DNA from: an uncultured Myxococcales bacterium | GTDB lineage: Bacteria; Myxococcota_A; UBA9042; DTJE01 | Assembly (NCBI GenBank): GCA_903847405.1 | Contig: CAINDP010000012.1 | Span: forward strand, 1 to 63,186 | Direction of reading: 5' to 3' | Length of the DNA stretch: 63,186 nucleotides | In this document: one piece after another, positions 1 to 63,186 of the stretch | How positions within the stretch are numbered: position 1 is the stretch's first letter | How the letters are laid out: every line of letters begins with the position of its first letter | Notes under the pieces: generated by a model | What the model was told of the DNA's origin: nothing | The model's input: only the letters and a program-made list of their open reading frames with translations | Database searches by the model: none | Position numbers and translations under genes: made by a program

Positions 1-135
1 ATTGCAGCACTCGGCGGCCACCTGAAACACAATGGCGACCCAGGCTGGGAAGTCATTGAGAACGGCCTCGAACGGCTGCTTCTCATCGAAGAAGGCTGGC
101 TCGCGGCGACTGCTTCGAGAAGTGATCAATCGTGA
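1..135 (+). mobile_element. C-terminal fragment of an IS4-like transposase, cut by the window edge
   Basis: Reading from base 1 in frame 1 gives 44 residues before a TGA, beginning IAALGGHLKHNGDPGW and continuing with a Leu-rich helix ending in EEGW. This LGGHL...GDPGW block followed by a short helix resembles the extreme C-terminus of IS4/Tn5-type DDE transposases. The catalytic residues lie upstream of the window and cannot be checked. I do not recognise a terminal inverted repeat downstream of the stop; the next bases are a GACGTGGAC-like simple repeat. The family call is from motif memory only. Confidence 0.6.
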
Positions 136-184
136 GACGTGGACGTCGACGTGGACGCTCGACCTGTCCGGCCGCCCCCGGTGC

Positions 185-190
185 TACAAT
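185..190 (+). promoter_or_regulatory. Candidate -10 box (TACAAT) of the subtilase-rdgB operon
   Basis: TACAAT lies 26 nt upstream of the chosen GTG start at 217. No good -35 hexamer is visible at 16-18 nt; the upstream bases are the simple GACGTGGAC-like repeat. The same TAnAAT type of box recurs close to other starts in this window. Confidence 0.35.
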
Positions 191-216
191 CCCCCGTCGC
201 CGGACGGGAGTCGGAT

Positions 217-3075
217 GTGAAGCGTGGGATCGCGGCAGCAGCGCTGGCGTGGATGGCAGCGTTTTCGGGCAGCGCCGCAGCGACGGAACCGTTCCAGGAC
301 CACCTGGACACCCGGGCGATCGGCGCGGCCGCGTTCCGGACCGCCCATCCGACCTGGGACGGCCGTGGAACGGTCATCGCGATCCTGGACACGGGCGTGG
401 ATCCGGGCGCCCCGGGCCTGGAACGGACGTCCGCGGGCGAGGTCAAGGTCATCGAAACCCGCGACTTCAGTGGGGAATCGATCCTGGAACTGGACGCGCC
501 GTCCCGGGAAACCGGCGAGGACGGCCGCCCGGTCTGGCGTGCCCGCGGGTCCTGGGTCCGGGGCGTGGACGTGGTCCCCGGCCTGCCGGCAGGTTGTGCC
601 CTGACGCTTGGCTTCCTGGACGAGTCGCGCTTCAAGAACTCGCCGGTGGCCGATCTGACCGGAAACGGCCGGACCGACGACCGGATCGCGGTGCTGGTGT
701 TCCAGGGCGCCGACGGCGAATGGCGGGCCGTCATCGACCGGGACGGCGATCACGACCTGGCGGGCGAGCCCGTCCTGCGGTCCTACGAAAAGGGCTTCCA
801 GCACGTGCGACTGGGCGGCGGCGGGGATCCGTCCCGCGAATCGGCGAAGGTCCCCGTGTCCGTCCGGCTGGGCGAGGACGCGCCGCGGCGCATCGAACTG
901 CACATCGTGGCGGGCAGCCACGGGACGCACGTGGCGGGCATCGCGGCGGGCTTTGGACTGAACGGCAAGGCGGGCTTCGACGGCATCGCGCCCGGCGCGA
1001 AGGTCCTGTCCCTGAAGATCGGTGACAGCGCCCTGGCCGGCGGCGCCACCGTCACCGAAAGCATGAAGAAGGCCCTGGAGTTCGCGGGCAAGTGGGCGCG
1101 CGAAAAGGGCGTGCCCGTGGTCGCGAACGTTTCCTACGGGGTCGGTTCCGCGCTCGAGGGTGACTCGGACATCGATCGGTTCCTGGAGCGCTTCCAGGAG
1201 GAAAACCCGACCGTGCTGGTCGTGACGTCCGCCGGGAACCAGGGGCCGGGCCTGTCCACGGTCGGTACGCCCGGCGCCTCCCGGGGGGTCCTGTCGGTCG
1301 CCGCGGTCCTGACGCCCGGCCTGTCCCAGGGGCTGGTCGGCGCCCCGGGCGTCCTGCAGGTGTTCACGTTCAGTTCGCGCGGGGGCGAGGCGCCCAAGCC
1401 GGACGTCGCCGCCCCGGGCATCGCCGCCTCGTCGGTTCCCCCCTGGGAACGCCGCGACGTGATGCGCGGGACCTCCATGGCGGCGCCCCAGGTGTCGGGC
1501 GCGGCCGCGCTGGTCCTTTCGGCCTTCACCTCCGGCGACGCGGGCCGCCCCTGGCACGCGGGCATGGTGCGCCAGGCCCTGCGGGACGGCGCGCGACCCA
1601 TCCCCGGCTTCGGCCCCCTGGACCAGGGCGCCGGCCTGGTGGACGTGGGGCGGGCCTTCGACGCCCTGGCAGCCCGGTCGAAGGACGCCGACGCCCGGTG
1701 GGTCGTCGCGGTGGACGCCCTGACCGACGTGCCGACCCTGGGCGGGCGGAAGGCCGGCGGGGCGTTCTGGCGCGCGGGCGGCTGGGCTCCGGGCGCCGCC
1801 GATCCGGTGGACGTTTCGATTCGTGCCCGCTACCTCGCCAGCGCCCCGGGCCAGGTCCGCACCCAGTCGTGGATCCGTTTCGGCCTGTCCACCGACGCCG
1901 GCTGGATCCGCCTGTCGTCGTCGGCGGTCGCCCTGCGCGGCAGCGAGGCCTCCACCGTGCGCGTCTGGGTGGACCGGGCCGCGGTGTCCGCCCCGGGCCT
2001 GCACGTGGGCACCGTGACGGGCCGGGCCCCCGGCGGCCTGGCGTTCCAGTTCCCGGTGGCGGTGGTCGTGCCCGAGCGTGTTGCGGCCGGGGCCGAGGGC
2101 CCGCCGTCCGTCGTCCGCCGCGGTGTCGCGGTGGCCCCGGGCGGCGTCGTGCGCCTGTTCCTGGCCGCGCCGGCCGGAACGACCACCTGGTCGGCCCGCG
2201 TGCGGCCGTCGGAAGGCAAGGCGGCGTCCGTGCTGGCGGCGCTGTACGACGGCGTCGGCCATCGCCTGCCGATCGACGGCGCGGTGTCGTCCACCGAGGG
2301 GCGCGAGGCACGATGGGCCCTGTCCGACGCCGACCTGGCCGAGGGCGGCACGATGGAACTGGACCTCGTGGGCGCCCTGGCCCCCGCGCTGCCGTCCACC
2401 GTGGACGTCGAGATCCGCTTCGGGGGCCTGGTGGCCCCGGCGCTGACGGTCCTGCGCGGCGAGCCCGGCAAGACCCCGGCGACCGACGTCCTGGTCGAAA
2501 ACCGCCTGGCCGTCCCCTTCGACGGCGAGGTCCGGGGCGAAATCCGCGGGTACGAGCGGTCCTTCACCCGGTCCCTCGAAGGCGATTCCGCCCGGCACGG
2601 CTTCACGACGTCGCCCGAAATCGAGTCCGTGGACTTCGATCTGGAACTGTCCCCCGAGGACTGGAACCGCTTCACGGACGTGGCCGTCAACGTCGTCGAC
2701 CGGGACGGCAAGGCGGCGGTCCAGACCGGCTTCAGCAACCGCAAGGCGAAGGTCGCCTTCAAGGTTCCGGCCGGCTCCAACGGCACCGACTGGACGCTGG
2801 AAATCCGCGCCGGTCGGGCGGTGCGCGGCGGTCCTGCCGGCGAGGTGCGGATCACCGAACGCTACCTCACCCGCGAAAAGATCCCGCTGGTCGGCACCGT
2901 GGACGGCAACCAGCGCGTGCGCCTGTGGCCCACGGTCCGCACGAAGGTCCGCGTGGTGGCCGCGGCGACGCCCAAGGCCCCCCCCGCAGGCACCACCTGG
3001 ACCGGCTCCCTGGACTTCACCGACCGTCGGGACGGCGCGCCATGGCTGCGCGTGCCGGTCCGGGCGGCACCCTGA
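217..3075 (+). CDS. Exported S8 family serine peptidase, tripeptidyl-peptidase II-like
   Basis: Subtilisin-fold protease of about 952 residues. The catalytic triad reads Asp58 (AILDTGVDPGAPG), His235 (GSHGTHVAGIAAG) and Ser420 (RGTSMAAPQVSG), with oxyanion Asn341 in SAGNQGPGLSTVG. The roughly 180-residue spacing between Asp and His, and the phrases DTGVDPGAPG, LSLKIGD and SAGNxGPGLSTVG, are characteristic of tripeptidyl-peptidase II rather than of classical subtilisins. About 500 residues of beta-rich sequence follow the catalytic domain. I chose the GTG at 217 because it has GGGAG seven bases upstream and opens directly into a signal peptide (KRGIAAAALAWMAAF...); an upstream ATG at 139 would add a nonsense-like Pro/Asp stretch. 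It ends 13 bp before rdgB and probably heads that operon. Classical TPP II is cytosolic, so a signal peptide is unusual. Confidence 0.88.
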   Translation: MKRGIAAAALAWMAAFSGSAAATEPFQDHLDTRAIGAAAFRTAHPTWDGRGTVIAILDTGVDPGAPGLERTSAGEVKVIETRDFSGESILELDAPSRETGEDGRPVWRARGSWVRGVDVVPGLPAGCALTLGFLDESRFKNSPVADLTGNGRTDDRIAVLVFQGADGEWRAVIDRDGDHDLAGEPVLRSYEKGFQHVRLGGGGDPSRESAKVPVSVRLGEDAPRRIELHIVAGSHGTHVAGIAAGFGLNGKAGFDGIAPGAKVLSLKIGDSALAGGATVTESMKKALEFAGKWAREKGVPVVANVSYGVGSALEGDSDIDRFLERFQEENPTVLVVTSAGNQGPGLSTVGTPGASRGVLSVAAVLTPGLSQGLVGAPGVLQVFTFSSRGGEAPKPDVAAPGIAASSVPPWERRDVMRGTSMAAPQVSGAAALVLSAFTSGDAGRPWHAGMVRQALRDGARPIPGFGPLDQGAGLVDVGRAFDALAARSKDADARWVVAVDALTDVPTLGGRKAGGAFWRAGGWAPGAADPVDVSIRARYLASAPGQVRTQSWIRFGLSTDAGWIRLSSSAVALRGSEASTVRVWVDRAAVSAPGLHVGTVTGRAPGGLAFQFPVAVVVPERVAAGAEGPPSVVRRGVAVAPGGVVRLFLAAPAGTTTWSARVRPSEGKAASVLAALYDGVGHRLPIDGAVSSTEGREARWALSDADLAEGGTMELDLVGALAPALPSTVDVEIRFGGLVAPALTVLRGEPGKTPATDVLVENRLAVPFDGEVRGEIRGYERSFTRSLEGDSARHGFTTSPEIESVDFDLELSPEDWNRFTDVAVNVVDRDGKAAVQTGFSNRKAKVAFKVPAGSNGTDWTLEIRAGRAVRGGPAGEVRITERYLTREKIPLVGTVDGNQRVRLWPTVRTKVRVVAAATPKAPPAGTTWTGSLDFTDRRDGAPWLRVPVRAAP

Positions 3076-3088
3076 TCCGGAGGATGTG

Positions 3089-3784
3089 ATGCACCGGTTC
3101 GTTTTCGCCACGTTCAACCGCGGCAAGGTCCGCGAGGTGGCCGGGATCCTGTCGGGCCTGGACATCGAGGTGCTGTCGCCCACGGATCTGGGCGTCACGG
3201 CCCTGGCCGAGGAAACCGGCGAAACCTTCCTGGACAACGCGGTGCTGAAGGCGGCGGGCGTGTTCGTCGCGACGGGCCTGTCGACCTTCGCCGACGATTC
3301 GGGCCTGGAGGTCGCCGCCCTGGACGGCGCTCCGGGCGTGAACTCGGCCCGCTATGCCGGCGGGGAGGGCCACGACGACGCGGCGAACATCGTGAAACTG
3401 CTGTCGGCCCTGCGCGGCGTGCCGGATCGTCGCGCCCGCTTCGTCTGCACCGTGGCGTGCCTGCTGCGCCCCGAGGACCTGCCCCGCGGCCTGCCCGATC
3501 CGCTCCCGGGCGCCGTGCGCCTGGTGTCGGGGCACCCCTCGACGCCCGCCGGTGCGGTGCTGCTGACCGCCCAGGGCGAGGTGGCCGGGCGCATCATCGA
3601 CACTCCCCGGGGGACCGACGGCTTCGGCTACGACCCGATCTTCTGGCGGGACGACCTGGAAAGGACCTTCGCGGAACTGACCGCGGCGGAAAAGAACGGC
3701 TTTTCGCATCGCGGCCACGCCTTCCGAGCCCTGCGGGAGGCCCTGGGCCTGGCCCTGGCGCCGGTCGCGGAGGACCGTCGATGA
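3089..3784 (+). CDS. rdgB: XTP/dITP pyrophosphatase (RdgB/HAM1 family)
   Basis: Hydrolyses deaminated purine nucleoside triphosphates (ITP, XTP, dITP) to monophosphates and pyrophosphate, cleaning the nucleotide pool. The family signatures are visible: FATFNRGKVREV near the N-terminus (substrate/phosphate binding), FADDSGLEV around residue 70 (metal/catalytic Asp), and GFGYDPIF near the C-terminus. Length of about 231 residues is slightly above the usual 195-205 because of an insertion around residues 120-150. The ATG at 3089 lies five bases after GGAGG; a GTG one codon earlier is also possible. Its stop overlaps the next start (ATGA), so it is translationally coupled to the radical SAM gene. 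Confidence 0.93.
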   Translation: MHRFVFATFNRGKVREVAGILSGLDIEVLSPTDLGVTALAEETGETFLDNAVLKAAGVFVATGLSTFADDSGLEVAALDGAPGVNSARYAGGEGHDDAANIVKLLSALRGVPDRRARFVCTVACLLRPEDLPRGLPDPLPGAVRLVSGHPSTPAGAVLLTAQGEVAGRIIDTPRGTDGFGYDPIFWRDDLERTFAELTAAEKNGFSHRGHAFRALREALGLALAPVAEDRR

Positions 3785-4821
3785 CCTGGCTGCCGCCCTA
3801 CCGCCACCTGTCCGAAACGGGCGAACTGGCCGAGCGGGCCCTGGCCCTGGCCGCCCTGGCCACTCCCTGTCGCCTGTGCCCCCACCGCTGCGCCGTCGAT
3901 CGCACGGCCGGGCAGCGGGGCGTCTGCGGCCTTCCCGCGGGCGCCGTCGTCGCCGCGGCCACGGCCCACTTCGGCGAGGAGCCGGAAATCTCGGGCACGC
4001 GGGGGTCCGGCACCGTGTTCTTCGGGGGCTGCAACCTGCGCTGCGTCTACTGCCAGAACGCGACCATCAGCCAGGGCGCGGACATGCGCCGCCGGGCCGT
4101 CACCTCGGCCGACGACCTCGGGGCGATCCTGCTGGACCTGGCGGGCCGGTACGTCCACAACATCAACTGGGTCACGCCCTCCCACGTCGTCCCCTGGGCC
4201 GTGGCCGGTCTGGACGTCGCCGCATCCCGGGGCCTGGTGCTGCCCCTCGTGTACAACTCCAGCGCCTACGACTCGATCGACGTTCTGCGCCTTCTGGACG
4301 GCGTGGTCGACGTGTACCTCCCGGACCTGCGCTACGCGGACGACGAGTCCGCGACCGAGTTCAGCGGGGTCAAAGGGTACGTGGCGGCGTCCCGGGCCGC
4401 GGTCGTCGAAATGGCCCGGCAGGTCGGAACGGCCAACGTCGTCGGTCCCGACGGCACCCTCCGCCGCGGCCTGATCGTGCGGCTGCTGGTGCTGCCCAAC
4501 GACATCAGCGGGGTGCGGGAGTCCCTGGCCTTCCTGCGCGACGCCATCGGAACGCAGGTCCGCATCGCCTTGATGGCGCAGTACTTCCCGGCCCACAAGG
4601 CGCCGGAAGAAATCCTGCTGTCGCGGCGCACGTCGGTCCGGGAGTACCAGAGGGTCCTGGACGTGGCCGAGCGCATGGGGTTCGAAAACGCGCTGGTGCA
4701 GGAAATGGAGGCCCAGGACTTCTACCGACCGGACTTCGACCGGGGGGACGAGCCCTTCGCCGATGCCGCGCAGTTCCATGGCCGCGGGACGCCCGACGGC
4801 CCGGGGGAGGACCCGCGATGA
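3781..4821 (+). CDS. Radical SAM protein of the PflX type (COG1313-like)
   Basis: Radical SAM enzyme of 346 residues. The SAM-cluster motif is C84-x3-C88-x2-C91 (GGCNLRCVYCQN). An N-terminal Cys set, CRLCPHRCAVDR...GVCG, precedes it, as is usual in PflX/PflA-like proteins; these cysteines may bind an extra cluster. The downstream segment (WVTPSH, YNSSAYD, YLPDLRYAD, ALMAQYFP) matches the conserved blocks of the COG1313 group. No substrate can be inferred, and no glycyl-radical enzyme is seen nearby, so a pyruvate formate-lyase activase role should not be assumed. It overlaps both neighbours by four bases. Confidence 0.85.
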   Translation: MTWLPPYRHLSETGELAERALALAALATPCRLCPHRCAVDRTAGQRGVCGLPAGAVVAAATAHFGEEPEISGTRGSGTVFFGGCNLRCVYCQNATISQGADMRRRAVTSADDLGAILLDLAGRYVHNINWVTPSHVVPWAVAGLDVAASRGLVLPLVYNSSAYDSIDVLRLLDGVVDVYLPDLRYADDESATEFSGVKGYVAASRAAVVEMARQVGTANVVGPDGTLRRGLIVRLLVLPNDISGVRESLAFLRDAIGTQVRIALMAQYFPAHKAPEEILLSRRTSVREYQRVLDVAERMGFENALVQEMEAQDFYRPDFDRGDEPFADAAQFHGRGTPDGPGEDPR

Positions 4822-5804
4822 GCGCCGATGCCGCCGTGTTCATGGACCTCCACTCCCACTGGCTGATCAACGGCCACTACCTGCGGCACCCGCTGTCGGC
4901 CCTCCGGCCGGACCGCCTGCCATTCGGCCCCTTCGGGAACCGGATCGACATCGAGGACGCCGCCCGGGCAGGCGTCCGTTGCGTGACCTTCACGGCCTAC
5001 GCGCCCGTCAGTCCGCTGTTCTGGGTGCCGCGGTCGGAGGCGACGCTGGCGCAGATCCGCACCTTCTATCGCGTCGCCCGGGAGTCCGGCGGCCGCCTTC
5101 GCCCGGCCCGCACCGGGGTCGAGGCCCGGGCGGCGGCGGCCGACGGCGCGGTCGCGGGCGTCCTGGCGGTCGAAGGAGGCCACAGCCTGGACGGCAACCC
5201 GGCGATGCTGGACGCGTTCGCCGAGCTGGGCGTCCGCTTCCTGACCCTGGTCCACTTCAAGGCCAACGAACTGGGCGACGCGGGCGAGTCGTCCCGGAAG
5301 CCCTGGGGCGGGCTGTCGCCCCTGGGCCGCGAGGTCGTTTCCCGCATGCGGGCCCTGCGGATCGTGCCCGACGTCGCCCACCTTTCGGACGACGGCGTCC
5401 ACCAGGTCCTGGACCTGACCGACGGCCCCGTCGTATCGACCCACACCGGCATGCGCGCGCTGGTGGACCGCCCCCGGAACCTCCCGGACGGCCAGGCCCG
5501 CGGGATCGCCCGCTCCGGCGGCGTCGTGGGCATCATCCTGTTCCCGCCCTACCTCGACGGCCGGCACCCGATGGGACAGTCCGTGGACCGCTTCCTGGAC
5601 CACGTCTGCCACGCGGCCTGGGTCATGGGCCCCCGGCACGTGGCCGTCGGGTCGGACATGGACGGGTTCACCTGGACGCCCCGGGGCCTCCGGGGCTACG
5701 CCGACTGGCCGATCCTGTCCGAGGGCCTGGCCCGCCGCGGGTTTTCCCCCCCGGAGATCCAGGGGATCCTGGGCGGCAACGCCTTGCGCGTCCTTGACGC
5801 CTAA
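4818..5804 (+). CDS. Membrane dipeptidase-like M19 metallohydrolase
   Basis: Family M19 (renal dipeptidase-type) TIM-barrel peptidase of 328 residues. Expected metal-site elements are present: His12-x-His14 near the N-terminus, bridging Glu119 (VEGGHSLDGN), His188 (DVAHLSDDGV), His209 (STHTGMRAL) and Asp280 (GSDMDG). Most M19 enzymes have His-x-Asp at the first site, so the His-x-His here is a departure. No signal peptide or membrane segment is visible. It is the last gene of the subtilase-rdgB-radical SAM operon. Substrate may be dipeptides or another small amide. Confidence 0.82.
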   Translation: MSADAAVFMDLHSHWLINGHYLRHPLSALRPDRLPFGPFGNRIDIEDAARAGVRCVTFTAYAPVSPLFWVPRSEATLAQIRTFYRVARESGGRLRPARTGVEARAAAADGAVAGVLAVEGGHSLDGNPAMLDAFAELGVRFLTLVHFKANELGDAGESSRKPWGGLSPLGREVVSRMRALRIVPDVAHLSDDGVHQVLDLTDGPVVSTHTGMRALVDRPRNLPDGQARGIARSGGVVGIILFPPYLDGRHPMGQSVDRFLDHVCHAAWVMGPRHVAVGSDMDGFTWTPRGLRGYADWPILSEGLARRGFSPPEIQGILGGNALRVLDA

Positions 5805-5834
5805 TTGGTCCCCCGGCCCGCACGCGCGTAGAAT
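5805..5834 (+). promoter_or_regulatory. Promoter of the HD-GYP/ArsA/M16 operon
   Basis: TTGGTC (-35), an 18 bp spacer and TAGAAT (-10). It starts at the stop codon of the upstream gene and leaves a short leader before the ATG at 5863. Confidence 0.5.
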
Positions 5835-5862
5835 GGCCCCGCAGGTTTCCCCAGGGGTGCAG

Positions 5863-6942
5863 ATGTCCGTCAACGAGGTCACGCGGGAGCGGTTGGTGTT
5901 CCTGGTCGACGACGAGGCGAGCAACCTCGTCCTCTTCCAGAAGGCTCTGGCGACCCAGGGCTACACCCTGCGGACCTTCACCGACGGGGCCGAAGTCCTG
6001 GGACTTCTGGAAAAGGGCGTTGCCCCCGACCTCGTGGTCACCGACGTGATGATGCCCGGCATGGATGGGTTGACGCTGTGCGCGGCCCTCAAGGCGCATC
6101 CGCGGACGCGCACCGTGCCGGTCGTGCTGGTCACCGGCCTCGAGGACGTGCGGGACAAGGTCCGGGGCCTGGAAGCCGGCGCGGACGACTTCGTGACCAA
6201 GCCCTTCCACCCGATGGAACTGAAGGCCCGCGTCCGCAGCCTGCTGCGCATCAAGTTGCTGACGGACGAACTGGAGGCCCGGAACCTGCTGCTGATCGAC
6301 GAAAAGGGGCTCCTGGAGGAGCGCGTCAACGAACGCACGGCCGAACTGGAGGATCTGACGATCGGCATCGTGGCGGCCCTGGAAAAGGCCAACGCGCTGA
6401 AGGACGGCGACACCGGCCATCACATCCGCCGGGTGTGCGCCTATGCCCACGTCGTGGCCACCCGTGTCGGCCTGGACCGGGAGCAGGCCGCCAAGGTCCG
6501 GCGCTATGCCTCGCTGCACGACGTGGGCAAGGTCGGCATCCCGGACGTCATCCTGAAGAAGCAGGGCCGGCTGACCCCCGAAGAATACGAGGTGATGAAG
6601 CAGCACACGCTGTACGGGTACGAACTGCTGGGCCTGGCCCGCGCCGACGAGCTGGCCCGCAACATCGCGCTGTGGCACCACGAGCGGTTCGATGGACGCG
6701 GCTATCCGCATGGCCTGGTGGGCGAGGACATTCCCCTGGCGGCGCGGATCGTGGCCATCGCCGACGTGTACGACGCGTTGACGACGCGGCGCTGCTACAA
6801 GGAAGCCTATTCGACCGACGAGGCCGAGCGCATCATTCGGGACGAGTCCGGAGGCCACTTCGATCCGAGGGTCGTGGCGGCCATGTTCGGCGCGATCGAC
6901 ACGATCCACACCGTCCGGGCGCGGTACGCCGATCCCGGGTAG
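5863..6942 (+). CDS. Response regulator with HD-GYP phosphodiesterase output
   Basis: Two-domain signalling protein of 359 residues. Residues 10-130 form a CheY-like receiver with phospho-acceptor Asp61 (VVTDVMMPGMDG) and the conserved Lys in DDFVTKPF. A coiled-coil linker (about 135-180) joins it to an HD-GYP domain with His219-Asp220 (SLHDVGKVGIPD), H272HERFDGRGYPHGL and DVYDAL. HD-GYP domains with an intact GYP motif usually hydrolyse cyclic di-GMP; activity here is predicted, not shown. No histidine kinase is encoded beside it. The ATG at 5863 was preferred over one at 5833 because AGGGG lies five bases upstream. The next gene starts 20 bp downstream. Confidence 0.92.
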   Translation: MSVNEVTRERLVFLVDDEASNLVLFQKALATQGYTLRTFTDGAEVLGLLEKGVAPDLVVTDVMMPGMDGLTLCAALKAHPRTRTVPVVLVTGLEDVRDKVRGLEAGADDFVTKPFHPMELKARVRSLLRIKLLTDELEARNLLLIDEKGLLEERVNERTAELEDLTIGIVAALEKANALKDGDTGHHIRRVCAYAHVVATRVGLDREQAAKVRRYASLHDVGKVGIPDVILKKQGRLTPEEYEVMKQHTLYGYELLGLARADELARNIALWHHERFDGRGYPHGLVGEDIPLAARIVAIADVYDALTTRRCYKEAYSTDEAERIIRDESGGHFDPRVVAAMFGAIDTIHTVRARYADPG

Positions 6943-6962
6943 TCCTGTGCTGCGAGGCCCCG

Positions 6963-7925
6963 ATGTCCCGAGTGCCTGGCCCCGATCCCGTCACCCCCCC
7001 CCGGCTGGTCGTGCTGGTCGGGAAGGGCGGGGTGGGCCGCAGTACCATGGCGGCCTCCCTGGGCCTCGTCGCCTCCCGCCGCGGGCGCAGGACCCTCGTC
7101 GTCGAGGTGGCCGCCGGCCCCGTCGTGCCGGGGATGTTCGGCGTGGCCGGTCGCGGGTACCTGCCGGTGTCCGTCGCGCCGAACCTGTGGACGCACTGCG
7201 TGGGGTGGGAGGACGCCCTGCGCGAGTACGGCCTGATGAAGTTGAAGGTCCGCGCGCTGTACCGCCTGGTCTTTGAAAATCCCCTGGTTCGTCGCCTGCT
7301 GCCCGCCATTCCCGGCATCGCCGAGATCCTGGTCTTCGGGAAGATCGCCTACTCGGTCACCGACGGGCTCCCCGGGCTGGGGCACCTGGACACGGTCATC
7401 CTGGACGCCCCGGCCACCGGCCACGGCGTGTCCCTGTTGACCGCGCCCTCGGTCGTGGCTTCCACGGTGGCCGCCGGACCCCTGGCCGAGGATGCGCAGC
7501 GGCTGCGGGCCCTGCTGCTTGACAGGGTCAACACGCGGTTTCACATTGTCACGACCCCGGAGGAAATGCCGGTGGCTGAAAGCGAGGAACTGTACGAAAT
7601 CCTCGGGGTCAGCCAGGGGTTCCCCTTCGGGCCGATCCTGGTGAACCAGGTCCGGGGAAAGGGACTGCGGCCCGCCCAGCGCGACGAACTGGGGCTGGCC
7701 GCCCGATCGGTGCATCGGACGGATGCGGCGTGCGCCGTGGTGTCCGGGGCGCTGTTCATGGCCGACCGGGCCGAGGTCCAGCGGGTCCACATCCAGCGCC
7801 TGCGCAACCGCGTGCCGCTTCCGCTGATCGAACTCCCGGACATCGGGGGAGGGCGGACCCCCCGGGAGCGGATCGAGATCCTGGCCGACCACCTGGACGC
7901 CCGCCTGTGGAGGGAGGGGCGTTGA
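6963..7925 (+). CDS. ArsA/Get3-like ATPase with an altered P-loop
   Basis: Deviant-Walker ATPase of 320 residues resembling the ArsA/Get3 group. The signature Lys21 of the KGG motif is kept (VGKGGVGRST), but the P-loop Lys is Arg26. Other family blocks are present: LVVEV, the switch-II-like VILDAPATGHGVSLL and VTTPEEMPVAESEEL. It lacks Get3/ArsA metal-binding Cys pairs that I can identify. In bacteria such proteins are often of unknown role. Its TGA overlaps the TTG start of the M16 lipoprotein gene, suggesting co-translation with an envelope protease pair. Confidence 0.83.
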   Translation: MSRVPGPDPVTPPRLVVLVGKGGVGRSTMAASLGLVASRRGRRTLVVEVAAGPVVPGMFGVAGRGYLPVSVAPNLWTHCVGWEDALREYGLMKLKVRALYRLVFENPLVRRLLPAIPGIAEILVFGKIAYSVTDGLPGLGHLDTVILDAPATGHGVSLLTAPSVVASTVAAGPLAEDAQRLRALLLDRVNTRFHIVTTPEEMPVAESEELYEILGVSQGFPFGPILVNQVRGKGLRPAQRDELGLAARSVHRTDAACAVVSGALFMADRAEVQRVHIQRLRNRVPLPLIELPDIGGGRTPRERIEILADHLDARLWREGR

Positions 7926-9379
7926 CGGCGACGTCGGCACGTGGCGCGGGTCCGGCTTGCCGGGTTCGTGCCTTCGCATGGAGGTGCCTTCTGGCCATCC
8001 CCCTGGTTGCCTGCTCCAGCGTCGCTGTCGTTGCCGATTCCGCCGACCTCGAAGCCCTGGCCCGGGACGTCGCCGCCGAGGTGCCCGCCGCCGGCGGCAT
8101 CCGGATGGACGCCGTCGCGCACTGGGGCGGGGACGTGACCGCCGCCCGCTACGTGCTGGGCAACGGCCTGGCGCTGATCGTGATGCGGGACCCGTCGGCG
8201 CCCGTCGCATCGTTCCAGACGTGGTTGGGCGTGGGTTCGCGGCAGGAGGTGAAGGGCCGCACCGGCATCGCCCACCTCTTCGAACACCTGATGTTCAAGG
8301 GGACCCGCGACAATCCCCACTCGGTGTTCGACCGTTTGCTGGAGCGAGCCGGGGCCCAGACGAACGCCGCGACCTGGCTGGACTGGACCTTCTATTACGA
8401 AAACCTCCCCGCGTCGGAACTGGAACTGGCGATGCGGCTGGAGTCGGACCGCCTGGTGAACCTGGCGCTGACGCAGGAGCAGTTGGACAGCGAACGGGAA
8501 GTCGTCAAGAACGAGCGCCTGTACCGCGTGGACAACGACCCCGACGGCGCCATCGAGGAGGCGCTGTTCGAGGACCTGTTCCCGACGCACCCCTACGGCC
8601 GGCCGACGCTGGGCTACCTGCCGGACCTGGACGCCCTGACGCTGGAGGACTGCCTGGCGTTCTACCGGACGTGGTACTCGCCCGGGAACGTGACGCTGGT
8701 CGTGGCCGGCGACGTGGACCCCAAGGACGTGCTGCGCCTGGTGGCCCGGTATTACGGAGGCCTGGCGCCGGTGGACGTGTCGCGGACCGTGCCGCCCCTG
8801 GAGGCCCCGCCGACCGGCGGCCCGAAGGTGCGGACCATGATGCTGCCCATCGCGGCCGAGCGCGTCCGGATGGGATGGCGCACGGTGCCCGCCGCGTCGG
8901 AGGTGGCCTTCGCCCTGGACGTGATCAACGAGGTTCTCTTCGCCACCGAGTCGTCGCGGGTGCATGACCGCCTGGTCGAGCGGGAGGGCCTGGCGTCCGA
9001 CGTGGACGGCGCGTCCGAGCCCCTGGCCCTGGACGGGGTGTTCGTGGTGGACCTGTTCCTGAACGAGGGGAAGTCCGGCGCCGAGGCGGCCGAGGTCGTG
9101 TTCGACGAACTGGAGCGCCTGGCGCGCAACGGCCCCTCGAAGATCGAACTGGACCGCGCCCGCAACCACCTGGAGGCGGCCTTCCTGCGGTCCCTGGTCA
9201 CGGCGGGGGCCCGGGCGACGCAGCTGGGCGCCTACGAACGCACCGCCGGGGATTTCCGCCGGATGTTCACGTTCGTGGACGGCGTGCGGAACGTTGGTGC
9301 TTCGGACGTGCGCCGGGCGGCGGGCCGCCTGCTGACGCGGGAGCGCGCGGTGCTGGTGTACGGCAAGCCCGGGTCCTAG
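7922..9379 (+). CDS. M16 family zinc protease, lipoprotein, catalytic member of the pair
   Basis: Pitrilysin/processing-peptidase-type protease of 485 residues. The inverted zinc motif HxxEH is intact (H118LFEH122 in HLFEHLMFKGT), with a downstream acidic ligand region VVKNERLYR. The protein begins at a TTG overlapping the previous stop, with GGGAGGGG upstream; the following sequence has a basic start, a hydrophobic stretch and a lipobox (IPLVAC), so it is predicted to be anchored in the envelope. The second M16 gene follows 13 bp later and lacks the zinc motif, so the two probably form a heterodimer of active and inactive halves. Confidence 0.87.
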   Translation: MTATSARGAGPACRVRAFAWRCLLAIPLVACSSVAVVADSADLEALARDVAAEVPAAGGIRMDAVAHWGGDVTAARYVLGNGLALIVMRDPSAPVASFQTWLGVGSRQEVKGRTGIAHLFEHLMFKGTRDNPHSVFDRLLERAGAQTNAATWLDWTFYYENLPASELELAMRLESDRLVNLALTQEQLDSEREVVKNERLYRVDNDPDGAIEEALFEDLFPTHPYGRPTLGYLPDLDALTLEDCLAFYRTWYSPGNVTLVVAGDVDPKDVLRLVARYYGGLAPVDVSRTVPPLEAPPTGGPKVRTMMLPIAAERVRMGWRTVPAASEVAFALDVINEVLFATESSRVHDRLVEREGLASDVDGASEPLALDGVFVVDLFLNEGKSGAEAAEVVFDELERLARNGPSKIELDRARNHLEAAFLRSLVTAGARATQLGAYERTAGDFRRMFTFVDGVRNVGASDVRRAAGRLLTRERAVLVYGKPGS

Positions 9380-9392
9380 AAACAGGCAGGTC

Positions 9393-10784
9393 ATGGAGCG
9401 CAGGTCCCGTGTCGCAGTGGCATTCCTGGGAGCGGTCCTCGGGGCCGTGCTCCCGGGCGGAGAAACGATGGCACAGGTCATCCAGGTCGATGGCATCCGT
9501 CTGATTCACGTCGCGCAGCCGGGCCTGGGCATCGTCCAGGTCGAGGTGGTGATCGAAAGCGGATCGATGAGGGACCCCGACGGCCTCGAGGGCCTGGCGA
9601 ACCTCACCGCCTCGATGCTGCTGCGCGGGACCACGACGCGCACCTACCGGAAGATCATGGGCGAGGTCAACGACCTGGGCGCCACGGTGGAGGCCGAAGC
9701 CCAGAAGGACGCCATCGTGCTGGCGGGCGACGTGATGCCGCGCTACCTGGATCGCTGGGCGGGCATCATGGCCGACGTCCTGGCCCATCCGTCGTTTCCG
9801 GCGGACGCCTTCGGACAGGAGCGTTCGCTGATCCTCGAGGACATCCGCAACCTCCGGGACGACGACGCGGAACTGGCGCGGCATTTCTTCGCGCGGTTCC
9901 TGTACCGGGGCCATCCGCTGGGCCGACCCACGATGGGATACACGTCCACGGTGGCGAAGATCAAACGCAAGGACTGCGACGCGTTCTACCGGGCGCACGT
10001 GCGCAAGGGCAACGTGGTCGTGGTGGTCGCGGGCGACCTGGATCTGGCCGGCGCAAAGGCCCTCGCCCGGACGCTGACCGCCGGGATTCCGGACGGGCCC
10101 CGGGACGTCCCCGGGCTGCCGCCCCCTCCCGCCCCGAAGGGCCTCAGCGTCCTGATCGTCGACAAGCCCGATCGCAGCCAGACCCAGGTGGCGATCGGCC
10201 ACCCGTCGATCGCCTGGCGCGACCCGGACCTGTTCCCGCTGCTGGTGGGCAACACGGCCATGGGCGGGACGTTCACCTCGCGTCTGGTCCGCGAAATCCG
10301 CGAGGTCCGCGGCTGGTCCTACGGGGTGTCGTCGTCGATCACCGCCGGGCGCGACTTCGGAACCCTGGTCGTGCACTTCTTCCCGAACACCAAGGACACC
10401 GTGCCGGCCATCCGGCTGGCGCTGGACATGCTGCGGGATGCGGCGGCCAACGGCCTTCCCGAGGACGAGGTCGCCTTCGCCCGGGACCACCTGGCCAACC
10501 AGTTCCCCTTCCGGGTGGAAACCTCCCGCAAGCGGGCCGACGAGGTCCTGGCGGACCTGCTCTACGACCGGCCCGAGGGCTTCCTGGAGCGCTACATCCC
10601 CAGCGTGAAGGCCCAGGACGCCGCGGCGGTGGCGGCCGCATTGCACCGCCAGTACCGCCCGGACCAGGCGGTCATCGTCGTCGTGGGCACCGCGAAGGAC
10701 CTGATGGACGACCTGAAGACGATTCCGGGCGTGACCTCCGTCGAGGTGGTGCCCTATACCGCGGACGAACTGCCCACGCCCTGA
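9393..10784 (+). CDS. M16 family protein without zinc motif, partner subunit
   Basis: M16-fold protein of 463 residues with a likely N-terminal signal peptide (VAVAFLGAVLGAVL). The position of HxxEH is occupied by ANLTASML, so it cannot bind zinc in the usual way. The C-terminal half keeps the Arg/Tyr pair typical of the non-catalytic subunit (SRLVREIREVRGWSYGV). Together with the adjacent catalytic M16 lipoprotein this matches bacterial two-chain M16 peptidases, in which one subunit supplies the zinc site and the other substrate-binding residues. Localisation is probably periplasmic. Confidence 0.85.
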   Translation: MERRSRVAVAFLGAVLGAVLPGGETMAQVIQVDGIRLIHVAQPGLGIVQVEVVIESGSMRDPDGLEGLANLTASMLLRGTTTRTYRKIMGEVNDLGATVEAEAQKDAIVLAGDVMPRYLDRWAGIMADVLAHPSFPADAFGQERSLILEDIRNLRDDDAELARHFFARFLYRGHPLGRPTMGYTSTVAKIKRKDCDAFYRAHVRKGNVVVVVAGDLDLAGAKALARTLTAGIPDGPRDVPGLPPPPAPKGLSVLIVDKPDRSQTQVAIGHPSIAWRDPDLFPLLVGNTAMGGTFTSRLVREIREVRGWSYGVSSSITAGRDFGTLVVHFFPNTKDTVPAIRLALDMLRDAAANGLPEDEVAFARDHLANQFPFRVETSRKRADEVLADLLYDRPEGFLERYIPSVKAQDAAAVAAALHRQYRPDQAVIVVVGTAKDLMDDLKTIPGVTSVEVVPYTADELPTP

Positions 10785-10945
10785 TGCCCAGAGCAACACC
10801 TCCGGCTGGACTGGAACGGTCTTGAAACGTCCCTTGCCCAGCACAGCCTGTGCCCGGTCTACGTCCGCAGCGCCGCCGCGCTGGTCGAGGAACTGCTGGC
10901 GTCCGGTCCGAGGGAGGTCCCTTCGGAACCTTCGAGGTGAAGCCC
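10785..10945 (+). other. Spacer with a short open stretch in the frame of the upstream gene
   Basis: No confident gene. Directly after the M16 stop, the same frame stays open for about 50 codons and reads like protein in its middle (CPVYVRSAAALVEELL), with normal third-position GC, before a TGA. No start codon with a ribosome site precedes it. It may be the tail of a decayed gene or chance. Confidence 0.25.
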
Positions 10946-11545
10946 ATGCGCGGGTCCATGGTCCTGGTGACGGGCGCCTGCCTGGTCGCGTCCGTGGCTG
11001 CGCTGGCCGACGACGCGTGGCAGGCCGTCAAGACGACCTCCGAGGGGATCGCGTTGTCCCGGCGCCCGGGCCGCACGTCCGGGTTCCACGACCTCAGGCT
11101 GGAAGCACGTTCGTCCGCCAACCCCGAGCGCCTGGCCACCCGGGTCTGGGGGACGTTCCTGGAAGCCCGTCCTCCGGTGCGCCAGAGGGACTTCCTGGTC
11201 CGCGGCTCCGACGAGATCGTGTTCCACGACCACATCAAGGTGTCCGTAGTCTCGGACCGCGAATACACCCTGCGGATCCGGCACCTCCGGGACGGCGACG
11301 TCCATCGGCTGGTCTTCGGCACCGCCCCCGAGCTGGGCCCGCCTCCTACCGACGGCTTCGTCACGATCCCGATCGTCCAGGGAGCCTGGGAGTTCCGCCC
11401 CGACGGTACCGGCGTCGCGATCACCTACACGGTCTACAGCGAACCCGGCGGTTCGGTCCCGGCGTTCCTGGTCCGCGGTGCCCAGGTGGACGAGGCGCTG
11501 GAAAACATGCGGCATGCGCTGGCGCTGGCGGGCGGCGGGGAGTGA
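10946..11545 (+). CDS. START/SRPBCC-like exported protein
   Basis: Protein of 199 residues with a signal peptide (MRGSMVLVTGACLVASVAALA). The remainder looks like a START/SRPBCC lipid-binding domain: a basic-aromatic N-terminal block, VWGTFLEARPPVRQRDFLVRG-like strands, a Pro-rich turn, an IVQGAWEFRPDGTG block and a C-terminal amphipathic helix (VDEALENMRHALALA). The START call rests on this overall pattern, not on a catalytic motif. The ATG at 10946 has GAGGTG six bases upstream; a GTG at 10937 is possible. It converges on the collagen-like lipoprotein gene with only 16 bp between stops. Confidence 0.6.
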   Translation: MRGSMVLVTGACLVASVAALADDAWQAVKTTSEGIALSRRPGRTSGFHDLRLEARSSANPERLATRVWGTFLEARPPVRQRDFLVRGSDEIVFHDHIKVSVVSDREYTLRIRHLRDGDVHRLVFGTAPELGPPPTDGFVTIPIVQGAWEFRPDGTGVAITYTVYSEPGGSVPAFLVRGAQVDEALENMRHALALAGGGE

Positions 11546-11561
11546 GGAGCGGTTCAGCGGC

Positions 11562-13469
11562 CTACGGGCAGGCGACCGCGTCGTCCTCCAGCCGCACGTT
11601 CCGCAGGTCGATGTGGTCCGAAGCGCCGCAACCGCCGCCTCGCGAAATGCGGATCTGATCGGCTCGGCCGCGCGCTCCGGCCCCGACGCACGAGGTCACG
11701 GACTTCCAGGATGCCGAGTCGTAGTTCCGGTAGTCGATCGTCTCGTCGTTGTTCAGCACGATGAAGTTGTACCCGCCCGATGATACCCCTTCCGTCCGGT
11801 AGTCGAACTTGAAGGCGGGGTGGGCCATCGTCGCGGGCAGCGGCGTCGACACCCAGTTGGACAGGCAGAGGATCTCGCAGTACCCCGGGCTCTTGGTCAC
11901 CTTGACGTAGGGCACCCCTGCGTCGTCCGCGTAGCCGATCACGCCCGAGCCGGTCCCGCAGGGGGTCCATCCGAAATTGCCCTGCATGTCGCCGTTCAGC
12001 ACGGTCCCGATCGCGGGACAGGTCTGATCGTCGACGGCCTCCAGGAGGGCATTGTCGAACGACGTCGTCCAGTTCGGCTGGGAGCCCCCGGCGTTGCCCA
12101 GCGAGTACACCACGCCGCTGCCGTAGGCGGACTCGCCGAGGCAGGACGACGAGGTGGTCCAGGAGCCGGAACCCGATCCGTATCCGTAGAACGCGACCTG
12201 GTCTCCCGTGCGGAGCACCGGGGTCGGGCCCATCGGCATCATCATGCATTCGAAGGCGTCGGGAGGGCTGCAGACCGAGGTGCTGTCGAAGTTGGCGCGC
12301 AGGCGGAGCGTCCTGGGCAGCACCGTCAGTGTCTGGGAAAGCGCCGCGGTGGTCACGCCGGCGGGAACGGTTCCGATGCCGACGTTTCCGTTCCCGGGCG
12401 CCGACGTCGAGACGGTGGCGCCTCCGGAAGTGGTCCAGAAGGTCGTGCTCTGGAACATGCCGTCCTTCAGCCCGCCGCACAGCCCGTCCTGGCACAGCGT
12501 GTCGACGGTGAAGCTTGCCAGGGCCACCTCGCAGCCGTCGGTCACGGTGACCGAGTAGTTGAGGTGCTGGTCCCCGGCCTGGGGCGTGAACGTGAACACC
12601 CCGTCGGTCCCGCCGGCGAAGGTCCCGCCGGGTCCGGCGATCGAGATCGTCAGGACGTCGTCGTCGGCGTCCGTGGCCACGATGGTGACCGCGGCGGTCC
12701 CGCCCATCGCCACCGGGTCCGGGTTCACGGTGATCCCGGTGATGGTCGGGGCGTGGTTGCCCGAGCAAGCGGCCGGGACCGCGTTGCAGACGTAGACCGG
12801 ATCCGCGTCGCCGACCTGGATCTTCACGCCTCCGGCCGGGCAGTTGTCGCCCTTGGGTTCGGGCGTCGCCACGGCGCTCTGGCCGTTGGTGCCGTTGGTG
12901 CCATTCGTCCCATTGATGCCGTTGGTACCGTTGGTGCCGTTGACGCCGTCGGTCCCGTTCGTCCCGTCGGTGCCGTTGACGCCATCGGTCCCGTTGATGC
13001 CGTCGGTCCCGTTCGTGCCGTTGATCCCGTCGATGCCGTTGGTTCCGTTCGTCCCGTTGCAGACGTAGGCCGGGGTGCCGTCGCCCACCTGGATCCGGAG
13101 GCCGCCCTTCGGGCAGTTCTCGCCTTCCGCCTCGAAGGTCACGACCACGCCCTCGCCGTCGATGCCGTTGATGCCGTTGATGCCGTTCGCGCCGTTGGTG
13201 CCGTTCGTGCCGTTCGCGCCGTTGGTGCCGTTCGTGCCGTTCCTCCCATCGACGCCATTGACGCCGTTCGTCCCGTTCGTCCCGCTGCACACATGGGTCG
13301 CCGTGCCGCTTGCGACCTGGATCTTCACGCCGCCCTTCGGGCAGTTCTCGCCCGCCGGTTCGGCCGTGACGGAGGCGCCCTGGCCGTCCGCTCCCGCCGC
13401 CCCGTCGCTGCCGCTGCAGCCCAGCGCCAGCGCCACCCCGCACACCACCACGAGTCGTATCGGATTCAT
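11562..13469 (-). CDS. Collagen-like repeat lipoprotein with three ENCP-GG/YVC (DUF7151-like) units
   Basis: Surface or periplasmic lipoprotein of 635 residues. The start at 13469 has GGAGGG six bases upstream and encodes a signal peptide with lipobox ALGCSGS. Three Cys-paired units of the form [12 protein letters not shown]...VCSG/VCNG alternate with two long blocks of Gly-X-Asn/Asp triplets (GTN, GIN, GVN, GTD, GVD), about 43 and 58 residues. The C-terminal 400 residues include a cadherin/Ig-like piece ([27 protein letters not shown]) and Cys-rich beta domains. The unit resembles DUF7151-type repeats of myxobacterial lipoproteins. Function unknown; adhesion or cell-surface structure is only a guess. 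Codon usage is normal for the window. Confidence 0.8.
12881..13059 (-). repeat. 9-bp minisatellite encoding Gly-X-Asn/Asp triplets, block 2
   Basis: About twenty imperfect copies of a 9-bp unit (forward strand ccgttggtg-like) inside the lipoprotein gene. Substitutions are mostly in the second triplet residue and Asn/Asp. Copy number is likely to vary between strains by slippage. Confidence 0.85.
13156..13285 (-). repeat. 9-bp minisatellite encoding Gly-X-Asn/Asp triplets, block 1
   Basis: About fourteen copies of the same 9-bp unit, between the first and second Cys-paired modules of the lipoprotein. It reads in frame throughout, giving [12 protein letters not shown] triplets. Confidence 0.85.
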
Positions 13470-13688
13470 CGTCGCCCTCCGTTCGTCCTTCGGGACCGCC
13501 CGCTTCGACGGCGGCCTCGGCCCCGCATTTCCAATGGACGGAGGATATTCCCGTAAGCGCCGAAGAGGCACGAAGACTGCGGGGGGATTTCGGGCGTCAC
13601 CGGTTCGCGGCCCTGGACGCCGCCGCCGCGCACAGGTTCATTGGTACTTGGCCCTCCGGTACGTTTCGTGGATGCTGGTTCTTACACG

Positions 13689-15158
13689 CTATCGTTGCCG
13701 CAGGGCGCGCTGGACCTCCTGCCAGTCCCAACTGCCGTACAGGCTGGACCACAGGTCCTCACGGTGCTGGAAGACCCAGCCCGAGAAGGCGGTCCCGGAC
13801 AGGCTCCGCAGGTCCACGACGCCCAGGTCCACCCCGGATGTCGGGACCGCTTCGCCCGCCGCCGATCGGAACCGGTCCGAAAGCCCCAGGATGTATTCCG
13901 ACAATGTCCCGTCGGGCGTCCGGACGCGGCCGGCATCCGGGGCGGACATCACCTGGACCATGTAGCGGCCCATCGCCTCGCCACCCGGCTCGGCGCTCCA
14001 GTCGATGCCCGTCCCCATGGCGGTGCCGGCCCGGTTCAACTCGTGGATGTGCTCGGTCAGCAAGCCGCCCAGGCGGGTGGCGATCGCATCCGTCAACGGA
14101 ACCAGGTAGTCGTTGACGTAGGTCCCCAGCAGCGGGATCGCGTCGAGGACCGTCGCTGCGCCGCCGGCAAAGGCCGTCAGGCGGTGAAGTTCCCCGACAG
14201 CGCCGTCCAGGGCCGTGACGGGGGTGCCTGGGAACAGCAGGGTCCGGACTCGCGTGGCGTTCTCGATGACCGACCCGATGCGGCCCAGGATCCCGTTCAG
14301 GCGCTCGACCGCGGGCAGTTCGGTACCCAGGAACCCGCCGATTCCGGTGAAGATTTCGCCGACCTGGTTGCCCATCGACACGTACGACTGGACCGCCTCG
14401 GCCACCGCCGCGATGCGGTCGGTGTCGCCCGTCGCGAAGGCGCGCCGCTGCTCTTCCTGCAGCCTGGGCTGCATCTCGTCGATGGCCCGTTGCTGCTGCC
14501 CCAGGCGCGCCCACGCCCGCCGGAGCACCTGCGTCGCCTCGGACCGGCGCTCCGACCGCAGCAGATTGCGGACCCGGCGGTACTCGTCGGCCCACTGGTG
14601 GATCTGCGCCACCCCGAAGGCCGACCAGGGCTGTTCGCCCATGGCCCGCCAGCCCGCGGCGCCTTCGCGCAACTGCGCGATCAGCGCCTGGGCCTCGGGG
14701 GTCGATGGCGGGCGCGGGATTTCGACCAGTTCCTGCTGCAGGAACCCGATCGCCACGTCGGCGAAACTGGCGATCTGGGCCCAGGACCCGATCTGGACCT
14801 CGAATCCCAGGTAGTCGGCCGCCAGCGTGACGGGCGCAGCGGCAACGGGCGCCGCGGGTGCCACGGGTCCCGCCGCCGGGACGGGCGCTGCCGCCGGAGC
14901 GGGCGCCGCGATCCTGCCGCCGGTCGCACCGCGGGAATCGCCGCCCTCGGGGGGCGGAGTGCGGGCGGACAGGGCCGCCGAACCGTCCTCGTACCCCATC
15001 CCGCGAACGCTGTCCCGCAACGTCCTCCGTCGGCCGCGCCGGGTGGTTCCGGGCTCGACCGGGGTCGGGGCCGTTGTCGACGCCGCCTGGGGCGCCGCCT
15101 CGGTGCGCACCTCGGGGAGACTTCCGCCGCCCAAGCGCTGCTCCATCGTCGTGTTCAT
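13689..15158 (-). CDS. Uncharacterised 489-residue protein with Ala/Pro-rich N-terminus
   Basis: I do not recognise a family with certainty. The first 115 residues are low-complexity (Ala, Pro, Arg, Thr), including a short conserved-looking piece DSVRGMGYEDGSAALSA. Residues 115-330 are helical with heptad-like Gln/Glu/Arg stretches (LLRSERRSEATQVLRRA, LGQQQRAIDEMQPRLQEE). Residues 250-360 contain Gly-rich hydrophobic segments (FTGIGGFLGT, FAGGAATVLDAIPLLGTYV) that could insert into or bind membranes. No signal peptide. The GMGYEDG piece recalls N-termini of some myxobacterial secreted-effector-like proteins, but that is weak. The start at 15158 lacks a good ribosome site; a Met four codons in is possible. 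Confidence 0.6.
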   Translation of the reverse strand: MNTTMEQRLGGGSLPEVRTEAAPQAASTTAPTPVEPGTTRRGRRRTLRDSVRGMGYEDGSAALSARTPPPEGGDSRGATGGRIAAPAPAAAPVPAAGPVAPAAPVAAAPVTLAADYLGFEVQIGSWAQIASFADVAIGFLQQELVEIPRPPSTPEAQALIAQLREGAAGWRAMGEQPWSAFGVAQIHQWADEYRRVRNLLRSERRSEATQVLRRAWARLGQQQRAIDEMQPRLQEEQRRAFATGDTDRIAAVAEAVQSYVSMGNQVGEIFTGIGGFLGTELPAVERLNGILGRIGSVIENATRVRTLLFPGTPVTALDGAVGELHRLTAFAGGAATVLDAIPLLGTYVNDYLVPLTDAIATRLGGLLTEHIHELNRAGTAMGTGIDWSAEPGGEAMGRYMVQVMSAPDAGRVRTPDGTLSEYILGLSDRFRSAAGEAVPTSGVDLGVVDLRSLSGTAFSGWVFQHREDLWSSLYGSWDWQEVQRALRQR

Positions 15159-15186
15159 CGCATTCTGTCGGCGGCATCGGGGCGGG

Positions 15187-15924
15187 TCAAGGCAGGGAGG
15201 CGGCGGGGCGCGTCGCGCGTGGCTCCGGACGTGGGGCGGAACGTGCGCCGGAAGGCAGCGGCCAGATCCGGAGGGCCGCCTGGAAGGCGACGGCCGCCAC
15301 GACCAGCCCGCCCACCGCGTCCACCCAGTAGTGCTGCTTGGCCGTGTGGACCGTGACGAACACGCCGACGGCCACCAGCACCGAATACCAGCGGAAGGGA
15401 TGACGCCAGCGCCAGGCCCCCATCGCCACCAGGCACGCCGTCGCGACGTGCGTCGAGGGGAAGGTGTTGTTGGGCGGATCCATCGTCCAGAACCAGGTGA
15501 CGATGGCGCCCGTGAACGGGTCCGCGTCCCCGACGGACAACGGTCGCGGGAACGCCGAGGGCACCAGGAAATAGATGGTGCAGCACGCGATCTGGCTGAG
15601 CAGGATCGCCAGGAAAATGCGGTGCATGGGGCGCGGATCGGGCGCCGTCACGGTCGTCACGACCATCCCGAGGATGTAGTGGGGGTAGTACAGCCACCAC
15701 GTCCAGGGCACGAAGGGGATGGCCAGGTCCAGCGCGGTCGTCAGGTCCACGCTGCGGCCGGCGGTGGCCAGGGCCGCCGGGTAGTACAGCATGGCCACCA
15801 GGCTGATGATTGCGACCACCAGGAACATCCGCCAGGCGACGTGTCGAAGGGTGCCGCGCGGGGGTTCGATCCGGACGACGAACCGGTCGAGTCTGTCGGC
15901 GAGGGATGCTGTGGATCCGGCCAT
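15187..15924 (-). CDS. PAP2-like integral membrane phosphatase or phosphotransferase
   Basis: Membrane protein of 245 residues with about six hydrophobic segments. It carries the PAP2 second motif NTFPSTHVATA around residue 165 and a third motif region KQHYWVDAVGG near residue 203. The first PAP2 motif (K-x6-RP) is not obvious, and the pattern FPSTH...H-x3-D is closer to the inositol-phosphotransferase/Aur1-like branch than to classical phosphatidate phosphatases. The start at 15924 has GGAGG five bases upstream. The C-terminal tail is Arg/Pro/Ala-rich. Substrate unknown. Confidence 0.75.
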   Translation of the reverse strand: MAGSTASLADRLDRFVVRIEPPRGTLRHVAWRMFLVVAIISLVAMLYYPAALATAGRSVDLTTALDLAIPFVPWTWWLYYPHYILGMVVTTVTAPDPRPMHRIFLAILLSQIACCTIYFLVPSAFPRPLSVGDADPFTGAIVTWFWTMDPPNNTFPSTHVATACLVAMGAWRWRHPFRWYSVLVAVGVFVTVHTAKQHYWVDAVGGLVVAAVAFQAALRIWPLPSGARSAPRPEPRATRPAASLP

Positions 15925-15944
15925 GCGGGCCTCCAGGGCGGGCA

Positions 15945-15973
15945 AGTATTGCGGGGACGGTCCGGGGGATCAA
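15945..15973 (-). promoter_or_regulatory. Promoter of the PAP2-like gene
   Basis: On the minus strand TTGATC (-35), a 17 bp spacer and AATACT (-10), about 20 nt upstream of the start. It is back-to-back with the mfd promoter region. Confidence 0.45.
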
Positions 15974-15974
15974 G

Positions 15975-16002
15975 TTGCGGAAGCGCTTCGAGGTGGTACC
16001 CT
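15975..16002 (+). promoter_or_regulatory. mfd: Possible mfd promoter
   Basis: TTGCGG, a 16 bp spacer and TACCCT, ending 37 nt before the mfd ATG. The -10 is weak. Confidence 0.33.
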
Positions 16003-16039
16003 ACACCGCCGATGCGCCGACCCGAGGTAGGACGTCCCG

Positions 16040-19000
16040 ATGCCCTTTGACGCGCTCCCGCCAGCACCCGTCCTGGGCCGCTTTCCTGCCGGCGCCCTGC
16101 CCCCGGCCCTCGCGGAACTGGTGACCGCCCTGGAATCGGGCCCGGCCCGGGCCGTGGCCGCGACCGCCGAGCAGGCCGCCGTTGCCGCCGCCGCCGTGGC
16201 CGCCGCCCTCGAGGCGCCCCTGGTCCTGCTGACCCCCACGCCGGTCCTGGCCGAACGCGTGGCGTCGGTGGTCCGGTGGCTGCTGCACGCGGGCCCGACC
16301 CCCTACGCCTTCCCGCGCTGGCCCCGGGGCGCCGATTCGCCCTACGAGGAGGTCGTCGAGGGACCCTTCACCGCGGCCGCCCGATCCGGTGCCCTGGGCG
16401 CCTTCTGCCTGTCCGAAATCCCGTACGCCGTGGCCCTGGACGCCGCCCTGGCCGCCCGCCGCACCATCCCCTTCGACGCCTACAGCGAAGGGGTGTTCCG
16501 GCTGGAGGTCGGCCGCGACATCGACCTGACGGCCCTGATGGACGTGCTGGTCGGCGCGGGGTACCGGCGCACTTCCAGCGTGGCCGAGGTGGGCGAGTTC
16601 GCGGTGCGCGGCGGCGTGGTGGACGTGTTTTCGCCCTATGGCGAGGACCCGGTGCGCGTGGAGCTGGACGGCGACACCATCGCGTCCCTGAAGGTCTTCG
16701 ATGCCGCGACCCAGCGGGCGCAGCGCCCACTGGCCATGACCTGGATCGTGCCCGCCTGGGAGGTCCCCGGCGACCCGACGCGGCTGCGCGACGCGGTGAT
16801 TCGCCTGCGGGACGTTGCGGCGGCGGCCGGTGTTCCGGCGCCGCGCGTCGCCGAGGTCGAGGCCCTGTTCCGCCTGGGCCGGACGCCCCCGGCCTTCGCG
16901 GCCATGCTGCCCCTGATTTACGGCGGCCTGGACCTGCCGCTGGACTACCTCGGGGAAACCGCGGTGGTGGCCATCCTGGACCCCGCGGGCTGCTTCGCGT
17001 CGGCCGACGCGGCGCTGGACACCCTGCGGGCCGAGCGGGACGCCCTGGCCCCGGGGCCCCGCCTGGTGGCCACGCCCGAGGACCTGGCGGCCCCCGGCGA
17101 AACCTTGCTGGGCCGCCTGCGGAACCGGCCGCGCACCCTGTGGTTCGATTCCGGTCCGGTGGCCGCCCCGGCGTCGGGCGATTTCCCCCCGATCCAGCGC
17201 CGGGGTCCGGTCCTGGGCCCGGCGCATCCCGAGGCCTCGTCGGCCGAACTGACCCTCGCGACCCATGCCGAGGTCCCGGTGGCGGATCGGGTCGCGGGCC
17301 TGGTTTCCATCGCCCGCCGCCTGACGGAAGGCGGCCAGCGCCTGCTGGTCCTGGCGCCGTCCGACGCCGAGGCCGACCGCGTCCGGTCGATCCTTGCGTC
17401 CCAGGGCCTCGAACCGGCGATCGCCGGCCGCGACGGCCTCGCCGAAACGTTCCTGCTGCGGTCCACGACCCCCGTCCGCGTGGGCGTCGGCCGCGTCCGG
17501 GCCCCCTTCGGCATCGAAACGCTGGGCCTCCTGGTGGTGCCCTCGGAAGCCGTCTTCGGGGTCAAGGACACCGTCACCGGCCGCCGGGGGGAACGCCGGG
17601 GCGCCAAGGCCCTGTCCGACCTGCGGGACCTGTCGCCCGGGGATCTGGTCATCCACCGCGAGCACGGCATCGGCGTGTTCGACGGCATGAAGGAAATGCT
17701 GCTGGACGGCCGCAAGGCCGAGTGCCTGGTCCTGTCCTACGCCGCGGGCGACCGGCTGTACCTGCCGGTCGAGCGGTCGAACCTGCTGGAAAAGTTTGTC
17801 AGCGCCGGGGACGGAGGTCCCACCCGCGCCCTGGATCGCCTGGGCAGCCCCGCCTTCGCCAAGCGCAAGAAGGCGGCCAAGGGCGCCGTCCGGGACATCG
17901 CCGCGAAACTGAAGGTGCTGTACGCCCGCCGCCTGGCCGCCACGGCCGAGCCCCTGTCCCCGCCCGACGCCGAGTTCCGGGAGTTCGAGGCCACGTTCCC
18001 CTACGAGACCACGGCCGACCAGGAGCGCGCCATCGAGGACGTCCTGGAAGACGTGGCCCGGGACCGCCCCATGGACCGCCTGGTGTGCGGGGACGTGGGC
18101 TTCGGCAAGACCGAGGTGGCGATTCGCGCGGCCTACAAGGCGGTCCTGGACGGCAAGCAGGTCGCCGTCCTGGTCCCCACGACGATCCTCGCCGAGCAGC
18201 ACCGCCTGACCTTCGCGGCCCGGTTCCGCGGCACGCCGGTGGTGGTCGAGTCGCTGTCCCGCTTCAAGTCGGCCCAGGAGGCCAAGCGCACGCTGCTGAG
18301 CCTGTCCCAGGGCGGCGTGGACGTGATCATCGGGACCCACCGCCTGCTGTCGAAGGACGTCGTGTTCCGGGACCTGGGCCTGCTGGTCGTGGACGAGGAG
18401 CACCGTTTCGGGGTCGCCCACAAGGAGCGCCTGCGCGAAATCGCGGCGCACGTCCACACCTTGACGCTGACCGCCACGCCCATCCCCCGGACGCTGCACA
18501 TGGCCCTGGCCGGCATCCGCGACCTGTCGGTGATCGCGACGCCGCCCCGGGATCGCCTGGCGGTCAAGACCTTCGTCGCCCGGGCCGGCCGGGACCTCGT
18601 GCGCTCGGCCGTCATGAAGGAACTGAATCGCAACGGGCAGGTCTTCTACGTGCACAACCGCGTCGAGGACATCTACGACACGGCCGATCGCATCCAGGGA
18701 CTGGTCCCCGAGGCCCGGGTCACGGTGGCCCACGGCCAGATGTCCGCGGACGACCTGGAAACCGTCATGTCCGCCTTCGTCCGGGGCGACAAGGACGTCC
18801 TGGTCTGCACGACGCTGATCGAGTCCGGCCTGGACATCGGCACGGCCAACACGATGATCGTGGACTCCGCGGACACCCTGGGCCTGGCCCAGTTGTACCA
18901 GTTGCGCGGCCGCGTGGGCCGTGCCGCCGAGCAGGCCTACTGCTACCTGCTGGTCCGCGATCCCTCGACCCTGACCGAGGACGCCCGTCGGCGCATCGAG

Positions 19001-19630
19001 GCGATCGAGCGGTTCAGCGAGCTGTCCAGCGGGTTCAACCTGGCGTCCATGGACCTCGAGATCCGCGGCGCGGGCGACGTGCTGGGCGCGAACCAGAGCG
19101 GCCACCTGGCGGCCGTAGGCCTGGACCTCTTCATGGAAATGCTGCAGGACGCACTGCACGAACTGTCCGGCGAGGCCGTCGAGGAGCGCCTGGACCCCGA
19201 ACTGAAGATCGACGCCGAGGCGCGGATCCCGCCCGAATGGCTTCCGGACGAGTCCCTGCGCCTGCGGATGTACAAGCGCCTGGCCTCGTCCCGGGACCTG
19301 GCCGAGGTGGCCCACCTTTCGGGCGAGATGGCCGATCGCTTCGGGCACCCGCCGATCGGCGTCGAGCGCCTGCTGACGCTGATGCGGATCAAGGTGCGCG
19401 CCCGGGACCTGGGCCTGGCGCTGGTGGGACTGCGGGCCGGAACGGCGCAGGTCATCGCGGCGGGCGGCCACGAGGCTTCGATCCCGCGCATCCGTGCCGC
19501 GGCCGAGGCCCGGGCGTTCCGTGTCCAGTCCGCCGAGGCCGATCGGCTGCGCCTGGTGGTCCCGCGCGGGGTCGAGGGCGACGCGGCCCTGGCGCTGCTG
19601 GAAGACCTCCTTCGCGTCGCAGCGACCTGA
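16040..19630 (+). CDS. mfd: Transcription-repair coupling factor Mfd
   Basis: ATP-driven translocase that dislodges RNA polymerase stalled at DNA lesions and recruits UvrA. The 1196-residue length fits the family. An N-terminal UvrB-like region is followed by the RNA polymerase-interaction segment (GDLVIHREHGIGVFDGM, about residue 535). The helicase core has Walker A GDVGFGKTEVA (Lys690), DEEH box at 785-788 (VVDEEHRFGV) and motif VI QLRGRVGR. The C-terminal regulatory domain ends near EDLLRVAAT. The ATG lies close behind AGGTAGGA. The gene stands alone between divergent PAP2-like and downstream SUMF1-type genes. Confidence 0.96.
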   Translation: MPFDALPPAPVLGRFPAGALPPALAELVTALESGPARAVAATAEQAAVAAAAVAAALEAPLVLLTPTPVLAERVASVVRWLLHAGPTPYAFPRWPRGADSPYEEVVEGPFTAAARSGALGAFCLSEIPYAVALDAALAARRTIPFDAYSEGVFRLEVGRDIDLTALMDVLVGAGYRRTSSVAEVGEFAVRGGVVDVFSPYGEDPVRVELDGDTIASLKVFDAATQRAQRPLAMTWIVPAWEVPGDPTRLRDAVIRLRDVAAAAGVPAPRVAEVEALFRLGRTPPAFAAMLPLIYGGLDLPLDYLGETAVVAILDPAGCFASADAALDTLRAERDALAPGPRLVATPEDLAAPGETLLGRLRNRPRTLWFDSGPVAAPASGDFPPIQRRGPVLGPAHPEASSAELTLATHAEVPVADRVAGLVSIARRLTEGGQRLLVLAPSDAEADRVRSILASQGLEPAIAGRDGLAETFLLRSTTPVRVGVGRVRAPFGIETLGLLVVPSEAVFGVKDTVTGRRGERRGAKALSDLRDLSPGDLVIHREHGIGVFDGMKEMLLDGRKAECLVLSYAAGDRLYLPVERSNLLEKFVSAGDGGPTRALDRLGSPAFAKRKKAAKGAVRDIAAKLKVLYARRLAATAEPLSPPDAEFREFEATFPYETTADQERAIEDVLEDVARDRPMDRLVCGDVGFGKTEVAIRAAYKAVLDGKQVAVLVPTTILAEQHRLTFAARFRGTPVVVESLSRFKSAQEAKRTLLSLSQGGVDVIIGTHRLLSKDVVFRDLGLLVVDEEHRFGVAHKERLREIAAHVHTLTLTATPIPRTLHMALAGIRDLSVIATPPRDRLAVKTFVARAGRDLVRSAVMKELNRNGQVFYVHNRVEDIYDTADRIQGLVPEARVTVAHGQMSADDLETVMSAFVRGDKDVLVCTTLIESGLDIGTANTMIVDSADTLGLAQLYQLRGRVGRAAEQAYCYLLVRDPSTLTEDARRRIEAIERFSELSSGFNLASMDLEIRGAGDVLGANQSGHLAAVGLDLFMEMLQDALHELSGEAVEERLDPELKIDAEARIPPEWLPDESLRLRMYKRLASSRDLAEVAHLSGEMADRFGHPPIGVERLLTLMRIKVRARDLGLALVGLRAGTAQVIAAGGHEASIPRIRAAAEARAFRVQSAEADRLRLVVPRGVEGDAALALLEDLLRVAAT

Positions 19631-19668
19631 CGGAACGTTGCAATCAGGACATGATTGGTCCGCGGGTC

Positions 19669-19697
19669 TTGCCCCCCGGTCAGGGGGTGGCCATAGT
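19669..19697 (+). promoter_or_regulatory. Promoter of the SUMF1-fold lipoprotein gene
   Basis: TTGCCC (-35), 17 bp spacer, CATAGT (-10), with GGGGGAG ribosome site and ATG shortly downstream. Confidence 0.4.
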
Positions 19698-19728
19698 CCG
19701 TCTGAACGTTTCGACGGAAGGGGGAGCC

Positions 19729-20643
19729 ATGGACAGGGAAACCAGAGCGGGTTGGCGGGTGGCGTCGATGGCGCTTCTGCTGGCCCTGGCGCCGTCGTGT
19801 TCGTCTTCGGGCGGAGGTGCGGACGCGGGGATCGACGTGCCGTCGGACACCGGGCAGGACACGTTCGTGCCGGACACGCCCCTTCCGGACACGCCGGCCG
19901 ACGTTCCGCCGGAAGTGGTCCTCTGTACGGTGGATTGCGGCGCCATGGCGACCATCCCGGCCGGCGCCTTCCAGATGGGCTGCGTCGCGGGTGCGGCCGG
20001 CAGCGATTGCGACGTTTCGGAAAAGCCCACGCACACGGTGAACGTCCCGGCCTTCGACATCGACGTGACGGAGGTGACGGCGGACCTGTGGTCCCGATGC
20101 GTCGGGGCCGGTGGGTGCACCCCGCCGAACACCAGTTCGAACCTTTGCACATACGGGGTTGCAGGAAAGGAACAGCACCCGATCAACTGCATATCGCGGC
20201 AGCAGGCCGCGGCGTTCTGCGCCTGGGACGGCAAGCGGCTGTGCAGCGAGGCCGAGTGGGAGAAGGCGGCGCTGGGGACCGACGGACGAAAGTACCCGTG
20301 GGGGGATACCGCCCCGACCTGCGAACTGGCGGTCCTGGACGATGGCGATCCGGGGTGCGGCACCGGCGCAACGTTCCCGGTCGGGTCGAAGCCGGCCGGC
20401 GACACGCCCACCGGCCTGAAGGACATGGCCGGCAACGTCTGGGAGTGGGTGGCGGACTACTACCACGCCTCCTACGCAGGAGCCCCGGCGGACGGCAGCG
20501 CCTGGCTGGATCCGGCCACGCAGTTCCAGGTGGCCCGTGGCGGCGCGTTCAGCGACACGGCGGACAAGATTCGCGGGTCCGCCCGCCGATCGTTCAACCT
20601 GGCCCTGGACGGGTACTACCTGGGCGTACGGTGCTGCCGGTAG
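19729..20643 (+). CDS. SUMF1/formylglycine-generating-enzyme-fold lipoprotein
   Basis: Lipoprotein of 304 residues. A signal peptide with lipobox ALAPSC is followed by a 50-residue Asp/Pro/Thr linker (DTGQDTFVPDTPLPDTP), then an FGE-sulfatase fold: TIPAGAFQMG, VTEVTADLW, WDGKRLCSEAEWEKAA, YPWGD, GLKDMAGNVWEWVADYY and a C-terminal GYYLGVRCCR. True formylglycine-generating enzymes have two active-site Cys in a CHxxYCxRYR segment; that is replaced here by RRSFNLALDGYYLG, so it is probably not a sulfatase-activating oxidase. Extra Cys pairs probably form disulfides in the periplasm or at the surface. Confidence 0.85.
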   Translation: MDRETRAGWRVASMALLLALAPSCSSSGGGADAGIDVPSDTGQDTFVPDTPLPDTPADVPPEVVLCTVDCGAMATIPAGAFQMGCVAGAAGSDCDVSEKPTHTVNVPAFDIDVTEVTADLWSRCVGAGGCTPPNTSSNLCTYGVAGKEQHPINCISRQQAAAFCAWDGKRLCSEAEWEKAALGTDGRKYPWGDTAPTCELAVLDDGDPGCGTGATFPVGSKPAGDTPTGLKDMAGNVWEWVADYYHASYAGAPADGSAWLDPATQFQVARGGAFSDTADKIRGSARRSFNLALDGYYLGVRCCR

Positions 20644-20667
20644 GGTGGGCTCCGGGCGGGTGCCGCG

Positions 20668-20697
20668 TTGCGTCATCGGGTCCCGGACCGCTATAAT
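20668..20697 (+). promoter_or_regulatory. Strong sigma-70-like promoter before the PEPCK-like gene
   Basis: TTGCGT (-35), 18 bp spacer and a consensus TATAAT (-10). The predicted start of transcription leaves a leader of about 50 nt before the ATG at 20755. This is the closest match to a housekeeping -10 in the window. Confidence 0.75.
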
Positions 20698-20754
20698 CAC
20701 CCCGACTCCGGAGCACCCGGCTCGACGTTCCCCAGCAGAGGAAGAACTCCCGCA

Positions 20755-22650
20755 ATGACGAACACCGCAATCCCAGGGTCCTGGCCGTCCGCCGCCTTGC
20801 CGACGACAGCCCAGGACGTCCTGCGCCATGCCCGCAGCGTCACGTTCGTGGGTTCCATCGAGGAACTGGCCGCCCTGTCGGTTCCCGCGGACCGCGTCGA
20901 TGCCCGGGGCTTCTATGCCGTGGCGTATGACGTGCCCGGTCGGGGGCCCGTGCTGGAGGCCGAGGTCTGTCGCGTCCGCAACGGCGTTTCGGCCAACTAT
21001 CCCGAGCCTTACATGCGTCGGCGGGATCCGGACTGCGTCTTCATCGCCGACGACCAGCGCACGGACCAGCCGCGATTCGTGGAGCAGTTCGGCAAGCCCT
21101 TCGAAACGGTCCGCCAGGAAACCCTGGAGTGGCTGAAGACCCAGGACCTCGTGTGCCTGTTCTTCAAGGCCGGCGCCGCAGGGCCCGCGATGCCCTCGAT
21201 GGCGATCCTCCCGTTGAACGCCGGGTTCTTCGGGCTGGGGCTGGGCATGATGCAGGGCGTGGTGCCGCTGGAGGAGGTCGACGCGGGGTTCGTCGTGCAG
21301 GCGATCGTCTACGTGGCGCCGCCCTTCCGGCACACCCACTTCGCGGGACGCCAGGTCGTCGTCCACAACCGCACGGACGGCCTGCACGAATTGTTTTCCT
21401 ACAACCTGTACCCCGGTCCCTCGGCCAAGAAGGGCGTCTACGGGATGCTGCTGGCCCTGGGCGAGCGCGAGGGTTGGGTCACCGCGCACTGCTCGACCGT
21501 CCAGGTCGTCACGCCCTACGACAACATCTGCACGATCATGCACGAGGGCGCTTCGGGCGGCGGCAAGAGCGAAATGCTCGAGTACATCCACCGCGAGTCC
21601 GACGGCCGCGTGAAACTGGGCGTCAACCTGGTCACGGGCGAAACCCGCTACATCCAGTTGCCTCGCGGCTGCGCCCTGCATCCCGTCACCGACGACATGG
21701 CCCTGTGCCACCCGTCGTTCCAGCGGGCCGGCGACCGGAAACTGCGCCTGTCCGACGCCGAGGCCGCGTGGTTCCTGCGCGTCAACCACATCAACGGCTA
21801 CGGCGTGGAGCCGCACCTGGAATCGCTGACGACCTGTCCCAGTCGCCCGCTGCTGTTCCTGAACATCGACGCCGTCCCGGGGTCCACCGCGCTGATCTGG
21901 GAACACACCATGGACTCGCCCGGGAAGGCCTGCCCGAATCCCCGCGTCGTCGTCCCGCGGGGCGACGTGCCGAACATCGTGAACACGCCCGTGACGATCG
22001 ACGTGCGGTCCTTCGGCGTCCGCACGCCGCCCTGCACCGCCGCGGATCCCACCTACGGCATCCTCGGGTTGTTCCACATCCTCCCGCCTGCGCTGGCGTG
22101 GTTGTGGCGGCTGGTGGCGCCCCGGGGCTACGACAATCCGTCCATCGTGGACACCGGCGGGATGAGCAGCGAGGGCGTCGGCTCGTACTGGCCCTTCGCC
22201 ACCGGGCGGCGCGTGGACCAGGCGAACCTGGTGCTGAAGCAGGTCTTCGACACCACGGACACCCTGTTCGTCCTGTGTCCGAACCAGCACGTGGGCGTCT
22301 GGAAGGTCGGGTTCGCCGCCCAGTGGGTCATGCGCGAGTACCTGGCCCGCCGCGGCCACGCGCCGTTCCGGCCCGACACCATCGGGCCCGCGCGCAGCCC
22401 GCTCCTGGGCTACGTGCCGAAGGTCATCCACGTCGAGGGCGCCGTCATCGGCCACTGGCTGCTCCACGTGGAAAGCCAGCCCGAGGTCGGCATCGCGGGC
22501 TACGACGCCGGCGCCGCGATCCTGAAGGACTTCTTCGAGGAGCAGTTGGTGAAGTTCCTGGACGCCGACCTGGACCCGCTGGGCCGGCGCATCATCGAGG
22601 CCTGCCTGGCCGGGGCCTCGGTCGAGGACTACCAGGCCTTCACCGGGTGA
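20755..22650 (+). CDS. PEPCK-like P-loop protein (DUF4914-like)
   Basis: Protein of 631 residues, probably of the DUF4914 family. It contains a phosphate-binding loop EGASGGGKSEMLEY with Lys271-Ser272, close to the GTP/ATP loop of phosphoenolpyruvate carboxykinases and HPr kinase. Other conserved-looking blocks are NYPEPYMRRRDPDCVF, FSYNLYPGPSAKKGVYG, LFLNIDAVPGSTALIWEHT and YGILGLFHILPPALAW. No decarboxylase-specific substrate residues can be assigned by eye, so the reaction is unknown; a nucleotide-dependent phosphotransferase is the simplest guess. It is monocistronic, under a near-consensus promoter, and ends 17 bp before the next promoter. Confidence 0.75.
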   Translation: MTNTAIPGSWPSAALPTTAQDVLRHARSVTFVGSIEELAALSVPADRVDARGFYAVAYDVPGRGPVLEAEVCRVRNGVSANYPEPYMRRRDPDCVFIADDQRTDQPRFVEQFGKPFETVRQETLEWLKTQDLVCLFFKAGAAGPAMPSMAILPLNAGFFGLGLGMMQGVVPLEEVDAGFVVQAIVYVAPPFRHTHFAGRQVVVHNRTDGLHELFSYNLYPGPSAKKGVYGMLLALGEREGWVTAHCSTVQVVTPYDNICTIMHEGASGGGKSEMLEYIHRESDGRVKLGVNLVTGETRYIQLPRGCALHPVTDDMALCHPSFQRAGDRKLRLSDAEAAWFLRVNHINGYGVEPHLESLTTCPSRPLLFLNIDAVPGSTALIWEHTMDSPGKACPNPRVVVPRGDVPNIVNTPVTIDVRSFGVRTPPCTAADPTYGILGLFHILPPALAWLWRLVAPRGYDNPSIVDTGGMSSEGVGSYWPFATGRRVDQANLVLKQVFDTTDTLFVLCPNQHVGVWKVGFAAQWVMREYLARRGHAPFRPDTIGPARSPLLGYVPKVIHVEGAVIGHWLLHVESQPEVGIAGYDAGAAILKDFFEEQLVKFLDADLDPLGRRIIEACLAGASVEDYQAFTG

Positions 22651-22667
22651 CGTCCCGTCCCCGTTCG

Positions 22668-22696
22668 TTGATCCCGCGCCCCCGATCGGGTAGAAA
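22668..22696 (+). promoter_or_regulatory. Promoter of the peptidyl-prolyl isomerase pair
   Basis: TTGATC (-35), 17 bp spacer, TAGAAA (-10), 42 nt upstream of the GTG start at 22739. Confidence 0.5.
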
Positions 22697-22738
22697 TGGC
22701 CTTCGGCGCAGGGTTCCTGGACTCCCCTGGAGGCGGCG

Positions 22739-23767
22739 GTGCGTAGACGAGTTCCGATTCGGGCCTCCGTGGCGGTCGTCCTGACGCTGCTGGTCGGCCT
22801 GTCCGCCTGCAAGCCCGAGCGCCCCACCGGCAAGATTGACCAGGCCCCCCTCCTGGTGGCCAAGCCCGAAACCACGCGCGACTGGGTCGTCGCAACCGTC
22901 GGCAACCGCGACATCACCTTCGGCGAACTGCAGGACGTCCTGGACTCCCTCCCGGTATTCGCCCGGATGCGATACCAGTCCCTGGAACGGCGCCGCGACT
23001 TCCTGGAGGCTTACGTCCAGTACGTGGTGCTGGCCCTGGCGGCCGAGTCCGAGGGCTACGGGAAGGACCCGGTGGTCCTGGAGCGGTTGAAGGGGGACCT
23101 GGTGGACCGGTTCCTCCAGGAGAGGGTGGACCTGAAGGTCCAGACGACCGACATCCCGGACGCGGCGGTCCGGGCCTGGTACGACGGCCATCCCTTCGAG
23201 TTCAAGGCGCCTGCCCGCAAGCGGATCTCGCAGATCGTCCTGAAGGATCGCGCGCTCGGCGAAACGATCGCCTTCCGCGTCCGCAGGACGATCGAAACGC
23301 TGGGCGACGGGAACCGCGAGGCGTTCGTCACGTTCGTGAACCAGTTCTCGACGGATGCGGCCACGAAGGACCGGGGCGGCGACCTGGGCCTGTTCCCGCG
23401 CCTGGGCGACGAGCCGGCGGGTGTCCCGGAGGCCGTCGTGGCGGCGGTGTCGACGCTGGACGGCCTGTTCCAGGTCAGCGGGCTGATCGAGGCCCCTGAC
23501 GGGTTCCACGTGCTGTTCGTGTCGGGCATGGTGCCGGCGATCGACGAAACGCTGGACCAGGCCCGGCCGGCGATCGTCGAGCGCCTGATGGGCGTGGCTC
23601 GCGACCAGTTGCGGGCAGCCCTGGTGGCCGACCTGTCCGGGCGCGTTGGGGTCAAGGTGAACCCGGATGTCGCGGCCGCGGTCGTGGCGGAAGTGAAGGC
23701 TGCAGCGGCGAAGCCCCGCGCGGCGGACTCGGAGGCGGCACCGTCCGCCATCGGAGGTGCCCGGTGA
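22739..23767 (+). CDS. Parvulin-type peptidyl-prolyl isomerase lipoprotein
   Basis: PpiC/SurA-like folding factor of 342 residues. The GTG start has GGAGG five bases upstream and leads into a signal peptide with lipobox VGLSACKP. An N-terminal SurA-type helical region (residues 50-135) precedes a PPIC domain (about 150-260) with KRISQIVLKD, the GGDLGLFPR turn and GFHVLFVSG. The C-terminus is helical and Ala/Lys-rich. It overlaps the second isomerase gene by four bases (GTGA). The pair likely helps outer-membrane protein biogenesis. Confidence 0.88.
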   Translation: MRRRVPIRASVAVVLTLLVGLSACKPERPTGKIDQAPLLVAKPETTRDWVVATVGNRDITFGELQDVLDSLPVFARMRYQSLERRRDFLEAYVQYVVLALAAESEGYGKDPVVLERLKGDLVDRFLQERVDLKVQTTDIPDAAVRAWYDGHPFEFKAPARKRISQIVLKDRALGETIAFRVRRTIETLGDGNREAFVTFVNQFSTDAATKDRGGDLGLFPRLGDEPAGVPEAVVAAVSTLDGLFQVSGLIEAPDGFHVLFVSGMVPAIDETLDQARPAIVERLMGVARDQLRAALVADLSGRVGVKVNPDVAAAVVAEVKAAAAKPRAADSEAAPSAIGGAR

Positions 23768-24777
23768 GGAGCGCTGGATTCGTTCTGGTCCTGGGGGCCG
23801 TTGTCGTCCCCGGACTGTGTTCTGCGCAGGCTGCCGCGCCGGCGGCTCCGGCCCCGAAGGCGGCGGCCGCTGCCCTAGTCGAATTCGATCGCGTGGTGGC
23901 CAGCGTCGGCACCGAGGCCATCACCCTGTCCGAGGTCCGCGATCGGGCGAAGTCCGCCCGGAACGCCGTTGCGGAGGCCGTCACGTCGTCCCCCGCTCCC
24001 CAGGGGGACGCCCTGAAGACCGCCCTGGACGACCTGGTCGCCGAACGACTGGTCCTGGCCGAGGCGCGCAAGCTGAACCTGGAGGTCCCGGAGGCGGACG
24101 TGGACAAGCACGTCGCGGGCATCAAGGAGCAGAACGGCTGGAGCCAGGACGACTTCGTCGCCGCCGTGAAGATGCTGGGTTTCGCCGACGTGACGGCGTA
24201 TCGCGATCACGCCCGCCGCGAACTGATGAAGTCCCAGGTGCTGCGCGTGAAGGTGGGCTCGAAGGTCCGGATCACCGATCTGGAGGTGGACGAGGAGTTC
24301 GCCCGTCGGCACCCCGGAAACACCGACGAGGAAGTCCACCTGTGGCACATCGCGCTGCTGGTCCCCGACGCCGCCACGGTCGAGGCGATCGACGCGCTGG
24401 CCCGCAAGGCCCGGGAGATCCAGGCCGTCGCCGCGGCGGGCAGCAGGACGTTCGAGGATCTGGCGAAGGAATTCGGCATGGACGGCTCGGCCCAGCGCGG
24501 GGGCGACGTCGGCTGGTTCACGAAGGGGAAACTGCAGGCCGCCTTGGAAAACACCGCCTTCGCCCTGCGCGACAACGAGATTTCGCCCGTCGTCCAGTCG
24601 TCGGTCGGCTTCCACGTCCTGCGGGTCACCGAGCGCCGCCGCGTGCCCCTGGCCGACGCCGAGGAAGCGAAGCGTCGCATCCGGTTCGAACTGTCCGAGG
24701 CCGCCTTCGCCCGCCTGTACGTCGACTACGTGAAGGAACTGAAGGCCTCCGGCCGCGTGATCGTCCGCCCTCTCTGA
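23764..24777 (+). CDS. Periplasmic SurA-like peptidyl-prolyl isomerase
   Basis: Secreted chaperone/isomerase of 337 residues. A cleavable signal peptide (FVLVLGAVVVPGLCSAQA) is followed by a SurA-N-like domain (VEFDRVVASVGTEAITLSEV onward) and one parvulin domain near residues 195-300 with EVHLWHIALLV, GGDVGWFTKGKL and GFHVLRVTERR. Unlike the upstream paralogue it has no lipobox Cys directly after the hydrophobic core, so it is probably soluble in the periplasm. GTG start with GGAGGT upstream, overlapping the previous stop. The downstream DNA is a block of REP-like repeats beginning right after the stop. Confidence 0.88.
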   Translation: MRSAGFVLVLGAVVVPGLCSAQAAAPAAPAPKAAAAALVEFDRVVASVGTEAITLSEVRDRAKSARNAVAEAVTSSPAPQGDALKTALDDLVAERLVLAEARKLNLEVPEADVDKHVAGIKEQNGWSQDDFVAAVKMLGFADVTAYRDHARRELMKSQVLRVKVGSKVRITDLEVDEEFARRHPGNTDEEVHLWHIALLVPDAATVEAIDALARKAREIQAVAAAGSRTFEDLAKEFGMDGSAQRGGDVGWFTKGKLQAALENTAFALRDNEISPVVQSSVGFHVLRVTERRRVPLADAEEAKRRIRFELSEAAFARLYVDYVKELKASGRVIVRPL

Positions 24778-24779
24778 CC

Positions 24780-25145
24780 GAAAATGGGGACAGCCTCCGA
24801 TTTCCGCGAAAATGGGGACAGCCTCCGATGTCCGCAATTCCCCGTTTCCGCAGTGAACTGCTGGACCCCCTGAAGCAGGGCGCTCTCCCCGTCGTCCCAC
24901 GCGGTTCTTGCAAGTCATTGTTTCAACTGCTCACGGCCGGCACCGGAAAAATCGGTGTCTGTCCCCATTTTTCTCTGACCGAAAATGGGGACAGCCTCCG
25001 ATTTCCGCAATTCCCCGTTTCCACAGTGAACTGCTGGAGCCCCTGAAGCAGGGCGCTCTCCCCGTCGTCCCACACGGTTCTCGCAAGTCATTGTTTCATC
25101 AGCGCATGGCTGTCACCTGAAGAATCGGTGTCTGTCCCCATTTCC
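24780..25145 (+). repeat. REP/MITE-like GGGGACAG elements, two tandem copies
   Basis: Two related units of roughly 170-200 bp lie head to tail. Each is bounded on the left by GAAAATGGGGACAGCCTCCG (24780, with an extra 28 bp tandem duplicate at 24808; and 24981) and on the right by its inverted counterpart, AATCGGTGTCTGTCCCCATT (about 24949 and 25124). The roughly 110 bp interiors are nearly identical with scattered substitutions. No transposase is encoded. The same GGGGACAG motif recurs at 39664-39721 and at the right window edge. The structure fits a non-autonomous mobile repeat such as those mobilised by REP-associated tyrosine transposases, which is inference. Confidence 0.75.
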
Positions 25146-25218
25146 TGTTCCCATTTCCCCCCAAAAAACCGGTCGTCAACCACAAGGTCCCGCCCCACCA
25201 ATCCACCGCCGCGAGCGT

Positions 25219-25242
25219 AAGTGGCGGCGCAGCCGTCCACTT
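25219..25242 (+). promoter_or_regulatory. Imperfect inverted repeat upstream of the suf promoter
   Basis: AAGTGG and CCACTT arms enclose an inner GGC/GCC pair, separated by small bulges. It is the first of three adjacent dyads leading into the suf operon promoter. It could be an operator or the end of an upstream transcript. Confidence 0.45.
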
Positions 25243-25252
25243 CATGCGAGCG

Positions 25253-25283
25253 CGTCCGGACCGCCATAAGGTCGGTCCGGACG
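25253..25283 (+). promoter_or_regulatory. Perfect 11-bp inverted repeat just upstream of the suf promoter
   Basis: CGTCCGGACCG and its exact complement are separated by nine bases (ccataaggt). It abuts the next dyad without a gap. It could be a regulator-binding site or a terminator-like hairpin without a T run. Confidence 0.6.
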
Positions 25284-25307
25284 AATCTTGACAAAACTGT
25301 AAAGATT
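25284..25307 (+). promoter_or_regulatory. Candidate operator for the Rrf2-family regulator
   Basis: A 24-bp dyad: AATCTT and AAGATT outer arms, ACA and TGT inner arms, one mismatched base on each side and a four-base centre. It overlaps the -35 box and spacer of the promoter in front of the Rrf2 gene. Dyads of this length at this position are typical of autoregulating Rrf2 proteins such as IscR and SufR. Which of the neighbouring dyads is bound is not decidable here. Confidence 0.6.
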
Positions 25308-25316
25308 GCCCATATT
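25288..25316 (+). promoter_or_regulatory. Promoter of the Rrf2-suf operon
   Basis: Consensus TTGACA (-35), 17 bp spacer, CATATT (-10), about 35 nt before the regulator's ATG. The AT-rich stretch stands out in this GC-rich genome. The candidate operator dyad covers the -35 and most of the spacer, so a bound repressor would block polymerase. Confidence 0.72.
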
Positions 25317-25351
25317 GAACTCGTTGGCGCATGGAGCGCCCGGGAGAACCC

Positions 25352-25840
25352 ATGAAGGTCAGCGCCACGGAAGAGCACGGACTGCGATGCCTGATGCGCC
25401 TGGCGATCGCCTGGAAGGCCGGGGAGTCCGTCACGATCCCCGAGGTGGCCCGGTGCGAAGGAATGTCGCCCCCGTACGCGGCCAAACTGGTCGCGATGCT
25501 GCGGCGGGCGGACCTGGTGCGCAGCGTCCGGGGCGTCAAGGGGGGCGTGGGCCTGTCCCGGGCCCCCGAGAGCATCACGTTGACCCAGGCCATGTCGGCC
25601 CTGGCCGGCTCGCCCGTGCGGACCGGGCCCTGCATGGGACCCGAGGGCGTGCGGTGCGATCGCCAGGGGACCTGCGGCCTGCGGGGCGTGTGGGACCGGG
25701 TGACGACCGTGGTGACCGGGGTCCTGGACGGCGTGACGCTGGCGGACCTGGTGGCGAACGGTCGGAGCGAGGCGGGTGGCGGTGATTCGCGGTCGGGCGT
25801 GGCGGCTCCCGCCCGCTGGTCGTCGGAGCCGAGGGCGTAG
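25352..25840 (+). CDS. Rrf2-family Fe-S-sensing regulator (IscR/SufR-like)
   Basis: Winged-helix regulator of 162 residues at the head of the suf operon. The N-terminus MKVSATEEHGLRCLMRLA and the wing GVKGGVGLSRAPE are typical of Rrf2 proteins. Three cysteines, C94-x7-C102-x5-C108, occupy the place of the IscR cluster ligands (C-x5-C-x5-C), so a [2Fe-2S] or [4Fe-4S] sensor is likely. The ATG at 25352 fits the family N-terminus; one seven codons earlier is an alternative. The gene probably represses its own operon when clusters are sufficient, by analogy with IscR and SufR. The last 30 residues are a low-complexity tail. Confidence 0.9.
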   Translation: MKVSATEEHGLRCLMRLAIAWKAGESVTIPEVARCEGMSPPYAAKLVAMLRRADLVRSVRGVKGGVGLSRAPESITLTQAMSALAGSPVRTGPCMGPEGVRCDRQGTCGLRGVWDRVTTVVTGVLDGVTLADLVANGRSEAGGGDSRSGVAAPARWSSEPRA

Positions 25841-25859
25841 GTTGATGGAAGGAGCGACG

Positions 25860-26657
25860 ATGAGCGGCAAGGAAGCGACGGACACCCGGACCCCGGTTCT
25901 GGTGGTCAAGGATCTGTGGGCGGGCATCGCGGGGAAGACCATCCTGAAGGGCGTGGACCTGACGGTCATGCCCGGCGAGGTCCACGCCATCATGGGGCGC
26001 AACGGCTCGGGAAAGAGCACGTTGACCAACGTCCTGATGGGCCACCCAGCCTACGAGGTCCAGAAGGGCGAAATCCTCTACCAGGGCCGGAACCTGCTGG
26101 ATCTGGACGTCACCGAGCGGGCGCGGGCGGGGCTGTTCCTGGCCTTCCAGTACCCCGTGGCCGTCCCGGGCGTCACGGTGTCGTCCTTCCTGCGGACCGC
26201 CCTGCGGTCGGGCAAGGGTGTCGACGTGTCCGCCCGCGAATTCCGCAAGACGCTGCTGTCGTCCTTCAAGGAACTGGACATCCCCGCCGCCTTCGCGACC
26301 CGCTACCTGAACGACGGCTTTTCCGGCGGCGAAAAGAAGCGCCTGGAGGTGCTGCAGATGAACCTGCTGGCGCCGACGCTGGCCCTGCTGGACGAAACCG
26401 ACTCGGGCCTCGACATCGACGCCCTGAAGACCGTGTCCGGCGGCATCGTCCGCGCCATCGATCGCGGCGTGTCCGTCATCCTGGTCACGCACTACCAGAG
26501 GATCCTGCAGTACGTGACCCCGCACGTCGTCCACGTCTTCCTGGACGGGCGCATCGTGCGGACCGGCGGGCCCGACCTGGCCCACGAACTGGAATCGAAG
26601 GGCTACGACTGGCTGGACGTCGAGGCGGGCGCCGCCCCGGCCGGAACGCCTGCGTGA
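25860..26657 (+). CDS. sufC: Fe-S cluster assembly ATPase SufC
   Basis: ABC-type ATPase of the SufBCD scaffold, 265 residues. Walker A is GRNGSGKST near residue 45, the signature is [17 protein letters not shown], and Walker B is [16 protein letters not shown], the Glu-Thr-Asp wording being typical of SufC. HYQRIL contains the switch His. It provides the ATP hydrolysis that drives cluster assembly on SufB-SufD. The ATG is preceded by GGAAGGAG. It follows the regulator by 19 bp and precedes sufB by 14 bp. Confidence 0.96.
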
Positions 26658-26671
26658 CCCCGGAGGCTGCG

Positions 26672-28081
26672 ATGGAAACTCCCACCCCCCGCGAACTGGT
26701 CGGCGACTACCAGTACGGGTTTTCCGACGAGGATCACTCGGTCTTCCAGACGGCCCGCGGCCTCCGCGAGGACGTCGTCCGGCAGATCAGCGCCATCAAG
26801 AAGGAACCGGCGTGGATGCTGGAGTTCCGCCTGAAGGCCCTGCAGATGTTCCGGGACCGGCCGATGCCCCGATGGGGCGATTCGAAGGTCCTGGACGCCA
26901 TCGACTTCGAGCGGATCATCTACTACGTGCGCCCGGCGGATCGCCAGGGCAAGACCTGGGACGACGTCCCCAAGGGCATCAAGGAAACCTTCGATCGCCT
27001 GGGCATCCCCGAGGCCGAGCGGAAGTTCCTGGCCGGCGTGTCGGCCCAGTACGAGTCCGAGGTCGTGTACCACTCGATCAAGGCGGAAATCGAAAAACTG
27101 GGCGTGATCTTCCTGGACATGGACTCGGGCCTGCGCGAGCACCCGGACATCGTGCGGAAGTATTTCGCGACGATCATCCCGCCCAACGACAACAAGTTCG
27201 CGTCGTTGAACAGCGCGATGTGGTCCGGCGGGTCCTTCATCTACGTGCCCAAGGGCGTCCACGTGAAGATCCCGCTGCAGGCCTACTTCCGCATCAACGT
27301 GCAGGACATGGGCCAGTTCGAGCGGACCCTGATCATCGCCGACGAGGGCTCGTCCGTGCACTACATCGAAGGCTGCACGGCCCCGACCTACAGCAGCGAC
27401 AGCCTGCACTCGGCCGTGGTGGAGTTGATCGCCCTGAAGGGCGCCCGCATCCGGTACACGACCATCCAGAACTGGTCGAAAAACGTCCTGAACCTGGTGA
27501 CCAAGCGGGCGGTGGCCCACGAGGACGCGTCGGTCGAGTGGGTGGACGGGAACCTGGGGTCGCGCCTGACGATGAAGTACCCGGCCATCCATCTGGTCGG
27601 GCCCCGGGCCCACGGCGAGGTCCTGTCCATCGCCTTCGCAGGCGCCGGGCAGCATCAGGACGCCGGCGCCAAGGTCATCCACGCGGCGCCCGACACGACG
27701 TCCACGATCACGTCCAAGTCCATCAGCAAGGACGGCGGACGGGCGTCCTACCGCGGGCTGGTGAAGGTCCACCCGGAGGCTCACGGCGCGAAGGTCAACG
27801 TCCGGTGCGACGCGCTGCTGCTGGACGAAACGTCGCGATCCGACACCTACCCGACGATGGAAATCGCCAGCGACGACGCCGCGATCGGCCACGAGGCCAC
27901 GGTGTCGAAGGTCGGCGACGACCAGATGTTCTACCTCCGCAGCCGCGGCCTGTCGGAGGAGGAAGCCATGCTGATGATCGTCAACGGGTTCATCGAGCCC
28001 TTCGTGAAGGAACTGCCCATGGAGTACGCGGTGGAACTGAACCGCCTGATCCAGTTGGAGATGTCGGGCTCTGTGGGCTAG
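26672..28081 (+). CDS. sufB: Fe-S cluster assembly scaffold SufB
   Basis: Core beta-helix scaffold subunit of SufBCD, 469 residues, the usual length. The N-terminal [15 protein letters not shown], the [16 protein letters not shown] block, [20 protein letters not shown] (with a conserved Cys) and the C-terminal [20 protein letters not shown] are all characteristic. Clusters are built at the SufB-SufD interface with sulfur delivered by SufS/SufU. ATG with GGAGG six bases upstream. sufD follows after nine bases. Confidence 0.97.
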
Positions 28082-28090
28082 GAGCGAAGA

Positions 28091-29317
28091 ATGAAGCGAT
28101 TTGACGACGAACCGTGCTTCCTCGCCGACCGTCGGTTGCTGGCTGCGGCCCGGGCCCTGGAACTGCCCCTGCCGGACCGCTCGCTGCATCGATTCCGGTT
28201 CACGGATCCGGCGGCGCTGATGCCGTCGGCGGGGGTGGCGTCGGCCCTGGCCGTCCCGTCGCCTCCGTGGACCGTCGAGGTGGAGGTGTCGCCCGAGGCC
28301 CTGGCGTCCGGCGTGTCCGTCCTGGACTTCCCGACGGCCCTGGCCCGGATGCCGGCCCTGGTGGCCGAGCACCTGGGCCGCATCGCCCCTCCGGACGACG
28401 CGTTCCTGGCCCTGAACCTCGCCACCTTCAGCGGGGGCGCGGTGGTCCACGTGCCCGCGGGGGTGGTCGTGCCCGCGCCGATCGTCCTGAGGGTGCGGCC
28501 GGGGTCCGCCGAGGGCGCCGTGGCCTGCGGGCGGACGCTGGTGCTGGTGGACGCCGGCGCCACGGCGACGGTCCTGGAGGAAATGGACCTGGCGGCCGGC
28601 CTGGGCAACGCCGTCACGGAAGCGATCCTCGGGGCGGGGGCCACCCTGGTCCACGGCCGTTTCGAAACCGTGGCCCGGGGCGCGGCGTCGTTTTCCCGGG
28701 CGTGCTACTCCGTGGGGCGTGACGCCTCCCTGACCCACGCCCACGTCCTCCTGCCGTCGGGGCTGATCAAGGCCGAGGCCGTGCCGATCCTGGCGGGGAC
28801 GGGCGCCCGCTCCGAGGGGCTGGTGCTGTCGCTGGCCGGCGGTCGCGCCCGGTCGGACTTCCGGGCCGTGGAGGACCACGCCGTTGGCGACACCGAAAGC
28901 CGTGTCATCTACCGGGCCGTGGCCCTGGGGCGTGGCAGGACGACGTTCACCGGGTTGCTGAAGATCCGCGAGGGCGCGGCACGCTCGGCTGCCTACGAGG
29001 AGGCGAGGTCCCTGCTGCTGTCCCGGACGGCCAGCGCCGACGTGCTGCCCGAGCTGGAAATCCTGAACCACGACGTCCGCTGCACCCACGGGGCCGCGGT
29101 GGCGCCGGTGGACGAGGACGCGGTGTTCTACCTGCGGACGCGCGGCCTGTCCCGGGACGAGGCGGAAGCCCTGCTGGTGGAAGGGTTCGTGGAGGCCGTG
29201 GCGTCGCGGTTCCCGTCCGAGGCCCTGGCCGACCGGGCCCGTGCGCGGTTGCGGGAGGAACTGGCCCTGGCGCGTGGCGTGGTTGCCCTGGCATCCGGCG
29301 CGCCGGCCGGTCCTTGA
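28091..29317 (+). CDS. sufD: Fe-S cluster assembly protein SufD
   Basis: SufB paralogue of 408 residues that pairs with SufB and binds SufC. The N-terminal half is divergent and Ala/Pro-rich. The C-terminal half carries the SufBD signature: GRTTFTGLLKIREGA, ADVLPELEILNHDVRCTHGA (the His and Cys near the cluster site) and FYLRTRGLSRDEAEALLVEGF. Slightly overlong C-terminal helix. It lies between sufB and a small Rieske gene in the same transcription unit. Confidence 0.94.
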   Translation: MKRFDDEPCFLADRRLLAAARALELPLPDRSLHRFRFTDPAALMPSAGVASALAVPSPPWTVEVEVSPEALASGVSVLDFPTALARMPALVAEHLGRIAPPDDAFLALNLATFSGGAVVHVPAGVVVPAPIVLRVRPGSAEGAVACGRTLVLVDAGATATVLEEMDLAAGLGNAVTEAILGAGATLVHGRFETVARGAASFSRACYSVGRDASLTHAHVLLPSGLIKAEAVPILAGTGARSEGLVLSLAGGRARSDFRAVEDHAVGDTESRVIYRAVALGRGRTTFTGLLKIREGAARSAAYEEARSLLLSRTASADVLPELEILNHDVRCTHGAAVAPVDEDAVFYLRTRGLSRDEAEALLVEGFVEAVASRFPSEALADRARARLREELALARGVVALASGAPAGP

Positions 29318-29345
29318 GGCGGGGGGGCTTTCCCGGAGGGGTTCG

Positions 29346-29654
29346 ATGGTGCACGATGTCGCCGCGGTTTCCGATCTGCCGGAAGGAACGGGCGTGACCG
29401 TCTTCGTCGAGGGCCAGCCGGTGCTGCTGGTTCGCGTCGGGGACCGGGTGTTCGCGACGGAAGGCCTGTGCAGCCACGAGGAGCAGCCCCTGGAAGGGGG
29501 CTCGCTGATCGGCCCGACCGAGTGGCTGTGTCCGCACCACGGCGGCGCGCTGGACCTGGCGACCGGGCGGCCCACCCGGATGCCGGTGTGCTCGTCCGTC
29601 GAAACGTTCCCGGTGCGGCTGGAGGGCGGTCGCGTGCTGGTGGTGATGGATTGA
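29346..29654 (+). CDS. Small Rieske [2Fe-2S] protein in the suf operon
   Basis: Single-domain Rieske protein of 102 residues, comparable to NirD-like or biphenyl-type ferredoxins. Cluster ligands are C42-x-H44 (GLCSHEE) and C62-x2-H65 (WLCPHHGG), with the short 15-20 residue spacing of soluble Rieske ferredoxins. It has no signal peptide, so it is cytosolic. Its place between sufD and the SufS-SufU fusion suggests a role as electron donor or as an early cluster acceptor; this is inference from position. The ATG at 29346 follows a GGAGGGG site. Confidence 0.88.
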   Translation: MVHDVAAVSDLPEGTGVTVFVEGQPVLLVRVGDRVFATEGLCSHEEQPLEGGSLIGPTEWLCPHHGGALDLATGRPTRMPVCSSVETFPVRLEGGRVLVVMD

Positions 29655-29689
29655 TCCAGTCGATGGGGACTGTTGCCGGGAGTGCGGCC

Positions 29690-31423
29690 GTGCTGGACGT
29701 GGAACGAATCCGAGCCGACTTCCCGATCCTGTCCCGCACCATGAACGGGCATCCGCTGGTCTACCTGGACAGCGCCGCGACCAGCCAGAAGCCCCGGGCG
29801 GTCATCGACGCGCTGGTGCGCTACTACGAAACTCTGAACGCCAACGTCCATCGCGGCGTCTACCGCCTGGCGGAGGATGCCACCCGGGAATACGAGGCCG
29901 CCCGGACGAAGGTGGCGGCGTTCGTCGGAGCCCCTTCGCCTGCCGGGGTCGTCTTCGTCCGCAACGCGACCGAGGGCATCAACCTGGTGGCCCGGGCCTG
30001 GGGCGATCGGAACCTCCGGGAGGGCGACGAGATCCTCGTCACCGCGATGGAGCACCACTCGAACCTGGTGCCGTGGCACCTGCTGGCGCGCCGCACCGGC
30101 GCCCGCGTGCGGGCCGTGGGGATCACGGAGGACGGCCGCCTGGACATGGCGGGCCTCGATGTCCTGCTGAACTCCCGGACGCGCCTGGTGGCCCTCAGCC
30201 ACGTTTCGAACGTGCTGGGAACGATCAACCCCGTCGCCGACATCATCCGTCGCGCCCACGCGGTCGGCGCCGCGGTGCTGGTGGACGGCGCCCAGTCGGT
30301 GCCCCACCTGCCCGTCGACGTGGCCGCCCTGGGGGCGGATTTCCTGGCGTTTTCGGGCCACAAGATGCTGGGCCCGACGGGCGTGGGCGTCCTGGTGGTC
30401 CGACCCGATCGGTACGACGAAATGGACCCGTTCCTGGGCGGCGGCGAAATGATCCGCGAGGTCACCCTGACCTCCTCCACGTACGCGGATCCGCCGTGGC
30501 GCTACGAGGCCGGCACCCCGAACATCGCGGGCGTCATCGCCCTGGGCGCCGCCGTGGACTACCTGCGCGCGATCGGGATGGACGCCGTCGCCCAGCACGA
30601 TCGCGACCTCGGGGCCCTGGCCCGCCGCCGCCTGTCCGAGGTCTCCGGGCTGCACCTGCTGGGCCCGACCCCCGGTCCGGACGCCACCGGCGGGGTCGCC
30701 ACCTTCACGATGGACGGCGTGCATCCCCACGACATCGCCCAGGCGATGGACGGTCGGGGCATCGCCGTGCGCGCCGGCCACCACTGCTGCCAGCCCCTGA
30801 TGGCCCGCCTGGGCCTGGCCGCGACGACGCGCGCGTCGTTCTACCTGTACAACACGGAATCCGAGGTGGAACTGCTGGCGGCGGCCCTGGAGGACGTGGC
30901 GCGCACCTACGCCCCCCGGCCCGCTTCGGTCCCGGCGCCCGACCCCGCGTCGGCCGCGGTCGAGGTCCCCGACGACGAGCTGTTCCGGGAGGTCGTCCTG
31001 GACCACTACATGCACCCGGCGGGCCGCGAGCCCCTCCCGGGGCCGGCGGTCGAGTGGCACGGCAAGAACCCGCTGTGCGGCGACGAGGTCACCCTGCGGC
31101 TGCAGACCGAGGACGGCCGGATCGCGGGCCTGCAGGTCGTCGGCCACGGGTGCTCCATCTCGGTCGCCTCGGGGTCCATGCTGGCCGAGCGCCTGAAGGG
31201 CCGCACGCTGGACGAGGCGCGGCGCCTGTTGCGGGGGGTCAAGGCGATGTTCCGCGGCGAGCCGCTCCCCGACGATCTGGACCTGGGCGACCTGGCGGCC
31301 CTCCAGGGGGTCAAGGACCTGCCCGTTCGCGTCAAGTGCGCCCTGCTGGCATGGACCACGCTGGAAGAAGCCCTGGAAGCACCGAATCCCCCGGAGGATC
31401 ATCATGGCCACAGCCACCCGTGA
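29690..31423 (+). CDS. Fused cysteine desulfurase-sulfur acceptor, SufS-SufU
   Basis: Single polypeptide of 577 residues. Residues 1-405 are a group II cysteine desulfurase (SufS): YLDSAATSQKP, MEHHSNLVPW, PLP Lys225 in FSGHKMLGPTG, and active-site Cys366 in RAGHHCCQPLM. A Pro/Ala linker (about 406-430) leads to a complete SufU domain with Cys463-Gly-Asp (NPLCGDEVTLRL), Cys488 (GHGCSISVASGSM) and Cys550 (VKCALLAW), i.e. all zinc/sulfur-transfer ligands. The usual pair SufS + SufU is thus fused. I chose the GTG at 29690 because GGGAG is seven bases upstream and the N-terminus then matches SufS (LDVERIRADFPIL); an ATG at 29663 is possible. It overlaps the next gene by 20 bp. Confidence 0.93.
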   Translation: MLDVERIRADFPILSRTMNGHPLVYLDSAATSQKPRAVIDALVRYYETLNANVHRGVYRLAEDATREYEAARTKVAAFVGAPSPAGVVFVRNATEGINLVARAWGDRNLREGDEILVTAMEHHSNLVPWHLLARRTGARVRAVGITEDGRLDMAGLDVLLNSRTRLVALSHVSNVLGTINPVADIIRRAHAVGAAVLVDGAQSVPHLPVDVAALGADFLAFSGHKMLGPTGVGVLVVRPDRYDEMDPFLGGGEMIREVTLTSSTYADPPWRYEAGTPNIAGVIALGAAVDYLRAIGMDAVAQHDRDLGALARRRLSEVSGLHLLGPTPGPDATGGVATFTMDGVHPHDIAQAMDGRGIAVRAGHHCCQPLMARLGLAATTRASFYLYNTESEVELLAAALEDVARTYAPRPASVPAPDPASAAVEVPDDELFREVVLDHYMHPAGREPLPGPAVEWHGKNPLCGDEVTLRLQTEDGRIAGLQVVGHGCSISVASGSMLAERLKGRTLDEARRLLRGVKAMFRGEPLPDDLDLGDLAALQGVKDLPVRVKCALLAWTTLEEALEAPNPPEDHHGHSHP

Positions 31424-32030
31424 GGCCCTGTACGAGGCGCTGTCCGCGGTCATCGACCCCCGGACGGGCCTGTCGATCGTGGACCTGGGCCTGCTGTTCG
31501 ACGTGGACGTCGAGGACGACGGGCGCACCGCGATCGTGAAGGTCGCGCAGGTCCCGATGGCGCGCCGCCTGCTGTCCCGCATCCGCGGCGCCATCGAGGC
31601 AGCGGGGGATTTCGAGGACGGCCGCCTGGAGTTCGTGAAGGATCCGCCGTGGCTCCCCGAGATCATGGCCACGCCCGAGGCCCAGGCCCGTCTGGCCGCG
31701 GTCGCCACCGAACCGATGCCGCCCGCCGAGGTCGACGACCTCTGGGCGCAGGTGGGGCAGGTGATGGACCCGGAAATGGGCATGACGCTGGTCGAACTGG
31801 GGCTGATCTACGGCATCGACCTGGACGAAGCGGGGCGGGTGGCGACCATCCGGATGACGCTCACCTCGCCCATGTGCCCGGTCGGGCCCTACCTCGTCGA
31901 GGCGGTGAAGCAGGCCGCGCTGCTGGCGATGGGCATCGAGGAGGTGTCCGTCGATCTGGTCTGGGACCCGCCGTGGGATCCCCGCACCATGGCCTCGGAA
32001 GACGCGCAGGCGGATCTGGGATTGATCTAG
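31404..32030 (+). CDS. SufT-like protein with two DUF59 (MIP18) domains
   Basis: Protein of 208 residues made of two DUF59 units. The second (about 110-190) is canonical: MDPEMGMTLVELGLIY and TLTSPMCPVGPYL with its Thr and Cys, then WDPPWDP. The first (about 8-85) keeps IDPRTGLSIVDLGLLF but has lost the T-x-CP motif (VAQVPMARR). DUF59 proteins such as SufT assist Fe-S cluster maturation. It is the last gene of the suf operon, and its stop shares the bases CTAG with the stop of the convergent MATE gene. Confidence 0.87.
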   Translation: MATATREALYEALSAVIDPRTGLSIVDLGLLFDVDVEDDGRTAIVKVAQVPMARRLLSRIRGAIEAAGDFEDGRLEFVKDPPWLPEIMATPEAQARLAAVATEPMPPAEVDDLWAQVGQVMDPEMGMTLVELGLIYGIDLDEAGRVATIRMTLTSPMCPVGPYLVEAVKQAALLAMGIEEVSVDLVWDPPWDPRTMASEDAQADLGLI

Positions 32031-33523
32031 ATGTGGATCTTCTTCCAGGTACCCGACCGGAACTTCCACGTCATCAGCGCGCCCAGGCCCACGATGTAGG
32101 TCAGCGCGGCCAGGAAGATGCCGTTCAGCCCCAGTCCCATCGGGATCGACAGGAACCACGACAGCGGGACCAGGCACAGGAAGTGGAGGGCGATTTCGAC
32201 CCACATGACGAACCGGGTCGCGCCGGCGCCGAACAGCGCCTGGGCCAGCACCAGCCCGAACCCGATGCTGAAGTTGCCCGCGCCCACGATGCGCAGGGCG
32301 GTCCGGCCGACCTCCACCACTTCCTCGTCGTGGGTGAAGATGCCCATGGCCTGATCCGGGAACACCGCCACCATCAGGCCCAGGATCCCCGTGAACCACG
32401 CCGCCAGGCGGACCGAGGTCCAGGCGAACGACTCGGATTCCTCGGGATGGCCGCGGCCCAGGTTCTGGCTGACCAGCGTGGCCGTCGCGATGCCCAGCCC
32501 CATGCACGCCATGATGCTCAGGAACAGGATGTCGAAGATGACCTTGGTGGCGGCCGCGTGGATCGGCGCCTGGCTGGCCAGGATCCCCGAGAACGCGGCG
32601 CGGTCGGCGCCGAAGGGGGACAGCGCGCGCATCCACTCGACCCGCGCCGAGGCCAGGCCGCTGGCCGAGATCTCGCCCGACGCCTGGGCGTCCAGCAGGC
32701 CCACCCAGTGATACGTCACCAGGATGCCGATCATCAGGACCGCCGTGGCCACGCCCGAGGGGATCGACAGGCGCAGGATGCGTCCCATCACCCGCAGGTC
32801 GAAGTTCTTCAGATGGAAGATGTGGTGGCCGGTCCGGTACTTCGCCCGCAGCGACCATCCGACCATGACCACCAGGCCGACGTAGGACGCGATGGTGGCC
32901 GCGACGCCGGCGCCCAGCACGTTCATCCGCGGCAGGCCGGCGACGCCGAAGACCAGCAGGTAGGCCAGCACGGCGTTGATGATGTTCATGATGATCGCGG
33001 TGATCAGGTGGTAGTGCGTCTTGCCCAGCCCGTCGAAGAAGGACTTGAACGACAGCGTGCCCACCATGGCCAGGATGCCCACGAACCGCGCGCGGCAGTA
33101 GGGGACGCCCTGGGCCAGGACCTGCTCGTTCTGGGTGAACAGGCGGAACAGCGGCCGGGTGAAGATGACCGCCAGGATCGTGACCACCGTCCCGACGATC
33201 AGGGCGACCATGGCGCTGTTGAACAGGACGCGGCCCGTCCCTTCCTTGTCGCCTTCGCCGATGCGCCGGGCCGTCATGGCCTGGGTGCCCACCGAGATCG
33301 CGCCGACGAAGCCGCCGATCATCCAGTGCAGCAGCACCGAGTACCCCAGGCCCGCCTGCCCGGCGATGGAGTACTCCTTGGGCAGGAACCCGATGATGAT
33401 GGTGTCGAACTGGTTGATGAAGGTCTGGGTCAGCATGGCCGCCATGATGGGCCACGCGATTTTCATGATGGTCTTCGACCGGGCGCGATCGGGGAACAGG
33501 AACTTTGCGACCCGGTTTCTCAT
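32027..33523 (-). CDS. MATE family efflux transporter
   Basis: Integral membrane antiporter of 498 residues with about twelve hydrophobic helices in two halves. Each half has MatE-like features: IAWPIMAAMLTQTFINQFDTI near the N-terminus, and IPSGVATAVL and ASQAPIHAAATKV in the second. Such proteins export cationic drugs or metabolites using Na+ or H+ gradients; substrate unknown. A roughly 30-residue insertion lies between helices 7 and 8 (ARVEWMRALSPFGADRAAF). No ribosome site precedes the start, and the promoter places it almost leaderless. It converges on the suf operon. Confidence 0.9.
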   Translation of the reverse strand: MRNRVAKFLFPDRARSKTIMKIAWPIMAAMLTQTFINQFDTIIIGFLPKEYSIAGQAGLGYSVLLHWMIGGFVGAISVGTQAMTARRIGEGDKEGTGRVLFNSAMVALIVGTVVTILAVIFTRPLFRLFTQNEQVLAQGVPYCRARFVGILAMVGTLSFKSFFDGLGKTHYHLITAIIMNIINAVLAYLLVFGVAGLPRMNVLGAGVAATIASYVGLVVMVGWSLRAKYRTGHHIFHLKNFDLRVMGRILRLSIPSGVATAVLMIGILVTYHWVGLLDAQASGEISASGLASARVEWMRALSPFGADRAAFSGILASQAPIHAAATKVIFDILFLSIMACMGLGIATATLVSQNLGRGHPEESESFAWTSVRLAAWFTGILGLMVAVFPDQAMGIFTHDEEVVEVGRTALRIVGAGNFSIGFGLVLAQALFGAGATRFVMWVEIALHFLCLVPLSWFLSIPMGLGLNGIFLAALTYIVGLGALMTWKFRSGTWKKIHI

Positions 33524-33532
33524 GGCGCCGGG

Positions 33533-33561
33533 AGGTTACAAGGGAGGGCGGGGAAAGGCAA
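33533..33561 (-). promoter_or_regulatory. Promoter of the MATE gene
   Basis: Minus strand TTGCCT (-35), 17 bp spacer, TAACCT (-10). Only nine bases separate the -10 from the ATG, so the mRNA would start two or three bases before the start codon. Confidence 0.4.
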
Positions 33562-33646
33562 GAGTGGTACGGGCGCGTGAAGAGGGGTACGTGGGAACCT
33601 GCTGCTTCATGTACCATCGGGGCTGGCACGCTCCCTGGAGGCCTTC

Positions 33647-35158
33647 ATGCGAATCCTGATGGTGTTCCTTGCGCTCGTTGCGACGCAGTCGGCCCTTGCC
33701 GCCCCCCGGGGCAAGGCGGCGCCCGCGGCATCGAAACCGCGCGTCAGCGCCGCCACGCAGGAATGCCTGGACTGCCATGCCGACGCGACGCCCGGGATCG
33801 TCGCCGAGTGGAGGGCCTCCCGCCACGCCGGCGTGACGGTTGCCGAGGCCCTTGCAAGGACGCCCCTGGAACGGCGGGTATCCGTGGCCGCGGCGCCCGA
33901 AGGAACCGGCGCGGTCGTCGTCGGCTGCGCCGAATGCCATGCCGCGCGCCCGGATGCCCACCCCGATTCCTTCGATCACGAGGGCCACCGGGTCCACACG
34001 GTCGTATCCCCGCCGGACTGCGCGTCGTGCCACCCGGTCGAAGCCGGGGAGTTCGACCAGAACATCATGTCCCGGGCCTACGGCAACCTGATGGGGAATC
34101 CCCTGTTCAAGGACATGTCCGACCAGGTGCTCGGGATCGCCGCCTTCGACCCGGCCCGCATGACCATGACGATGACGGCCCCGGCCGGCGACGCCCAGGC
34201 CGATTCCTGCCTGTCCTGCCACGGCACGATCGTCCAGGTGACCGGCACCACCGTCCGGCACACCGACGTCGGCGACCTGACGTTCCCGGTCCTGTCGAAC
34301 TGGCCGAACCAGGGGGTCGGCCGCATGAACCCCGACGGCTCGCGGGGGGCCTGCTCCGCCTGCCACACCCGCCACGCGTTTTCCATTGCCGTGGCCCGCA
34401 GCGCCGAAACCTGCGCCACCTGCCACAAGGGGCCGGACGTCCCGGCCTACGCGGTCTGGTCCGTCAGCAAGCACGGCACGATCGTCAAGGCGAACAGCGA
34501 CAAATGGGACATGACGAAGGTCCCGTGGACGGTCGGGAACGACTTCACGGCGCCGACCTGCGCGGCCTGCCATGCCAGCCTGGTGGTCGCCCCGGGCGGC
34601 GCGGTCATCGCCCCGCGCACCCACCGGATGAACGACCGTCTGCCCTGGCGGCTGTTCGGGCTGCCATACTCCCACCCGCATCCGGTCTCGCCCGACACGA
34701 CGATCCTCCGGACCGCGGGTGGCCTCCCCCTGCCGACGGACCTCGACGGCACCCTGTCGCCCGGCCTCATCGACGCCGCCGAACAGGGCCGTCGCACCGC
34801 GGCCCTGCAGAAGGTCTGCCGCGCCTGCCATGGCCAGGGGTGGATCGACGGCCACTTCGCGCGCCTTCAGTCGACGCTCCGCGAAGCCGACGCCCAGACC
34901 CTGGCCGCGACCGGGGTCGTCCGGCAGGCCTGGGCGCGGGGGTTGGCGAAGGGTCCGGGGAAGGGCAGCATCTTCGACGAGCCGATTGAGCGGTCCTGGG
35001 TCGAGGGATGGCTGTTCTACGGGAACTCGACGCGCTTCGCATCGGCCATGGCCGGAGCCGACTACGGCACCTTTGCCAACGGCCGGTGGATGCTGGCGAA
35101 GAACCTGCGGGACATGATGGAATGGCTGGCCGATCGCCTGTCTCCGGCGCGCCGCTGA
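33647..35158 (+). CDS. Octaheme c-type cytochrome of the hydroxylamine oxidoreductase (HAO) superfamily
   Basis: Exported multiheme cytochrome of 503 residues with a signal peptide (MRILMVFLALVATQSALA). Eight CxxCH heme-binding motifs are present (CLDCH, CAECH, CASCH, CLSCH, CSACH, CATCH, CAACH, CRACH). The block CSACHTRHAFSIAVARS...CATCHKGPDVPAYAVWSVSKHG is close in form to HAO and related octaheme proteins, as is the C-terminal YGNST...DYGTF...MLAKNL segment. Members oxidise hydroxylamine or hydrazine or reduce nitrite; which applies cannot be told, since the crosslinking Tyr cannot be aligned by eye. No quinone oxidoreductase or cytochrome c554 gene is adjacent. GGAGG six bases before ATG. 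Confidence 0.88.
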   Translation: MRILMVFLALVATQSALAAPRGKAAPAASKPRVSAATQECLDCHADATPGIVAEWRASRHAGVTVAEALARTPLERRVSVAAAPEGTGAVVVGCAECHAARPDAHPDSFDHEGHRVHTVVSPPDCASCHPVEAGEFDQNIMSRAYGNLMGNPLFKDMSDQVLGIAAFDPARMTMTMTAPAGDAQADSCLSCHGTIVQVTGTTVRHTDVGDLTFPVLSNWPNQGVGRMNPDGSRGACSACHTRHAFSIAVARSAETCATCHKGPDVPAYAVWSVSKHGTIVKANSDKWDMTKVPWTVGNDFTAPTCAACHASLVVAPGGAVIAPRTHRMNDRLPWRLFGLPYSHPHPVSPDTTILRTAGGLPLPTDLDGTLSPGLIDAAEQGRRTAALQKVCRACHGQGWIDGHFARLQSTLREADAQTLAATGVVRQAWARGLAKGPGKGSIFDEPIERSWVEGWLFYGNSTRFASAMAGADYGTFANGRWMLAKNLRDMMEWLADRLSPARR

Positions 35159-35291
35159 GGCTGGGTCCGCCCGGGTGCGGGGCTCGGCGCCGCCCAACCT
35201 GCGCAACCGGGCCTCAACCTTGTGTTGACAATACCTGCATTCTGCTGCATCCTCCCCGTCCGCGGCTCGGCCGCCTGGATGAAATTAGCGA

Positions 35292-35320
35292 TTGACAGGA
35301 TCGCCTTCGTCCACCATAAT
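35292..35320 (+). promoter_or_regulatory. Promoter of the tRNA-tuf transcription unit
   Basis: TTGACA (-35), 17 bp spacer, CATAAT (-10), 33 bp before tRNA-Thr. Another TTGACA lies at 35223 but has only a poor CATCCT -10. This is the likely source of the tRNA-tuf transcript. Confidence 0.75.
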
Positions 35321-35353
35321 CAGTCGCCCTTTGTGGGGGCACGTTCTTTACAT

Positions 35354-35427
35354 GCTGGCGTAGCTCAATCCGGTAGAGCACCTGATTTGTAATCAGGCGG
35401 TTGTGGGTTCGATTCCCGTCGCCAGCT
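35354..35427 (+). tRNA. tRNA-Thr (anticodon TGT)
   Basis: Cloverleaf with acceptor GCTGGCG/CGCCAGC, anticodon stem CCTGA/TCAGG, loop TTTGTAA (anticodon TGT, codon ACA) and T-loop GGTTCGATTCC. The discriminator is T and CCA is not encoded. First of four tRNAs preceding tuf in the same order as thrU-tyrU-glyT-thrT-tufB of E. coli. Confidence 0.95.
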
Positions 35428-35452
35428 CGGCCGGAAATGGCTTGTGTTGTGC

Positions 35453-35535
35453 GGAGGGGTTCCCGAGTGGTCAAAGGGATCAGACTGTAAATCTGCCGCC
35501 AATAGGCTTCGGAGGTTCGAATCCTCCCCCCTCCA
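35453..35535 (+). tRNA. tRNA-Tyr (anticodon GTA)
   Basis: Class II tRNA of 83 nt with acceptor GGAGGGG/CCCCTCC, anticodon loop CTGTAAA (GTA), a long variable arm (CCGCCAATAGGCTTCGG) and T-loop GGTTCGAATCC. CCA not encoded. Confidence 0.95.
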
Positions 35536-35623
35536 CTGTACGGTTCCTGGTTGCCGGTGCCTGTTCGTTGTTCTTTGATTTTCACGGAACTCGGTCCTGA
35601 ACAGGGACGGGTCCGTGCTCGCT

Positions 35624-35696
35624 GCGGGAATAGCTCAGTTGGTAGAGCGCGAGCCTTCCAAGCTCGACGTCGCGGGTTCGAATCCCGTTTCCCGCT
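35624..35696 (+). tRNA. tRNA-Gly (anticodon TCC)
   Basis: Acceptor GCGGGAA/TTCCCGC, anticodon stem-loop CGAGC CTTCCAA GCTCG (TCC), T-loop GGTTCGAATCC, discriminator T. CCA not encoded. Confidence 0.95.
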
Positions 35697-35723
35697 CGGT
35701 GCTCGGGACCGGGCGTTGTGAAG

Positions 35724-35796
35724 GCCTTCGTAGCTCAATTGGTAGAGCACGTCCTTGGTAAGGACGGGGTAGTCGGTTCGATTCCGATCGAAGGCT
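35724..35796 (+). tRNA. tRNA-Thr (anticodon GGT)
   Basis: Acceptor GCCTTCG/CGAAGGC, anticodon stem-loop CGTCC TTGGTAA GGACG (GGT, codon ACC), T-loop GGTTCGATTCC. CCA not encoded. Ends 81 bp before the tuf start. Confidence 0.95.
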
Positions 35797-35877
35797 CCGG
35801 AAGGTAGGCCCGGTACCGGTCAGGCGACCGGAAAGGCCGGTCGTGTTGGTTGGGACGAAAGGCAAGGAGGAACGGTA

Positions 35878-37071
<1,194 letters not shown>

Positions 37072-37148
37072 GGTTCCTTTCTGTGAATTGAAACAGGGCG
37101 TGACCCGCCGGCCCCGAAAGGGGCGGGGCGGGAGCCGGGAGACGAACG

Positions 37149-37331
37149 ATGGCGAAGAAGGACAACCGGGTCAACATTCAGCTCGAATGCCAGTCGTGCC
37201 GCAAGAGCGGGCTCCCGGGCGTTGCGCGCTACTGCTCGGAAAAGAACAAGAAGACCACGACGGCCCGGCTCGAGATCAAGAAGTATTGCAAGTTCGAGCG
37301 CAAGCACACCACCTTCAAGGAAATCAAGTAG
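37149..37331 (+). CDS. rpmG: 50S ribosomal protein L33
   Basis: Basic 60-residue protein with the L33 core LECQSCRKSG...EKNKKTTTARLEIKKYCKFERKHTTFKE. The first zinc-knuckle pair CQSC is present. The second pair, normally CPxC, has only its first Cys (YCKFERKH), with another Cys at ARYC, so classical four-Cys zinc binding is probably altered. It lies between tuf and tRNA-Trp, a common place for rpmG ahead of secE. Confidence 0.93.
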   Translation: MAKKDNRVNIQLECQSCRKSGLPGVARYCSEKNKKTTTARLEIKKYCKFERKHTTFKEIK

Positions 37332-37387
37332 CCCGGGTGGTGGGCTGACGGCATTGCGGGGCTCCGCCGGAAACGGGGGGCCTCGAC

Positions 37388-37463
37388 AGGGCAGTAGCTC
37401 TAACGGTAGAGCAGCGGTCTCCAAAACCGCGGGTTGGGGGTTCGAATCCCTCCTGCCCTGCCA
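37388..37463 (+). tRNA. tRNA-Trp (anticodon CCA)
   Basis: Acceptor AGGGCAG/CTGCCCT, anticodon stem-loop CGGT CTCCAAA ACCG (CCA), T-loop GGTTCGAATCC, discriminator G. Unlike the other four tRNAs here, CCA is encoded (37461-37463). It sits between rpmG and secE. Confidence 0.95.
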
Positions 37464-37508
37464 AGTGACACCGGTCGATCGTCGACCGGGTATTTGCGAG
37501 GGGAACCG

Positions 37509-37886
37509 GTGGAAAAATACGTTCGCCTCTCGTACGTGGTGATCGGCCTGCTCGTCTGGGTGATGCTGGCGGCGTTCCTGTCGTCGGTCCTCGGATGGAT
37601 CAGCCCGAACATCGACAAGCCGCTCCTGGGCGCCAAGTTCGCCATCAGCGACCTTCTCGGGTTGTTCGCGGGCGTTGGTGCAGCGGTGTTCCTGTGGTTT
37701 TCGGCCGAGGTCAACAAGTTCGGGATGGAGGTCGCGGGCGAGCTTCGCAGCGTGACCTGGCCGACCTGGCCCGAGACGCGGGTTTCGACCATCGTGGTCG
37801 TGGTCACCACGGTCGTGGTGTCCCTGATCCTGGGGTTGTTCGACGCGGTCATCGGGGCCCTGACCAGCGTCATTTACCGCCTGTGA
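37509..37886 (+). CDS. secE: Preprotein translocase subunit SecE
   Basis: Membrane subunit of the SecYEG channel, 125 residues. Two N-terminal hydrophobic segments (VVIGLLVWVMLAAFL; DLLGLFAGVGAAVFLWF) precede the conserved SecE core: GELRSVTWPTWPETRVSTIVVV followed by the C-terminal transmembrane helix. This three-helix form resembles E. coli SecE. GTG start behind GAGGGG. nusG starts 19 bp downstream. Confidence 0.93.
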   Translation: MEKYVRLSYVVIGLLVWVMLAAFLSSVLGWISPNIDKPLLGAKFAISDLLGLFAGVGAAVFLWFSAEVNKFGMEVAGELRSVTWPTWPETRVSTIVVVVTTVVVSLILGLFDAVIGALTSVIYRL

Positions 37887-37905
37887 AACAGGTTCGGACA
37901 AGCCG

Positions 37906-38436
37906 ATGAAGTGGTTCGTGGTCCACACGTACTCGGGTTTCGAACAGAAGGTCAAGGCCGACATCCTTGACCAGATGAAGCGCGAGGGTCCGACCGTCTT
38001 CGAGCACATCGGGGAGATCATCGTTCCGATGGAACCCCCCGTCCCGGAGGGCGAGAAGAAGCGCCCCGGCGGTCGGCGGAAGTTCTTCCCGGGCTATATC
38101 CTCGTCGAGATGGATCTGAACGACGAGACGCACCATTTCATCCGTCATCGTCCGAACGTGACGGGCTTCGTCGGGAACGATCGGGGGCCTCGTCCCCTGT
38201 CCGTGAAGGAAGTCGATCAGATCCGGCACCAGATGGAGCAGGGCCAGGTGCGCCCTGTCGCCGAGGTGCAGTTCGAGGAAGGCATGGCGGTCCGGATCAA
38301 GGACGGGCCGTTCGTGAACTTCTCGGGGATCATCGAAGAGGTCAAGACCGAGAAGCGGAAGGTCCGCGTCCTGGTCACCATCTTCGGCCGCGCCACGCCG
38401 GTCGAATTGGACTTCAACCAGGTCGAGCGCGTGTAG
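37906..38436 (+). CDS. nusG: Transcription antitermination factor NusG
   Basis: RNA polymerase-bound elongation factor of 176 residues coupling transcription to translation and Rho. The NGN domain begins [16 protein letters not shown] and includes [14 protein letters not shown]. The C-terminal KOW domain is [23 protein letters not shown] short charged insertion ([12 protein letters not shown]) interrupts the NGN hairpin. Followed by rplK after 46 bp. Confidence 0.97.
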
Positions 38437-38482
38437 GTCGGTCTGGGCCGCCCGGGCCCCGCCGCGAAGGAGATGTTCAGCC

Positions 38483-38908
38483 ATGGGTAAGAAGATCGTC
38501 GGTCAGATCAAGCTGCACATCAAGGCGGGCAAGGCCACGCCCCAGCCCCCGGTCGGTCCGGCGCTGGGCCAGGCAGGCGCCAACATCATGGAGTTCTGCA
38601 AGGCCTTCAACGCCCGTACGGCGTCGTTGGGCGACTCCACGGTCCCCGTGGTCATCACGGTCTTCTCGGACCGTTCGTTCGTGTTCGTGACCAAGACCGC
38701 CCCGGTGTCCGAGCAGGTCCGCAAGGCGGCCGGCCTGGACAAGGGCTCCACGAATCCCGGCCGCGAAATGGTCGGGAAGATCACGAAGGAGCAGGTGGCC
38801 AAGATCGCTCAGATCAAGATGCCGGACCTCTACGCCGTAGACCTCGAAGGCGCCATGCGGACCGTGGCTGGCACGGCCCGTTCCATGGGCATCGAGGTGG
38901 TGGATTAG
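38483..38908 (+). CDS. rplK: 50S ribosomal protein L11
   Basis: L11 of 141 residues, binding the GTPase-associated region of 23S rRNA. N-terminal [34 protein letters not shown] and C-terminal [18 protein letters not shown]...[10 protein letters not shown] are diagnostic. AAGGAGA precedes the ATG. Part of the conserved rplK-rplA-rplJ-rplL-rpoB-rpoC order. Confidence 0.98.
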
Positions 38909-38948
38909 CCACCGCACGGTCTGCCTGAGGGAGGCGAGGAGTACCTAG

Positions 38949-39653
38949 ATGCCGAAGAAGTACAACGCTGCCGTGACCCTGGTCGATCGGGACAAGAAGA
39001 TCACCGTCGAGGAAGCCCTGAACCTGGTCAGTTCGACCGGGTTCGCCAAGTTCGACGAGTCCGTGGACATCGCGGTCCGCCTGGGCGTCAACCCCAAGCA
39101 CGCCGACCAGATGGTCCGCGGCGCCTGCGTGATGCCGTCGGGCACCGGCAAGGTGACCCGCGTCCTGGTCTTCGCGAAGGGCGACAAGGTCAAGGAAGCA
39201 CAGGATGCCGGCGCCGATTTCGTGGGCGCCGAGGACCTGGCCGAAAAGATCAAGACCGGCTGGTTCGAGTTCGACAAGGCGATCGCGACGCCCGACATGA
39301 TGGGCCTCGTGGGCAAGCTGGGCAAGCTCCTGGGCACCCGCGGCTTGATGCCGAACCCGAAGGTCGGTACCGTTACGATGGACGTCGCCCGGGCGGTGCG
39401 TGAATCGAAGGCCGGCAAGGTCGAGTTCCGCGTCGACAAGAACGGCATCATTCATACGACGATCGGACGCAAGTCGTTCACGCCCCAGCAGTTGAAGGAC
39501 AACTTCCTGGCCGTGTGCGAAACGCTGATCAAGCTGAAGCCGGCGACCGTGAAGGGCTCGTACATCAAGAGTGTCACGATGTCCTGCACGATGGGTCCGG
39601 GCATCCGCGTCGAGCCGTCGGACGTCGAAGTGGCCCTGAAGGCCGCGAAGTAG
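38949..39653 (+). CDS. rplA: 50S ribosomal protein L1
   Basis: L1 stalk protein of 234 residues. Recognisable blocks are [35 protein letters not shown] and [18 protein letters not shown]. In many bacteria L1 represses the rplK-rplA mRNA. The 231 bp downstream, before rplJ, carry several strong hairpins. Confidence 0.98.
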
Positions 39654-39884
39654 TGGTGCGTGCGGGGACAGCCTTCAGGCTGTCTCTGTGGTGGCGTGGG
39701 GACAGCCTTCAGGCTGTCCCCGATGTTCGGTGCTGCCAGAGAAGTCGGCGCCGTTCCCGATTGGGAACGGGTGAGTCCGGCGGAGGCGGTTGGAACGGGA
39801 TGACGACGACCGTTGTGTTGTCCCCCTCCCCCTGCCTGAAGGCAGCCGCTGTGCCCGGGAGTCTCGCGACGTGGAGATGAGACG
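39654..39884 (+). promoter_or_regulatory. rplA-rplJ spacer with stacked hairpins, possible L10 leader
   Basis: Four hairpins can be drawn: two GGGGACAGCCT-type stems at 39664-39687 and 39698-39721 (the second a perfect 11-bp arm), CCGTTCCC/GGGAACGG with loop GATT at 39751-39770, and CTGCC/GGCAG with loop TGAA at 39832-39845. The first two share the GGGGACAG motif of the REP-like elements and may be an insertion. The latter half is where an L10-binding leader controlling rplJ-rplL is expected, but I could not fit the kink-turn consensus by eye. Confidence 0.45.
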
Positions 39885-40412
39885 ATGAACCTGGAGCAGA
39901 AGAAGGCGGCGGTCGCGGAACTGACGGATCTCCTCAGTTCCGCAAAGGCCATGGTGCTGCTCGCCCAGAACGGGCTGAACATGGAAATGAACACGACGAT
40001 GCGTCGCGCCCTCCGCAAGGAAGGCGGGCACTTCCGCGTGATCAAGAACACCATGCTCGCCCGCGCTGTGGAAGGCACTCCGTGGGCCTTCTTCGCGAAC
40101 GAATTGAAGGGCCCCCTGGCGGTGGCGTACACCACCCAGGACCCGGCGACGTTCGCGAAGTCCCTGACCACGCTCCTCAAGGGCGTGACCAAGGTCAAGG
40201 TGGTGGGCGGAAGCCTGGGGACCAGTCCGATGGGTGAGGCACAGCTCAAGGCGCTGGCCGCACTTCCCTCGGCGGACGTTCTCAAGGGGATGCTGCTCGG
40301 AGCCCTGGTGGGCGTACCCAAGAAGTTCCTCGGCGTGCTCAACGCGCCGGCCAGGGATTTCGTGGGCGTCCTCGCGGCGCGCGAGCGGCAGCTTTCGGAG
40401 CAGGCGGCGTAA
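39885..40412 (+). CDS. rplJ: 50S ribosomal protein L10
   Basis: L10 of 175 residues, base of the L7/L12 stalk. N-terminal NLEQKKAAVAELTDLLSSAKAMVL, the RRALRKEGGHFRVIKNTMLARA rRNA-binding block and a C-terminal helix for L12 dimers (NAPARDFVGVLAARERQLSEQ) are visible. L10 with L12 usually autoregulates through the leader upstream. rplL follows after 47 bp. Confidence 0.97.
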   Translation: MNLEQKKAAVAELTDLLSSAKAMVLLAQNGLNMEMNTTMRRALRKEGGHFRVIKNTMLARAVEGTPWAFFANELKGPLAVAYTTQDPATFAKSLTTLLKGVTKVKVVGGSLGTSPMGEAQLKALAALPSADVLKGMLLGALVGVPKKFLGVLNAPARDFVGVLAARERQLSEQAA

Positions 40413-40459
40413 GGCTGAGTTCAGCCTGACGCAGGAACAACACAGAAGGAGCGATCAAG

Positions 40460-40852
40460 ATGGCGGATCTTACTCGTGAGCAGGTCAAGGCGTATCTGAG
40501 CGGTCTGACGGTTCTGGAGCTGTCGGAGCTGACCAAGGAGCTCGAGGCGGCCTGGGGCGTCACGGCCTCTGCGCCCATGGCGATGATGGCGATGGCGGCG
40601 GCTCCGGCCGAGGCCGCGCCGGTTGTCGAAGAGAAGACCGAGTTCGACGTCGTCCTGAAGGACGTGCAGGCGGACAAGCGCGTTGCGGTCATCAAGGAAA
40701 TCCGCGGCATCGTCAGCAGCCTGGGTCTGCGCGAAGCCAAGGAACTGGTCGAGAGCGCCCCGAAGGTCGTCAAGGAAGCCGTCTCCAAGGCGGAAGCCGA
40801 AGAGATCAAGAAGCGCCTCGAGGCCGCCGGCGCCACGATCGAGATCAAGTAG
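40460..40852 (+). CDS. rplL: 50S ribosomal protein L7/L12
   Basis: Stalk protein of 130 residues. N-terminal dimerisation domain ([22 protein letters not shown]), an Ala/Met-rich hinge ([19 protein letters not shown]) and the C-terminal factor-binding domain (KTEFDVVL...[26 protein letters not shown]...AAGATIEIK). The Met-rich hinge is slightly unusual. The long gap to rpoB follows. Confidence 0.98.
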
Positions 40853-41267
40853 GACCTGTTCCGGATCCCCACCGCGAGTTCGCGGGAGTGCACGTCCGGC
40901 CCTTGGCTGCGATGCAGGCTCCCGACTCGCGCTACGTTCGTGGTGGTGGACGCCGGTCCCGGCCGACCGGCCCGAGCACGAAGGCGGAGGCGAGGGATTG
41001 CGCATGCAATCTCTTGACGCAGCCGGAGTCGACTCGGGCCCGTTCAAACGGGACCGGCGTCTGCGCCTGCCTCCCTTTGGGGGTGCCCAGCGGGTCACGC
41101 CCGTGACCTTGGGCAGGACGCGTGTGCGACCGGTGCACTGCCGGCGTCGCGCGAAGGCAGAGGGACGAGACGCGCCCGTCGCGGATCGCCCCGATGAACC
41201 AGGGCTGTGCTGCTTTCAGCATCGCCAGGAACGTTCGCTACATTCGCCTCAGCGGAGAAGGGTCAGG
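40853..41267 (+). other. 415-bp rplL-rpoB spacer with short hairpins, no gene
   Basis: No convincing gene. Three small perfect hairpins occur: CCGCG/CGCGG with loop AGTT about 20 bp after rplL, GATTGC/GCAATC with loop gcat at 40996-41011, and CCCGTT/AACGGG at 41039-41052. None is followed by a T run. A weak -10 (TACATT, 41239-41244) lies 23 nt before the rpoB ATG without a clear -35. In E. coli this spacer holds an attenuator and an RNase III site; a comparable processing role is possible but unproven. Confidence 0.5.
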
Positions 41268-45404
<4,137 letters not shown>

Positions 45405-45499
45405 CGGGCGCGGGTGCCCGGGTTTCGTGAGCCTTGTGTGCTCGACGGTCGCCGGCGGAATCGCCGGGGGCCGACGCTGGTTCGAACCGGAGGTGTCCA

Positions 45500-49645
<4,146 letters not shown>

Positions 49646-49758
49646 GCCCCTCCCGCACCCTCCGCCGCCCGCTTTCGCACCCATCGGAAGGAATCCAAAA
49701 AAACTCCTAAACCAGAATCACGTCCGGACCGATAGATCCCCGTCGGCGGAGGCATGCC

Positions 49759-49941
49759 ATGCGAAGGACCCGGTTGGTGCGCCAGGAACGACCGTCACAG
49801 CCGACCTCGCTGGAGGTCGCCAAGCGGATCCTGCGGGTGCATCTGACGTTGGCCTCGGAACAGATGGCGGTGGGCCGGTCGGCCGGTTCCGCGGTCCAGG
49901 GAGCGGCCGTCGTTCGGTTGCGTCGCAGGCGGGGAGCATGA
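49759..49941 (+). CDS. Small basic ORF, possible 60-residue protein
   Basis: Not recognised. The ATG has GGAGG seven bases upstream, the reading frame has normal third-position GC, and the stop overlaps the next start by ATGA, as in the coupled genes elsewhere here. The product is Arg-rich (about 20 percent) with a helical middle (SLEVAKRILRVHLTLASEQM) and a basic end (VRLRRRRGA). It could be a real small protein, perhaps nucleic-acid binding, or a translated leader for the ComEA-like gene. Confidence 0.5.
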   Translation: MRRTRLVRQERPSQPTSLEVAKRILRVHLTLASEQMAVGRSAGSAVQGAAVVRLRRRRGA

Positions 49942-50495
49942 CCATGCGGGACAATCCGGAAACCAGGGAAGTGTCGCGGCTGCTGTGGAGCCTGCTGCTG
50001 GCGGGGGCCGTGGCCTCCGCGGGGGTGTTCGTCGCCTCGCGATCCAGCACCGCTCCCTCGCGGCTGGAGACCGGTGCCGAAGGGGCGTTGTACGTCCAGA
50101 TGCAGGCCCCCGGCGTGGGTGTGGCCGTCTACCGGATGCCTTCGGGGGCGCGCGTGCGGGACCTGTTCCACGCGGCGCGGATTCCCTTGCCGCGCGACAT
50201 GGACGGGATGGAGTCCCTGGTGCCGGGGCGGGCCGTCGCCGTGGAAGCGGAAGGGGGCGTGTCGCTGTCGTGGATGTCCGGTGACCAGATGGTGGCCCTG
50301 GGCGTGTCGATCCCGCTGAACGAGTGCGGACTGCAGGACCTGGTGGCGATTCCGGGCATCGGCGAGTCCACCGCGATGAGGATCCTGAAGGGGCGGGTGG
50401 AGCGCGGGCGCTACGATTCGTTCAACGAACTGGCGAACCTGTCCGGCGTCGGGGAGAAGACGGTGACGGCGCTGCGGCAGTACGGAAGGTTGTAG
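49938..50495 (+). CDS. ComEA-like membrane-anchored helix-hairpin-helix protein
   Basis: Protein of 185 residues. An N-terminal transmembrane anchor (LLWSLLLAGAVASAGVFVA, about 15-33) precedes a SLBB-like region (YVQMQAPGVGVAVYRMP...VRDLFHAARI). The C-terminus has a double helix-hairpin-helix DNA-binding motif (LQDLVAIPGIGESTAMRIL and FNELANLSGVGEKTVTALRQ). ComEA binds incoming double-stranded DNA during natural transformation; this protein has the expected topology. No other com gene is nearby, so competence is not established. It converges on the amidohydrolase with a 58-bp hexamer-repeat spacer. Confidence 0.85.
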   Translation: MTMRDNPETREVSRLLWSLLLAGAVASAGVFVASRSSTAPSRLETGAEGALYVQMQAPGVGVAVYRMPSGARVRDLFHAARIPLPRDMDGMESLVPGRAVAVEAEGGVSLSWMSGDQMVALGVSIPLNECGLQDLVAIPGIGESTAMRILKGRVERGRYDSFNELANLSGVGEKTVTALRQYGRL

Positions 50496-50507
50496 GGGCA
50501 GCGTCCA

Positions 50508-50555
50508 CGTCTAGGTCCACGTCCACGTGCACGTCTACGTCCATGTCCACGAGTC
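50508..50555. repeat. Hexamer simple repeat (GTCCAC/GTCTAC family) between convergent genes
   Basis: Eight degenerate hexamers of the form (G/C)(T)C(C/T)A(C/G/T) run head to tail, reading GTCCACGTCTAGGTCCACGT and onward. A short stretch of the same family in opposite orientation (GACGTGGACGTCGACGTGG) lies at 136-155. Function unknown; it fills the whole spacer between two stop codons. Confidence 0.7.
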
Positions 50556-51945
50556 AGCGTGAGGGAAGTTTCGCGGTGCGCAGCAGGCGCTCGGAGGCGT
50601 CCTCGGCTTCCCGGATCACCTCGGTCACGTCGGCGGTCGTCAGGCGGCCGTCCCGCACCACGACGCGGCCGTCGGTCAGCACGTGGCGCACGTTGTCGCG
50701 TCCCATCGAGTAGACGATCGCACCGGCCGGGTCGCCGGCGGGCACACAGTGCACGCGCCGCCGATCCAGCACAACCAGGTCCGCTTTCTTGCCCTTTTCG
50801 ACCGAGCCGATGTCGCCGTCCAGCCGCAGGGCCCGGGCCCCTTCGATCGTCGCCATGCGCAGGACCATCCGGGCCGGCATCGAGGTCGGGCCGTGCAGTC
50901 CCTTCTGGACCAGGGCCGCCGTGCGCATCTCGTGGAAGGCGTCGAGGTTGTTGTTGCACGGGGCGCCGTCGGCCCCCAGCGTGACGTGGACCCCGGCGTC
51001 CAGCAGGGCGGGAACGGGGGCGATTCCCGAGCCCAGTTTGAGGTTCGCCGACGGGCAGTGCAGCACCTCCGTGGACGTTTCGGCCAGACGCCGGATTTCC
51101 TGGGGCGTGACGTGCACGCAGTGGGCCAGCAGCAGTCCGGGCCCCAGCAGTCCCATCTGCTCGAACAGGGCGATGGGCCGGCACCCGAACCGCTCGACCG
51201 TGAGGCGGTTCTCCTCCTCGGTTTCGCCGCAGTGGGTGTGCACCAGCATCCCCGCGTTCCGGGCGGTCACCGCGATGCCTTCCAGCAGGTGCATGGAGGA
51301 ACTGACGGCGAAGCGCGGGGCCAGGGCGACGCCGGCCAGACCCCCGGTGTCCCGGCACCGCTCGGCAAGGGCCAGCGCCTCGGACAGGGCCGTGTCGGGA
51401 TTCTCGGACAGGGCGGCCGGGCCGTCGTAAAGGTCCATCAGGACCTTGCTGAAGACGCCCCGCAGGCCCAGTTCCAGGGCATGGCGAATCACCACGCCGG
51501 TGTGCCGGACCGTGCCCATGTCGTTGATCGTGGTCGTCCCGGACAGCAGCAGTTCCGCGGCACCCAGGCGGGCCGACGCCCGGACCGTCGCCTCGTCGTG
51601 GGCGGCCTCCAGGGGCAGGGTCCATGCGCGCAGCCATTCCATCAGGGGCAGGTCGTCGGTGTGGTTGCGCCAGAGGGTCTGGCACAGGTGCACGTGGGTC
51701 TGGACGAACCCCGGCAGGACCCAGCACCCCGTCGCGTCGACGACGTCGGCGTCGTCCGGAGGGGACAGGTAGGGGCCGATCGCGGCGATGCGCCCGTCCA
51801 CGACCAGCACGTCGGCGTCCAGGATCGTGTCGTAGCGATCCAGCGTCAGGACCGTTCCGCCCCGCAGGAAGACCGGCGGTCGTGGGGGTTGCCCGCGTGG
51901 CTGGAAGCCGGACTGCGCGCGCGTCGTGGGCGGGGCGTCGCTCAT
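50554..51945 (-). CDS. Amidohydrolase of the MTA/SAH or 5'-deoxyadenosine deaminase type
   Basis: Metal-dependent deaminase of 463 residues in the TrzN/SAH-deaminase group. Metal ligands: His-x-His in GFVQTHVHLCQTLWRN, His in VHTHCGETEEE, His in LLAHCVHVT, Asp in LGADGAPCNNN. The N- and C-terminal beta-sandwich (VFLRGGTVLTLD...VLTDGRVVVRDGRL) is typical. Clustering with purine nucleoside phosphorylase and cytidine deaminase suggests a nucleoside or nucleoside-thioether substrate; the exact one is not decidable. It overlaps the upstream cytidine deaminase by ATGA. Confidence 0.87.
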   Translation of the reverse strand: MSDAPPTTRAQSGFQPRGQPPRPPVFLRGGTVLTLDRYDTILDADVLVVDGRIAAIGPYLSPPDDADVVDATGCWVLPGFVQTHVHLCQTLWRNHTDDLPLMEWLRAWTLPLEAAHDEATVRASARLGAAELLLSGTTTINDMGTVRHTGVVIRHALELGLRGVFSKVLMDLYDGPAALSENPDTALSEALALAERCRDTGGLAGVALAPRFAVSSSMHLLEGIAVTARNAGMLVHTHCGETEEENRLTVERFGCRPIALFEQMGLLGPGLLLAHCVHVTPQEIRRLAETSTEVLHCPSANLKLGSGIAPVPALLDAGVHVTLGADGAPCNNNLDAFHEMRTAALVQKGLHGPTSMPARMVLRMATIEGARALRLDGDIGSVEKGKKADLVVLDRRRVHCVPAGDPAGAIVYSMGRDNVRHVLTDGRVVVRDGRLTTADVTEVIREAEDASERLLRTAKLPSR

Positions 51946-52376
51946 CGACCGCCCCCGTTCGGCCTGCCCTGGGGTTGGGCCAGCATGGCGGGTCCGAAGG
52001 CGTCGGGCAGCAGGGCGGCCAGTCGGCTGCGGACCACGCGTCCGTCGTCGGCCGCCAGCAGAACTTCCATGTCGGGCCCGAACTCCGACAGCGCCTGGCG
52101 GCACATGCCGCAGGGGGCGCAGGGATCGCCTTGCGCGGTGACCACGGCCACGGCCTCCAGGACGGTTTCGCCTGCCACGATGGCGGCCGCGATGGCGCCC
52201 CGCTCGGCGCACATCGACACGGGATACGAGGCGTTTTCGACGTTGCAGCCCGCGTAGACGGCCCCGGAAGCGCCCCGGACCGCGGCGCCGACCCGGAATC
52301 CCGAGTAGGGAGCGTAGGCGTGTGTCAGCGCGGCGCGCGCCGCTGCGACCAGATCGACCAGCCCGTCGTCGGTCAT
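51942..52376 (-). CDS. cdd: Cytidine deaminase
   Basis: Zinc deaminase of 144 residues converting cytidine and deoxycytidine to uridine and deoxyuridine. Substrate block YSGFRVGAAV, catalytic/zinc CAERGAI (Cys and Glu) and PCAPCGMCRQ with the other two zinc Cys. Length fits the homotetrameric class. The start overlaps the purine nucleoside phosphorylase stop, and the stop overlaps the amidohydrolase start, both by ATGA, so the three are translationally coupled in a salvage operon. Confidence 0.95.
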   Translation of the reverse strand: MTDDGLVDLVAAARAALTHAYAPYSGFRVGAAVRGASGAVYAGCNVENASYPVSMCAERGAIAAAIVAGETVLEAVAVVTAQGDPCAPCGMCRQALSEFGPDMEVLLAADDGRVVRSRLAALLPDAFGPAMLAQPQGRPNGGGR

Positions 52377-53275
52377 GGCAGGACCTCCAGGGTGGATTCG
52401 AAGAGCGCGGCCAGGCGTGTCCCTGCGGACGCACCGACGTCCTCCACGTCCTCGTGGCACAGGGGGCCGGTGCCCAGGCCTGCGGCCATGTTGGTGATCA
52501 CGCTGACCGCGCCGACGCGCATGCCGGCGTGGCGGGCCGCGATGACCTCCGGGACCGTGGACATGCCCACGGCGTCCGCACCCAGGGTGCCGAACGCGCG
52601 AATCTCGGCGGGGGTTTCGTAGGTCGGTCCGCTGACGGCCAGGTAGACGCCGGTGTGGACGGGGGTGCCCAGGCCGACGGCGGCCGACGCGAACGCGGCG
52701 CGGACCTCGGGGTCGTAGGCGGTCGTCATGTCCGGGAAGCGCGGGCCCAGGGCCTCGACGTTCGGGCCCCGGAGGGGGTTGGCGCCCATGAGGTTGACGT
52801 GGTCGGAAATCACCATCAGGTCGCCCGGCCGGAACGCGGGGTTCAGGCCGCCTGCCGCGTTGGAGGCCAAAAGGTACGGCGTTCCCAGCAGGGCCATCGC
52901 ACGGACGGCGGCGCAGGCGACATCGAGGTCGTGGCCCTCGTAGAAATGGATGCGGCCGGCCAGGACGGCCACGCGTCGGCCTCGCAGCATGCCCAGCACC
53001 AGGACGCCCCGGTGGCCCGGAACGGTCGGCTCCGGCAGGCCCGCGGCGGCGAAGGGCAGGGTGACGATGGGCTCGACGCGAGCCTCGAAGCCCGAAAGCC
53101 CCGAACCCAGCACGACCGCGATTTCGGGCAGCCACCCGCGCTGGACCAGGCGTGCCTCCCGCAGGATCGTCCGCGCGGCCAGGCAGGCCCGGGCCAGGCC
53201 CGGGGACGCGACCGGGTCGGACTCGATGGCCCCGATTCGACGGGTGACGGCCTCGAACCTCTCCGACATTTCCAC
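52373..53275 (-). CDS. Purine nucleoside phosphorylase (trimeric type)
   Basis: Phosphorolytic enzyme of about 300 residues cleaving inosine/guanosine to base and ribose-1-phosphate. Family blocks: VLGSGLSGF (phosphate), GHRGVLVLG, GRIHFYEGHD, ASNAAGGLNPAF, SGPTYETPAEIRAF, GADAVGMSTVPEVIAARH and VSVITNMAAGL with the base-binding Asn. I placed the start at the GTG 53275 because GGAGG is five bases away; an ATG two codons later has spacing that is too long. Head of the salvage operon, divergent from the TPR lipoprotein gene. Confidence 0.94.
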   Translation of the reverse strand: MEMSERFEAVTRRIGAIESDPVASPGLARACLAARTILREARLVQRGWLPEIAVVLGSGLSGFEARVEPIVTLPFAAAGLPEPTVPGHRGVLVLGMLRGRRVAVLAGRIHFYEGHDLDVACAAVRAMALLGTPYLLASNAAGGLNPAFRPGDLMVISDHVNLMGANPLRGPNVEALGPRFPDMTTAYDPEVRAAFASAAVGLGTPVHTGVYLAVSGPTYETPAEIRAFGTLGADAVGMSTVPEVIAARHAGMRVGAVSVITNMAAGLGTGPLCHEDVEDVGASAGTRLAALFESTLEVLP

Positions 53276-53303
53276 GGGTGCCTCCACGGGGGTTTCCGCG
53301 TGG

Positions 53304-53309
53304 ATTCTA
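53304..53309 (-). promoter_or_regulatory. Candidate -10 box (TAGAAT) of the nucleoside salvage operon
   Basis: TAGAAT on the minus strand lies 28 nt before the chosen GTG start. No convincing -35 at 16-18 nt. Confidence 0.33.
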
Positions 53310-53328
53310 CCCCGGATCCCGTCCCCGC

Positions 53329-53357
53329 TTGTAATCGCGGGGCGAACGGACCATGAT
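53329..53357 (+). promoter_or_regulatory. Promoter of the TPR lipoprotein gene
   Basis: TTGTAA (-35), 17 bp spacer, CATGAT (-10), 27 nt before the ATG. Divergent from the salvage operon. Confidence 0.45.
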
Positions 53358-53384
53358 CCCGCCACCCGAAGGGAGTTGGTGAAC

Positions 53385-54158
53385 ATGCGGATCGGGATCG
53401 GAACCCTGATGATCGTGGCGATGGCGTGCGCGTCCTGCTCGAAAACGCAGGAGACCCCGGTCGCCCCCATGAAGAAGGTCGAATCCGCCGCCAGCGGCCT
53501 GCCGATGGCAGCGCCGAAGCCCGGCGAGGCGCCTTCCAAGGCCATGGGCGAGGCGCCCGGCGACGCGGTGCACCAGGGCGCGATGGGCATGCCCGGCGGC
53601 GTGCCGAACGACGACGTGCACAAGGCCGCGAAGGGCGGCATGGGCGGCATGGCCGACATGGGCGGGCAGAACGGCCTTCCCGGGCACGGCATGGTCCAGG
53701 ACGCGGGCCAGGCGGACGCGGGCGATCCGGCCCTGCGGCTGACCGGCGTCGGCAGCAAGGCGGAAATGGACAAGGCCCTGAAGGACATCGAGGGCGACGA
53801 CGCGAAGAAGAAGTTCGAGGCCGCGTTCCGCTGGACCTTCGCCGTGGACAAGACCAAGCGCGACGTGGAAAAGGCCCGGGCGAACTACGAGGACATCCTG
53901 CGGACGCAGCCCAAGGCGGCGCCGTGCTACCGCGGTCTGGCCTACGCGGCCCTGTCCCGGGGATTCGACATCGACGGCGCCGTCGTGGCCTACAAGAAGG
54001 CCCTCGAGGTCAAGCCGGACTACGCCGAGGTCCACTACGCACTGGCGTTCCTGTTCGCCGGGTCCGACCTGGACAAGGGCCGTGACCACCTGAAGAAGGC
54101 CCTGGAACTGGGCATGCCCGACGAGCAGGGCCTCAAGAAGGTCTACAACCTGCCATAG
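53385..54158 (+). CDS. TPR-repeat lipoprotein with Met/Gly-rich linker
   Basis: Lipoprotein of 257 residues. Signal peptide with lipobox ACASCSK, then a 90-residue low-complexity linker rich in Met, Gly, Ala and Pro (MGMPGGVPNDD, GGMGGMADMGGQNG). The C-terminal 140 residues form about three TPR units (FEAAFRWTFAVDKTKRDVEKA, YRGLAYAALSRGFDIDGAVVAY, EVHYALAFLFAGSDLDKGRDHL). It probably mediates protein interactions in the envelope. Followed 39 bp later by pyrK, with which it may share a transcript. Confidence 0.82.
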   Translation: MRIGIGTLMIVAMACASCSKTQETPVAPMKKVESAASGLPMAAPKPGEAPSKAMGEAPGDAVHQGAMGMPGGVPNDDVHKAAKGGMGGMADMGGQNGLPGHGMVQDAGQADAGDPALRLTGVGSKAEMDKALKDIEGDDAKKKFEAAFRWTFAVDKTKRDVEKARANYEDILRTQPKAAPCYRGLAYAALSRGFDIDGAVVAYKKALEVKPDYAEVHYALAFLFAGSDLDKGRDHLKKALELGMPDEQGLKKVYNLP

Positions 54159-54197
54159 ACCCGTGATATACGGAGCCCCGTCGTACGGAGGAGTCCC

Positions 54198-54980
54198 GTG
54201 ACCACGGATCAGTATGTCGTGATCGGGAATCCGGCGGTGGCGCCGGGCATCAACCGCCTTTCGGTCGGTCCGTCCGGTGTGCCCGTGGCCGCGAACCCGC
54301 AGGCGCCCACGGCGGTCCAGCCGGGCCAGTTCCACATGCTGAAGACCCTCGCGCCCGAACCCCTGCTGCCCCGGCCGATCAGCATCCACGAGGTCGCGGG
54401 CGACGTCCTGTCGTTCCTGTACGAAATCAAGGGGGCGGGGACCCGGAACATCGCGGCGCTGGCGCCCGGGGACCCGATCCGGGTGACGGGACCCCTGGGG
54501 CGCGGATTCGACGTGGACGGGCTGACCGGGCGCATCCTGCTGGTCGCGGGCGGCATCGGCATCGCGCCGTTCCGTTACCTGGCACGCATGCTGGCCGAGG
54601 CCGGGCGGACGCAGGTGACGCTGGCCGCGGGCTTTCGCGGCCTGCCCTACGGCATCCAGGACTTCCAGCCGTTCATCCCCGACGTCCGGATCGCGACCGA
54701 GGACGGCAGCGCGGGCGTGAAGGGGCGGGTGACGGCCCTGTATGACCCGCGGGACTTCGACGTCGTGGTGGCGTGCGGCCCCGTGCCCATGATGCGGGCG
54801 GTCCAGCAGGGTTGCGTGCAGGCCGGGACCCGCGGGGTCCTGTCCATGGAGGCCCGGATGGCCTGCGGCATCGGGCTGTGCCTGGGCTGCACGATCCGGA
54901 CGACCACCGGCATGCGCCGCGTCTGCACGGACGGGCCGGTCTTCCCGGGCGAGGAGGTATTCTTCGATGCCCATGCCTGA
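54198..54980 (+). CDS. pyrK: Dihydroorotate dehydrogenase B electron-transfer subunit PyrK
   Basis: Iron-sulfur flavoprotein of 260 residues passing electrons from PyrD to NAD+. FAD-binding LLPRPISIHEV, nucleotide loop VAGGIGIAPFRYL, ACGPVPMMRAV, and a C-terminal [2Fe-2S] site C-x4-C-x2-C...C in MACGIGLCLGCTIRT...RRVCTDGP. GTG start behind GGAGGAG. Overlaps pyrD by 14 bp, so a PyrK-PyrD (type 1B) complex is made from one mRNA. Confidence 0.95.
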   Translation: MTTDQYVVIGNPAVAPGINRLSVGPSGVPVAANPQAPTAVQPGQFHMLKTLAPEPLLPRPISIHEVAGDVLSFLYEIKGAGTRNIAALAPGDPIRVTGPLGRGFDVDGLTGRILLVAGGIGIAPFRYLARMLAEAGRTQVTLAAGFRGLPYGIQDFQPFIPDVRIATEDGSAGVKGRVTALYDPRDFDVVVACGPVPMMRAVQQGCVQAGTRGVLSMEARMACGIGLCLGCTIRTTTGMRRVCTDGPVFPGEEVFFDAHA

Positions 54981-55887
54981 CGCCACGCCGGATCTGTCGG
55001 TCGAACTGTGCGGCCTGAGGCTGTCGAACCCGGTGATCGCCGCGTCCGGATGCTTCGGCTTCGGCGAGGAAATCGTGCCCTTCTACCACCCGTCCGTCCT
55101 GGGCGGGTACTCCACCAAGGGACTCACCCTGCGCCCGCGGCAGGGCAACGGCGGCATCCGGCTGCACGAAACGCGGGGCGGGCTGATGAACTCCATCGGC
55201 CTGCAGAACCCCGGCGCGGCCGCCTTCGTCCAGACGATCCTGCCCCGCATCCGCAGCCTGACCCCGTGCCTGATCGCGAATGTCGGCGGGCACGAAATCG
55301 CGGACTTCGTCGAGGCGGTGGGCCTGATCGCGGCGGCCGACGTCGACATGATCGAACTGAACATCTCGTGCCCGAACATCAAGTGCGGGGGCCAGGCCTT
55401 CGGGAACCGGGCCGGGGACGCGGCGTCGGTCGTCCGCGCGGTGCGGCCGGTCTGCGGCAAGCCCCTGATGGTGAAACTGTCGCCCAACGCGGACGACCTG
55501 GTCGCCGTGGCCCGGGCGTGCGAGGAGGCCGGCGCCGACGCCCTGTCCCTGGTCAACACGTTCAACGCGCTGGCCATCGACGTGCACGCGCGGCGCGCCG
55601 TGTTCGACAACGTGACGGCGGGGCTGTCCGGGCCGGCGATCCTGCCCATCGCGTTGCGGATGACGCGCGACGTCGCCCGGGCGGTGAAGATCCCGGTCGT
55701 CGGGATGGGCGGCATCGAAACAGGCGAGGACGTGGCCGCGTTCATCATGGCGGGGGCCCGGGCCGTCCAGGTGGGCACGGCGGGGCTGGTGCGGCCCGAC
55801 GCGCTGCCCGTGATCATCGACGAACTGGCCCGGTTCATGGCCCATGAAGGAATCGCGAACCTCGCCGAGATTCGCGGGATCGTTTGA
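54967..55887 (+). CDS. pyrD: Dihydroorotate dehydrogenase, class 1B catalytic subunit
   Basis: FMN enzyme of 306 residues oxidising dihydroorotate to orotate. Conserved blocks: NPVIAASGCFGFGEE, KGLTLRPRQGN, NSIGLQNPG, ELNISCPNIKCGGQ (with the catalytic-base Cys of the class 1 enzymes), VKLSPNADDL, SLVNTFNALAID, GMGGIETGEDV and GARAVQVGT. The Cys base and adjacent pyrK identify class 1B. pyrE follows after 53 bp. Confidence 0.96.
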   Translation: MPMPDATPDLSVELCGLRLSNPVIAASGCFGFGEEIVPFYHPSVLGGYSTKGLTLRPRQGNGGIRLHETRGGLMNSIGLQNPGAAAFVQTILPRIRSLTPCLIANVGGHEIADFVEAVGLIAAADVDMIELNISCPNIKCGGQAFGNRAGDAASVVRAVRPVCGKPLMVKLSPNADDLVAVARACEEAGADALSLVNTFNALAIDVHARRAVFDNVTAGLSGPAILPIALRMTRDVARAVKIPVVGMGGIETGEDVAAFIMAGARAVQVGTAGLVRPDALPVIIDELARFMAHEGIANLAEIRGIV

Positions 55888-55940
55888 TCCCCAGCCCAAC
55901 TATGATCGGTCGGGACGGGCTCCCGGCCCGGGAGGAATCG

Positions 55941-56507
55941 ATGGAATCGCCGACGCTGGAACTGCTGAAGGAATCGGGCGCCCTGCTGGAAGGACACTTC
56001 CTGCTGTCCTCGGGGCGGCATTCGAACCGGTACTGCCAGAGCGCGCTGCTGCTGTGCCAGCCCGACCGGGCGGCCCGGGCGCTGGCGCCGGTCGCCGAAC
56101 AGGTCCGGGGCCTGGGAATCGACCTCGTGGTCGGCCCGGCGCTGGGCGGGATCGTTCCGGCCTACGAACTGGCCCGGCAACTGGGCGTCCCGGGGATCTA
56201 TGTCGAGCGCGAGGGCGAGGCGCTGGCCCTGCGCCGGGGCTTCGTCATCGAGACCGGCTGGAAGGTCCTGATCGCCGAGGACGTGGTGACCACGGGCAAG
56301 TCGACGCTGGAAACGGCGGTCCTGATCGAGGCTGCGGGCGGCATCGTGGTTGGCGTGGGCTGCATCGCCGACCGTGGCGAGTCGAAGCTGCCCTTCCCGG
56401 TCTTCTCGGGCACGAAGCTGTCGATCGAAAGCTTCCCGGCCGACGCCTGCCCCCTCTGCGCGAAGGGCATGCCCTGGGTGAAGCCGGGGACCCGCAAGCA
56501 GCCGTAG
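55941..56507 (+). CDS. pyrE: Orotate phosphoribosyltransferase
   Basis: Converts orotate and PRPP to orotidine-5'-phosphate; 188 residues. FLLSSGRHSNRYCQSA near the N-terminus, PAYELARQLGVP, and the PRPP motif VLIAEDVVTTGKST are diagnostic. The C-terminal CPLCAKGMPWVKPGTRK form is found in one PyrE subgroup. GGAGGAA before the ATG at 55941. Completes a pyrK-pyrD-pyrE unit; pyrF is not in the window. Converges on the PLD lipoprotein with 20 bp between stops. Confidence 0.95.
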   Translation: MESPTLELLKESGALLEGHFLLSSGRHSNRYCQSALLLCQPDRAARALAPVAEQVRGLGIDLVVGPALGGIVPAYELARQLGVPGIYVEREGEALALRRGFVIETGWKVLIAEDVVTTGKSTLETAVLIEAAGGIVVGVGCIADRGESKLPFPVFSGTKLSIESFPADACPLCAKGMPWVKPGTRKQP

Positions 56508-56527
56508 GCGCGGCCGCCGGTCGCAGG

Positions 56528-57703
56528 TCACGGCACCGATTCGGACCAGATCTTCTCGAAGGTCGTGATGGCGTCGGCGGTCACGCCGGGAACGTCCACG
56601 ATCGCGCCGGCCTCGTGATTCGAATTGAAACTGCTGTAGACCCAGTTCCCCGAATGCACCGCCACCACGTCGTCGGTAACCAGCATCTTGGTGTGCGTGA
56701 GGGTGCCCACGTCGTTGTACCGGACCTGGACGCCGGCGGCCGACAGGCGCTGGCCGCAGGCCTTGTTCTGGTCGTTGACGTAGGTCTCGTAGGCGGTCGA
56801 CTCCAGCACGACGCGCACCTCCAGGCCCCGCGCGCGGGCGTCGATGACGGCCTGGGCGATGTCCCCGACGTCCCCGCTCCAGTCGTCGCTCATGTGGTAC
56901 AGCACCAGCAGCACGCGCCGGGTGGCCGCCGCGAGGTGCGTGCGGGCCTGGGCGTCGTACTGGCCGTCCCCGATGGGCGTGACGCCCGAAACCGGGATGG
57001 CCGGGATCGCGGCGGTCTGTGCCGGCTTGGACCAGAGCGCGTCGGCGTAGGCGGCGAACGGCTCGGCCAGGGCCGCCCCGTCCAGGGCCAGGTTCGCTTC
57101 GTGGTTGTAGTTCAGTGACGAAGTGGACAGGTTTGTCGATCCGACCAGGGCCCGTGTCCGGTCGGCCACCACCAGCTTGGTGTGCAGGGTCCGGGAGGCC
57201 CCGTCCAGCCGGGCCTCGATCCCGGCGCCTGTCAGCTCCGTCAGCCGTGGGTCGTTCTTCTCGACGTCGGATTCCATCAGCACCTGGACGCGGACCCCCC
57301 GGGCAGCGGCCCGGACCAGCGCGTCGCGAACGGTGTTCGGCGCCCAGCCGTCGATGAATTCCAGTTCGACCATCTGCAGGGACGTCATCGCGCCGTCGAC
57401 CAGGCCTACGATGGCCGACAGGGCGGCCTTGTCCGTCACCAGGCGAACGGGCGTCGGGGGCGTGCCGGGATCGGTTCCGGGGTCGGTCGTGCCGGGGTCG
57501 GCCGGCGTCGCGTCGAATCCCTCGTCGTCGGGCGCGGGCCGGTCCTGGTCCCCCGGATCGAACGATTGGACGTCGCGGCCGGCGTCGGGGACGTCGCGGC
57601 TGCCGGAGTAGTCGGGTCGCTCGATGAGGTTGCCGCCGGGGGTCGTGCAGGCGAAGGTGACGCAGATCAGGAGGAGAAGGGGGAACGCGTGGATGCGGGC
57701 CAT
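56528..57703 (-). CDS. Phospholipase D-like lipoprotein
   Basis: Lipoprotein of 391 residues with two HKD catalytic motifs: HTKLVVADRTRALVGSTN and HTKMLVTDDVVAVHSGN. Signal peptide with lipobox VTFACTT, then an Asp/Pro/Gly/Thr linker of about 70 residues (DVPDAGRDVQSFDPGD, TTDPGTDPGTPP). Each half has the usual AAARGVRVQVLMES and ARARGLEVRVVLES strands. It is an outward-facing PLD-fold hydrolase; lipid or nucleic acid could be the substrate. Starts two bases after rlmN, so it is likely coupled to it, with no obvious functional link. Confidence 0.88.
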   Translation of the reverse strand: MARIHAFPLLLLICVTFACTTPGGNLIERPDYSGSRDVPDAGRDVQSFDPGDQDRPAPDDEGFDATPADPGTTDPGTDPGTPPTPVRLVTDKAALSAIVGLVDGAMTSLQMVELEFIDGWAPNTVRDALVRAAARGVRVQVLMESDVEKNDPRLTELTGAGIEARLDGASRTLHTKLVVADRTRALVGSTNLSTSSLNYNHEANLALDGAALAEPFAAYADALWSKPAQTAAIPAIPVSGVTPIGDGQYDAQARTHLAAATRRVLLVLYHMSDDWSGDVGDIAQAVIDARARGLEVRVVLESTAYETYVNDQNKACGQRLSAAGVQVRYNDVGTLTHTKMLVTDDVVAVHSGNWVYSSFNSNHEAGAIVDVPGVTADAITTFEKIWSESVP

Positions 57704-57705
57704 GG

Positions 57706-58797
57706 TCACCCCTTTCGGTCGGGTGATTCTCCCGCAGGAAGGCCCTTCCCGTCCAACTGTCCGCAGGCCGCGCCGATGTCCAGGCCGCGGCTGGTGCGCA
57801 CGCTGACGCGATGGTTCTTGTCCGCCAGGAAGCGCCGGAAGGCCTTGATCGCGGTGTCCGACGAGCGCCGGAAGGGCGCCCCCGGCCAGGGGTTGAACGG
57901 GATCAGGTTCACCTTGTTCGGGAACAGCGCCAGCATCCGCGACAGGCGGCGGGCGTCGTCGATCGAGTCCCCCACGCCGTCCATCAGGGTGTACTCGATG
58001 GTGAACGAGTGGCCGTGGGGAAGGGGCAGGCGGACCAGCGTGTCCACCAGGGCCTGCAGGTTCCCGTGGCGTCGCGACGCCGGGACGACGTCGCCGCGGA
58101 CGTCGTCGGTGGTCGCACACAGGGAGATCGCGATGCTGACGCCGGTGCCCGACTCCACCACCTCGGCCAGGCGATCCAGGATGCCCACGGTGGACAGGGT
58201 GGTCCGCCGCTGCGCGACGCGAAGCCCCTCGCGATGCGTGATGATCCGGACCGCCCGCAGGACCGCGTCCAGGTTGTCCAGCGGCTCGCCCATGCCCATG
58301 AAGACGACGTTCGAGATGCGGGAACCGGCAGGCAGCAGGCGCGCGGCGGCCTGGACCTGGCCCACGATCTCGGATGCCGTCAGGTTGCGCTGGAAGCCCA
58401 GGGTCGCGGTCAGGCAGAAGCGGCAGCCCATGCGGCACCCGACCTGGCTGCTGATGCACAGGGTGACGCGATCCGCCGACGGCATCAGGACCGCCGAATA
58501 GCGCCGGCCGCCGCCCGCGTCGAACAGCAGCTTCTGCGAGCCGTCGACCGAGTCGAGGACCTCGACGGGCTCCAGGCGCGTCAGGCACGCGTTCGCGGTC
58601 AGCCACTCCCGCAGGTCCTCGGGCAGGTTGCTCATGGCGTCGAAGGATGCCGCGTCCTTCCGGTGGATCCACTGGAACACCTGCATGCCGCGGTAGGACG
58701 GCGCACCCATGGGCCGCAGCAGCGCGCTGATCTCCTCGGGGCTGCGGTCGAACAGATCGATGGGGGCGGCAACCTGGGGAGTGATCGGGGACGACAT
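57706..58797 (-). CDS. rlmN: Dual-specificity 23S rRNA/tRNA adenine-C2 methyltransferase RlmN
   Basis: Radical SAM methyltransferase of 363 residues acting on A2503 of 23S rRNA and A37 of some tRNAs. Cluster motif C-x3-C-x2-C in VGCRMGCRFCLTA, GMGEPLDNLDAVLRA, STVGILDRLAEV, and the methyl-carrying Cys in RTSRGLDIGAACGQL. N-terminal YRGMQVFQWIHRK is typical. Nineteen bp after the tandem QueD gene. Confidence 0.95.
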   Translation of the reverse strand: MSSPITPQVAAPIDLFDRSPEEISALLRPMGAPSYRGMQVFQWIHRKDAASFDAMSNLPEDLREWLTANACLTRLEPVEVLDSVDGSQKLLFDAGGGRRYSAVLMPSADRVTLCISSQVGCRMGCRFCLTATLGFQRNLTASEIVGQVQAAARLLPAGSRISNVVFMGMGEPLDNLDAVLRAVRIITHREGLRVAQRRTTLSTVGILDRLAEVVESGTGVSIAISLCATTDDVRGDVVPASRRHGNLQALVDTLVRLPLPHGHSFTIEYTLMDGVGDSIDDARRLSRMLALFPNKVNLIPFNPWPGAPFRRSSDTAIKAFRRFLADKNHRVSVRTSRGLDIGAACGQLDGKGLPAGESPDRKG

Positions 58798-58816
58798 GGG
58801 GCCTCCGGGGCGGGGG

Positions 58817-59668
58817 TCAGGAAACGGGCGCCTCCGCGCGTGCGGAGGCATCCAGGGCCTCGAGCAGGGTGACCTGGACGCTGGTCGCGCGCAAGGCGGC
58901 GATCTCGGGCCGGGCGGCGATCCGGGCGGCTGCCCAGGCGGCCAGGGCCTCGGTCGTCGTGTTGCCGACGTCCAGCACGGCACAGTCGGCCCGGGGCAGC
59001 GTGACGGTTTCGTCCCCGATCACCAGCGCCAGGGAATCGCCTCGTTCTTCCAGGCGACCCACCGCAGGGCGGCCGGCCAGGACGATCTTGTGGTCCAATT
59101 CGGCGACCAGGGCCTCGGCGCATCCGCGAACGATTCCATCGATGTCGCCGGGCACGCCGACGGCCAGGGTCACGACCACCGTCATCCGGTAGTCGTGGCC
59201 GTGGAGCGGCTCGCGGCCGGCGGGCGGCAGGACCAGAAGGTGCGCCGCGGAAAAGACCAGGCCGCCGACCGTGACGCGGACTTCCGTGGCCGCCGGGACC
59301 TCCCCGCGACCGGGGCGCCAGGTGCAGCGGGACGTCGGGCTTTCGTGGACCGTCACGGCGGACACGCCGACCACCCGGGCCGCGAGGCGGTCGAACAGGT
59401 AGCGGGCGAGGTTTTCGGACGTGGGGTTCGCCAGGCCGGGCAGGGCGTTCAGCACCCGGTGGTCCAGTTCCGCGATGACCTGCCGCGCGACCACGGCGAG
59501 GTCGCCGAAATCCATGACCCAGCCCAGGACCGGATCGACCTCGCCTTCGACCGCGACCTCGACCTTGAACAGGTGCCCGTGGACACGCGAGCACTTGTGG
59601 TCGGGCCCGACCTCGGGGAGGTGGTGCGCCGCCTCGAAGGTGAACTCCTTGACGATCTCTGCCTTCAC
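58817..59668 (-). CDS. Tandem QueD/6-pyruvoyl-tetrahydropterin synthase-like protein
   Basis: 283 residues comprising two PTPS-type domains. The N-terminal half (1-125) is a recognisable QueD: FEFAAHH-type start (FTFEAAHHLP), CSRVHGHLFKVEV with zinc His and catalytic Cys, DFGDL, LDHRVLN, NPTSENLARYLF and VTVHESPTSRCTW. The C-terminal half (126-283) repeats the pattern with FSAAHLLVLP, LHGHDYRMTVVV and LDHKIVL, but lacks the Cys before HGH and ends in a longer variable helix. Single-domain QueD proteins are about 120-140 residues. QueD makes 6-carboxy-tetrahydropterin on the way to queuosine; what the second domain does is unknown. GTG start. Confidence 0.88.
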   Translation of the reverse strand: MKAEIVKEFTFEAAHHLPEVGPDHKCSRVHGHLFKVEVAVEGEVDPVLGWVMDFGDLAVVARQVIAELDHRVLNALPGLANPTSENLARYLFDRLAARVVGVSAVTVHESPTSRCTWRPGRGEVPAATEVRVTVGGLVFSAAHLLVLPPAGREPLHGHDYRMTVVVTLAVGVPGDIDGIVRGCAEALVAELDHKIVLAGRPAVGRLEERGDSLALVIGDETVTLPRADCAVLDVGNTTTEALAAWAAARIAARPEIAALRATSVQVTLLEALDASARAEAPVS

Positions 59669-59694
59669 GGGAACCCCCGAACCGGACGGGGGGA

Positions 59695-59722
59695 ATCATC
59701 CACTTCGGCCGGGAAAAGTCAA
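59695..59722 (-). promoter_or_regulatory. Promoter of the tandem QueD-rlmN-PLD operon
   Basis: Minus strand TTGACT (-35), 16 bp spacer, GATGAT (-10), about 26 nt before the GTG start. Confidence 0.5.
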
Positions 59723-59747
59723 CGAAGTGCCCGTTGTGTCAAGGGCC

Positions 59748-59764
59748 AAAGCCCCTCCAGGGGC
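59748..59764 (-). terminator. Weak hairpin after the RlmD-type gene
   Basis: GCCCC/GGGGC stem with loop tgga, followed by three T on the minus strand, immediately after the TAG. It is short and poor in T, so termination efficiency is doubtful. Confidence 0.38.
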
Positions 59765-59765
59765 C

Positions 59766-61046
59766 CTATGTCCGTACCAGCCGCGCCACCGTTTCCAGGT
59801 GGAACGTCTGGGGGAACATGTCCACCAGCACCAGGCGGTCCAGGCGGAACCCCGCTGCCAGGAAGGGCCCCAGGTCCCGGGCCAGGGTGGCCGGGTCGCA
59901 GGCGCACAGGACGACGCGGGCCACGGGCAGGGATGCCAGGGCGCGGGCAGCCGGGGCGCCCATGCCGGTGCGGGGCGGATCGGCCACCACGACGTCCGGT
60001 GGGGGCGTCACCAGGTCGGGCGCCCCGGCGACGTCCTCGACCCGGGCCGCGCGCAGGCGGACCTCCAGGCCCCGGGCCTTCACTTCAACCCCGGCGCGTT
60101 CCAGGGCCTCGCGGTTCAGCTCGACCGCGGTGACCCGGGCCCCGGCGAGGGCCATGGGGACGGTCAGGTTGCCGGCCCCGGCGAACAGTTCCAGCACCCG
60201 CGTTCCGGGAACGATCCCCGCAAGGTCCCGCACCGTGGCGGCCAGGGCCGGGTTCAGGGCCAGGTTCGCCTGGGTGAAGCCCCGGGGGTCCAGGGTCAGC
60301 GCCGTCCGTCCCCCGGCGCCGTCGTCGGTGGGAAATGCGATCTGCGTCGCTCCCGCCGCGGCCCAGTGGGCGCCGCCATGCCCCTTCGAGCTGGCCAGGC
60401 TTCCCGCGACGCCGGGTGTCGCCGCCAGCAGACGCGCGGCCGCCGCCGGGTCCCCCAGGTCGCCCCGGGCCACCACGACGATGCCGCCGTCGGCGCCGGC
60501 CACGGGTTCCAGCGTGACGGGTCCCCGGGGGTGCAGCCGGGCCAGGGCGTCCCGCAGGCGCGGGATCGCGTCGGACACCGGCGTCATCGCGATGGGGCAG
60601 GCGTCGGGTTCGACGAGGTCGTGGGAGTGCCGGGCGAAGAAGCCCAGGCGCGCCCCGGCGCCCGCCGGGCCCCCGTGCAGCTCGATGCGGCAGCGGTAGG
60701 ACCACGGGTTCCCGGACACGATTTCCGGCGTCGGCGAGTCGATCTTCGCGATTCGCCGCAGGACCTCCTGGAGGAGGGCCGCCTTCAGGGTCGGCTGTCG
60801 GTCGGGCGCGATGTGCTGCAGGTGGCAGCCGCCGCAGCGGCCGTAGATCGGGCAAGGCGGGGACACCCGATCGGGACCGGGTTCCAGGACCGACACCAGG
60901 CGCGCCTCGACCAGCCCGGGGCGCTCCCGTTCCGGGGTGGCTTCCACGACGTCTCCCGGTGCGGTCAGGGGAACCAGCCAGACCCGTCCGTCGACGCGTC
61001 CCAGTCCCATCCCCAGGTGTACCAGGCGCTCGATGGTCACCTTCAC
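59766..61046 (-). CDS. 23S rRNA uracil-C5 methyltransferase, RlmD/RumA type
   Basis: SAM-dependent rRNA methyltransferase of 426 residues with an N-terminal TRAM domain (VTIERLVHLGMGLGR...LVPLTAPGDVVE) and an iron-sulfur site C-x5-C-x2-C in CPIYGRCGGCHLQH. The catalytic domain has the SAM loop VLELFAGAGNLT, VVADPPRTGMG and CDPATLARDL with the nucleophilic Cys. RlmD methylates U1939; whether this protein is RlmD, RlmC or TrmA cannot be decided by sequence alone, though the TRAM plus Cys cluster favours RlmD/RumA. GTG start with GGAGG seven bases upstream. Confidence 0.9.
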   Translation of the reverse strand: MKVTIERLVHLGMGLGRVDGRVWLVPLTAPGDVVEATPERERPGLVEARLVSVLEPGPDRVSPPCPIYGRCGGCHLQHIAPDRQPTLKAALLQEVLRRIAKIDSPTPEIVSGNPWSYRCRIELHGGPAGAGARLGFFARHSHDLVEPDACPIAMTPVSDAIPRLRDALARLHPRGPVTLEPVAGADGGIVVVARGDLGDPAAAARLLAATPGVAGSLASSKGHGGAHWAAAGATQIAFPTDDGAGGRTALTLDPRGFTQANLALNPALAATVRDLAGIVPGTRVLELFAGAGNLTVPMALAGARVTAVELNREALERAGVEVKARGLEVRLRAARVEDVAGAPDLVTPPPDVVVADPPRTGMGAPAARALASLPVARVVLCACDPATLARDLGPFLAAGFRLDRLVLVDMFPQTFHLETVARLVRT

Positions 61047-61066
61047 GATGGGCCTCCCGCGGGGCT

Positions 61067-61094
61067 ATTGTAGGGCCTACCCGCCATTGGGCAA
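61067..61094 (-). promoter_or_regulatory. Promoter of the RlmD-type gene
   Basis: Minus strand TTGCCC (-35), 16 bp spacer, TACAAT (-10), 20 nt before the GTG start. Confidence 0.5.
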
Positions 61095-61142
61095 CCGGAC
61101 TCGGTCGACGAACCCGGTCTGGCGCCGGTGCGACTCGATGAC

Positions 61143-61148
61143 TACAAT
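61143..61148 (+). promoter_or_regulatory. Candidate -10 box (TACAAT) of the FmdB gene
   Basis: TACAAT lies 43 nt before the ATG. No clear -35 at the right distance. Divergent from the RlmD-type promoter. Confidence 0.35.
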
Positions 61149-61191
61149 GCCCGCGGCCGGCGGCGGCCGGCACGAAGCCCGGGGAGGTCCC

Positions 61192-61422
61192 ATGCCGATG
61201 TACGAGTTCCGGTGCCTGGACTGCGACACCGATTTCGAGGACCTGGTTCCCTCAGGCACCGAGGCCTGGCCCTGTCCGCAGTGCCACCAGCGCAACGTGC
61301 GCCGGCTGGCGTCGGCCGCCGCCTTTTCGGTGGGCGGGAAGATGACCACCACGGCGAAGTCCGACTGCGCGGGCTGTGCGTCGGGACAGTGCGGTTCCTG
61401 CAACTGCGACCACCACCACTAG
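61192..61422 (+). CDS. FmdB-family zinc-ribbon protein
   Basis: Small regulatory-type protein of 76 residues. N-terminal PMYEFRCLDCDTDFE and CPQCHQRNVRRL form a CxxC...CxxC zinc ribbon typical of FmdB. The C-terminal third is rich in Cys, Gly and His (CAGCASGQCGSCNCDHHH) and may bind further metal. FmdB proteins are widely conserved but poorly understood. Either of two in-frame ATGs (61192, 61198) follows GGGGAGG; the first was taken. Ends three bases before the convergent M49-like gene. Confidence 0.85.
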   Translation: MPMYEFRCLDCDTDFEDLVPSGTEAWPCPQCHQRNVRRLASAAAFSVGGKMTTTAKSDCAGCASGQCGSCNCDHHH

Positions 61423-61425
61423 GAC

Positions 61426-63141
61426 TCACTCCTCCAGCAGCGCCCGTCCCAGCGTGTAGATCGGGCGGATGTCCACGGGCACCGCGGACACGCGCTTCAG
61501 GGCGCCCTGGACCTCGTCGGTCATGGCGCCGTAGGTCTTCAGGAGGGTCTTCGCCCCCTCGTAGTCGCCCTCGGCCTGGACGATCAGCAGCGCCCGGGCC
61601 AGGTCCCGCATCGCCGGCTCGAACTTCGCGTGGTCGACGCCGAAGGAGCCGTTCGCCGCGTCGTACGTCACGGCGCCGGCCTTCCGCAGCCAGTTCAACT
61701 GCATCATGTTCGCGACGCCGTGGGCCTCGCCGATGCCGAACCGGATGGAGCGGAACAGGCCCGCCAGGAACGTGGCCTCCATCGTTTCCCCGACAAGGGC
61801 CGGCAGCACGCCCTTGCGGACCAGGATCAGGCTGTTCAGGACGCCCAGCACGTCGGCCTTGCACTCCTCGATGCCCGAGTAGGTTTCCCGCAGGGCCAGG
61901 TTGACGGTGGTGGACGAGCCGTCGGGTTTCGCCAGGATGCCCGGGCCCAGGCCGTGGCTGACCTCGTGCAGCAGCACGAAATTGAAGAAGGCGTCGAAGG
62001 ACACGCGGCCCTGCAACGCGGGCGCCAGCAGGATCTTCGCGATGGGCACCAGGCTGCGGGCGAACTTGGCCTGGCCCACGTTCTTCAGGAGGACCTTCTT
62101 GGACCCCCGGGCCGTCCGCACGCGCTCGTCGTTGGGCAGGTTGAACGCCGTCGTCTGGGTGCCCGCGGCCGTGTCGCCCGCCGCGTACACGACCTGTACG
62201 ACGGCGATGGGCGAGGACTTGCCGCGGCTGAAGTTCTTGTGCCGGTCGTCGATGGGCAGGGCCGCCTCCAGTTCGTCCAGCAGCCCCTCGACCACTGCCA
62301 ACTTCCGGCTTTCGTCCGCGTCCTTCACGGTCACGAAGGACTCGAACGCCGCCTTCAGGTTCATCAGGCGGTCCTCATACACCTCGTAAGGCCCGATGAC
62401 GACCTCGATCGGGGACGCCTTGTCGGGCGCGGCCGTCCCCAGGTCCATCCAGGCCAGGTCGCTGGGGTAGTAGTCGTTCGACGTGAATGCCAGGGCGCGG
62501 GACTCCAGGTACTTCGCCAGCACCGGATCGCGGGTCCGGGCCGCGGCATCGCGCAGGAAGCGCGCCGCCTGCACGAGGTCGTCCCGGTACTCGATGGAGT
62601 AGGGCACCGCGATCAGCCGTTCACCATCGCGGCGGATCACGGTCACGGGCGACTCGAAGGCCGCCCGGTCCCCCGGGTGGGCCGCCAGCCAGGCCTCGAA
62701 GGCGTCGCGGGTCAGGTCCTCGGGATAGAACGTCGCGCCCTGGGGCTTCGCCTTCGTGCCGTAGAAGGGCTCGAAGTCGTCCAGCCGGTCCCAGGGACCC
62801 GCGTTCAGGTCCACGTACTCCGCCAGCCGCTTCCCGGCGGCGTCGGTCCGGGCCTTCAGCCGTGCTGCGACCTCCAGGCCCTCGGCCGAGGCCTGCCGCC
62901 AGAACAGCCGGTTCATCAGGGCGCTGGCCTTCACCAGCGGCGCCAGCACGGCCCGGTCCTCCGCGGACAGGGTGGCCGGATCCACGGTGATTTCGACGTC
63001 GGCAAACCGCGCCCGCTTTGCTTCCAGTTGTTTCCGGTCCGGCTCCTTCATGCTCCCTCCCCGGGTGGCCCCCGTGGTCGCGCATCCCACGGCCAGAGGC
63101 CACAGGACTGCTGCCAGGATCAACCGACGCCTTGTCGTCAC
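61426..63141 (-). CDS. M49-like zinc metallopeptidase lipoprotein
   Basis: Lipoprotein of 571 residues, lipobox AVGCATT. The zinc site is His392-Glu-Val-Ser-His396 (LLHEVSHGLGP) with the downstream acidic motif E425ECKADV. The HExxHGxGP plus E-E-x-x-A-D pattern resembles the dipeptidyl peptidase III/M49 group, particularly the nudix-associated branch with HExxH instead of the classical HExxGH. The rest of the sequence, including VLLKNVGQAKFARSLVPIA and ETMEATFLAGLFRSIRFG, fits that fold. GTG start with GGAGG upstream. Envelope-located aminodipeptidase activity is a reasonable guess. Confidence 0.82.
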   Translation of the reverse strand: MTTRRRLILAAVLWPLAVGCATTGATRGGSMKEPDRKQLEAKRARFADVEITVDPATLSAEDRAVLAPLVKASALMNRLFWRQASAEGLEVAARLKARTDAAGKRLAEYVDLNAGPWDRLDDFEPFYGTKAKPQGATFYPEDLTRDAFEAWLAAHPGDRAAFESPVTVIRRDGERLIAVPYSIEYRDDLVQAARFLRDAAARTRDPVLAKYLESRALAFTSNDYYPSDLAWMDLGTAAPDKASPIEVVIGPYEVYEDRLMNLKAAFESFVTVKDADESRKLAVVEGLLDELEAALPIDDRHKNFSRGKSSPIAVVQVVYAAGDTAAGTQTTAFNLPNDERVRTARGSKKVLLKNVGQAKFARSLVPIAKILLAPALQGRVSFDAFFNFVLLHEVSHGLGPGILAKPDGSSTTVNLALRETYSGIEECKADVLGVLNSLILVRKGVLPALVGETMEATFLAGLFRSIRFGIGEAHGVANMMQLNWLRKAGAVTYDAANGSFGVDHAKFEPAMRDLARALLIVQAEGDYEGAKTLLKTYGAMTDEVQGALKRVSAVPVDIRPIYTLGRALLEE

Positions 63142-63158
63142 TTCAACCTCCTGTCGAG

Positions 63159-63186
63159 GAAAATGGGGACAGACACCAATTTCCGC
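63159..63186 (+). repeat. REP-like GGGGACAG motif at the right window edge
   Basis: GGAAAATGGGGACAGACACC and eight further bases match the outer 28-bp end of the elements at 24780-25145 with only a few substitutions. The window ends here, so the rest of the element and any transposase cannot be seen. Confidence 0.75.

Follow-up and report, generated by a model that had tools for sequence, protein, structure and literature searches.

The window analysed here, a stretch of 63,186 nucleotides from an uncultured Myxococcales bacterium (contig CAINDP010000012.1), carries a suf operon headed by a gene for a predicted Rrf2 repressor. This gene (25352..25840, + strand) encodes 162 amino acids of the EEYGLRC type (EE type below) and matches the Pfam Rrf2 profile with 2.3e-29 (102.6 bits, cut-off 30), and of the NCBIfam models only rrf2_super (85.2 bits, cut-off 73.3); an alternative longer start at 25331 is possible. 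It is followed on the + strand by sufC (25863..26657, NCBIfam sufC 3.2e-95), sufB (26672..28081, NCBIfam sufB 2.7e-215), a sufD-like gene (28091..29317) that matches Pfam SUFBD_core and stays below the NCBIfam sufD cut-off, a Rieske-type ferredoxin-like gene (29340..29654) below curated cut-offs, sufS and sufU fused in one reading frame (29663..31423), and a sufT-like gene (31404..32030) with two DUF59-type stretches (FeS_assembly_P) in one chain, the last two assigned by profile matches. In the fusion, sufS covers amino acids 15-416 and SUF_scaf_2 amino acids 438-571, and in four relatives (G001, G002, G005 and G009) the two genes appear, from alignment positions, to be fused in frame in the same way.

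Three inverted repeats, none assigned to a strand, precede the Rrf2 gene. The first is an imperfect hairpin (25219..25242), AAGTGGCGGC-GCA-GCCGTCCACTT, its downstream arm reading GCCG-T-CCACTT with one base bulged. The second is a perfect 11-bp inverted repeat, CGTCCGGACCG-N9-CGGTCCGGACG (25253..25283), and the third a 24-bp dyad, AATCTTGACA-AAAC-TGTAAAGATT (25284..25307), with the core TTGAC-N6-GTM and arms that pair at 9 of 10 positions. A -35 box, TTGACA (25288..25293, + strand), lies within the left half of the dyad by its resemblance to the consensus and its position in orthologues, and a candidate -10 box, CATATT (25311..25316, + strand), follows 17 nt past it; several orthologues from the family have a similar sequence with this spacing. 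The dyad spans TTGACA and 14 of the 17 spacer bases. All three elements of the preliminary description exist, the perfect repeat and the dyad at exactly the stated positions, but the gapless run described there holds for the second and third only, which abut, and is wrong for the whole, because 10 nt (CATGCGAGCG) part the hairpin from the 11-bp repeat.

As a bare palindrome the dyad is unexceptional, because shuffled sequences yield as many or more of the same quality. Requiring 10-bp arms with at most one mismatch and a loop of 3-4, we counted 9 such dyads in the window and 9-19 in 12 dinucleotide shuffles, and when the local 192 nt were shuffled 1000 times, 15 of the shuffles contained one as good. 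Equally good dyads being so common in the window, the case for an operator had to rest on comparison. The repeat at 25253-25283 is the only perfect 11-bp repeat with a loop of 3-9 in the window (0-2 in shuffles), and one of 1000 local shuffles contains such a repeat. Each of the two sequences occurs once in the 5.65-Mb genome with up to three mismatches allowed. An Rfam search of 24700-25500 gave just two sub-threshold miRNA matches, judged to be chance. Judging from sequence, a function is strongly supported for the dyad alone among the three repeats; the first hairpin is real as sequence, and no support for a function was found for it.

The CGTCCGGACCG repeat had been proposed as a second operator or a boundary element, which would be compatible with the explanation of the dyad given below but which we consider improbable. 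It is perfect, locally rare and directly adjacent to the operator dyad, and two GTCCGGAC palindromes lie within it at a distance of 21 bp. On the other hand, none of eight family and order relatives, among them a congener with an 83% identical regulator, has it as an inverted repeat; the congener L003 keeps the left arm only (CGTCCGGACC). The element lies upstream of the promoter and therefore outside the suf transcript, and it is not followed by a T-run as is typical of a terminator. Nothing supports the GTCCGGACCG repeat as a second operator, given its single occurrence in the genome and its absence as an inverted repeat from the eight relatives. Further upstream, between a PpiC-type gene and the suf promoter, we observed a REP-like 173-nt tandem duplication with GGGGACAG/CTGTCCCC inverted elements (24779-25158).

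The family and order relatives of the regulator all head sufC-sufB operons, and the dyad is kept over the -35 box in relatives: AATCTTGACAAAACTGTAAAGATT in the window, and ATACTTGACACTTTAGTAGAGAAT, ATACTTGACAAAAGGATAAAGATT, AAACTTGACAAATAAGTCAAGATT, AATCTTGACATATCAGTAAACTTT, AATCTTGACAAAAAAGTAAAAATT and others elsewhere. Wider loci were collected from a GTDB scan and a search of 379 genomes by phylum, the phyla being taken from organism labels. The EE-type loci come from Myxococcota, Latescibacterota, Gemmatimonadota, Omnitrophota, Zixiibacteriota, Electryoneota, Ignavibacteriota, Planctomycetota, Melainabacteria and Bdellovibrionota. A KAC-N6-GTM core is present within 200 nt upstream in 43 of the 49 suf operons headed by an EE-type Rrf2 (about ten phyla), and most of the six loci without the strict core have a near match. 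In the T[TG]AC context a spacing of 6 occurs in 33 of these 49 loci, and every other spacing in 0-6. A set of 53 loci, which still included four RisR-type loci that the set of 49 excludes, has spacing 6 in 44 (shuffle mean 8.3, maximum 15) and other spacings in 1-17. Spacing 11 also exceeds the shuffles at EE-type loci, as does 12 at RisR-type loci, which we put down to the recurrence of half-site letters in the flanks. The consensus across loci is AATCTTGAC-N6-GTMMAGATT, the right half being looser than the left. A score for the 24-bp dyad reaches 15 of 18 in 76 of 78 loci, which is descriptive only, the motif having served to fit the score.

The left half of the dyad is constrained by the -35 box as well, which counts against an operator reading, and TTGACA sits in this half in the window and in many relatives. 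The conserved sequence could then be just a good sigma-70 promoter (TTGACA plus an AT-rich spacer), with the dyad as a by-product. However, when the left half was picked blind to the right, arm complementarity was 0.55 at spacer 6 and 0.19-0.32 elsewhere, in a scan that set a few sites wrongly, that of the window among them, which dyad scoring later put right. For the outer five arm positions, upstream of the -35 box and in the spacer, complementarity was 0.52 at spacer 6 and at most 0.37 at other spacers; since it peaks only there, the symmetry is conserved past the -35 hexamer. Four Myxococcota loci (L017-L019 and L028) keep a symmetric TAC-N6-GTAT without TTGACA, and the suf promoters of the RisR type have N7 and never N6. 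A promoter alone is thus already disfavoured, and we leave it only the slimmest chance.

The dyad is also found where the rrf2 gene stands last in the suf operon, in loci from Acidobacteriota, Bacteroidota and Armatimonadota. Its position upstream of sufB in these operons was predicted ahead of inspection. The strict pattern is there in 13 of 17 loci (shuffle maximum 4), one of which has no upstream sequence, so that 16 can be scored, and spacings other than 6 occur in 0-3 loci. By the dyad score, all 16 loci having upstream sequence carry it. The region upstream of rrf2 itself shows no N6 enrichment in rrf2-last loci (8/42, shuffle mean 6.6).

The spacing follows the regulator type. TDYG-type regulators that head suf have N7 in 28 of 28 cases and N6 in 0 of 28. 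Four genomes (G056, G242, G266 and G337) each hold both types, and there the TDYG type heads suf with N7, N6 going with the EE type, which in three of the four precedes an ApbC/Mrp-like Fe-S carrier gene (L124 being the member tested). In the tree, a branch with an SH-aLRT of 97 separates the TDYG set from the rest, the window regulator included, and the constraint of the EE-type set to one clade is not rejected (p-AU 0.71). The window genome has no TDYG-type match at 1e-25. The TDYG regulators, sisters of the EE type, appear to include Myxococcus RisR, an assignment made from the published motif and cysteine description. In M. xanthus, footprinting shows RisR binding at suf over the -35 and -10 boxes with the motif T(t/g)GAC-N7-GTCC(t/a), and holo-RisR represses suf and is thought to occlude RNA polymerase there (PMC9973013); the N7 of the TDYG loci agrees with this motif. 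The window regulator is not of this type, since it lies outside the TDYG clade and its site, like those of its EE-type relatives, has a spacer of 6 and not GAC-N7-GTC.

The same data bear on whether the dyad serves as operator for some other regulator, such as a second Rrf2 or an iron regulator, and not for the adjacent gene's product. The genome does hold further, more distant Rrf2 paralogues, which would allow this, but three of them have no N6 site upstream of themselves. Moreover, the dyad goes with EE-type Rrf2 across phyla and several operon layouts, with a spacing that differs between the regulator types. We therefore regard another regulator as very unlikely. The preliminary description had named the dyad as a candidate operator of the adjacent Rrf2, to be given up if relatives did not keep it. 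Its conservation in about ten phyla, in step with the regulator type, supports this assignment. Since the same palindrome accompanies this type of repressor in about ten phyla, the repressor encoded beside the dyad at 25284-25307 very probably binds there.

The suggested search for the dyad at other Fe-S genes gave a divided answer, positive in relatives and negative in the genome of the window, which has a single site. In one Myxococcota family, EE-type Rrf2 genes with an N6 dyad head ApbC/Mrp-like Fe-S carrier operons (seven loci: L015, L124, L127-L129, L136 and L139), and at one further locus (L022) an EE-type Rrf2 with an N6 dyad adjoins an ErpA-like gene. A local autorepressor circuit is likely in the window genome because it has one such dyad. 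A pattern search with the relaxed core CTTKAC-N6-GTMAAG, one mismatch allowed, found 18 further places in the genome, mostly CTGGAC/GTCAAG, and 145 in the backward-read control; being fewer than in the control, the 18 were taken as background and not as further operators. Five genomes of the family without SufB, by the search used, are also without a close homologue of the regulator.

The regulator has the residues expected of a DNA-binding Fe-S protein of the Rrf2 family. Its wing motif (Arg/Lys plus Gx2GGx2L) reads RGVKGGVGL, with R60, G61 and G64 in 91 of 91 regulators. Its notable residues are Glu8, Cys13, Lys45, Arg60, Cys94, Cys102 and Cys108; the last three are the putative cluster-binding cysteines, and they, Lys45 and Arg60 are kept in 90-91 of 91, which agrees with the earlier description of the regulator as Cys-ligated. 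Part of the conservation of Glu8 and Cys13 among the GTDB loci follows from the pattern used to find them, and it was rechecked in 25 Myxococcota loci from a whole-protein search that was not motif-selected. ScNsrR ligates its cluster with Asp8 and has Lys45 at the major and Arg60 in the minor groove of the DNA (PMC9338935). In the PDB match, residue 7 aligns with residue 7 of NsrR, and Glu8 falls at residue 8. By this analogy, Glu8 and the three cysteines may hold the cluster. The NCBIfam equivalog cut-offs for IscR, NsrR, RirA, CymR (65.8 bits, cut-off 195) and the Xanthomonas-type suf regulator are not reached by the window regulator.

Our analysis suggests, with a probability of roughly 0.88 for the explanation as a whole, that the adjacent Rrf2 in its cluster-loaded form sits on the dyad and represses suf as a local feedback. 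A homodimer, most likely cluster-loaded, would bind the half-sites AATCTTGAC and GTAAAGATT, its wings and recognition helices lying over the -35 box and the greater part of the spacer, which would exclude RNA polymerase. When the Fe-S supply drops through iron shortage or oxidative damage, the cluster would be lost and the apo-protein would leave, so that rrf2-sufCBD-Rieske-sufSU-sufT could be transcribed, closing a local negative feedback loop. What the sequences themselves show is the dyad, its conservation and one-base spacing specificity, its tie to this type of regulator and to Fe-S genes, and the conservation of the putative ligands; binding, repression, the dependence on the holo-protein and the cluster type are what we infer here. 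That the holo-dimer would repress from the dyad and cluster loss relieve it is a polarity carried over by analogy, because the characterised relative is RisR and not a member of the EE clade.

The locus resembles the RisR system in its Rrf2 repressor heading suf, three conserved cysteines, AT-rich flanks and an imperfect palindrome with a GAC...GTC core over the promoter (PMC9973013). RisR differs in its N7 spacer and GGAC/GTCC half-sites, the window having N6 and TTGAC/GTMAAG, and in its apparent type, TDYG against EEYGLRC, which form separate clades in the tree. TDYG-type proteins have an acidic Asp where the window regulator has Glu8. The E. coli IscR type 1 site is similar as well: IscR is an Rrf2 protein with a three-Cys cluster site, and a GAC...GTC palindrome marks the promoter of the Fe-S operon to which its gene belongs. 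For this site the consensus is ATASYYGACTRWWWYAGTCGGSTAT with an N7 spacer, whereas the window site has N6; the residues at recognition positions differ (Glu and Gln instead of Ala and Lys), and the IscR equivalog scores 59.4 bits against a cut-off of 207.55. Streptomyces NsrR and RsrR are comparable too, NsrR having an acidic residue 8 as cluster ligand (Asp8) and Lys45 and Arg60 at the DNA (PMC9338935), but their targets are NO detoxification and redox, the NsrR operator is 23 bp long, and the NsrR equivalog stays at 41.6 bits (cut-off 182). The Xanthomonas-type SUF regulator (TIGR02944) is likewise an Rrf2 protein encoded with suf genes, but its model gives 63.5 bits against 110.65.

We lean, with some reserve, towards regarding the EEYGLRC-type Rrf2 proteins as a separate, apparently uncharacterised class of Fe-S sensors in about ten phyla, with Glu8, three cysteines, an invariant Cys13 and a 24-bp operator of their own, which together with the RisR type may form a natural one-base spacing code separating two Fe-S circuits per cell. 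Among the papers searched, none was found that joins AATCTTGAC with Rrf2, and a prediction of this motif that is unpublished or stands only in a database may exist. The operator would provide a sequence signature of Fe-S homeostasis control in many uncultured phyla, for which, to our knowledge, no regulator site for this control is known. The one-base difference in spacing, kept in genomes with both sister repressors, makes operator discrimination by related Rrf2 dimers directly testable.

Two further sites were observed beside these. One Rrf2 paralogue of the window genome (L143, G000:C179:49000-56500) has TTGAC-GCCGTTA-GTCGA, a GAC-N7-GTC, just upstream of its start, which is perhaps its own autoregulatory site. 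In six suf promoters (L050, L058, L017-L019 and L173) two N6 dyads stand in tandem about 24-40 bp apart, an arrangement that suggests cooperative binding.

Follow-up and report, generated by a model that had tools for sequence, protein, structure and literature searches.

A fused QueD and PTPS-III protein as a putative branch-point enzyme of 7-deazaguanine and folate synthesis in Myxococcota without detected FolB

The locus and the encoded protein

On the minus strand of the window (the whole stretch of DNA that was analysed, 63,186 nucleotides), a gene at 58817..59668 was found to encode a protein of 283 amino acids in which a PTPS-I (QueD) domain is fused to a PTPS-III domain. The open reading frame runs from a GTG start codon at 59668 to a TGA stop codon at 58817, and no coding for the fused protein was found on the plus strand of 58817..59668. 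Domain 1 (residues 1-118; 59315..59668, minus strand) is of the QueD/PTPS-I kind and displays the motif C26-S-R-V-H30-G-H32, LDH at residues 68-70 and E109. Domain 2 (residues 127-283; 58820..59290, minus strand) is of the PTPS-III type, with the motif E153-P-L-H156-G-H158, H143, LDH at residues 191-193, E240 and E270. The two are connected by a linker of about residues 119-126 (59291..59314, minus strand), the length of which varied between the homologues in the alignment.

A Pfam scan of the whole protein identified two PF01242 (PTPS) stretches (E 2.5e-46) and no other family up to an E-value of 1, and an identity as QueF was rejected accordingly. The halves were then scanned separately. The N-terminal half scored 124.2 bits (E 3.5e-36) and the C-terminal half 37.1 bits (E 3.6e-9) against PF01242, of which the gathering cut-off is 22.4 bits. 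An earlier note on this DNA had described two PTPS-type domains in tandem, and this description holds, as each half exceeds the cut-off by itself. In the AlphaFold model, which was computed from a 28-row alignment (mean pLDDT 91.6, pTM 0.74), both halves were confidently folded and the linker was weak, with the block of residues 121-130 presenting the lowest values (mean pLDDT 62).

The fused gene is flanked by two genes for RNA methyltransferases, both on the minus strand. The rlmN gene (23S rRNA/tRNA methyltransferase; 57706..58797; TIGR00048, 348 bits against a cut-off of 290) starts 19 nt downstream and is probably in the same operon as the fused gene. An rlmD/rumA-type RNA uracil-C5 methyltransferase gene (59766..61046; TIGR00479, 214.7 bits against a cut-off of 183.55) is located 97 nt upstream. 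Among the loci of 11 relatives, one of which ends just upstream of the fused gene (L033) and another just downstream (L040), eight have an rlmD match no more than 600 nt upstream, and eight have an rlmN match no more than 160 nt downstream. Further along the window, at 52373-56507, inspection of the translations by eye indicated purine nucleoside phosphorylase and cytidine deaminase genes on the minus strand and PyrK-, PyrD- and PyrE-like open reading frames on the plus strand, which together form a nucleotide cluster.

Domain 1 is a QueD/PTPS-I domain

The residues were compared in an alignment of 13 fused proteins, 12 of them from the 13 genomes of the host's family (G008 had no match) and the thirteenth from a different family in its order. 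The PTPS-I/QueD signature is given as CxxxHGH in PMC5041015, and domain 1 carries this motif together with the zinc-binding histidines. Residues H15, C26, H30, H32, D69, H70, T83, E85 and E109 were identical in all 13 proteins. The claim of the earlier note that the QueD-type zinc and catalytic residues are complete in the first half is thereby upheld for H15, C26, H30, H32, D69, H70 and E109.

The N-terminal half also passed the cut-off of the QueD equivalog model TIGR03367 (103.9 bits against 89.25), and it was the only half to do so. In the structure comparison, the first 120 residues of the model superposed on E. coli QueD (4ntn) with Z 20.1 and an rmsd of 1.1 Å over 119 residues, at 46% identity. 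These profile, residue and model comparisons identify domain 1 as a textbook PTPS-I/QueD. As TIGR03367 labels the whole protein QueD, a folate function of the second half would go unnoticed.

Domain 2 is a PTPS-III-type domain with glutamate in place of cysteine

The C-terminal half scored 31.0 bits against TIGR03367, below the cut-off. Its active site reads R152-E153-P-L-H156-G-H158, which places Glu153 where PTPS-I has its cysteine. The earlier note had remarked that the second half keeps the HGH motif and LDH and lacks the upstream cysteine. The missing cysteine and the retained HGH were both confirmed, while the substituting glutamate had been overlooked and the acid of LDH proved to vary (D192 is Asp in 8 of the 13 fused proteins and Glu in 5). 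E153 was present in 13/13 fused proteins and in all 21 rows when eight stand-alone relatives were added. H143, E153, H156, H158, H193, T239, E240 and E270 were likewise identical in every fused protein. A DF segment that is found in the stand-alone relatives has been lost from domain 2.

According to PMC5041015, the signature of PTPS-III is ExxHGH; domain 2 has this motif instead of CxxxHGH and keeps the zinc histidines and the acid-histidine dyad. Its best sequence match in the PDB was Plasmodium PTPS (E 1.5e-6), with E153 facing the malarial glutamate, and PDB titles name E37 of P. vivax PTPS as the catalytic residue. Plasmodium PTPS was also the best structure match, superposing on residues 127-282 over 155 residues at an rmsd of 2.2-2.3 and Z 19.4-19.5. 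The second half therefore matches the PTPS/T-fold both by profile and by structure, so the outcome that the earlier note had named as refuting its reading, the lack of any such match, did not occur. Domain 2 shares with malarial PTPS (PDB 1y13, 2a0s, 3m0n, 3lze) the fold, the glutamate in place of cysteine, the zinc histidines and the same long insert ahead of the NTTTE segment; it differs in its low identity (18-19% across the structural alignment) and in being fused to a QueD domain.

The malarial enzyme has been characterised experimentally. PMC2229834 reports that it forms two products from one substrate, namely 6-hydroxymethyl-dihydropterin and the conventional PTPS product. By mutagenesis, the Cys-to-Glu change was found there to confer the synthesis of 6-hydroxymethyl-7,8-dihydropterin, by which dihydroneopterin aldolase is bypassed, and the reverse replacement of Glu38 by Cys in the P. 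falciparum enzyme abolished the formation of this product (PMC2229834). The same paper describes E. coli PTPS (QueD) as unable to make it.

Other PTPS types were considered for both domains and rejected. In the PTPS-I/III hybrid, the motif CExxHGH occurs within one domain; here, C26 is followed by S, A, F or H, and E153 is preceded by R or E. In PTPS-II (biopterin type, CxxxxxHGH), a cysteine would be expected at the position that domain 1 fills with H24 and domain 2 with A150. Taken together, the residues and the matches designate domain 2 as a PTPS-III-type domain with a conserved active-site set of its own, belonging by its sequence to a different branch of the PTPS family.

Origin and distribution of the fusion

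All carriers of the fusion are Myxococcota: 12 of the 13 family genomes have it, as does the only other family of the order that was sampled. Outside the order, a match was obtained in 37 of the 38 genomes of the class that were searched. QueD-type and domain-2-type genes were adjacent in 22 of the 24 class genomes having both. In these 22 pairs, the genes lie on one strand with queD first, and the match ends are at most 495 bases apart and mostly fewer than 100; at one locus (L097), the queD and PTPS-III genes overlap by four bases. In the remaining two genomes (G014 and G031), the matches are on different contigs, and the QueD-type match of G031 is weak. Stand-alone relatives of the second half, for which the earlier note had proposed a survey, thus exist beside queD.

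In a maximum-likelihood tree of 55 rows, a split with 98/96 support separated the C domains, the stand-alone PTPS-III proteins and Plasmodium PTPS from QueD, the N domains and a planctomycete group; the rows for Plasmodium and for E. coli/Pseudomonas hold partial sequences, and a warning of meeting long branches was given by the program. A recent duplication of QueD as the source of the C domain was rejected, as the C domains fall on the Plasmodium and PTPS-III side of this split. Since the C domains branch apart from QueD and the relatives have neighbouring separate genes, the sequences point to a fusion of two old, different neighbours. On this evidence, the fused protein arose from a neighbouring pair of queD and ptps-III and not from a doubling of QueD.

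The search for fusions outside the order covered 70 relatives, 207 genomes of the phylum and one scan of a genome collection with the pattern REP[IL]HGHD, which fusions with other motifs would escape. A mobile origin received no support. By tblastn, no record among 72,556 plasmids covered 80% of the fused protein (199 partial matches), and none did so among 50,697 phages (21 partial matches).

Several other PTPS arrangements were observed during these searches. Neighbouring pairs of partial PTPS matches occur in other families of the phylum (G064:C10:2081-2778, G060:C22:11669-12318, G068:C6:19042-19758 and G095:C274:1682-2281) and perhaps represent another tandem PTPS arrangement. G017 carries a second PTPS-III copy (C45:44218-44706, 156.8 bits) apart from its queD pair. 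A set of loci mostly from Planctomycetota (L043-L069, e.g. L043:4950-5354) encodes single-domain PTPS proteins with REPLHGHDW at the ExxHGH position and, among the rows listed, NLN in place of the LDH dyad; six of these proteins grouped with QueD and not with PTPS-III in the tree. In another family of the class, a gene for a TMEM260-like membrane glycosyltransferase (PF11028; L096:6195-8183) follows queD/PTPS-III, and by eye a similar gene does so at L097, L099 and L101.

Proposed function

The fused protein is likely to be a bifunctional branch-point enzyme, in which two specialised active sites would share out 7,8-dihydroneopterin triphosphate, one supplying deazaguanine synthesis and the other folate synthesis. 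The domain types, the active-site residues, the pairing of the genes and the absence of FolB alongside FolE, FolK and FolP are observed directly, and from them we infer both reactions, the sharing of the substrate and the physiological roles. FolE would make 7,8-dihydroneopterin triphosphate, the substrate common to both domains. Domain 1, with Cys26 as the base and zinc held by three histidines, would convert it to 6-carboxytetrahydropterin, the QueD product that enters 7-deazaguanine/queuosine synthesis. Domain 2 has Glu153 in the position of the cysteine and would form 6-hydroxymethyl-7,8-dihydropterin, which FolK and FolP would carry on to folate, and in this way the absent FolB would be replaced. 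As the two products enter different pathways, the fusion would not provide a channel of consecutive steps. It could instead set the ratio of both activities or, on the boldest view, allow the QueD domain to take up a second product of the kind that malarial PTPS is known to release. In the fused form, both pathways would be tied together at their common substrate.

The earlier note had left the choice between a bifunctional protein and an intramolecular pseudo-dimer of one enzyme. The bifunctional reading is favoured, because the second half is of the PTPS-III type with its own conserved active-site set and belongs to a different PTPS branch. The pseudo-dimer is not supported as the primary explanation, as the tree does not present the C domain as a duplicate of the N domain and the relatives have separate adjacent genes.

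Queuosine genes and the role of domain 1

QueE was clearly detected in 10 of the 13 family genomes and partially in one more. Tgt was found in all 13, and QueA lies beside tgt in the host's own genome, whose queuosine gene loci are on contigs C75 and C242 (G000; L105 and L116). No full-length QueC was detected in any of the 13 family genomes (best match 32 bits); among the 70 relatives, full-length QueC occurred in only eight (89 to 247 bits). QueF also had no real match in the 13 family genomes, where three weak hits fall inside FolE matches. The survey thus reveals a gap, in which QueD, QueE, Tgt and QueA are present without QueC or QueF, and the incomplete pathway downstream of domain 1 counts against the proposed function.

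A substitute for QueC was sought beside queE by comparing 18 stretches all against all, and no neighbour family other than queE itself occurred in more than 5 of the 18. An Rfam scan of positions 57600-63186 of the window with E up to 1 gave no riboswitch match, and there was no Rfam match at the gathering threshold near tgt-queA, queE, folK and folE of the same genome. An EamA-type transporter gene is located by queA-tgt in this genome (L105:9548-10567) and may import a precursor of queuosine.

From this gene content, it is possible that preQ1 is salvaged while QueD and QueE serve something else, or that a route free of QueC and QueF leads from 7-carboxy-7-deazaguanine to preQ1. In the first case, domain 1 would act outside queuosine synthesis, feeding with QueE another 7-deazapurine or pterin product. 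We consider this possible, if rather doubtful, and it is compatible with the function proposed for domain 2. It is in line with the gap described above, given Tgt in every family genome, with the transporter gene adjoining tgt-queA, and with the rule, in PMC10570037, that tgt, queA and queG/H without queF are scored as preQ1 salvage. Against it stands the conservation of domain 1 and QueE, which would be superfluous for pure salvage.

QueD accepts 6-pyruvoyl-tetrahydropterin as a substrate. If domain 2, like malarial PTPS, made two products, 6-pyruvoyl-tetrahydropterin leaked by it could be converted by the QueD domain to 6-carboxytetrahydropterin and then lead to preQ1 without QueC/QueF. Such recycling seems improbable; if true, one polypeptide would supply folate and 7-deazaguanine synthesis without waste.

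Folate genes and the absence of FolB

The profile search for FolB (PF02152) gave no match in any of the 13 family genomes, which are fragmented metagenome assemblies, nor in the one genome of the order's other family. FolB was found in 1 of the 38 genomes from the rest of the class and in 14 of the 18 from the rest of the phylum sample, amounting to 15 of the 70 relatives overall; the same search matched in 10 of 14 control genomes. FolK and FolE were each detected in 12 of the 13 family genomes and FolP (DHPS) in all 13. As FolK and FolP are present and FolB is absent, the family calls for a source of 6-hydroxymethyl-dihydropterin. Domain 2 probably explains folate synthesis without FolB in these bacteria, judging from its PTPS-III-type sequence, and the fusion would be a concrete answer to this question in the present group of Myxococcota.

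The distribution was further examined in 207 genomes of the phylum, with 75 bits as the lower limit of a full PTPS-III match (the highest score below it was 38.5). PTPS-III was present in 56 genomes and FolB in 145; 45 genomes had PTPS-III only, 11 both, 134 FolB only and 17 neither. The two genes were anticorrelated (Fisher 4e-21, kinship ignored). As 37 of the 45 genomes with PTPS-III only belong to one class, that of the host, the correlation comes mostly from one lineage and is not independent evidence. Family f20 is a second, independent case by gene content: FolB is missing from each of its seven PTPS-III genomes, and PTPS-III is missing from the 10 genomes listed with FolB. As 11 genomes of the phylum carry both genes, PTPS-III cannot be regarded as a strict replacement of FolB.

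This co-occurrence would suit a reading in which domain 2 serves another pterin route (monophosphate/methanopterin-like, or biopterin), with folate obtained through an unrecognised aldolase or by uptake, and PMC5041015 describes PTPS-III as serving tetrahydromethanopterin synthesis in some Archaea, perhaps on a monophosphate. The need for 6-hydroxymethyl-dihydropterin in a family with FolK and FolP and the separation of the two genes in f20 both argue against such a route, which we regard as quite unlikely.

Conservation and selection

Among the 12 family members, the mean pairwise identity was 44% for the C domain and 72% for the N domain, which indicates that the C domain is the faster-evolving of the two. 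The dN/dS values between the window and its closest relative were about 0.016 for the N domain and 0.068 for the C domain; this was the sole pair with both domains measured, as only three of the 14 comparisons of single domains, made in 7 genome pairs, gave a value. In this one genome pair, both halves are under purifying selection.

The faster evolution of the C domain, its lost DF segment and the Glu at D192 in 5 of the 13 fused proteins count against the proposed function. The first two of these and the precedent of bimodular QueF, described in PMC5372742 as tandem T-folds with one degenerate module, would suit a pseudo-subunit, idle in catalysis or regulatory in role, by which the QueD hexamer and its interface active sites are completed. 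We hold this very improbable, since idleness needs none of the three zinc histidines, Glu153, His193, Thr239, Glu240 and Glu270 that are invariant in 13/13 proteins, and since stand-alone relatives exist and FolB is missing.

Comparison with known systems

Each domain of the fused protein is of an already known kind; no mention of a pure PTPS-I fused to a pure PTPS-III was found in the open-access literature searched. Domain 1 has its fold, motif and residues in common with E. coli QueD (PDB 4ntk, 4ntm, 4ntn, 3qna). Known QueD is a single domain, whereas here a different second PTPS domain is located in the same chain. The fusion can further be compared with the PTPS-I/III hybrid, which PMC5041015 describes as a CExxHGH protein using a single site for folate and queuosine. 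The hybrid is also one gene with the same two outputs as proposed for the fusion; in contrast, the fusion splits the motifs over two specialised domains, and CExxHGH occurs in neither. Beside separate genes and a hybrid with one site, the fusion would be a third way for the PTPS family to serve folate and 7-deazaguanine synthesis. It also offers a natural construct for a side-by-side study of the cysteine and glutamate chemistry.

T-fold proteins assemble into rings. As in the fusion, two T-folds are contained in one chain in bimodular QueF and urate oxidase, and V. cholerae QueF aligned across both domains of the model (178 residues, rmsd 5.5, Z 10.1). In bimodular QueF, according to PMC5372742, two T-folds per chain can rearrange the ring assembly, and the active site is common to both modules of the subunit; in the fusion, by contrast, each domain holds a full residue set of its own.
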